33,930 bases of DNA from contig SLJX01000008.1 in assembly GCA_007134885.1 (NCBI GenBank), positions 1 to 33,930 on the forward strand, given 5' to 3'. The notes beneath the pieces are model-generated. The model did not search any database, was not told where the DNA came from, and saw only the letters and a program-made list of their open reading frames with translations. The position numbers were made by a program, and so were the translations under genes. Origin of the DNA: Halanaerobiaceae bacterium. Its GTDB lineage: Bacteria; Bacillota; Halanaerobiia; Halanaerobiales; Halarsenatibacteraceae. Numbering within the stretch: position 1 is the stretch's first letter; the number at the start of each line of letters is the position of its first letter. Positions 1 through 33,930 of this stretch are shown here, in pieces.

Positions 1-332
1 ACCAATATTTGCAGGATTTATAAAGCTTTTGTAGAAAATAAAAATAGGAATGTATATATTTTCAAGTGTAATAGTAGCCATTTAACAGCTTTACTTAAAA
101 TTTTACTTTATTATATTAACAGTATATTAACAGCTAGATAATATTAACAGTCAGATTATATTATCAGCCAGCTAACCGGTGACAAAAAAATGCTGGTAAA
201 ACCGCTGGAAGAACTTTTCAGAGGAGATTTAAAGGATCGGCAGGTTATAGAAACCCAAATTTCTGCTAAAAGCTTGCTGCTTAAATTTTGCTTAAATATC
301 CTGACTAAAATACAAGAAAAAGGAGGAGTATT
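1..332. other. AT-rich upstream region of the PfpI-like gene
   Basis: Apart from the doubtful short frame at 190-336, I see no gene here. Bases 110-170 contain several copies of a TATTAACAG-like word, an early example of the short degenerate repeats seen in most spacers of this window. I could not pick a convincing promoter. Confidence 0.4.
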
Positions 333-336
333 ATGA
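190..336 (+). CDS. possible 48-residue ORF overlapping the start of the PfpI-like gene
   Basis: An open frame of 48 codons starts at ATG 190 and ends with a TGA that shares bases with the ATG of the next gene (ATGA overlap at 333-336). Such an overlap is typical of translational coupling. The peptide has charged and leucine-rich stretches and no motif I recognise. Only a poor ribosome binding site (GGTGA, 178-182) precedes it, and the ribosome binding site of the downstream gene lies inside it, so it may be a chance frame. An in-frame stop at 145 shows it is not the tail of a longer gene. Confidence 0.22.
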   Translation: MLVKPLEELFRGDLKDRQVIETQISAKSLLLKFCLNILTKIQEKGGVL

Positions 337-863
337 GTCTGGAACAGAAAAAAATTGCGGTTCTGGCTGAAGACAAGTATGAAAATCTGGAAGCCTGGTA
401 TCCAATTTTGAGACTGCGGGAAGCAGGAGTGGAAGTTGATATCATCGGCCGTGATGCTGGTTGTGAGGTTTGTAAGAGCAAGGAAGGTTATCCCCTGAAG
501 GTAGATTTTAAGGCTAGAGAAATTGATCCTGCTGATTATGATGGAGTAATAGTACCTGGCGGCTATGCCCCTGACAGACTGCGCCGCTGCCAGAATGTCC
601 TGAAACTTGTCAAATATCAGGCAGAAAACAACGGTTTGGTGGCAGCGATCTGCCATGCAGGCTGGGTTCTGGCTTCTGCCAATGTTCTTAAGGGCAAGAC
701 TGTGACCTCAACCTCCGCCATTCGTGATGATATGGTCAATGCCGGCGCTCACTGGACAGATGAAGAGGTTGTTGTCGACGGCAACTTTATTACCTCCCGT
801 CATCCCGGGGATCTTCCGGCTTTCATGAAAGCCATTCTGGAATTTCTTATAAGTCAAAAATAA
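333..863 (+). CDS. DJ-1/PfpI family protein (class I glutamine amidotransferase-like fold)
   Basis: The 176-residue protein spans a complete single-domain DJ-1/PfpI fold. The nucleophile elbow AICHAGW places the reactive cysteine at 107 with histidine 108 beside it. An acidic residue near the N terminus (about E17) probably supports the cysteine. A VPGGYAPD segment (74-81) forms the usual glycine-rich turn. Family members act as cytosolic peptidases, deglycases or glyoxalase-like stress enzymes, and the sequence does not say which. The start ATG has a strong ribosome binding site (AAGGAGGAG, about 320-328). The gene stands alone, 328 bases ahead of the oxidoreductase genes. Membership of the family is secure; the activity and substrate are not. 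Confidence 0.9.
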   Translation: MSLEQKKIAVLAEDKYENLEAWYPILRLREAGVEVDIIGRDAGCEVCKSKEGYPLKVDFKAREIDPADYDGVIVPGGYAPDRLRRCQNVLKLVKYQAENNGLVAAICHAGWVLASANVLKGKTVTSTSAIRDDMVNAGAHWTDEEVVVDGNFITSRHPGDLPAFMKAILEFLISQK

Positions 864-1191
864 GAACAAAAAAATTCTTACCAAATACCATAAAAACAAC
901 TATTAAAACGCCCTTAAATACCAGGAATAAAGACCAGAAAATTTTACTATAATTACTATAAAACTATAAAAATCATTTAAGACTTCTTAATAAGGCCTCC
1001 TATAAAAACTCCTTGCTGGACTAATTTAATACAGCTATATGAGAGCTCAATAATTGAGAGATCTTACTAATAATCCTTAAAATAGCGCTAATCCAGATTT
1101 CATAACTTTTAGTCCTGAAGTTTAAAGCTGAAAACTGAAAACACAGGTTAAGTCTGTAAACACAGATTAAGAAAATTGAGGAGGGATTGGA
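864..1191. other. non-coding spacer with a perfect 13-bp palindrome
   Basis: I see no gene here. A weak hairpin (TAAGAA 861-866 with TTCTTA 875-880) follows the stop codon of the PfpI-like gene but has no good T-run. A perfect inverted repeat, CTCAATAATTGAG at 1046-1058, might be an operator for the oxidoreductase operon; nothing else supports that. A poor promoter-like pair (TTGCTG 1013-1018 and TATATG 1036-1041) precedes it. Confidence 0.35.
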
Positions 1192-2880
1192 TTGGACTTA
1201 AATCTTGTTATTGCAGGAGAAGCCGGCCAGGGTCTCCAAACCCTGGAAGAAATAATCGGTAAAGCCCTCTACCGGCAGGGCTATAACGTATTCAGCCACA
1301 AGGATTACATGTCCCGGGTCCGGGGCGGTCATAACTTTATGCAGATCCGCTTTGGCAATGGAGAGTTTCATTCCCCCCGGGAAGAGATTGACATCCTGGT
1401 AGCCTTAAATCAGGATGGTGTGGAAAATCACCAGCAGCGGGTTCAGCCTGAAGGCTATATTCTCTTCGATGGAAAAGCAGAGAATGAGCGGATTATCTCG
1501 GTTCCGGCCAAAGAGCTGGCTCAGCGGGTTAATCCCAAAGCCGCCAACACCGTATTTCTTGGAGTTCTCTGGCAGCTGCTGAACTTTGAGCTCGAGGAAC
1601 TGAAAAAAGTCATCAAAGAGAAATTCCCCAAAGAGGAAGTTCAGCAGGATAACCTGGAACTTCTTCAGGCTGGCTATGATTCAGTTGAAGCTGGCTTCGA
1701 AGTCGAGGAACCGTCCCGCTCCGGAGGAGAGGGCTATCTCTTCCTGGAGGGCAATCAGGCCATCGGTCTGGGAGCAGCCCTGGCAGGGGTGCAGTTTTAC
1801 TCTGCCTATCCCATGACCCCCTCCACCGGGATCCTCAACTACCTGGCATATCGACAGGATAAGCTCGGTATCGCCGTGGAGCAGGCCGAAGATGAAATCG
1901 CCGCTATTAACATGGCTCTGGGAGCTTCCTTTGCCGGAGCCCGCGCTATGACCGGAACCTCCGGTGGTGGATTCTCACTCATGACTGAAGCTTTCGGGCT
2001 GGCAGGACTGATGGAAACTCCACTGGTGATCGCCGAGACAATGCGCCCGGGTCCTGCTACCGGAATGCCAACCAGGACCGCTCAGGGTGACCTGAACTTT
2101 GTCATCAATGCCTCTCAGGATGAATTTCCCCTGAAGGTGATTGCCCCCAGGGATCAGGAAGATGCTTTCTACCAGACCTTTCGAGCCTTCAATCTGGCCG
2201 AAAAATACCAGATGCCGGTGGTGATTTTGGGCGACCAGTTTCTTTCCGATTCCGCCAGCACCGTGCCGGAGTTCAAGCTGGATGAGCTTGAAATTGCCCG
2301 CTACCTGATCGATGAAGATAACTGGCCGGAGGGCAAGGAATACCAGCGTTATGAGTTCACTGATGACGGCATTTCGCCCCGGGCCTATCCTGGACAGCTT
2401 TCTGATGAGGTAGTCCTGGTGGACAGCCACGAACATTTCCAGACCGGCCGGATTTCCGAGGATAAAGATATCCGTAAGGCCATGGTAGACAAACGGGCCC
2501 GCAAGTTTGAAAAACAGCGCCGGGAGGACACCCTGGAGCCCTATTACAGCGGACCGGAGAAACCTGAGGTGCTGATGGTCGGTTTTGGCTCCACCTACGG
2601 TCCCATGCTGGAAGTCCAGCAGCAACTCGCAGACGAAGGTGAAAGCGTTGGCATGCTGAGTTTCAACGATGTCTGGCCCCTGCCAACTGCCGAACTCGAA
2701 AAACGCAATGCTTATAATACCCACCTGGTGGTGATTGAAAATAACAGCACCGGTCAGTTCTCCCGCTTGATTACCGCCTACACCGAAATGGGAGCTGATT
2801 ACCGGATGCTGAAGTACGATGGACGCCCCTTTACCACCGATGAACTATACAACCGAATGAAAGATGAGGTGAAGTACTAA
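1192..2880 (+). CDS. 2-oxoacid:ferredoxin oxidoreductase, fused gamma-alpha subunit
   Basis: This 562-residue protein joins two subunits of the pyruvate/2-oxoglutarate:ferredoxin oxidoreductase family. Residues 1 to about 175 are the gamma domain, with a glycine-rich AGEAGQG motif (8-14) and the RVRGGHN segment (42-48). Residues from about 180 are the alpha domain, with the YPMTPST motif (206-212) near the thiamine diphosphate site. With the beta subunit encoded next, it should oxidise a 2-oxoacid to acyl-CoA and CO2 and reduce ferredoxin in the cytosol. It carries no ferredoxin-like cysteine domain of its own. The start is TTG 1192, placed six bases after GAGGAGGG (1178-1185); no ATG fits. 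The fused architecture resembles KorA-type enzymes, but the true substrate cannot be read from the sequence. Confidence 0.93.
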   Translation: MDLNLVIAGEAGQGLQTLEEIIGKALYRQGYNVFSHKDYMSRVRGGHNFMQIRFGNGEFHSPREEIDILVALNQDGVENHQQRVQPEGYILFDGKAENERIISVPAKELAQRVNPKAANTVFLGVLWQLLNFELEELKKVIKEKFPKEEVQQDNLELLQAGYDSVEAGFEVEEPSRSGGEGYLFLEGNQAIGLGAALAGVQFYSAYPMTPSTGILNYLAYRQDKLGIAVEQAEDEIAAINMALGASFAGARAMTGTSGGGFSLMTEAFGLAGLMETPLVIAETMRPGPATGMPTRTAQGDLNFVINASQDEFPLKVIAPRDQEDAFYQTFRAFNLAEKYQMPVVILGDQFLSDSASTVPEFKLDELEIARYLIDEDNWPEGKEYQRYEFTDDGISPRAYPGQLSDEVVLVDSHEHFQTGRISEDKDIRKAMVDKRARKFEKQRREDTLEPYYSGPEKPEVLMVGFGSTYGPMLEVQQQLADEGESVGMLSFNDVWPLPTAELEKRNAYNTHLVVIENNSTGQFSRLITAYTEMGADYRMLKYDGRPFTTDELYNRMKDEVKY

Positions 2881-3731
2881 TGCTGGAAAAAGACATTTAT
2901 GAACCCGATCGCAATACTGCCTGGTGCCCGGGCTGCGGTAATTTTCCCTTGAGAAAAGCTCTGGCTGAAGCCCTGGCCGAGCTGGAAATTCACACCGATG
3001 ATTTTGTCATGTTCTCCGGAATTGGCCAGGCCGCCAAAATGCCCCATTACTTTAAGAGTAATGCCTTTAATGGTCTGCACGGTCGGGCTCTGCCGCCGGC
3101 CATCGGCTTCCGGATGGTGAATCCCACCATGAAGGTGATTGTGGAATCCGGCGATGGCGACACCTACGGCGAGGGCGGCAACCATCTGCTGCATAATATC
3201 AGGCGCAATCCCGATATCGCCCATTTTGTTCACAACAACCAGATCTACGGGCTGACCAAAGGGCAGGCTTCCCCTACCACCGGTACCGACATCAAGACTA
3301 AGGTCCAGCCCCATGGTGTAACCGGCGAGCCCTTTAACCCGGTACGCTTCGCTGTCGGCATGAGAGCCAGTTTTGTGGCCCGGGGCTTTGTCAGCGAACG
3401 GGATCAGCTGGTCAAGCTGATGAAGGAAGCCCTGCAGCATCGAGGCTATGCCCTGGTGGATATCCTCCAGCCCTGTGTCACCTTCAACAAAGTCAACACC
3501 TATAAATGGTATGCCCAGAACAGCTATATTCTAAATGATGACTATGACCCCACCGATTATCAGAGCGCCGTTCAGAAAGCTGAAGAGTGGGATGAAGGCA
3601 TACCGCTGGGCATAATTTACCGGGAAGAAAAACCTATCTTCCGCGATAAATTTTTCAATCTGTCCGACGAGCTGCTGGTAGATTATCCCCGCCCGGTCGA
3701 CCGGGAAGAATTCATGCGGGAATTTTCTTAA
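2880..3731 (+). CDS. 2-oxoacid:ferredoxin oxidoreductase, beta subunit (thiamine diphosphate binding)
   Basis: This 283-residue protein is the catalytic partner of the preceding gene, and its ATG shares one base with that gene's TAA (TAATG), so translation is probably coupled. The thiamine diphosphate and magnesium motif starts at GDGDTYGEGGNH (91-102) and runs to NNQIYGLT (119-126). An N-terminal CPGC (16-19) and Cys199 are two of the usual anchor points of the single 4Fe-4S cluster. The protein has only these three cysteines: the position where related subunits read GIGC here reads GIGQAAKMPHY (48-58). The cluster may therefore have a non-cysteine ligand or be altered. The substrate is undetermined; 2-oxoglutarate, pyruvate and branched-chain 2-oxoacids all remain possible. 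Confidence 0.93.
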   Translation: MLEKDIYEPDRNTAWCPGCGNFPLRKALAEALAELEIHTDDFVMFSGIGQAAKMPHYFKSNAFNGLHGRALPPAIGFRMVNPTMKVIVESGDGDTYGEGGNHLLHNIRRNPDIAHFVHNNQIYGLTKGQASPTTGTDIKTKVQPHGVTGEPFNPVRFAVGMRASFVARGFVSERDQLVKLMKEALQHRGYALVDILQPCVTFNKVNTYKWYAQNSYILNDDYDPTDYQSAVQKAEEWDEGIPLGIIYREEKPIFRDKFFNLSDELLVDYPRPVDREEFMREFS

Positions 3732-3780
3732 AATAAAGAGATTAAAATGCCATATAGCAATAAAAGAAGGAGGTTTATTA

Positions 3781-4275
3781 ATGAAAGACATCTATCAGTT
3801 CGCCATAAATTTTGAGCAGGAAAATCAGAAGTTTTACCGGGATTGTGCTGCCAGGGTTGGTGACGGCAGGCTGGAGAAGGTTTTTTACCGCCTGGCTGAT
3901 GAAGAGAAGAAACATGAACAGATAATCCGCAATCTGGCTGAGTCCGGTGAGATTGAGCCGGTTGAATCGGATATTGTCTCTGATGCCAGGGAAACCTTCA
4001 GGGAGCTGACCAGGGATTTTGACACCAATGAAGGGGTCATGCCCCGGGATCAGCTCAGCATTTATAAAAAAGCCTGGGAACTGGAGAAAAAAAGCCATAC
4101 CTACTACTCCGAGAAAGCTGAAGAAACTGAAGATGAACTGATTAAGGAGACATTCAGCCGCCTGGCCGTTGAAGAGAAGAAGCATCAAAATATCATGCAT
4201 AATCTGGTTACCATGGTTGAGCGTCCCAAAACCTGGCTGGAAGATGCCGAATGGTATCACCACCAGGATTATTAA
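3781..4275 (+). CDS. ferritin-like (rubrerythrin-type) diiron protein with two helical repeats
   Basis: The 164-residue protein consists of two similar halves. Each half has a glutamate-containing helix ending in a tyrosine (E12 with Y19; E102 with Y109), followed by an EEKKH helix (41-45 and 131-135... that is E42/H45 and E132/H135). These are the diiron ligands expected of the ferritin-like superfamily, as in rubrerythrin or YciE-type proteins. No C-terminal rubredoxin domain is present. It probably handles iron, peroxide or oxygen stress, which fits its place after an oxygen-sensitive ferredoxin-dependent enzyme. A very strong ribosome binding site (AGAAGGAGG, about 3764-3772) precedes the ATG. 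The precise function is unknown. Confidence 0.85.
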   Translation: MKDIYQFAINFEQENQKFYRDCAARVGDGRLEKVFYRLADEEKKHEQIIRNLAESGEIEPVESDIVSDARETFRELTRDFDTNEGVMPRDQLSIYKKAWELEKKSHTYYSEKAEETEDELIKETFSRLAVEEKKHQNIMHNLVTMVERPKTWLEDAEWYHHQDY

Positions 4276-4399
4276 GAGCATATCATTTTACTGAACTGTA
4301 TCGGTGTTACTAATATAAACTTGAGCATATCAGCATCACATATCAGCCTCAATAATATAATGAGCTATTTAAAATGAACTTTTAAGAGATCGATTTAAA

Positions 4400-4445
4400 G
4401 GAGAAGTCTGACGGCAACCAACCTGTTGGACTTCTCCAGTTTTTT
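4400..4445 (+). terminator. intrinsic terminator after the ferritin-like gene
   Basis: GGAGAAGTC (4400-4408) pairs perfectly with GACTTCTCC (4429-4437). An inner CAAC/GTTG pairing (4415-4418 with 4425-4428) extends the stem, leaving a one-sided bulge. A run of six T (4440-4445) follows almost directly. It lies 125 bases after the stop codon and upstream of the MATE promoter, so it most likely ends the upstream transcript. Confidence 0.75.
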
Positions 4446-4486
4446 GTGCTGAGAGCCAGCCGCTGCTGAAGGCCAATTTTTGCTTA

Positions 4487-4515
4487 TTGACATTGTTATC
4501 AAATCACAATATACT
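4487..4515 (+). promoter_or_regulatory. sigma-A promoter of the MATE exporter gene
   Basis: TTGACA (4487-4492) and TATACT (4510-4515) are separated by exactly 17 bases. This is one of the best promoter matches in the window. TTGACA-N4-TATCAA over 4487-4502 forms an imperfect dyad overlapping the -35 element, a possible operator. Transcription would begin near 4522. Confidence 0.75.
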
Positions 4516-4531
4516 TAATGAGGAATACATA

Positions 4532-4594
4532 ATGACAAAAAAATTTACCGACGACCAGCCTGGTAAAACTGTCCTGGTGAAGCTGACCTGTTGA
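4532..4594 (+). CDS. possible 20-residue leader peptide upstream of the MATE gene
   Basis: ATG 4532 opens a 20-codon frame ending in TGA at 4592-4594, just downstream of the promoter at 4487-4515. AGGAA (4521-4525) could be its ribosome binding site, but lies at the predicted transcript start. The peptide has no recognisable motif. It may be a leader ORF or chance. Confidence 0.18.
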   Translation: MTKKFTDDQPGKTVLVKLTC

Positions 4595-4676
4595 AACTGC
4601 CCTGGTGGAACTGCCAGAATTACCTGTCAGTATAGTTAAACTACCAGAATTACCTGGCAAATTTGGAGCCGATACT

Positions 4677-6053
4677 ATGCATCAACCACCACCCCGGGGA
4701 GGATCAGAGATTGTCCAGCAGGAAGATTCCTCCTCCAAAAAAGTAATCCTCAAACTGGCCTGGCCGGTTATCATTGAGCAGGCCTTAAACACCCTGACCC
4801 AGGTTGTCGACATGATGATGGTGGGCCGTCTGGGGGCAGCTGCCGTGACGGCCGTGGGTCTGTCAATTCAGCCGCTCTTATTTTCCCTGGCCATTGGAAT
4901 TTCCATCAGTGTCGGTACCACCGCCCTGGTGGCCCGCTTTATCGGGGCTGGCGATGAGGAAGAGGCCGGCAGAACCCTGCAGCAGTCTCTGCTTAGCGTC
5001 GGGGTACTGACCATTATAGTTTCGATTATTTTTTTCCTGCTGGCCGAGCAGGTTATCAGATTTATGGGCGCCGAAGCCGAGGTTATTCCCCTGGGAACAA
5101 CCTATATCCGGATTCTGGTTCCCGGTCTGATGTTTATGTTTATCGGCTTTGTTCTGACCTCCGCCCTTCGGGGAGCCGGCGATACCAAAACTCCGATGAA
5201 GGTCAATCTGGTTCTTAATATAATCAATGTCTTTGGCAACTATGTGCTGATATTTGGCCGGCTGGGTTTTCCCGAAATGGGTCTGCAGGGAGCCGCTCTG
5301 GCCACCACCTTTGCCCGCAGTCTGACAGGGATTGTTCTATTTATCCATGTATTTAAACCGCAAGCAGCGGTTACCCTCTTGAAGAAAAATTTCTTTATAC
5401 CTGACCTTCAGCGGATCAAGCGAATTCTCAATATTGGTTATCCGGCAGCTCTGGAGCAGCTTGTCATGCGCACCGCCCAGATCCTTTTTGTCCGGGTGGT
5501 AGCCGGACTGGGAACCGTGGCCTTTGCCGCCCATCAGATTGCCATCAATGTGGAATCCATTTCCTATATGCCGGGTATCGGAATAGCTACCGCTGCTACC
5601 ACCCTGGTCGGCCAGAATCTGGGTGCCGAAAGGCCGAAACAGGCCGAACGCAGCGGCCATCAGGCCTGGCAGCTGGGAGCTTTGATCATGGGGGGTATGG
5701 CCCTGCTGTTCTTTTTTATTCCCGATCTGCTGATGAGGCTTTATACCGATGATCCCGCCATCATTTCCCAGGGAGCTCTGGCTCTCAGAATTGTCGCCTT
5801 CGCCCAGATTCCGATGGGCACACAGTTTATCTACGCCGGAGGCTTGAGAGGCGCAGGAGAGACCCGGTCGGTCTTTTACAGCACCGCCATCTCCAGCTGG
5901 ATCGGCCGTCTGGGCATGGCCTATATTTTCATTGAATTTATGGATATGGGCCTGGCCGGAGCCTGGCTGGCCATGGTAATTGACTGGAGCATGAGAGGGG
6001 GCTATGTTTTTTATAGATTTAAATTGGGACGCTGGAAGGAGTTAGAAGTGTAG
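4677..6053 (+). CDS. MATE family multidrug/cation antiporter
   Basis: The protein is a twelve-helix MatE exporter built of two homologous halves. The first half starts at LKLAWPVIIEQ and contains the VDMMMVGRLG stretch. The second half starts at IPDLQRIKRILNIGYPAALEQ. MATE proteins expel cationic drugs or metabolites in exchange for Na+ or H+; a Na+-driven member would suit a salt-adapted cell. I chose ATG 4677 because GGAG (4665-4668) lies eight bases upstream, giving 458 residues, a normal family length. The frame is open to GTG 4605, but the added 24 residues are encoded by a local repeat and look unlike a MATE N terminus. The substrate is unknown. Confidence 0.9.
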   Translation: MHQPPPRGGSEIVQQEDSSSKKVILKLAWPVIIEQALNTLTQVVDMMMVGRLGAAAVTAVGLSIQPLLFSLAIGISISVGTTALVARFIGAGDEEEAGRTLQQSLLSVGVLTIIVSIIFFLLAEQVIRFMGAEAEVIPLGTTYIRILVPGLMFMFIGFVLTSALRGAGDTKTPMKVNLVLNIINVFGNYVLIFGRLGFPEMGLQGAALATTFARSLTGIVLFIHVFKPQAAVTLLKKNFFIPDLQRIKRILNIGYPAALEQLVMRTAQILFVRVVAGLGTVAFAAHQIAINVESISYMPGIGIATAATTLVGQNLGAERPKQAERSGHQAWQLGALIMGGMALLFFFIPDLLMRLYTDDPAIISQGALALRIVAFAQIPMGTQFIYAGGLRGAGETRSVFYSTAISSWIGRLGMAYIFIEFMDMGLAGAWLAMVIDWSMRGGYVFYRFKLGRWKELEV

Positions 6054-6166
6054 ATCACGAATATATATAATAAGCTGCAAAACATTATTGTTTTTTTCCT
6101 GGTTTAATCTCCGGGTTTAATCATTATCTTTTCAAGCTTTATTAAAATATTTTGGGGGTGGAAACC

Positions 6167-7063
6167 TTGCATAAAAAATGGTATGGACTTGTGATTTTGC
6201 TGGTTCTGGTGGCTGCTCTTCTTGTTCTTATGCCCTATGAAATAAATCTGATTCGTAGAAATGAAGTCAATGATATTGAGGAAGAAATAGTTGAACCAGA
6301 AGAAATTACCGAAATGGATGAAATAAACGAAAGAGAGGAAGTTGTCGACCCTGAGCAGATTGATCTGGAGGACCTGGTAATTGAGGATGACGAACTGCTG
6401 GCAGCGGTAGAGGATGTGGTGGATGAGGTGGGAGTTGAACCTCCGGCCGAAAGGGCCACTCTGAATCTGACCTGGCAGGAGGAGACCTCGGTAGCGCCTG
6501 ACCAGGCCCGGCTGATACTGGCCGTTGAGACTGAAGATGAGGAGATTGAACCTGCCTACCAGGAAAACAATGAAATTGTTGAGGAAGTCAAGCAGGCTCT
6601 GGAGGAATATGATGACCTGGAGATTGAAACTCTGGCCTTTAATATTTATCCCGACCGCTATGTTGACCGGGAGGCAACCAGATACCGGGTAGTCAACCGC
6701 CTCCAGCTGGTCCTCTCTGATCTTGACCTTCTGGCTGAAGTAATTGATTCTGCCGTGACGGCTGGAGTTAACAGGATAAACAGCGTGGATTTCATGCTGT
6801 CTGATTCCCGGGAGGTGCAGGCTGAAACCACTGCCCGGGCCATAGAAGGCTTGAAGAATAAGGCCTCCGAGCTGACCACAGAATTTGACCGGGAGGAATA
6901 TCGGTTCGTCGAGATTGACCTGCAGGAATCCCTGCAGCGGGACAGACCGTATTTATACAGAGATGTAATGATGTCAGAGTCGGCAGCAACAGGCACTCTG
7001 CCTTCAATAGAACCTGGCGACATAACCATCTCAACAACCCTGCGCGCCAAAATAGAGTTTTAA
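6167..7063 (+). CDS. membrane-anchored SIMPL-domain (DUF541) protein
   Basis: A single hydrophobic helix near residues 3-22 probably anchors the protein, with the rest outside the membrane. An acidic linker rich in Glu and Asp follows, then a SIMPL/DUF541 domain. This shows the APDQARLILAVE start, the LAFNIYPDRY segment, the AVTAGVNRINSVDFMLSD core and the ARAIEGLKNKASEL helix. SIMPL proteins (for example BP26 of Brucella) form ring-like periplasmic or surface assemblies of unclear role. The best start is TTG 6167, five bases after GGGGGTGG (6154-6161); the same frame is open from TTG 6152. The protein is strongly acidic, as expected for an exposed protein in a halophile. Its partner and function are unknown. 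Confidence 0.82.
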   Translation: MHKKWYGLVILLVLVAALLVLMPYEINLIRRNEVNDIEEEIVEPEEITEMDEINEREEVVDPEQIDLEDLVIEDDELLAAVEDVVDEVGVEPPAERATLNLTWQEETSVAPDQARLILAVETEDEEIEPAYQENNEIVEEVKQALEEYDDLEIETLAFNIYPDRYVDREATRYRVVNRLQLVLSDLDLLAEVIDSAVTAGVNRINSVDFMLSDSREVQAETTARAIEGLKNKASELTTEFDREEYRFVEIDLQESLQRDRPYLYRDVMMSESAATGTLPSIEPGDITISTTLRAKIEF

Positions 7064-7110
7064 ATTGCCCCTCATTCTAAAATAAATAATACAATCTATT
7101 TACTAGAATG

Positions 7111-7198
7111 GATATTACAGGGAATACAGGTAATAAAGGATATCACAGGGAATGCAGAATATTACAGGGTATTACAGGATATTGCAAGGTATTACAGG
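7111..7198 (+). repeat. degenerate tandem repeat, about nine units of 9-11 bp
   Basis: Units resemble GATATTACAG (for example GATATTACAG, GATATCACAG, GGTATTACAG, GATATTGCAAG, GTATTACAG). They alternate with shorter GGAATACAG-type units. The array is non-coding and lies between the SIMPL gene and its likely terminator. Confidence 0.75.
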
Positions 7199-7419
7199 AA
7201 TTTTTACAACTTTTCCAGCTGATATTTTATAGTCCTGGAAGCCTATTTTTAATGGAGGAATTCCATTTTTAGAGGAATTCCAATTTCAATCATTTCTAAT
7301 ATAAATGGCAAGACACCTTGAAGCTATTTAATAATAGCTTTCAATGAGTCTTATTAGTTTGTTAAGAAGAGCCGATAACTTCAATAAAATAACGTCATCA
7401 TTACAATGACGTCATCAAG

Positions 7420-7456
7420 CCCGGCCTGGAAATCTAATTCTTCTGGCCGGGTTTTT
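7420..7456 (+). terminator. intrinsic terminator upstream of dprA
   Basis: CCCGGCC (7420-7426) pairs perfectly with GGCCGGG (7445-7451), and five T follow at once. The loop can pair further (GGAA with TTCT). It closes transcription coming from the SIMPL gene side and separates it from the dprA promoter. Confidence 0.85.
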
Positions 7457-7638
7457 CTATGATCATTTTTATGATCATTTTTATGATCACATCATGATAA
7501 TTGTTTTGGCTATTTTCTGGTTATATTTTCTGGATATATTTTATTGGCAAATTTCTTGCTCAAATATTTTTGCTCAAATTCAAAGCATATTTACCGGTTT
7601 TATTTTTCCCTACCAAACTTTCCAGATGAAAATTTTAG

Positions 7639-7667
7639 TTGTAAAATATTCCAGATAATTATATAAT
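7639..7667 (+). promoter_or_regulatory. sigma-A promoter of dprA
   Basis: TTGTAA (7639-7644) and a consensus TATAAT (7662-7667) are separated by exactly 17 bases. Transcription would start near 7674. That leaves room for the strong ribosome binding site at 7739-7747 but not for one ahead of the earlier in-frame ATG 7689. Confidence 0.7.
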
Positions 7668-7751
7668 TATATTTATAGATAGTAAAATATGGAATTTTTA
7701 TTAGCAATTATACTGACTGCTGCTTATCTGGCAATTTTAAGGAGGAGAATG

Positions 7752-9413
7752 ATGAAAAATGGCAAAAAAAAGCATAGCAAAAACACCAATAAAAACATAA
7801 ACACCAATAAAGGCAAAAACAATATTGAAAGTCAGAAAACCAGAGCAACCAGGACAACCGGGACAACCAGGAATACCGGGAACACCAGGAGTATCGAGAA
7901 CACCAGGAGTATCGGGAACACCGGAAATACCGGGAACACCGGAAATACCGAAAATACCGGAGAGTATAGCAACAATTTAAATGATGATCAATTAAAATAC
8001 TGGCTGGGTCTCTCGCTGGTAACGGGTCTGGGGCCTGTTTATCTTAAGAAAGCTCTCGAGATTGAGTCCAATCCGGAAAAACTCTGGCTGAGTTCAGCCA
8101 GCAGACTGAAGTATATTTTTGGACAGCGCCTGGCCGGTAATATCATTGAAATCAGGAATGAGGTTGATCTCGATCAGAAAATGGCTGACCTGGCCAGGAA
8201 AAATATTAAGGTCATCAGTTTTACAGATCCAGGATATCCTGGAATCCTGCTGGAAATCGCCGATCCTCCTCCAATCCTTTTTTACCGGGGCAGGATTCAT
8301 CCGGGGAAACCTGCGGTTGCCATAGTTGGTTCCCGGAAAGCCAGCGGATACGGGATAAGGACCACCAGAATGCTGGCAGAAGAGCTGGCTTACCGCGGGA
8401 TTGTAATTGTCAGCGGCCTGGCTCTGGGAATAGATCGGGCCGCCCATGAAGGGGCGCTGGATGCCGGCGGGGAAAGCTGGGCAGTCCTGGGTTCGGGCCT
8501 GGATTATCAGTATCCTTCAAAGAATGTGGATCTCTATCACAGGCTGCCGGAACAGGGAGCCCTAATTTCAGAGTTTCCTCCCGAAATTGAACCGCAACCA
8601 GGAAATTTTCCCCGCCGCAACCGGATCATTAGCGGTCTCTGTCAGGGGGTGGTTGTCGTTGAAGCTGCCAGAAAAAGCGGCTCGCTGATTACAGCTAACC
8701 TGGCCCTTGACCAGAACCGTCATGTTCTTGCTGTCCCCGGCAACATCGACCGCATTTATAGCCAGGGTACAAATAACCTGATAAAAGAGGGCGCTATGCT
8801 GGTAACTTCTGCTGAGGACATCATTAACTATCTATATCAGCTTTATACAGTTGATGAGAAAAACCAGCAGAAAGATCCCGGCAATCCTGGCAATCCTGGC
8901 AATCCTGGCAATTCCAGCAATCAGTGTAACCAGAATAACCAAATCAACCAAAGTAATCAAATTAACCAGAGCAACCAAATCAATCAAAGTAACCAGGTTA
9001 ACCAGAATAATCAAAGTAACCAAAGCAATCAAAGGAATCAAAGTCATCAAAGTAACCAGATTAAGCAAAAAGAATCTGATAAAAGAAATGCAGCTGACAT
9101 TCCAAATACAAAACTCAACCCCGATAACAGCCAGTGCTCAACCACCCCCAAGAAAACAGGATCCACTTCCCCCTCTATTTCAACCAGCGGTGTTATTATT
9201 CCTCCGGATCTGACCCCGGCTGAAAAGAAAATTTTAAATATTTTCACCCGGGAAGTTGAGCTGACCACGAGCGAGCTTCAGGAGCTCACCGATATAGGTG
9301 CTGTCGGGATTAATGTCGCTTTGATAAATCTGGAAGTAGCCGGGGTAATTGGCAAGGGTGAAGGAGAAAAATTTTATTTTAAGGGTTTACAAAATCTCCT
9401 GGAACCAATATAA
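7752..9413 (+). CDS. dprA: DNA processing protein DprA (Smf) with two low-complexity regions
   Basis: DprA binds single-stranded DNA and loads RecA during DNA uptake and recombination. From the start used here (553 residues), residues about 185-362 are the Rossmann-like SMF domain, with VAIVGSRKASGYG, SGLALGIDRAAHEGAL, PRRNRIISGL and SGSLITANLAL. The C-terminal 65 residues form the usual winged-helix DNA-binding domain. Two regions are foreign to the family: an Asn/Thr/Gly-rich N terminus (about 5-70) and an Asn/Gln-rich stretch (about 370-480) between SMF and winged helix. They make the protein about 190 residues longer than normal. AAGGAGGAG (7739-7747) supports ATG 7752 (or 7749). The frame is open to ATG 7689, which would add a hydrophobic helix but has no ribosome binding site. 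Confidence 0.93.
   Translation: MKNGKKKHSKNTNKNINTNKGKNNIESQKTRATRTTGTTRNTGNTRSIENTRSIGNTGNTGNTGNTENTGEYSNNLNDDQLKYWLGLSLVTGLGPVYLKKALEIESNPEKLWLSSASRLKYIFGQRLAGNIIEIRNEVDLDQKMADLARKNIKVISFTDPGYPGILLEIADPPPILFYRGRIHPGKPAVAIVGSRKASGYGIRTTRMLAEELAYRGIVIVSGLALGIDRAAHEGALDAGGESWAVLGSGLDYQYPSKNVDLYHRLPEQGALISEFPPEIEPQPGNFPRRNRIISGLCQGVVVVEAARKSGSLITANLALDQNRHVLAVPGNIDRIYSQGTNNLIKEGAMLVTSAEDIINYLYQLYTVDEKNQQKDPGNPGNPGNPGNSSNQCNQNNQINQSNQINQSNQINQSNQVNQNNQSNQSNQRNQSHQSNQIKQKESDKRNAADIPNTKLNPDNSQCSTTPKKTGSTSPSISTSGVIIPPDLTPAEKKILNIFTREVELTTSELQELTDIGAVGINVALINLEVAGVIGKGEGEKFYFKGLQNLLEPI
7845..7975 (+). repeat. in-frame tandem repeat in the N-terminal part of dprA
   Basis: A DNA word of the type GGAACACCGGAAATACC recurs with periods that are multiples of nine bases. 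It encodes repeated Asn-Thr-Gly triplets. Because the unit length is a multiple of three, changes in copy number keep the frame open. Confidence 0.8.
8875..9065 (+). repeat. in-frame GGCAATCCT and AACCAAATCAATCAAAGT repeats inside dprA
   Basis: Four GGCAATCCT-type units (8879-8914) are followed by a longer array of AAYCARAKYAAYCAR-type units. They encode Gly-Asn-Pro repeats, then Asn-Gln-rich triplets such as NQINQSNQ. The segment joins the SMF and winged-helix domains. Confidence 0.8.
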
Positions 9414-9589
9414 TAATATACTAGTTAACTCAACCAGAATAAATTAACTTATCTTTATAATGACCGACAGCTATCCCGAATGCTTCTTATGAGAGTAATT
9501 TAGACAGGTTTTCAGATAATTTTTACTTTTTCAGATAATCCTTACTAAGGAGTGATTTTTTATCAGTTTTTCTAACTGGAGGTGCAGCA

Positions 9590-11707
9590 ATGGCAGGCAA
9601 AAAGAATAGTAAAAAAAACAAAAACCTGGTAATTGTGGAGTCGCCTGCTAAGGCCAGGACAATCAGCAAATTTTTAGGTTCTGATTATGAAGTTGAAGCA
9701 TCCAACGGACACGTGATAGATCTACCCAAAAGCAAGCTGGGGGTTAATATTGAAGATTCCTTTGAACCCCATTATATAACCATTCGCGGTAAGGGCAAGG
9801 TGCTGGCCCGTCTCAAAAAGGAAGCCAAAAAGAGCAAACAGGTTTATCTGGCAACTGACCCTGACCGGGAGGGGGAAGCAATCTCCTGGCATCTGGCCCG
9901 GGCCCTCAATATTAACGGCAGCAGCGAGATCCGGATTGTTTTCAACGAAATTACCAGCCAGGCCGTCAGCCAGGCCCTGGAATCCCCCCGGCCAATTGAT
10001 GATAATCTCGTTAATGCCCAGCAGGCCCGCCGGATTCTGGATCGCCTTGTCGGCTATAAATTAAGTCCGCTGCTCTGGAAAAAGGTCCGCAAGGGTCTTT
10101 CAGCCGGGCGGGTTCAGACCGTAGCTGTCCGCATTATTTGCGAACGGGAACGGGAAATTGAGGCTTTCGATCCGGAAGAATACTGGGAAATCACCGCCCA
10201 GCTGGAGCGGGATGAGTCCCGGCTGGAATCTGAAGATTCCTCTGCCGGCCTGGAAGCCGAGCTTTACCGCATAGATGGCAGGAAATTTACCCTGGGCAGT
10301 GAAGAGGAGACCAACCAGGCGCTCAAGGAAATCAAGAAGGAAGACTTTCAGGTTAAAAAGGTTAAAAAACGTAAACGCCGCCGCAATCCCTATCCGCCTT
10401 TTACTACCAGTACTCTGCAGCAGCGGGCCTCAAGCATTTTAAACTTCTCTGCCAAAAAAACTATGTATCTGGCCCAGCAGCTCTATGAGGGTATCGAAGT
10501 GGGTTCTGAAGGAACGGTAGGTCTTATAAGTTATATCAGAACAGACAGCACCAGAATTTCCCAGGAAGCAGCCTCGATGGCCGAAAGTTTTATTAAGGAT
10601 AATTTTGGCGAGAGATATTACCAAGGTTCCCGGGGCGGCAAAAAGCAGAAATCTGGAGTTCAGGATGCTCACGAAGCCATCCGGCCCACCGCAGTCCAGC
10701 GGGAGCCGGATAAAATTAAGAAACATCTCAGTTCTGATCAGTTTCGCCTTTACCGGCTGATCTGGGAGAGGTTTGTGGCCAGTCAGATGAGCCCAGCTAT
10801 TTATCGGATTTTAACTATTAATATTTCGGCCGGACCAAAGTATCTTTTCCGGGCCTCCGGTTCCAAGGTTTTATTTCCCGGTTTCATGCGGGTTTTAAGC
10901 TATAACAATAAAAATCGAACTGATATACCCGAGCTGGAAGAGGGCGAAGAGCTGGAGCTGAAAAAGCTCGAGCCAGAGCAGAAATTCACTTCTCCTCCGC
11001 CCCGTTATACCGAAGCCAGCCTGGTGAAAACCCTGGAAGAAGAAGGCATCGGCCGACCCAGTACCTACGCCCCCACTATTTCCACCATTATTTCCCGGGG
11101 CTACGTGGAGAAGGATGGTAAATCCCTGGTGCCCACTGATCTCGGCTTTACCGTCACCGATAAATTAATCGATTTCTTTCCCGATGTCACCGACGTGGAA
11201 TTTACCGCCAGGGTCGAGGATAAGCTCGACCAGATTGAGGAGGGCGAGGAAGACTGGCGCCAGCTGTTGGAGGAATTTTATTCTCCCTTTGCTGAGAGAC
11301 TGGCAGAGGCTGAAGAAAAGATGGAGCGAGAAGAGGTTGTCGAGGAGACCGATGAGGTCTGCGATAAATGCGGCAGCCCCATGGTGGTAAAATATGGCCG
11401 CTACGGCAAATTTCTGGCCTGTTCCAATTATCCGGAGTGCAAAAATACCAAAAATTATCTGGAAAAAACCGGGGTTTCCTGCCCCAGGTGTGAGGACGGT
11501 GAGCTGGTTGAGCGCAAAAGCCGCAAAGGCCGCAAATTTTACGGCTGCAGCAATTATCCCGACTGCGAGTATGTGCTCTGGGATAAGCCGGTTCAGAAGA
11601 AATGCCCGGAATGCGGTGGAATCATGGTTCAGAAGTACAGCAAAAACCGCGGTCAGTATCTCCAGTGCGTCAACAAGGACTGCAAACACAGCGAAGCTAA
11701 CAATTAG
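9590..11707 (+). CDS. topA: DNA topoisomerase I (type IA)
   Basis: Topoisomerase I relaxes negative supercoils by cutting one DNA strand. The 705-residue protein has the normal Firmicutes layout. An N-terminal Toprim domain shows E17 (VIVESPAKA) and the DPDRE triad (90-94). The active-site tyrosine is Y315 in GLISYIRTDSTR. Three C-terminal four-cysteine zinc ribbons follow, starting with CDKCGSP, CPRCEDG and CPECGG. GGAGGTG (9578-9584) precedes the ATG at a good distance. trmFO follows after 33 bases, so the two are probably co-transcribed. I saw no unusual insertion, in contrast to dprA just upstream. Confidence 0.97.
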   Translation: MAGKKNSKKNKNLVIVESPAKARTISKFLGSDYEVEASNGHVIDLPKSKLGVNIEDSFEPHYITIRGKGKVLARLKKEAKKSKQVYLATDPDREGEAISWHLARALNINGSSEIRIVFNEITSQAVSQALESPRPIDDNLVNAQQARRILDRLVGYKLSPLLWKKVRKGLSAGRVQTVAVRIICEREREIEAFDPEEYWEITAQLERDESRLESEDSSAGLEAELYRIDGRKFTLGSEEETNQALKEIKKEDFQVKKVKKRKRRRNPYPPFTTSTLQQRASSILNFSAKKTMYLAQQLYEGIEVGSEGTVGLISYIRTDSTRISQEAASMAESFIKDNFGERYYQGSRGGKKQKSGVQDAHEAIRPTAVQREPDKIKKHLSSDQFRLYRLIWERFVASQMSPAIYRILTINISAGPKYLFRASGSKVLFPGFMRVLSYNNKNRTDIPELEEGEELELKKLEPEQKFTSPPPRYTEASLVKTLEEEGIGRPSTYAPTISTIISRGYVEKDGKSLVPTDLGFTVTDKLIDFFPDVTDVEFTARVEDKLDQIEEGEEDWRQLLEEFYSPFAERLAEAEEKMEREEVVEETDEVCDKCGSPMVVKYGRYGKFLACSNYPECKNTKNYLEKTGVSCPRCEDGELVERKSRKGRKFYGCSNYPDCEYVLWDKPVQKKCPECGGIMVQKYSKNRGQYLQCVNKDCKHSEANN

Positions 11708-11740
11708 AAATTTCCCTACATCATCCAGGAGGCTCCTGAA

Positions 11741-13060
11741 ATGTCTCAGGCAGCAATAATCGGTGGTGGTCTGGCCGGCAGTGAAGCCGCCTATCAGCTG
11801 GCCCGCCGCGGTCATCGGGTAATTTTATATGAAATGCGGCCGGAAAAAATGACCCCGGCCCATCAAACTGATAAGCTGGCGGAACTGGTCTGCAGTAATT
11901 CTCTCCGCTCCCGCCAGTTCACCAATGCCGTGGGACTCCTGAAAGAAGAAATGCGCCGGCTGGATTCTTTATTAATTGAAGCCGCTGAACAGACCGAAGT
12001 CCCGGCCGGCCGGGCTCTGGCTGTGGATCGCCAGGCCTTTGCCGCCTATATTACCGATAAGCTGAACTCCCTGCCGGAGGTAGAAATAATTCATCAGGAG
12101 GTTAAGGCTCTTCCTGGTGATCGTCCCCTGATTGTGGCCACCGGCCCCCTGACTTCTGACAGCCTGGCTGAAGATCTGAAAGGGCTGACCGGCAGAGATT
12201 ATCTCTATTTTTATGACGCTGCTGCCCCCATCGTTACGGCAGAAAGCCTTAATTACGAGATAATTTTTCGGGCTTCCCGCTATGAAGAAGATGAGGGTGA
12301 TTACCTCAACGCTCCCATGAACCGGGAGGAGTTTCTTGACTTCTGGGAATTTCTGTTGCAGGCTGAAGACAGCCAGCCCCATGATTTTGAAGTGGAGGAT
12401 CAGAAATATTTTGAAGCCTGCCTGCCAGTTGAGGTTATGGCCCGCCGGGGACATAAAACCCTGCTTTTTGGCCCCCTGAAGCCGGTGGGTCTCACCGATC
12501 CCCGAACCGGGGAGGAGCCTCATGCCGTGGTTCAGCTCCGTCAGGATAACCGCCAGGCCACTCTCTACAATATGGTGGGCTTTCAAACCCGGCTTAAGTG
12601 GGGCGAACAGGACCGGATGCTTAAGTATATACCGGGAATGGAGAATGCCGAAATTGTTCGCTATGGAGTGATGCACCGCAATACCTATATTAATTCTCCC
12701 GGTCTCCTGACAGCCGGTTATCAGTTCAGGCAGGACCCCGGGCTGTTCTTTGCCGGTCAGCTCACCGGGGTAGAGGGCTATGTCGAATCGGCCTCCTCAG
12801 GCCTGCTGGCAGGCCTCAACACCGCCCGCTATCTTGAGGGCAATGAACCCCTGGAATTCCCCCGGGAAACGGCTCTGGGCGCTCTGGCCGCCTATATTTC
12901 CGATGAACGTAAGGATAAAATCGATCCCATGAATGTAAACTTCGGGCTGCTGCCCAAACTGCCCGAGAAAATTCACGATAAAAGAGAGCGCAATCAGGCT
13001 CGCTCCCGCCGGGCTCTGGAAACCCTGGCAGAATTTCTTCAGAAACACAATATTTCTTAA
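11741..13060 (+). CDS. trmFO: folate-dependent tRNA (uracil-5-)-methyltransferase TrmFO
   Basis: TrmFO uses methylenetetrahydrofolate and FAD to methylate U54 in the T loop of tRNA. The 439-residue protein begins with the FAD-binding AAIIGGGLAGSEAA (4-17). It contains the catalytic cysteines C51 (ELVCSNSLRS) and C227 (FEACLPVEVMARRG), matching the pair known from the Bacillus enzyme. The C terminus carries the GYVESASSGLLAGLN flavin-binding segment. AGGAGG (about 11728-11733) precedes the ATG. Next in most Firmicutes comes the tyrosine recombinase gene xerC/codV; here a long non-coding region follows instead. Confidence 0.96.
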   Translation: MSQAAIIGGGLAGSEAAYQLARRGHRVILYEMRPEKMTPAHQTDKLAELVCSNSLRSRQFTNAVGLLKEEMRRLDSLLIEAAEQTEVPAGRALAVDRQAFAAYITDKLNSLPEVEIIHQEVKALPGDRPLIVATGPLTSDSLAEDLKGLTGRDYLYFYDAAAPIVTAESLNYEIIFRASRYEEDEGDYLNAPMNREEFLDFWEFLLQAEDSQPHDFEVEDQKYFEACLPVEVMARRGHKTLLFGPLKPVGLTDPRTGEEPHAVVQLRQDNRQATLYNMVGFQTRLKWGEQDRMLKYIPGMENAEIVRYGVMHRNTYINSPGLLTAGYQFRQDPGLFFAGQLTGVEGYVESASSGLLAGLNTARYLEGNEPLEFPRETALGALAAYISDERKDKIDPMNVNFGLLPKLPEKIHDKRERNQARSRRALETLAEFLQKHNIS

Positions 13061-13548
13061 CCCAATATTATCTAAAGATCATTTTTAAAGAACATCATTG
13101 CTATAAAACATTATTGCTATTACTTAAAGATCATTTCTGAGGTGCTTTTATAGTGAGGTGCTTTTAAATCCCGGGTTCTTCACTACACTAAACGGGTTTA
13201 TCCCTGCTCTAAACATGTCTATTATTTTACTGATTTCTTATCTTTATTTGATCAATCATTTTTGATCAATTCTTTTTTGAGTAATTTTTTTGATCAATTA
13301 GCTTTAATGCAGCCTCTTAGCTCTAATCCAGGAGCTATTTTTTTATGAAATTATGAGATAACATTCTTACTATTAAGTTTTTGTGAAAATTATTTTAAGA
13401 TAATTGCGCTGTCTGTAAATCTGTGATAGAATTATAGCAGTTGTGAATAATCAAAACCTTTAGTTTTACAACAATTTCAGCCTATATGTTTAAAGGGGCC
13501 GGTTAATAAATTCAAGAAATTAACTTAGTCAGCAGAAAAATTAATTAC

Positions 13549-13578
13549 TTGACAGAAAAGATAATAATGTGTTAATAT
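13549..13578 (+). promoter_or_regulatory. sigma-A promoter of the hslV-hslU-codY region
   Basis: TTGACA (13549-13554) is followed after 18 bases by TAATAT (13573-13578), or after 17 by TTAATA. The predicted transcript starts near 13585, giving a leader of roughly 180 bases before hslV. Confidence 0.65.
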
Positions 13579-13611
13579 TAGTAAGGCAAATAAACAATTA
13601 TGAATCATTTG

Positions 13612-13641
13612 AATATTGCCCCCATAGTACAGGGTAATATT
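13612..13641 (+). promoter_or_regulatory. stem-loop in the hslV leader
   Basis: AATATTGCCC (13612-13621) pairs with GGGTAATATT (13632-13641) over ten base pairs, one of them G-T, with a ten-base loop. No T-run follows, so it is not a normal terminator. It lies close to the predicted 5' end and could be a stabiliser or a protein-binding site. Confidence 0.5.
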
Positions 13642-13740
13642 AATTAGTATTATCAGAGATTTTACCAGGATTAGTTTTCATTAGGAGAGTTTTCAGAGGG
13701 CAGCGTGCTGGCAGAAGACACCGACGAACAGGGTGGAAAT

Positions 13741-13765
13741 CTCATAAAAATGAGGTGATGGCTTG
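13741..13765 (+). promoter_or_regulatory. hairpin that can mask the hslV ribosome binding site, with TTG start
   Basis: CTCAT (13741-13745) can pair with ATGAG (13750-13754), which is the first part of the hslV ribosome binding site GAGGTG (13752-13757). The TTG start lies five bases later. A small hairpin of this kind could lower translation at low temperature or low demand. Confidence 0.4.
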
Positions 13766-14329
13766 AACGACTTTAAGTCCGATTATCAACAGCAATATGA
13801 AGCAACAACCATTATAGCGGTTAAAAATAAAGGAGAAATTGCAATTGCCGGTGATGGTCAGGTTACGCTGGGCGATACTGTAATGAAATCCGGGGCCCGC
13901 AAGATTCGTCGGCTGTATGAAGACCAGGTGCTGGCTGGATTTGCCGGAACTTCAGCAGATGCCTTTACCCTTTTTGAAAAATTCGAATCAAAATTGAAAG
14001 AATATCACGGGCAGCTGGAAAGGGCTGCAGTTGAGCTTGCCAAAGAATGGCGCACCGATAAGATGCTGCGCCGGCTGGAAGCCCTTTTAATTGTGGCCAG
14101 TACCGATAAATTATTGTTAATCTCCGGAAATGGTGATGTCATAGAGCCAGACAATAACTTTGTAGCAATAGGCTCAGGAGGAGCCTATGCCAGGGCAGCC
14201 GCCCAGGCTCTGCTACAGCATAATGACACCATGTCGGCAGCAGATATTGCCAGAGAATCGCTGGAGATAGCTGCCGATATCTGTATTTATACCAACAAGA
14301 ACATCTCGGTAGATGTTATTTCTGAATGA
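13763..14329 (+). CDS. hslV: ATP-dependent protease subunit HslV (ClpQ)
   Basis: HslV is the proteasome-like peptidase ring that works with the HslU ATPase. Alignment by eye with the Escherichia coli protein places the catalytic N-terminal threonine at T15, in [19 protein letters not shown]. The first 14 residues must then be removed as a propeptide, longer than the one to seven residues usual in the family. Conserved segments [34 protein letters not shown] and AIGSGGAYA are intact. TTG 13763 is the only usable start after the GAGGTG site; no later ATG, GTG or TTG could shorten the leader peptide. hslU follows only after a 574-base gap, which is unusual. Confidence 0.95.
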
Positions 14330-14331
14330 TC

Positions 14332-14473
14332 GAGAAGGATATTATAACTAATCGGGAAGGATAATAACCGGTTAGATCAGGAAATTAGATCAGGAAAAAT
14401 ATTAGCAAATAAGTATTATAAGACAGATAAAAGGAAAGGCTTAGTATTATAAGAAATACAAAAGGAAAGGGTA
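14332..14473 (+). repeat. three adjoining tandem duplications of 22, 13 and 31 bp
   Basis: A 22-bp unit starting GAGAAGGATA occurs at 14332-14353 and, degenerate, at 14354-14375. The 13-bp unit TTAGATCAGGAAA occurs twice without change (14372-14384 and 14385-14397). A 31-bp unit starting AGTATTATAAG occurs at 14412-14442 and 14443-14473. Confidence 0.8.
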
Positions 14474-14575
14474 TGTCTCGAGCATTTCAAAAATTTATAA
14501 TAGTCATAAACTCCTGATTTAACAGCCCATCACTTGTATAAGTATAGATTTATAAGTAAGTTTATAAGCATAAAT

Positions 14576-14654
14576 GATTGCCCTGCATCAAGTCAATATC
14601 ATCAAATTTCGAAACTATAATCCCTAGTATGCCAGAAATCCTGTCAAACAAATT
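14576..14654. repeat. 79-bp dispersed repeat, copy 1
   Basis: This segment matches 24249-24327 without gaps at 65 of 79 positions (82%). The longest unchanged core is TCAAATTTCGAAACT (14602-14616), which contains the palindrome TTTCGAAA. Weaker similarity continues to about 14690. Eleven of the 14 differences are transitions. Read on the minus strand, both copies encode a similar 26-residue string centred on VSKFDDID. It could be a mobile-element relic, an intergenic repeat family or an RNA element. Confidence 0.8.
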
Positions 14655-14903
14655 TGCAGTAAAAAACAAAATTTCGTAGTTAAACCATAAATAAATATTA
14701 AGTATAAGCTTGATTAAATAATAAATCTTAGTTAGCTTTAAATTTTTGCGCCAGATCAGGAAATTTGCAATAAACAGGAAATTTGAAATAAATTTGAAAT
14801 AAAGAAGAAGATAGAAAGAGATCATATCTGGTTAATGAATTTAAGTTATTTTTAAAGAACTTATACCAGTTAATTAGTTAGATAGAAAGAGGATGATATT
14901 TAT

Positions 14904-16352
14904 ATGGATGAACTGACACCACGCCAGATAGTCGAAGAGCTTGACAAATATATTATCGGACAGGGTGAAGCCAAAAAATCGGTCGCCATAGCACTTCGCA
15001 ACCGCTACCGGCGGATGCAGATAACTTCCGAACTCAAGGATGAGGTAATCCCAAAAAACATTCTCATGATCGGGCCCACAGGAGTGGGTAAAACTGAAAT
15101 AGCCCGCCGTCTGGCCAGAATGGCCAAAGCTCCCTTTCTTAAGGTGGAGGTCAGCAAGTTCACCGAGGTGGGTTATGTCGGCCGGGACGTGGAATCCATG
15201 GTCCGGGATCTGCTGGAAACAGGCATCAGAATGGTTAAAGAGGAAAAAATGGCCGAAGTTCAGGAAAGAGCTCAGATCCTGGCCGAGGAAAGGCTGCTTG
15301 ATATTTTACTGCCGGGAACAAAGACCACTACAACCAGCAAGGGAGTTGAGCTGGGTTCAATCTTTGCTGAGGAGCAGCAGGAACAGCGGGAAAAAATTTC
15401 TGCTGACGATTCCAGTGAAGGCACCAACCTGCCCCAGGAGCAGGAGGAAGAAGACTCGGTAACCAAGCGCCAGAAACGCCGGAGAGAGCGGTTTCGCCAG
15501 CGGCTGAGGGATGGGTTTTTTGATGACAAAATGGTAGAGATTGAAGTTGAGGCCAGAAATCAGCGCATGCTGGAAATTTTTTCATCCTCGGGTATGGAAG
15601 AAATGGGCGTTAACATGGAAGATCTCTTTGGCAATTTACTGCCCAGCAAAAAGAAGAAGAGAAAAGTCACGGTGGAAAAGGCTAAGGAAATTCTTCAGGA
15701 AAAGGAAGCAGCCCGTCTGATTGATATGGACGAGGTTTCTTCGGAAGCAATCGATAGGGTGGAGCAGGAGGGGATAATATTCCTCGATGAAATCGACAAA
15801 ATCGCCGGCCGGGAAAGTGACTCCGGTCCGGAGGTATCCCGGGAGGGAGTTCAGCGCGATATCCTACCCATTGTCGAAGGTTCCACCATTATGACCAAGC
15901 ATGGTTCGGTTGCTACCGACCACATTCTCTTTATTGCCGCGGGAGCCTTCCATGTCTCCAGCCCGGCTGATCTGATTCCCGAGCTTCAGGGCCGTTTCCC
16001 CATCCGGGTGGAGCTTGACAGTCTGACCAGGCAGGATTTCATCAAAATCCTCCAGCAGCCTGAGAATGCTCTGACCAAACAGTATCAGGCTTTGCTGGCT
16101 ACCGAAAATCTGACAGTAGAATTTGCCGAATCTGGCATTGATGCCATCGCTTCCTACGCGGCTCGGATCAATGATGAAACTGAAAACATTGGCGCCCGCA
16201 GGCTTCATACGATCATGGAAAAGGTGCTGGAGGAGATTTCCTTCTCAGCCCCCGAAATGGAAGAGGACAGGGTCGTGATTGATGAAGAATATGTTGATGA
16301 AGCATTGTCTGAAATTGTTCAGGACAGAGATTTAAGCAGATATATACTTTAA
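14904..16352 (+). CDS. hslU: ATP-dependent protease ATPase subunit HslU (ClpY)
   Basis: HslU is the AAA+ ring that unfolds substrates and feeds them into HslV. The 482-residue protein has Walker A GPTGVGKT (57-64), the substrate-gripping pore loop GYVGRD (90-95), Walker B IIFLDEID (291-298) and the C-terminal tail LSRYIL that docks into HslV. The intermediate (I) domain, about residues 110-250, is long and very rich in Glu, Gln and Arg. It explains why the protein exceeds the usual 440-470 residues. The ATG is 12 bases after AGAGG (14887-14891), a rather weak site for a partner that must match HslV in amount. Confidence 0.96.
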
Positions 16353-16452
16353 TTTCTGCCTGCAACACATTTTTGACATCAGCACTTTTTGACAACAGCC
16401 CGTTTTTATCAGCAGCCTGCCCCTCAAAAACTTTGATTAAAAAAATCTGATT

Positions 16453-16503
16453 ACTGTAAAACGACTGCTAAAGCACTGTTAAACTACTGCTAAACTACTA
16501 AAG
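16453..16503 (+). repeat. 11-bp tandem array upstream of codY
   Basis: Four consecutive 11-bp units (ACTGTAAAACG, ACTGCTAAAGC, ACTGTTAAACT, ACTGCTAAACT) and a partial fifth run from 16453 to 16503. The array sits 75 bases before the codY start. A degenerate 16-17 bp repeat with a TTTTTGACA core occupies 16363-16415 just upstream. Confidence 0.8.
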
Positions 16504-16577
16504 TCACATGTTTATTTAAAGAAACTTTATCATTAACAAGAACAAGAGCTTGAAAAATTGAATGGAGGTAGAAAAAA

Positions 16578-17360
16578 ATGTTATCTTTACTGGACAAAAG
16601 TAGGAAAATCAACCGTCTGCTGCAGAGGACAGGTGGAAAACCCGTCGATTTTAGTGAAATGGCTGAGGTTTTGAAGAGTGCAATCGAGTGCAATGTCTAT
16701 ATTAACAGCCGCAAGGGTAAAATCCTGGGCTACAGTCTGCTGGATGACTTTGAATGCGATATTATGGAAGAAAAGGTAATTGAAAAGGGATATTTTCCCG
16801 AGGATTACAATGATTTTCTGATGAGAGCTTCCAACACCCGGGAAAACATCAAGCAGAAGGATGGAGAATGTGTTTTTTCCCCCGAAGATGAGTGCCTCTT
16901 TCAGGATAAACTAACCACCATCGTTCCGGTAATGGGAGGCGGCGACCGCCTGGGAACCCTGGTACTGGCCCGCTATGATGGTGAATTCACCGATGAGGAT
17001 CTGGTGCTGGCCGAATATGGCGCTTCCGTGGTTGGCATGGAAATTCTCCGCTCCCGCAGTGAAAAGATTGAGAAGGAAGCCCGGAAAAAGGCAGCCGTCC
17101 AGATTGCGATTGACACCCTTTCCTATTCCGAACTGGAAGCCATCGAGCACATTTTTGAAGAGCTGGATGGCAGTGAGGGCCTGCTGGTAGCCAGTAAGGT
17201 TGCCGATAGGGTTGGCATTACCCGTTCCGTAATTGTTAATGCCCTGCGTAAATTTGAAAGTGCCGGCGTTATTGAATCCCGCTCCCTGGGTATGAAGGGA
17301 ACCTATATCAAAGTGCTCAATGACTACCTTCTGGAAGAACTGGACAAGCTAAAAGCCTAA
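16578..17360 (+). CDS. codY: global transcriptional regulator CodY
   Basis: CodY senses branched-chain amino acids and GTP and represses nutrient-starvation genes in low-GC Firmicutes. The 260-residue protein has the complete layout. The GAF ligand domain covers about residues 1-155, including the conserved [20 protein letters not shown] (112-131). A linker ending in [17 protein letters not shown] follows, and then the winged helix-turn-helix at about 204-246, with [20 protein letters not shown] nearly identical to Bacillus. ATGGAGGTAG (16562-16571) is a strong ribosome binding site. Its place after hslVU matches the Bacillus codV-clpQ-clpY-codY operon. A possible CodY box lies far upstream of hslV, so autoregulation is conceivable but unproven. 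Confidence 0.97.
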
Positions 17361-17453
17361 AGATTGACAGCCTAAGATTGATAACAGCTTAACGATAAGG
17401 TATTATAAACAAAAGCATTAAGTTCCAGCAGATAAAAAATCTATGGCATTAAG

Positions 17454-17508
17454 CTAGCACAAAGCTAGCATAAAGTTAGCATAAAGTTAGTATAAAGTTA
17501 GTATAAAG
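17454..17508 (+). repeat. 11-bp tandem array downstream of codY
   Basis: Five exact 11-bp units run without a break: CTAGCACAAAG, CTAGCATAAAG, TTAGCATAAAG, TTAGTATAAAG and TTAGTATAAAG. Neighbouring units differ by one or two bases, so the order suggests stepwise duplication followed by drift. Confidence 0.88.
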
Positions 17509-17534
17509 CTATAAATTATGGCATTAAACTGATG

Positions 17535-17564
17535 ATTGCCCTGCAGAAATATCCGCAGGGCAAT
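17535..17564 (+). terminator. stem-loop after codY, probable terminator with a weak T tract
   Basis: ATTGCCCTGC (17535-17544) pairs perfectly with GCAGGGCAAT (17555-17564) over ten base pairs, with a ten-base loop. The following TGCCGTGTTTTGCC has only a late, short T-run, so termination may be partial. Confidence 0.5.
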
Positions 17565-17644
17565 TGCCGTGTTTTGCCGGCCAATTGTGGGCTGAATTAT
17601 TGCTTTAACTTTGCCAGCAGCAGGCTAGAAGAAAGGCAGAGAGC

Positions 17645-17725
17645 CCGCTCATAAAAAGCCATTCATAAGCCATTCATAAGCCATTCAAAAAGCCATTCAT
17701 AAGCCGCTCTAAAGCCGCTCAAAAA
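17645..17725 (+). repeat. 11-bp tandem array upstream of the rpsB promoter
   Basis: Seven units of mostly 11 bp follow one another: CCGCTCATAAAAAG, CCATTCATAAG twice, CCATTCAAAAAG, CCATTCATAAG, CCGCTCTAAAG and CCGCTCAAAAA. The last unit ends 16 bases before the -35 box of rpsB. Confidence 0.85.
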
Positions 17726-17741
17726 ATCGACCAATTTTTTA

Positions 17742-17770
17742 TTGATATCGCATCAACTATATGATATACT
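17742..17770 (+). promoter_or_regulatory. sigma-A promoter of rpsB
   Basis: TTGATA (17742-17747) and TATACT (17765-17770) are separated by exactly 17 bases. Transcription would start near 17777, giving a leader of about 150 bases. Confidence 0.75.
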
Positions 17771-17776
17771 TGCTAT

Positions 17777-17925
17777 TAGTGAAATTAGGAGTATAAATAC
17801 ACACGTCTGTGGATCCCACTGCCGGTGCTGTTCCAGTCGGAACAGTGGCAGCCCTGTTTACCTCAACAGGGGAAGCTGGGAGAGGAAACAGGCGGAGGTA
17901 AAACCTGAAAGGAGGTGGAAGATTA
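17777..17925 (+). promoter_or_regulatory. structured 5' leader of rpsB, probable ribosomal protein S2 autoregulatory element
   Basis: The leader is far more GC-rich than the surrounding spacer and holds consecutive stems. CTGTTCC (17828-17834) pairs with GGAACAG (17839-17845), and CTGCC/GGCAG (17819-17823 with 17847-17851) can extend it. CCCTGTT (17852-17858) pairs with AACAGGG (17865-17871). CCACTG (17816-17821) could alternatively pair with CAGTGG (17843-17848), so two folds compete. Structured rpsB leaders bound by S2 are known in several bacterial groups; this one is inferred by analogy. Confidence 0.55.
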
Positions 17926-18858
17926 ATGTCAGTAGTTAACATGAAACAGCTGCTGGAGTCCGGTGTACATTTTGGTCATCAGACCAGACGCTGGAATCCC
18001 AAAATGGAAAGTTATATATTCACTGAAAGAAACGGGATTTATATCATAGATCTTCAGCAGACCGTGAAATTGATGGACAAAGCCTATGATTTTGTCCGGG
18101 AAGAGGCCAGTAAGGGCAAGACAGTGCTTTTTGTCGGCACCAAGCGCCAGGCTCAGGAGACCATCAGGAGCGAGGCAGATAGGTGCGGCATGCCCTATGT
18201 TAATCAGCGCTGGCTGGGCGGAATGCTGACAAATTATCAGACCATCAGTAAGAGGATTGACCGTCTCAATGAGATTGAAGAGATGGAAGAAGAGGGCCTC
18301 TTTGAGGTGCTGCCCAACAAGGAAGTTATTGAGCTGCAGCGGGAACATGAAAAGTTGCAGCGCAACCTGGGTGGTATCCGCTATATGGATGGTCTGCCCG
18401 ATATTGTCTTCATTACCGATGCCCGCAAGGAATCCATCGCAGTTAACGAAGCTCGCAAGCTTGATATTCCCATTGTCTCGATTGTGGACAGTAACTGTGA
18501 CCCGGATCTGATTGATTATGTTATTCCCGGCAATGATGATGCTATTAGAGCAGTTAAGCTCATTACCAGCAAAATAGCTGATGCTGTGCTGGAAGGCCGC
18601 CGTCAGGGCAATCTGATCGATGAGGTTGACAGCGAGCAGGCCGGTCCGGCTGAAGCAGCAGAGGCAGAGGAGCCTGAAAAGACCGAAAAGGCCGAGGATC
18701 AAAGTGGAGAATCCCCTAAGGATCAAGATGATCAAAGTGGAGAATCCAGTGAAGATCAGGGTAAAGAAACCACTAAATCCCCGACAAAAACAGAAACTGA
18801 AGAGGCAGATTCCTCTGAGGAACAATCGGAAGAATCCCGGAAGGCTGCCGGTGAATAA
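17926..18858 (+). CDS. rpsB: 30S ribosomal protein S2 with a long acidic C-terminal tail
   Basis: S2 joins late in assembly of the small ribosomal subunit. Residues 1 to about 232 are a standard S2, with [19 protein letters not shown] (9-27), the IIDLQQTVK segment and [11 protein letters not shown] (93-103). The remaining roughly 75 residues form a low-complexity tail rich in Glu, Asp, Ser, Gln and Lys. The tail includes a repeated DQSGES word encoded by a duplicated DNA stretch near 18697-18755. Acidic tails on S2 occur in some bacteria, but this one is long; in a salt-adapted cell it may aid solubility. AAAGGAGGTGG (17908-17918) makes the start secure. A terminator follows closely, so rpsB has its own transcript. 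Confidence 0.97.
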
Positions 18859-18876
18859 AAAGTAAATGGACTTAGT

Positions 18877-18916
18877 AAGGCGCCGAGGGATGAACTTTTT
18901 CAGCGGCGCCTTTTTT
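18877..18916 (+). terminator. intrinsic terminator between rpsB and tsf
   Basis: AAGGCGCCG (18877-18885) pairs with CGGCGCCTT (18904-18912), with an 18-base loop. The T-run TTTTTT (18911-18916) follows the GC-rich stem directly. Confidence 0.88.
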
Positions 18917-19083
18917 ACGCCCTATTCTTTTAGCCGGGTTGAATGTACACTTATTTTTTTACCCGAACTGTAAGTATATCTTTACTTCCTGGCGTATCAA
19001 ATATAGGGACTCAAACCTAAACATATGGACATACAGGATAATAGGATATTGAAATAGGATATATCGAAAAGGAGGAAAGCAAG

Positions 19084-19974
19084 ATGGCTTTTGGAATGAA
19101 AGAGATAAAAGAATTGAGAGAACGCACCGGAGCAGGAGTTCTGGACTGTAAAAAAGCTTTACAGGAGCAGGATGGAGATGTTGATGCTGCCATAGATTAT
19201 CTTCGCGAAAAGGGAATGGCGGCTGCTGCCAAGCGGGCCGGTCGGGTAGCCGCTGAAGGACTGATTAAAGTTGATATTAGCGAGGATAAAAAACAGGGTC
19301 TGATTCTGGAAGTTAACTGTGAAACTGATTTTGTTGCCAAGAATGATAGTTTTATCGAACTGGTTGACGACATCAGCCGTCATATTCAGGCCGGTTCTGC
19401 TGAAACTGTGGAAGAAGCCCTGAATGAAACTTTTATTAATAACGAAAATAAAACTCTGGAAACCGTTATCAAGGAAGCTGTAGCCAGCCTCGGAGAAAAC
19501 ATTAAGCTCAGAAGGTTTGCCCGGTTTGAAACCGAGGGTTTTTTGCACTCCTATACCCATATGGGTGGGAAAATTGGTGTTCTGGCCGAATTTTCCGGAG
19601 AAGAAAATCTGACCGCCGCCAATAATATAGCCATGCACATTGCCGCCTCTTCACCCGAGTATCTTTCCCGGGAAGATGTCAGGGCAGAGGATGTTGCCAG
19701 AGAAAAAAAGGTTTACCGGGAACAGATGCTGAATGAAGGCAAGCCCGAAAATATCATTGATAACATCGTCGAGGGCAAAATGGGCAAATATTATACCCAG
19801 GTCTGCCTGCTGGAGCAGGAATATGTTCGTGACCCTGACATTTCTGTCGGTGAGTACCTTGACCAGCAGGACCTTGAGATTGAAAGCTTTGTCCGCTATG
19901 AAGTTGGCGAAGGCATTGAAACTGAAGAAGAGGATTTTGCTGAAGAGGTCAAAGCCCAGGTGGAGAATAACTAG
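19084..19974 (+). CDS. tsf: translation elongation factor Ts
   Basis: EF-Ts recharges EF-Tu with GTP during translation. The 296-residue protein has the N-terminal UBA-like domain with RTGAGVLDCKKAL (14-26) and the key ETDFVAKN motif (80-87) that contacts EF-Tu. A dimerisation region follows, with ending QVCLLEQEYVRD. Length and order match other bacterial EF-Ts proteins. AAAGGAGGAAAG (about 19069-19080) precedes the ATG. The gene follows rpsB as in most bacteria, but a strong terminator stands between them and another follows tsf. Confidence 0.97.
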   Translation: MAFGMKEIKELRERTGAGVLDCKKALQEQDGDVDAAIDYLREKGMAAAAKRAGRVAAEGLIKVDISEDKKQGLILEVNCETDFVAKNDSFIELVDDISRHIQAGSAETVEEALNETFINNENKTLETVIKEAVASLGENIKLRRFARFETEGFLHSYTHMGGKIGVLAEFSGEENLTAANNIAMHIAASSPEYLSREDVRAEDVAREKKVYREQMLNEGKPENIIDNIVEGKMGKYYTQVCLLEQEYVRDPDISVGEYLDQQDLEIESFVRYEVGEGIETEEEDFAEEVKAQVENN

Positions 19975-19980
19975 TCTTAA

Positions 19981-20010
19981 AAAGAGAACACGTTTTGTGT
20001 TCTCTTTTTT
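19981..20010 (+). terminator. intrinsic terminator after tsf
   Basis: AGAGAACAC (19983-19991) pairs perfectly with GTGTTCTCT (19997-20005) around a five-base loop. A run of A before and a run of T after (to 20010) extend the stem and make it bidirectional in form. Confidence 0.88.
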
Positions 20011-20020
20011 CTAATATAAA

Positions 20021-20783
<763 letters not shown>

Positions 20784-20828
20784 AGTTGGAGATTTCAACA
20801 GGCTAAAAATTAAAAGGGGGAATATTAA

Positions 20829-21386
20829 ATGATTGGTCAGGTGGAAAGTCAGGCTGAAAAGAAGATGGTAGCTGTCATAAAGAAGACCCGGGAAGAATTT
20901 AAAACAGTGCGGACTGGCCGGGCCCATCCCGGACTGGTAGAGAATATCACAGTTGATTATTATGGTACCCAGACCCCGTTGAATCAAATGGCCAATATAT
21001 CAGCCCCGGAGCCCCGGAGCCTGGTAATTGAGCCCTATGACAAATCTGTCCTGGAGAATGTGGAGAAGGCTATCATGAAGGCTAACCTTGGACTGACTCC
21101 CAACAATGACGGAAGTTTGATCCGGATTAATGTTCCCCAGCTTACCGAGGAAAGAAGGAAAGAACTGGTTAAGGTAGTCAACGAAAAGGCTGAAGAAAGC
21201 CGGATTTCTATCCGTAATATCCGTCGGGAAGCCAATGAAGAGCTGGAAATGCTGGAAGAGGAAGGCGAGATTTCCGAGGATAACATGCACCGCGGATTGG
21301 ATAACATCCAGACCTTGACTGATAAATATATCGATAAAATTAATGAAATGCTTAAGAAAAAAGAAGAAGCCATTATGGAAGTTTAA
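20829..21386 (+). CDS. frr: ribosome recycling factor
   Basis: RRF works with EF-G to split ribosomes after termination. The 185-residue length is exactly typical. RTGRAHP (28-34) and LTEERRKELVK (105-115) are family signatures on the long helical domain, with the conserved PYDKS segment (69-73) between them. A purine-rich AAAAGGGGGA site precedes the ATG. It is probably co-transcribed with pyrH. After it comes an AT-rich stretch with three AATCGATA words (21420-21455). Confidence 0.97.
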   Translation: MIGQVESQAEKKMVAVIKKTREEFKTVRTGRAHPGLVENITVDYYGTQTPLNQMANISAPEPRSLVIEPYDKSVLENVEKAIMKANLGLTPNNDGSLIRINVPQLTEERRKELVKVVNEKAEESRISIRNIRREANEELEMLEEEGEISEDNMHRGLDNIQTLTDKYIDKINEMLKKKEEAIMEV

Positions 21387-21582
21387 TTCAGTTTGTTATT
21401 TACTAATTTAGCTGCAAAAAAATCGATAAAAATCGATATTGATAAAATCGATATTAACAAAATTTTAGAACAGACAATTTGCCAGACCAACATTTTGTAA
21501 TTGTAAAATTTTCAAGGTTAATAATATATACTTGAAATTTTTGATATACCTGGAATATATGATTAAATCTGGAGGCCTGATA

Positions 21583-21873
21583 ATGAAAAAGGAGCTTGAC
21601 AAACTCCGGGGGGCTGATCTGGCTGAAGTAATAGATTTTTTAAAGCAGGAGGGAACCACCTACCAGCTGGTTGAAGTTCATCCTCCAGAAAACCGACAGG
21701 GTCAGCGTCGCCCCGGACAGGGCAGCAGAAGATTTATCAATGCCGTCCCGCAAGACTTGCAAGCCCAGCAAAACCAGCAAGCCCGGCAAAACCAGCAAGT
21801 CCGGCAGGAAGACCAGGAAGATAAGGCAGAGTTTATTATTTATTATTGTTACGAAAGGTATGATTATGAGTAA
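21583..21873 (+). CDS. small conserved-looking protein of unknown function with a Gln-rich insert
   Basis: The 96-residue protein starts at ATG 21583 eight bases after GGAGG (21571-21575); an upstream in-frame ATG at 21532 has no such site. Residues 1-30 (MKKELDKLRG, then IDFLKQEG and YQLVEV) and the last dozen (EFIIYYCYERYD) look like one small folded alpha/beta unit. Between them lies a segment of about 40 residues with repeated Gln-Asn-Gln-Gln words. A short gene of this kind between frr and uppS occurs in other anaerobic Firmicutes as I recall, but I know no function for it. The low-complexity centre resembles the insertions in UppS and DprA. Confidence 0.7.
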   Translation: MKKELDKLRGADLAEVIDFLKQEGTTYQLVEVHPPENRQGQRRPGQGSRRFINAVPQDLQAQQNQQARQNQQVRQEDQEDKAEFIIYYCYERYDYE

Positions 21874-22318
21874 TATCTTCCCCTCTCCTGGAGGGGTTGA
21901 TTATTTTCTTGAAACTGAGGAATAAAAGCAAAATCACCATAGAATTATGGCTATTGAATCTATTCAGCATTCTATAAAATTTAACATCTACAGAGCACCT
22001 GAATTATTGTTATAATTATTGTTATAACCGAATCATGGATTCTTGTTTTAATAAGTCTTCTGATTTGATTTCATAAAATCAGCTTTACAATTTTATCATA
22101 CCAAGTTTATCATACAAAATATCTGTTTTCTGATCTGACTTAATAGCCATGATAATAAATAACGATTAGCAGATATTGTTAAATGAGCAATAGATATTGA
22201 ATAATGAGTGACAAATATTGAATAGTGATTGATAGATATTGATATATGAGTAACAGATATTTAATGATGAGTAATCGATAATGAATAGTGAATATGAGGA
22301 TTAGCAGGAGGAATATCC
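21874..22318. other. 445-base spacer before uppS
   Basis: No gene was recognised. TTATTGTTATAA words occur near 22005-22028, and a 20-22 bp tandem array fills 22171-22298 directly ahead of the uppS ribosome binding site. I saw no clear promoter or terminator. Confidence 0.55.
22171..22298 (+). repeat. degenerate tandem array, six units of 20-22 bp, upstream of uppS
   Basis: Units follow the pattern AGATATTGAATAATGAGTRA. They begin near 22171, 22192, 22214, 22234, 22255 and 22277. They fill the space up to the uppS ribosome binding site (AGGAGG, 22306-22311). Confidence 0.75.
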
Positions 22319-23212
22319 ATGGAGCAGGCCAGGCATGTAGCAATAATCATGGATGGCAACGGCCGCTGGGCCCGCAAGCAGGGAAAAAGTCGCCGTCAGG
22401 GTCACCGGGAAGGGGTTAAAGCTCTGGAGAGGATAGCCCGCGCTGCCGCTAACTCTGAACAAATTCAGTATCTTACTGTTTTCGCTTTTTCAACTGAAAA
22501 CTGGAAACGCCCCGGATGGGAGGTAAAATTCCTTTTTGATCTCCTTCGTTCAACCATTCGTAATGAACTCGATAAACTGCAGGAAGAAGAGCAGATCATG
22601 ATTAAGGTAATTGGGCGACTGCAGGAACTGGATCCTGACATCCAGGAGGATATCAAGCGCATCGAAAAAATTTCCCGGAATAACCGGGAGCTGGTTCTGA
22701 CAGTTGCTGTAAACTATGGCGCTCGGGCCGAAATCCTCGATGCAGTAAATAGTATTATCAGAACAAATCTTCAACAGAACCAGAATAGTCAACAGTACAA
22801 GAATCTTCCCCAGAGCCAGAATAGCCAACAGAACCAGAATAATCAAATGTACAAGAATAACCAGCAGAATAAGAATAAACCACAAAACAAGAATCTTCAC
22901 CAGAACAAAAATAACTACCAGAACAAGGATAATCAGCAGATAATTTCTCAGGAAAGAGAAAACAAATTAATCTCAGAAACCGAACTAAAAAATCATTTAT
23001 ATAACCCGGGTTTACCTGAAGTGGATCTTCTAATTCGCACCGGGGGAGAGAAACGGATATCCAATTTTCTGCTCTGGCAGATTTCCTATGCTGAACTTTT
23101 TTTTACTCCAATTCTCTGGCCTGACTTTACCGCTGAGAATCTCGAAGAGGCTTTAGATGATTTTGCCAGAAGACAGCGGAAATATGGAGGACTTCCAGGA
23201 GAGGAGAGATAG
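22319..23212 (+). CDS. uppS: undecaprenyl diphosphate synthase with a Gln/Asn-rich insertion
   Basis: UppS makes the C55 lipid carrier for cell wall synthesis. Family landmarks are intact: HVAIIMDGNGRWA (6-18) with catalytic D12, the FAFSTENWKRP segment (55-65), and LLIRTGGEKRISNFLLWQ (237-254). Between the AVNYGARAEILDAVNSI helix (130-146) and NPGLPEVDLLIRT lies an insertion of low-complexity Gln, Asn and Lys (about residues 151-207). A short linker of 15-20 residues is normal here, so the protein is 297 residues long rather than about 250. The site is a surface loop near the dimer side, so activity is probably kept. A strong AGGAGG site precedes the ATG, and cdsA follows after three bases. 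Confidence 0.95.
   Translation: MEQARHVAIIMDGNGRWARKQGKSRRQGHREGVKALERIARAAANSEQIQYLTVFAFSTENWKRPGWEVKFLFDLLRSTIRNELDKLQEEEQIMIKVIGRLQELDPDIQEDIKRIEKISRNNRELVLTVAVNYGARAEILDAVNSIIRTNLQQNQNSQQYKNLPQSQNSQQNQNNQMYKNNQQNKNKPQNKNLHQNKNNYQNKDNQQIISQERENKLISETELKNHLYNPGLPEVDLLIRTGGEKRISNFLLWQISYAELFFTPILWPDFTAENLEEALDDFARRQRKYGGLPGEER
22765..22945 (+). repeat. in-frame Gln/Asn codon repeat inside uppS
   Basis: CAGAAYCAGAATARYCAACAG-like DNA words recur, some about 36 bases apart, and encode the inserted region of UppS. The reading frame stays open throughout. Confidence 0.7.
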
Positions 23213-23215
23213 GCC

Positions 23216-24151
23216 GTGATAAAACAGCGACTGCTCAGTGCAGTGGGAGGATTACTGATACTGATTGCTGCCTCCTGGGCCGGTTCCTTGCCTTTTTTTG
23301 TTTTTATGACTGTTGTGCTGGTGCTGGCCGTCAGAGAATTCAGGCCTTTTTTGCTGCGGCCAATGAGCCTGGATTTCCTGCTGCTCCCGCTTTTAAGCGT
23401 CCTGTTTTTCTTCAGCATTTATCTTCAATCATGGATAAGAGTTGAAGCAAATCAGCTGCAAACAAATCAGCTGATTTCCAGCCTGAGTCTGGATTTAAGC
23501 TGGCTTCAACCTTATCTAAACTTTAAAACTGGCTTTTTACAATCCGGCCTGACTGCCGAACTAATTTCTGTAATTAACCTGCCGGTACTGGTCTTGCTGG
23601 CTGCAGTTCTAATTCTGGTTCTGGCTCATATTAAAGAGCACAGCTATAATTATATTCTAATCAGGATATCCAGCCGCATTTTCATGATTCTTTATCTGGC
23701 AGGAGGTTTATCATTTTTGTTCTTACTTCGGGATTTTGGTCAGGAAGGTTTTCATAACACCCGGGCCCTCTGGCTGGTACTGGCAGCCACCTGGCTTACC
23801 GACACCGGAGCTTATTTTTCCGGAAACTGGTTTGGCTCAAGACCTATGGCGCCGGTAATTTCTCCCAAAAAAACTATTGCCGGGGGTATAGGCGGGGTGC
23901 TTTTTTCTGTTTTTGCCGTTAGTGTTTATCTGCTGCTGCTGGGAAACTTTTCACCCCGCTGGCTTTTGCTGGCACCGTTGATTTCCCTGGCAGCGGTGGT
24001 TGGGGACCTTTTTGAATCATGCCTGAAGAGGGATGCAGATATAAAAGATTCCGGTGAAATTCTACCCGGCCATGGTGGAATACTGGATCGCTTTGACAGC
24101 CTGCTATTTTCAGCCCCCCTGACCTATTATATCCTGGTATTTTTAATATAA
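23216..24151 (+). CDS. cdsA: phosphatidate cytidylyltransferase (CDP-diglyceride synthase)
   Basis: CdsA turns phosphatidate and CTP into CDP-diacylglycerol, the parent of phosphatidylglycerol and related lipids. It is a polytopic membrane protein; hydrophobic helices fill most of the 311 residues. The C-terminal catalytic signature is clear: ISPKKTIAGGIGG, then GDLFESCLKRD (263-273), PGHGG (284-288) and DRFDS (291-295). The start is GTG 23216, three bases after the uppS stop, with AGGAGAGGAGAG (23197-23208) as the ribosome binding site. The length is somewhat above the usual 260-280 because of a longer loop around residues 75-110. Usually dxr is next; here an AI-2E-type gene intervenes. Confidence 0.95.
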   Translation: MIKQRLLSAVGGLLILIAASWAGSLPFFVFMTVVLVLAVREFRPFLLRPMSLDFLLLPLLSVLFFFSIYLQSWIRVEANQLQTNQLISSLSLDLSWLQPYLNFKTGFLQSGLTAELISVINLPVLVLLAAVLILVLAHIKEHSYNYILIRISSRIFMILYLAGGLSFLFLLRDFGQEGFHNTRALWLVLAATWLTDTGAYFSGNWFGSRPMAPVISPKKTIAGGIGGVLFSVFAVSVYLLLLGNFSPRWLLLAPLISLAAVVGDLFESCLKRDADIKDSGEILPGHGGILDRFDSLLFSAPLTYYILVFLI

Positions 24152-24460
24152 TCTAGGCTGTGATCACACTGGTAATAAGAATATTTATCAATTTTACTGC
24201 CTTACCTGCTGGAAATGTATGGCCAATCTGTTTAAAAATTTAATGTCTGATTGTGCTGCATAAAGTCGATATCGTCAAATTTCGAAACTGTAATCCTTAG
24301 CATGTCAAGGAGCCTGTTAAACAAATTCTAAGAAAACTGCTTTTCGCAGTGAAATCATGCCTAACACTTAATTCTGAAATTACTTGAAAAGATGAATCAA
24401 AAATTAATTAAAAATCAACCAGAAAAGTTTCTGGAGCTTTTTGTTCTGGAGTTGTTTATT
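24152..24460. other. spacer between cdsA and the AI-2E-type gene
   Basis: The 309-base spacer contains copy 2 of the 79-bp dispersed repeat (24249-24327). Just after it is a small perfect hairpin, ACTGC-TTTTC-GCAGT (about 24337-24351). The reading frame of the next gene is open from ATG 24392. I saw no clear terminator for the uppS-cdsA transcript. Confidence 0.55.
24249..24327. repeat. 79-bp dispersed repeat, copy 2
   Basis: This is the partner of the copy at 14576-14654, ungapped and identical at 65 of 79 positions, with TCAAATTTCGAAACT (24275-24289) unchanged. On the minus strand the shared 26-codon frame is cut by a stop (24328-24330) right beside the repeat, so a real gene here is unlikely. 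Confidence 0.8.
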
Positions 24461-25525
24461 ATGAATAAAACAATCAAACAGATGCTTATATTTGCCGCCA
24501 TTATTTTTATTTCATTTTTTGTGCTGGATTATGTTTTTGCTGTTTTTGCTCCCTTTATTATTTCCCTGGTGCTTGCCAGTCTGATTGAGCCCCTGGTTAC
24601 TCGGATTTCCCTTTCAGAGAAGATTCCTCTGGGCAGAACTGCAGCTGTTATCCTGGCCCTGATAGTGGTGCTGGCCGTCTTTACCGGCTTCTTAATTCTG
24701 GGATCTTCCCGGATTTATTTTGAGCTGAACCGAATCATTCAACATCTGCCGGATTACGAAACCCTGGGTCAGCAGCTCAGAATTCCGGAAGCCAGCTGGC
24801 AGGAAATTCTGCAGGAAAATTTCAATGTTTCTCCAGCCATTGTTTCAGCCATAGAAGATAATTTGCAGTCCATTTTTGATGCTGCACGAGGCCTTTTGAT
24901 GCAGGGGGCTCAGATAGTCTTAAACACCCTGGGCAGTCTGCCCCTGGCTCTGATGATTTTGCTCTTGAGCATTGTTGCTACTTTTTTTATGAGCCGAGAC
25001 AAGGAAAAAATCAACGCCGCCATTATCAAACTCTTTCCCGAAGAGTGGGAAACTCGCGTCAGAAGCATTCAGTCCGAGCTGGCCAATTCCGCCATCGGTT
25101 ATATTCGAGCTCTCCTGATTCTGATAACAATTTCAGGTCTTATTGCCTTTTTAGGGCTATTAATCCTGGGCAGCGAATATGCCCTGACTCTGGGACTTAT
25201 GGCAGCCATCCTGGATTTAATCCCCATCATAGGCCCGGCCCTGATTTTCTATCCCTGGATGGTGGTAAGCCTGCTGCTGGGCAATTTTGCCTTTGCCATC
25301 GGCCTTTTAATTACCCATCTGGTGCTGGTAGCTGTCCGCTCCTCAATTGAGCCCAAAATTATGGGAGACAATATCGGAATTCATCCGCTCTCAATCATGA
25401 TAGCCCTGTTTGCCGGCTACCGCATTCTTGGCATGATGGGATTTATTGTCGGTCCAACCATTTTAATTTTGATTAAAACTGCAGCACGGGCCAATCTAAT
25501 ACCATTCTGGGAGGCCAGACAATGA
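24461..25525 (+). CDS. AI-2E family (PerM/YtvI-like) integral membrane protein
   Basis: The 354-residue protein has the AI-2E transporter layout. Hydrophobic helices lie at the N terminus (FAAIIFISFFVLDYVFAVFA). A soluble central segment contains VSAIEDNLQSIFDAARGL, and a cluster of C-terminal helices includes LGLMAAILDLIPIIGPALI and the RSSIEPKIMGDNIGIHPL motif. Some members export signalling or other small molecules or act as Na+/H+ antiporters; the role here is unknown. ATG 24461 lies nine bases after GGAG (24448-24451) and fits the family better than ATG 24392, which has no good site. The stop overlaps the dxr start (ATGA), so the two are probably translated together. Confidence 0.85.
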   Translation: MNKTIKQMLIFAAIIFISFFVLDYVFAVFAPFIISLVLASLIEPLVTRISLSEKIPLGRTAAVILALIVVLAVFTGFLILGSSRIYFELNRIIQHLPDYETLGQQLRIPEASWQEILQENFNVSPAIVSAIEDNLQSIFDAARGLLMQGAQIVLNTLGSLPLALMILLLSIVATFFMSRDKEKINAAIIKLFPEEWETRVRSIQSELANSAIGYIRALLILITISGLIAFLGLLILGSEYALTLGLMAAILDLIPIIGPALIFYPWMVVSLLLGNFAFAIGLLITHLVLVAVRSSIEPKIMGDNIGIHPLSIMIALFAGYRILGMMGFIVGPTILILIKTAARANLIPFWEARQ

Positions 25526-26691
25526 CTATAAAAAAAGCCACAATACTGGGAGCTACCGGTTCAATCGGTATCCAGGCCCTGGAAGTTATAGAGAAACTTG
25601 AAAACTGGGAAATCGCCGGTATGAGCTGTTTTCAGAACGTTGAATCTCTGGCAGATCAAGCTGCCAGATTCCGTCCCCCAAGGCTGGCGGTGGCCGATTC
25701 AGCAGCAGCCAGCAGCCTGAAGAAAAACCTGCCCGCCGGCTATCAACCAGATATTCTGACCGGCAGCGCCGGTTATGAAGAGCTGGCAGCCCTGCCGGAT
25801 GTTGACGTGGTATTAAACGCCATTGTGGGAGCAGCCGGTCTCAAGCCCTCTCTTGCAGCGGCCCGTCTTGGTAAAAGGCTGGCTCTGGCCAATAAGGAAA
25901 GCCTGGTGATTGGCGGCCGGATCCTGATGCCGCTGCTGAGGGATACCGGGGGAGAAATTATCCCGGTGGACAGCGAGCACAATGCCATCTTCCAGCTGCT
26001 GGAAGGTCGCCAGCAGGAAGAGATCGAGAATTTAATTCTGACCGCCTCCGGTGGACCCTTTCGGGGATATTCAACTGCCAGCCTGGAAAAAGTAACCCTG
26101 GAGGATGCCCTGGATCATCCCAATTGGGATATGGGCAGCAAAATAACTATTGATTCCGCAACCCTTATGAATAAGGGACTGGAGGTAATTGAAGCTCACT
26201 GGTTATTTGGCTTTTCCTATGATAAAATAAAGGTAGTTGTTCATCCTCAGAGTATTATTCATTCTCTGATTGAATTGATCGACGGCTCACTGCTGGCTGA
26301 ACTTGGTCAGCCCGACATGAAAATTCCAATTCAGCATGCTTTCACCCATCCGAACCGCCAGAATGCAGTGAGCGACAAACTGGCTCTTACAGAAATCACA
26401 GATCTGACATTCCAGGAGCCCGACACGGAAAGTTTTCCCGCCCTGAAGCTGGCCTTTCAGGCCGGAAGGCAGGGCCAGGGTTATCCGGTAGTTTTAAATG
26501 CCTCCAACGAGGTAGCAGTTTCTGCATTTCTACAAAAAAGAATTGCATTTCTGGAAATTTCTTATATAATAGAAGAAATGCTGGAAAAGCACCAGCCCGT
26601 TGACTTGAAGGAATCCGATGAAATTTTAGAGCTGGACCGGCAGACCCGCCGCAAAACTAAAGAGTTTATTGATAAAATAAGTGATAAGTGA
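25522..26691 (+). CDS. dxr: 1-deoxy-D-xylulose 5-phosphate reductoisomerase
   Basis: Dxr makes 2-C-methyl-D-erythritol 4-phosphate, the committed step of the non-mevalonate isoprenoid pathway, in the cytosol with NADPH and a divalent metal. GATGSIG (10-16) is the NADPH site. The metal and substrate ligands lie in VDSEHNAIFQ (149-158, D150 and E152) and NKGLEVIEAH (217-226). NWDMGSKITIDSATL links them. The length of 389 residues is normal. It starts inside the stop codon of the AI-2E-type gene (ATGA). IspG, a later step of the same pathway, and UppS, which uses the products, are encoded nearby. Confidence 0.97.
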   Translation: MTIKKATILGATGSIGIQALEVIEKLENWEIAGMSCFQNVESLADQAARFRPPRLAVADSAAASSLKKNLPAGYQPDILTGSAGYEELAALPDVDVVLNAIVGAAGLKPSLAAARLGKRLALANKESLVIGGRILMPLLRDTGGEIIPVDSEHNAIFQLLEGRQQEEIENLILTASGGPFRGYSTASLEKVTLEDALDHPNWDMGSKITIDSATLMNKGLEVIEAHWLFGFSYDKIKVVVHPQSIIHSLIELIDGSLLAELGQPDMKIPIQHAFTHPNRQNAVSDKLALTEITDLTFQEPDTESFPALKLAFQAGRQGQGYPVVLNASNEVAVSAFLQKRIAFLEISYIIEEMLEKHQPVDLKESDEILELDRQTRRKTKEFIDKISDK

Positions 26692-26730
26692 TAAATAAAT
26701 GATAAGTGATAATAATAAGTTATAAATCTT
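26680..26730 (+). repeat. GATAAGTGATAA-type repeat after dxr
   Basis: The words ATAAGTGATAA and ATAAATAAATGATAAG recur at the very end of dxr and just beyond it. The repeat includes the dxr stop codon, so the last codons of the gene belong to it. Confidence 0.6.
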
Positions 26731-26819
26731 GTTTTGACAGTAATGTTTATCTAAAAACGCTTTTTACAGTGCAATTACTATATTATTTATTTCAAGTAAC
26801 AGAGCTATTTCTCTAAATG

Positions 26820-26828
26820 TGTTATACT
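26820..26828 (+). promoter_or_regulatory. extended -10 promoter candidate for rseP
   Basis: TGTTATACT (26820-26828) is a full extended -10 element (TGN plus TATACT). No convincing -35 element lies 17 bases upstream, which extended -10 promoters can do without. The 16-bp repeat at 26840-26887 would lie in the 5' end of the transcript. Confidence 0.4.
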
Positions 26829-26839
26829 AATATTATAAC

Positions 26840-26887
26840 AAAATAGCAGTATGAGAAAATAGCAGTACGAGAAGATAACAGTACGAG
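26840..26887 (+). repeat. 16-bp tandem repeat, three units, upstream of rseP
   Basis: AAAATAGCAGTATGAG (26840-26855), AAAATAGCAGTACGAG (26856-26871) and AAGATAACAGTACGAG (26872-26887) follow one another without gaps. The first two differ at one base. Confidence 0.9.
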
Positions 26888-26963
26888 AAAATTTGCCAGC
26901 CGATTTTAGTTTGAACACTATTTATTTTGCAGCTATGTTAATTATTTCAAGGAGGTTTATTAA

Positions 26964-28040
26964 GTGCTTACAACAATTATTGCCTTTATAATATTTCTGG
27001 GCATTTTGATTTTTGTCCACGAGCTGGGGCATTTTATCACAGCCCGCCGCAACGATGTCAGGGTTGAGGAGTTTGCTCTGGGTTTTGGACCAAAATTAAT
27101 TTCCCGCAAAAAGGGCGAAACTGTTTTTTCCATTCGGGCAATTCCTCTGGGCGGCTTCTGCAACATGGTAGGAGAGATGCCCTATGATGATGAGGAGCTC
27201 GATCAGGATGAATTGAAAAAAATTCGCGAAACTGAGGAGGAGGGCCGGGCTTTTTATCAGAAGACTCCCTGGCAGCGCCTCAAGATTCTCTTTATGGGAT
27301 CCGGCATGAATTTCCTGCTGGCAGTGGTGGCCTTTGTGCTGATGTTTGGTATTTACGGAGTCCCCACCGCAGTCCAGGATCAAGCTGTTCTGGGGGAGAT
27401 GTGGCCCAATCAGCCTGCTGCTCAATCCGGCCTGCTGCCCGGTGATGAGGTCGTAGCCATTGATGATCAGGAAGTAGAAACCTGGGAGGATATGACAGCG
27501 ATCATCAGGGATAATCCTGGAGAGACACTGACCTTTACCATCTTAAGAAATGATACCACTCGGGAGTTTGAAGTAACACCGGAAATGAGTGAGGAAGCAG
27601 GTTATGCCGTTATCGGTGTGATGCCGGGTGTGGACCGAGAAAGGGTTAATCCAATTCGAGCAGTAATCCGGGGGATAACCTACACCTTTGAAGCCGTGGC
27701 AATTACTGTGGTTGGTTTTGCCCAGCTGATTGCCCAGCGCACCACCGAAGGCCTGGGTGGTCCCGTTATGATTGCTTCATTTGTGGGCCAGGCAGCCCGT
27801 TCGGGAATGGAGCACATGTTAAATCTGCTGGCGATAATCAGTATCAACCTGGCAATTATCAATTTGCTGCCCATACCAGCCCTGGATGGCGGCCGGATAG
27901 TTTTTGTGTTGATTGAAGTTATCCGCGGCAAGCCCATCCCTCAGGAAAAAGAGGGCCTGGTCCATTTAATCGGTTTTATCCTGCTGATGCTTTTGATGGT
28001 CTTCATAATTTACCAGGATATCATTGTCAGCTTTTTCTAA
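26964..28040 (+). CDS. rseP: site-2 metalloprotease RseP/RasP, intramembrane zinc protease
   Basis: RseP-type proteases cut transmembrane anchors, typically of anti-sigma factors or leftover signal peptides, within the membrane. The zinc-binding HELGH (19-23) lies in the first hydrophobic helix, and the third ligand is in NLLPIPALDGG (300-310). A PDZ domain occupies roughly residues 140-225. A loop of about 35 acidic residues (71-105) precedes the second helix. At 358 residues the length is close to usual. The start is GTG 26964, eight bases after AAGGAGG (26949-26955). The dxr-rseP-ispG-proS order is normal, with an extra HD gene inserted after it. Confidence 0.96.
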   Translation: MLTTIIAFIIFLGILIFVHELGHFITARRNDVRVEEFALGFGPKLISRKKGETVFSIRAIPLGGFCNMVGEMPYDDEELDQDELKKIRETEEEGRAFYQKTPWQRLKILFMGSGMNFLLAVVAFVLMFGIYGVPTAVQDQAVLGEMWPNQPAAQSGLLPGDEVVAIDDQEVETWEDMTAIIRDNPGETLTFTILRNDTTREFEVTPEMSEEAGYAVIGVMPGVDRERVNPIRAVIRGITYTFEAVAITVVGFAQLIAQRTTEGLGGPVMIASFVGQAARSGMEHMLNLLAIISINLAIINLLPIPALDGGRIVFVLIEVIRGKPIPQEKEGLVHLIGFILLMLLMVFIIYQDIIVSFF

Positions 28041-28212
28041 TTCAAGCTTTTAAGTTTAATTTGCAGATTCAAACTAATGAGCAACCAATCGCAGTGAAAC
28101 AATTCATTGCTCCTCAAATTTTATATCCAGGGAAATCAATTTATTTAAAAATAGAATTTAAAATAGAGTCATTGATAGGGCTTGATTTCTGATTGAAGAA
28201 AGGAAGGATGGT

Positions 28213-28767
28213 ATGAAACTCCCACGTATTACTCTGGTCAGTCTCCTGACAGATAGTGTGGCTTTAAAACATCTCAGGGTGGCTGGATTCCGCCATGCAG
28301 TTGCTGCTACTGAATATGCTTATGATATGGCCAGAGAACGCGATATCTGTCCGGACCTGGCAACCAAAGCTGCCCTGCTTCATGATATCGGCCATACCAG
28401 CTGGGAAAAACAGGGAGAATGGGATTTCGAATCCTATGATTACTTTGATATTCACCCCATTAAAGGCTCAGAAAGGGCTCATGAGCTTTTAATTCTCAAA
28501 GGAGAAGACCTGGGCAAAGCCCGGGAAATTGCCCTGGCCATCCTATTTCACAGCGGCTCCAGCCCCATTAACAAGAATCTTAAACCCACACCCTTTCAGA
28601 AACTGATTATGGAAGCCGATGATGTTGATGAAAAGGTGGATGGAGAACATCATAATGTTGAAATTCCGCTGACAGCAGCTTTAAAGAGGCTGGAATTGCT
28701 GGATGAAAAAATAGCCAGGTTTATCGACGACTGCAATGAGGACTGCCAGGATTGCCCGAAGATTTAA
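28213..28767 (+). CDS. HD-domain phosphohydrolase of unknown substrate
   Basis: The 184-residue protein is a single HD domain. Metal-binding residues are visible as RH (27-28), the HD pair in LLHDIGH (55-61), further histidines H81, H90 and H113, and D136/D137 in MEADDVDEK. Such proteins hydrolyse phosphate esters of nucleotides or signalling molecules. The C terminus ends in a small cysteine cluster (CNEDCQDCPKI) that could bind metal or be incidental. GGAAGG (about 28201-28206) precedes the ATG. It sits between rseP and ispG, which are usually adjacent; this placement gives no clear hint of function. Confidence 0.8.
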   Translation: MKLPRITLVSLLTDSVALKHLRVAGFRHAVAATEYAYDMARERDICPDLATKAALLHDIGHTSWEKQGEWDFESYDYFDIHPIKGSERAHELLILKGEDLGKAREIALAILFHSGSSPINKNLKPTPFQKLIMEADDVDEKVDGEHHNVEIPLTAALKRLELLDEKIARFIDDCNEDCQDCPKI

Positions 28768-28945
28768 CTATTTTTGCCGGTAAACAATAAAATTTTTAAT
28801 TTAACTAAGTTTTGACACAGAAGACTATAAACTTTTTCCGGGTAAACTGGCTTAAGGAGCCAGAACCTTTGTAGGATGTGGAAAGCTTTTTATGAAAGTT
28901 CAAAAATATTTTTTGAAATAAAGGAAAGGAAGGAAGAATGTATTT

Positions 28946-30247
28946 ATGAAGCGTCGCGCTACTCGAATGGTAAAGATAGGAGATGTTCCGGTAGGCGCCG
29001 GACACCCTATCAGTGTTCAGTCGATGACCAATACTCAAACCTCAGATGCAAAAGCCACCCTGGAGCAGATTTCCGAGCTTAAGGCCGCTGGTTGTGAGAT
29101 TATTCGGGTAGCAGTCCCGGACAGAGCTGCAGTCCAGGCTTTACCGGAAATCATTGCTGAAGCCGGTATTCCGGTGGTGGCTGACATTCATTTTAATCAT
29201 CGGCTGGCAATTGCTTCTGCCCGGGCCGGGGTGCAGGCTTTAAGAATTAACCCCGGGAACATTGGTGGCAGAGAGAAGGTTCGTCAGGTAGTAAAGGCCT
29301 GCCAGGAACAGGGGATACCTATTCGAATAGGAGTAAACAGTGGTTCCCTGGAAAAGGATCTTATACCTGAAAGTAGTTCTGAATCCGAAAGGATTTCGAA
29401 TGAATATTCTGAAAGTGGGCCGACAGCTCATACAGAAACACTGAGATCGGAATCACCCAAAGAGAATCAAACAGCATCTTTGGCAGAAACACATGATAAG
29501 CCTCAAACAGCTTCTCATATAGACAGACAGAAAAAGCATCAAACAGCACCAGAAACAGAATCAACGTCTCAAATGAAATCGCAAAAAGATCCTCAAACAA
29601 ATCAAATGGCTAAAGCCCTGGTTACCAGTGCTGCTCGTCATATTGAATATCTGGATTTGGAAAATTTTCATAATATAATAGTTTCGCTCAAGTCCAGCAG
29701 TGTGCCTGAAACCCTGGAGGCCAACCGCCTCTTTGCCAAACGCTTTGACTATCCTTTACATATTGGAATTACCGAAGCCGGGGCCGGGCGGAGCGGAGAG
29801 ATCAAATCAGCCTCAGGAATTGCCGCTCTCCTGAGTCAGGGCCTGGGTGACACTGTTCGGGTTTCCCTGACCGACCACCCGGTTCAGGAAGTCCAGGTCG
29901 CCTACAAAATTCTGGCCAGTCTGGGACTGCGCCGCCGTCCCGGCAACCTGGAGATTATCTCCTGTCCAACCTGCGGCCGGACTGAAATAGATCTGGAGCG
30001 AATTGCCCGGGAGGTTCGCCAGGCTCTTCGGGAAAGAGCCAGCGACTCTGAAGCCCCTCCCCTGACAGTAGCAGTGATGGGCTGCGCTGTTAACGGACCG
30101 GGAGAAGCAGCCCGGGCCGATATCGGACTGGCTGGAGGTAAAAAATCCGGCGTGATTTTTCGTCAGGGTAAAGTCGTCAAAAAAGTCCCGGAAGAGGAGC
30201 TGGTCAGCGCTCTTCTGGAAGAAATAAACAAAATGGAGTGTGAGTAA
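28946..30247 (+). CDS. ispG: 4-hydroxy-3-methylbut-2-en-1-yl diphosphate synthase (IspG/GcpE) with an 80-residue insertion
   Basis: IspG is the iron-sulfur enzyme of the late non-mevalonate isoprenoid pathway. The N-terminal TIM barrel begins with VKIGDVPVGAGHPISVQSM (9-27) and runs through PVVADIHFNHRLAI. The C-terminal domain binds a 4Fe-4S cluster through C340 and C343 (SCPTCGRTEID) and C380 (MGCAVNGPGEA), with E387 as fourth ligand. Between SGSLEKDLIPE and AKALVTSAARHIEY lies a hydrophilic, low-complexity stretch (about residues 141-220) where other bacteria have a few residues. The total is 433 rather than about 350-360. All catalytic residues remain. AAGGAAGGAAG precedes the ATG, and proS begins three bases after the stop. 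Confidence 0.95.
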   Translation: MKRRATRMVKIGDVPVGAGHPISVQSMTNTQTSDAKATLEQISELKAAGCEIIRVAVPDRAAVQALPEIIAEAGIPVVADIHFNHRLAIASARAGVQALRINPGNIGGREKVRQVVKACQEQGIPIRIGVNSGSLEKDLIPESSSESERISNEYSESGPTAHTETLRSESPKENQTASLAETHDKPQTASHIDRQKKHQTAPETESTSQMKSQKDPQTNQMAKALVTSAARHIEYLDLENFHNIIVSLKSSSVPETLEANRLFAKRFDYPLHIGITEAGAGRSGEIKSASGIAALLSQGLGDTVRVSLTDHPVQEVQVAYKILASLGLRRRPGNLEIISCPTCGRTEIDLERIAREVRQALRERASDSEAPPLTVAVMGCAVNGPGEAARADIGLAGGKKSGVIFRQGKVVKKVPEEELVSALLEEINKMECE

Positions 30248-30250
30248 ATA

Positions 30251-32089
30251 ATGAAACTATCCAAATATTACATGCCCACTTTACGAGAAGTGCCTGCAGA
30301 TGCCGAAATTCCCAGCCATCAGCTGATGCTGAGGGCTGGAATGATCCGCAGTCTCTCTGCCGGTATATATTCCTACCTGCCGCTGGGTTACCGGGTAATT
30401 CGCAAGGTCGAACAGATAGTTCGGGAGGAGATGGACCGCAGCGGTGCCCTGGAGGTTTTGATGCCGGCCATGCAGGTGGCTGATATCTGGAAAGAGTCCG
30501 GCCGCTGGGAGGAATTCGGTCCGCTGATGGTGCGCTTTAAGGACCGCAACGAGCGGGAATACTGCCTGGGCCCGACCCACGAGGAGGTTATTGCGGATAT
30601 TGTCCGCGACGAGGTTCGTTCCTATAAAGATCTGCCCTTTAATCTCTATCAGATCCAGACCAAGGTCCGGGATGAAATTCGCCCCCGCTTCGGCCTGATG
30701 AGAGCCAAGGAATTTATCATGAAGGATGCTTACACCCTGGATTGCGATGAAGACGGCCTGGATAAAGCCTATCAGAATATGTACGATGCCTATGTCCGGG
30801 TCTTTGAGCGCTGCGGTTTGGACACTAGAGTGGTGGAAGCCGACAGCGGCGCTATGGGAGGTTCAGGTTCTCACGAGTTCATGGTGCTGGCCGACAGTGG
30901 CGAGGATGACCTGGCTTTTTGCTCGGAATGTGACTATGCCGCCAATGTCGAGCGGGCTGAAGCGGCCCTGGAAATTTCCAGCGTCAGCCCAGCCGCTGAT
31001 AACCCGGCTGACTCCAGTTTAGCAGCTAATGTTTCCGCTGAAGCAAGTACAGTCGCTGATGGCCCGGCTGAAGTTTCAGCTGGCAATTCAGATTATTCTC
31101 CAGCCGAGGCTACCACTTCTGAAGCTGAAATAGAAAAAGTACATACTCCAGATGCCACCACCATTGAAGATCTGGTTGACATGATAGAAGTCAGCCCTGG
31201 AAAAATGATCAAAACCATGGCCTACATTGCCGATGACCAGCCGGTAGTCGCCCTGGTTCGCGGCGATGACCAGTTAAATGAAGTCAAGTTCCGCAACTAT
31301 CTGGGAGCTATCGAACTTCGTCCCGCTCATCCCGATGAGTTTTCCGAAAAATTTGGCAGTGTAGCCGGTTTTATTGGGCCGGTAGATCTGCCTGAAAATA
31401 TCAGGATTGTTGCCGACCGCCGCATCCAGGAACTTGATAAGGCTGTCACCGGTGCCAATGAAAAAGATTATCATCTGGTCAATGTTAATCCCCACCGTGA
31501 TATAGCAAAAATAGAAGCTTTTACCGAACTTCGGACCGTTCAGGCCGGCGATCCCTGTCCAAGATGTGGAGGTTCCCTGGAAATCAAATCCGGTATTGAA
31601 GTCGGCCATATTTTCAAACTGGGAACTAAATATAGCTCCAATATGGGAGCAACCTATCTCGATGAAAATGGTAAAGCCCAACCAATTGTTATGGGCAGCT
31701 ACGGCATCGGCATTACCCGGGTTGCAGCCGCTGCTGTCGAGCAGCACCACGATGACAGGGGAATTGTCTGGCCCCTGCCGCTGGCCCCCTTCCAGATTAT
31801 CATTCTGCCGCTGGGTAATTCCGACGAAGTTGATTGGGCAGCAGAAGAACTTTATAAGGAGCTACAGGAGGCCGGGCTGGAGGTACTGCTGGATGACAGA
31901 GATGAGAGAGCCGGAGTTAAATTTAATGATGCTGAATTAATCGGCATTCCCCTCCGAATTACTATCGGTTCCCGCTCTCTGGAAAATGATGAATTTGAAG
32001 TTCAAATTCGCCGCACCGGGAAGGATTTCAATATCGACCGCAGCAGCGCCTGCAGTAAAATTGAAAAATTACTGGAAGAGATCGAGTAA
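30251..32089 (+). CDS. proS: prolyl-tRNA synthetase, bacterial type, with an extra Ala/Ser-rich loop
   Basis: ProS charges tRNA-Pro. Class II motif 2 is at RFKDRNEREYCLGPTHEEV (95-113) and motif 3 at MGSYGIGITRVAAAAVEQHH (481-500). A YbaK-like editing domain (about 295-400) lies between them, which marks the long bacterial form. Before the editing domain, residues about 241-296 are rich in Ala, Ser, Glu and Asp with repeated SxAA/PAE words. They are largely absent in other bacteria and raise the length from about 570 to 612. A CPRCGG element (436-441) lies in the region ahead of motif 3. GGAG (30235-30238) in the end of ispG supports the ATG; the genes are three bases apart. Confidence 0.96.
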   Translation: MKLSKYYMPTLREVPADAEIPSHQLMLRAGMIRSLSAGIYSYLPLGYRVIRKVEQIVREEMDRSGALEVLMPAMQVADIWKESGRWEEFGPLMVRFKDRNEREYCLGPTHEEVIADIVRDEVRSYKDLPFNLYQIQTKVRDEIRPRFGLMRAKEFIMKDAYTLDCDEDGLDKAYQNMYDAYVRVFERCGLDTRVVEADSGAMGGSGSHEFMVLADSGEDDLAFCSECDYAANVERAEAALEISSVSPAADNPADSSLAANVSAEASTVADGPAEVSAGNSDYSPAEATTSEAEIEKVHTPDATTIEDLVDMIEVSPGKMIKTMAYIADDQPVVALVRGDDQLNEVKFRNYLGAIELRPAHPDEFSEKFGSVAGFIGPVDLPENIRIVADRRIQELDKAVTGANEKDYHLVNVNPHRDIAKIEAFTELRTVQAGDPCPRCGGSLEIKSGIEVGHIFKLGTKYSSNMGATYLDENGKAQPIVMGSYGIGITRVAAAAVEQHHDDRGIVWPLPLAPFQIIILPLGNSDEVDWAAEELYKELQEAGLEVLLDDRDERAGVKFNDAELIGIPLRITIGSRSLENDEFEVQIRRTGKDFNIDRSSACSKIEKLLEEIE

Positions 32090-32264
32090 AATTTTGGTAT
32101 TATTCGAGCATAATTTATGATATTATTGACTATATTTTAGATTTTTTGAAGATGATTGTAAGGAGTTCCTGGTTCAGGAAATCATGGTTTTGAAGTATAT
32201 CGAAAATAATATTAAGGAATAAAGCTATTACAGCTATCTTAAAAATTTTCCCGAAAACCACACC

Positions 32265-32312
32265 AATAACTTAAACTAAAACATATAACTTGAACTAAAA
32301 CATATTGATGAA
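32265..32312 (+). repeat. 19-20 bp duplication ahead of the glycosyltransferase gene
   Basis: AACTTAAACTAAAACATAT and AACTTGAACTAAAACATAT follow one another, with a shorter related GAACTGAAAATAG word after them. It is non-coding and lies 40 bases before the next gene. Confidence 0.7.
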
Positions 32313-32347
32313 CTGAAAATAGCGGAGCGGGGGGTTAAATTTTAATC

Positions 32348-32983
32348 ATGAATATTTGCGCTCTAATCCCGGCCTATAATGAAGAGAATACAGTTGGACA
32401 TGTTATTTCTGTCCTGCATAACATAAAAGAGGTAAACAGTATTATTGTTATCAATGATGGGTCCGAGGATAGTACCTCAGAGAGAGCCCGTCAGGTCGGG
32501 GCCAGAGTGATAGATTTACCCGAAAATCTGGGCAAAGGTGCTGCCCTAAAACAAGGTCTGGAATCCTGCAGCGCCGATATAATTTTAATGCTGGATGCCG
32601 ACCTGATTGGTCTTAAAACTGAGCACGTTTACAGTTTGATAGATCCTGTTATTCAGGATGAATATGACATGACAGTTGGAATTTTTGATGAAGGCCGCAG
32701 TATGACAGACATGGCCCAGAAAATTAACCCGCATCTTTCCGGTCAGCGGGCCATCAAAGCAGATATTCTGGGCAAAATCAAAAACATTGATAAAGCCGGT
32801 TACGGCGTTGAAGTCACTATAAATCGCTATTTTAAGAAGAACGGCCGCATGAAACGAGTAGAACTTCCCAGTTTAACTCATGCCACCAAGGAAGAGAAGC
32901 GCGGTCTTCTAAAAGGGCTGGTGGCCCGCTTTAAAATGTATGGCGAAGTTTTAAAGACAATTTTTTTGTTTATTTTTGATTGA
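32348..32983 (+). CDS. family 2 glycosyltransferase
   Basis: The 211-residue protein is a compact GT-A fold. CALIPAYNEENTVG (4-17) starts the nucleotide-sugar domain, INDGSED follows at 35-41, and LDADL (82-86) is the metal-binding DxD. LPENLGKGAAL (57-67) is also typical. No membrane segment is evident apart from a hydrophobic final stretch (TIFLFIF), so it acts at or near the inner membrane face. Possible roles include glycolipid, surface polysaccharide or compatible-solute (glucosylglycerate-like) synthesis; I cannot choose. The ribosome binding site is poor (GGGGGG, 32330-32335, 12 bases away). In many Firmicutes polC follows proS; here this gene does. Confidence 0.85.
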   Translation: MNICALIPAYNEENTVGHVISVLHNIKEVNSIIVINDGSEDSTSERARQVGARVIDLPENLGKGAALKQGLESCSADIILMLDADLIGLKTEHVYSLIDPVIQDEYDMTVGIFDEGRSMTDMAQKINPHLSGQRAIKADILGKIKNIDKAGYGVEVTINRYFKKNGRMKRVELPSLTHATKEEKRGLLKGLVARFKMYGEVLKTIFLFIFD

Positions 32984-33005
32984 ATTTATTTGAGCTGGAG
33001 TTTGA

Positions 33006-33102
33006 TTGATACGGTCCTTTAATTGATCCGGACCTTTAATTGATCCGGTATAGTAAATCCAGTATAGTAGACTCGGTATTTAATTGAGCCAGTATTTAAT
33101 TG
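33006..33102 (+). repeat. degenerate direct repeats of 14-17 bp upstream of the MgtC-type gene
   Basis: Units of the type GATCCGGACCTTTAATT and ATCCGGTATAGTAA alternate and decay into ACTCGGTATTTAATTG and AGCCAGTATTTAATTG. About six units are visible. Confidence 0.7.
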
Positions 33103-33185
33103 ATTTGACACTGCAAGCATATTCTGGCACTGAAAATTATCATTTAGCTGCGTGTTTTGAGGAGAACTTTTTGGGAGGATTTTTT

Positions 33186-33845
33186 ATGATCGGGGCAAAT
33201 ACTATAGTACTGCGACTGCTGCTCTCACTTTTTCTGACAGGAATTGTGGGGTGGGAGAGAGAAAAGTATGATAAGCCAGCAGGTTTTAGAACCCACATTC
33301 TGGTTGGCGTGGGTTCTACTGTTATTATGATTGTTTCCTTTACTATGGGAGTCCTCTATGAACATATTGAGCCTGACCCCGGACGGATAGCTGCCCAGGT
33401 TGTCAGCGGCATTGGTTTTCTGGGCGCCGGTACTATAATCCGGGAGGGTTTTTCGGTAAAGGGGCTGACTACCGCAGCCAGTCTCTGGGCAGCCGCCGCA
33501 ATTGGCCTCACTGTCGGCCTTGGTATGTATTTTATGGCCATCCTGGCTACAATGATAGTATTTTTCACTCTTTTTGTTTTGAACCGGATTGAAATGATCG
33601 GGGTGGGGGCAAAATATAAGATGCTGGACTGCCGGGTTGATGACAGCCCCGGAATCCTTGGACAGTTAGCCGAGGTTCTCGGCAATGAACAGGCTAATAT
33701 TAAGGATGTTCAGGTTGATCGGGATAAGCTCAGCCAGGAAACGGTTGTGCGATTTGATTTGAAATTTAGTGAGGAAACTGATATAAACAATATAAATCGC
33801 GACCTCCTGGAACTGGATGGCCTGCTGGAATTTAAATGGTATTAG
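33186..33845 (+). CDS. MgtC/SapB family membrane protein
   Basis: The 219-residue protein has the MgtC membrane domain followed by a soluble ACT-like C-terminal domain (about 145-219). Landmarks are GWEREKYDKPAGFRTH (22-37), VSGIGFLGAGTIIREG (73-88) and GLTTAASLWAAAAIG (93-107), with four or five hydrophobic helices. MgtC proteins are linked to growth in low magnesium and to control of membrane ATP synthase or potassium transport; the function here is inferred from the family only. ATG 33186 lies seven bases after GGGAGG (33173-33178). The frame is open upstream to 33084, but that part overlaps a spacer repeat and has no ribosome binding site. Confidence 0.88.
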   Translation: MIGANTIVLRLLLSLFLTGIVGWEREKYDKPAGFRTHILVGVGSTVIMIVSFTMGVLYEHIEPDPGRIAAQVVSGIGFLGAGTIIREGFSVKGLTTAASLWAAAAIGLTVGLGMYFMAILATMIVFFTLFVLNRIEMIGVGAKYKMLDCRVDDSPGILGQLAEVLGNEQANIKDVQVDRDKLSQETVVRFDLKFSEETDINNINRDLLELDGLLEFKWY

Positions 33846-33930
33846 GTAAAGCCCCGTGCTCTTTAGCTTAGAGACACAAAAATAGGTGGAAGTATAACGG
33901 CGTATTTTCAAGATAAACAGCCATGCCCCT
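33846..33930. other. non-coding end of the window
   Basis: After the MgtC-type gene, GTG-CTCT and AGAG-ACAC (about 33856-33877) can form a stem-loop with one bulged base. No T-run follows. The sequence may be the start of a leader for a gene beyond the window, but I recognise no known riboswitch in it. Confidence 0.3.

Follow-up and report, generated by a model that had tools for sequence, protein, structure and literature searches.

What is the sequence that stands twice, in the same orientation and about 9.7 kb apart, between the genes of a Halanaerobiaceae bacterium contig? In the window (the whole stretch of 33,930 nucleotides that was analysed), positions 14576-14654 and 24249-24327 align without gaps and agree at 65 of 79 bases, whereas shuffles of both intergenic gaps reached at most 47 of 79 (mean 38.6, 1000 trials). 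The pair described in an earlier note is thus real, as are its intergenic position and its unchanged core, TCAAATTTCGAAACT, which occurs in both copies at an identical offset. Three guesses had been offered for it: a small mobile element, a conserved RNA or a relic of a mobile gene. The first proves to be right, judging from copy number, target-site duplications and an empty site at the orthologous locus. The repeat is very probably a MITE with imperfect 19-bp terminal inverted repeats (TIRs) and a non-coding interior, which would be mobilised in trans by an IS1182-like transposase.

The match reported in the earlier note stood, but its coordinates were too short. Defined by terminal repeats and target-site duplications, the full elements span 14576-14686 (copy 1, 111 bp, + strand) and 24249-24356 (copy 2, 108 bp, + strand), and the weaker similarity noticed for about 35 further bases is the remainder of the element, including its 3' TIR. 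Copy 1 lies between hslV and hslU, where it was delimited by alignment and by a match to profile R1 (see below) at 14576-14686 (E = 3.7e-24). Its 5' TIR, GATTGCCCTGCATCAAGTC (14576-14594, + strand), fits the TIR pattern with 2 mismatches, and its 3' TIR (14668-14686, - strand; AAAATTTCGTAGTTAAACC when read on the + strand) is degenerate, agreeing with the family consensus at 14 of 19 positions. Comparison of the flanks finds ATAAAT on both the left (14570-14575) and the right (14687-14692). Copy 2 lies between a cdsA-type cytidylyltransferase gene and a gene for an AI-2E-family permease, the latter upstream of dxr, and is matched by the profile at 24249-24355 (E = 7.4e-26). Both of its TIRs, GATTGTGCTGCATAAAGTC (24249-24267, + strand) and GATTTCACTGCGAAAAGCA (24338-24356, read on the - strand), fit the TIR pattern, and it is flanked by ATGTCT on the left (24243-24248) and ATGCCT on the right (24357-24362), which agree at 5 of 6 bases.

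The hslV-hslU gap (14330-14903) measures 574 bp in the window versus approx. 130 bp in the related genome G001 (locus L244); copy 1 accounts for 111 bp of it, and the remainder is AT-rich. The window also contains tandem repeats. In-frame repeats of 9 and 18 bp in uppS (22319-23212; repeat at 22772-22953) and in a dprA-like gene (7689-9413; repeats at 7830-7964 and 8882-9070) lengthen these housekeeping proteins with low-complexity stretches, and a 21-bp tandem repeat (22152-22298) is found upstream of uppS. UppS of the congener G003 has a QQNKDN repeat of its own.

The two copies belong to a large family. In their own genome (G000; 2,312,528 bases in 207 contigs, a draft 96% complete), from whose searches the copy counts are taken, either window copy used as a query finds at least 41 matches. 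A sequence-only profile, R1, built from 44 copies, finds 80 matches at E ≤ 1e-3, about 65 of which are strong and near full length. The copies fall into two subfamilies, A (108 bp) and B (110 bp). When aligned, they start with GATTG and end with AACC, and the family ends form imperfect 19-bp TIRs, GATTGCACTGCATAAAGTC at the 5' end and GGTTTCACTGCGAAAAGTC at the 3' end on the other strand. Beyond these ends similarity ceases and short direct repeats start. Elements of 108-111 bp with a non-coding interior are too short to hold a transposase gene; no gene relic is visible inside them, and only their termini match IS1182-like elements, which lends no support to the guess of a mobile-gene relic. 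In addition, 45 of 47 copies lie outside open reading frames of at least 100 amino acids, while random positions in these loci would fall inside in 70% of cases. Because pairwise identity among the 44 copies averages 79% and nearest neighbours are on average 90% and up to 98% identical, the majority of copies appear to be old, with a few younger pairs.

These counts bear directly on the idea that both window copies stem from a single old local or segmental duplication. Their equal orientation and spacing of 9.7 kb would suit such an event, and the earlier note had reserved this explanation for the case that no further copies were found. With 80 matches across the genome, and with copies that end at terminal repeats, have unrelated flanks and in half of the cases carry their own target duplication, a single duplication is almost certainly not the origin of the pair.

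The density of the family varies along the genome. One 19.5-kb contig (G000:C177, locus L169) carries at least 7 MITE copies, approx. 10 times the genome average; as read from its open reading frames, it holds a housekeeping cluster with clpC, radA, disA, carD, a PilT-type gene, ispD, ispF, gltX and cysS. Isolated terminal-repeat matches in the same genome were also considered as ends of an autonomous element and proved to be mostly further MITE copies.

The short direct repeats at the ends have the properties of target-site duplications. Exact duplications of 6-7 bp flank 24 of 47 copies, whereas mispaired flanks yield a mean of 0.6 and a maximum of 5 (2000 shuffles); in a first set, an exact 6- or 7-bp duplication was found at 20 of 37 copies, where mispaired flanks averaged 0.5 and reached at most 4. 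The duplications are AT-rich and mostly of the form AT..AT, for example ATTTCAT, ATGATAT, ATAAAAT and ATCTAT. No exact duplication was found at 23 of the 47 copies, as would be expected if these copies are old (mean pairwise identity 79%).

Insertion at one of these sites can be followed in a relative. In the congener G003, the frr-uppS-cdsA-permease-dxr region is 87-94% identical to the window, and on contig C341 the gap between cdsA and the permease gene can be aligned up to either side of copy 2, with flanks that are 88-94% identical, but copy 2 itself is absent. A short tandem duplication in G003 close to the junction makes the exact base of this empty site uncertain. A different element (locus L243, 2945 to approx. 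3115, approx. 170 bp) lies in this gap of G003; it starts with GATTGCACTGCGAAAAGTC, ends with GCAGTATAACC and is absent from the window. Two different elements with like termini thus occupy the same gap in two sister species. This longer, second type also has a related match in the own genome (G000:C134:3601-3708). For copy 1, the hslV-hslU gap of G001 is without the MITE, but it is too diverged for a base-by-base alignment. The sequence thus shows the family to be dispersed and intergenic, inserted at AT-rich sites with a 6-7-bp duplication and, in the case of copy 2, absent from the orthologous locus of a congener.

In a nucleotide search of 61 genomes, the family was confined to its own genus and one further genome, G004, from the same taxonomic family. 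The profile gave 23 matches in G003, 7 in G002, 2 in G001 (MAG Halanaerobiaceae bacterium T1Sed10_84, contig PWEJ01000124.1), 4 in G004 and, in G006, 33 weak matches, some of them counted on both strands; G034 and G018 gave none. G006, which belongs to another genus of the same family, carries a sister MITE family of approx. 107 bp, whose termini are related and whose interior has diverged (for example C165:8234-8340 and C94:10832-10938). Two single-end matches were considered as full IS elements and rejected: the one in G002:C114 is a truncated MITE, and the one in G003:C48 is a 54-bp shortened element that keeps both termini (locus L154, 4343-4396).

A short, dispersed intergenic repeat might also be a conserved structured RNA, or an element regulating at the RNA level, that has been retained between genes. 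The copies are indeed intergenic and often flanked by genes on the same strand, and their consensus can form a long imperfect hairpin, as can any inverted-repeat element. However, RNAalifold predicted no pairs for the 44 copies. The 15-pair terminal helix has a covariation of 0.088, compared with 0.090 in shuffles, and two-sided changes affect 3 of its pairs, compared with 3.7 in shuffles. Moreover, no Rfam family matches anything in the window, and the orthologous site of the congener does without copy 2. An RNA function as the reason for the repeat is accordingly very improbable, and the guess of a conserved RNA can be set aside in favour of the MITE.

The terminal repeats of the MITE also lead to a candidate autonomous partner. 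A search of the taxonomic family with them revealed two inward-facing repeats in G004:C46 at a distance of 1.9 kb, which bound an element of 1907 bp with a frameshifted transposase and ATTATT on each side. In Pfam, this transposase matches DUF772 and DDE_Tnp_1_6. When the order was searched with it, intact homologues were found in G034 and a frameshifted one in G018. G034 contains two 1870-bp elements with an intact transposase of 530 amino acids, duplications ATTTTAAT and ATAGAT, and the terminus GATTGCACTGCGAAAAGTC, which agrees with both MITE ends at 17 of 19 positions; the G018 element is 1867 bp long and flanked by the duplication AACTAT. All four elements of approx. 1.9 kb, from three genomes, thus carry like termini at either end and show AT-rich duplications of 6-8 bp. 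In particular, only 7 of the 31,124 positions in the four IS loci match the MITE terminus at 15 or more of 19 bases, and all 7 are element ends. Because the G034 and G018 elements were picked by protein similarity and not by terminus, their ends provide an independent check. The best NCBIfam match of the transposase is NF033551 (IS1182; E = 1.8e-50), and since its 172 bits lie under the curated cut-off of 270, it was assigned to a divergent relative of IS1182.

An IS1182-like element is therefore the likely partner, as judged from these sequence comparisons. It could be argued instead that the MITE is moved by a transposase of another family, whose termini share the motif by chance. The terminal similarity spans only approx. 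19 bp, the interiors of MITE and IS do not match, and the ends of IS6-type elements look distantly similar. No IS1182-like transposase was found in G000 (E ≤ 0.01; 96%-complete draft in 207 contigs) or in G001 and G002, and the only one in G003 is more distant (33% identity). A MITE does not, however, strictly need its partner transposase in the same genome. Four IS1182-like elements from three genomes of the order carry these termini and duplications on either side, two of these genomes having been reached through the transposase, and more distant IS1182 relatives (approx. 30% identity) mostly lack the termini, so that mobilisation by a transposase of another family is very unlikely.

The proposed route of transposition follows from this assignment. 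The DDE transposase of the IS1182-like element would bind the shared terminal repeats in trans and then cut at the ends of the MITE; the cut element would be joined to a staggered cut in the target, and gap filling would produce the 6-7-bp duplication. Each defining feature of a MITE that was tested is present, namely a size below approx. 500 bp, TIRs, duplications, multiple copies, an empty site and termini shared with an IS. With the IS1182 family (NF033551; DDE_Tnp_1_6/DUF772) the MITE shares TIRs (17 of 19), short AT-rich duplications and the taxonomic order of its host; it differs in having no transposase gene, and the partner's own transposase scores below the curated cut-off (172 versus 270 bits). 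The IS1182 family is heterogeneous: IS1272, one of its described members, takes the place of inverted-repeat targets without creating a duplication (PMC5678879), and the present IS1182-like group therefore differs from IS1272 in its targets.

Similarity limited to the termini has precedents. Kamoun et al. described MITEs whose similarity to the partner is restricted to the ends (PMC3852290), and the present family likewise resembles its autonomous IS only there. MITEAba12 of Moraxellaceae and SM1-SM4 of Sulfolobus are also short and non-coding, with TIRs, tens of copies and IS similarity largely at the ends (PMC6382973, PMC10969869), although they come from other host lineages and were compared by description, not by sequence. 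Quoted copy numbers are 1-22 for MITEAba12 and 25-44 for the SM elements (PMC6382973, PMC10969869), which the present family exceeds with about 65-80. ERIC repeats of Enterobacteriaceae, again compared by description, not by sequence, are similarly short, dispersed, intergenic and numerous (PMC10969869); the present family is identified by target duplications and an IS partner. It is an ordinary kind of mobile element, but the family itself appears to be previously undescribed: searches of open-licence papers turned up neither a previous description of it nor an article focusing on an IS1182-derived MITE.

Copies occupy many gaps in core gene clusters, for example seven on the 19.5-kb clpC-radA-disA-carD-ispD contig, and may act on expression between co-oriented genes. 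It is unlikely that such a purpose explains the retention or spread of the family, or that it is moved by a transposase which the genus obtains only transiently. Read as a MITE, a dispersed repeat that would otherwise resemble an unknown RNA is now explained, and the Halanaerobiaceae gain a MITE family for which an IS1182-like partner is probable and an empty site is available.
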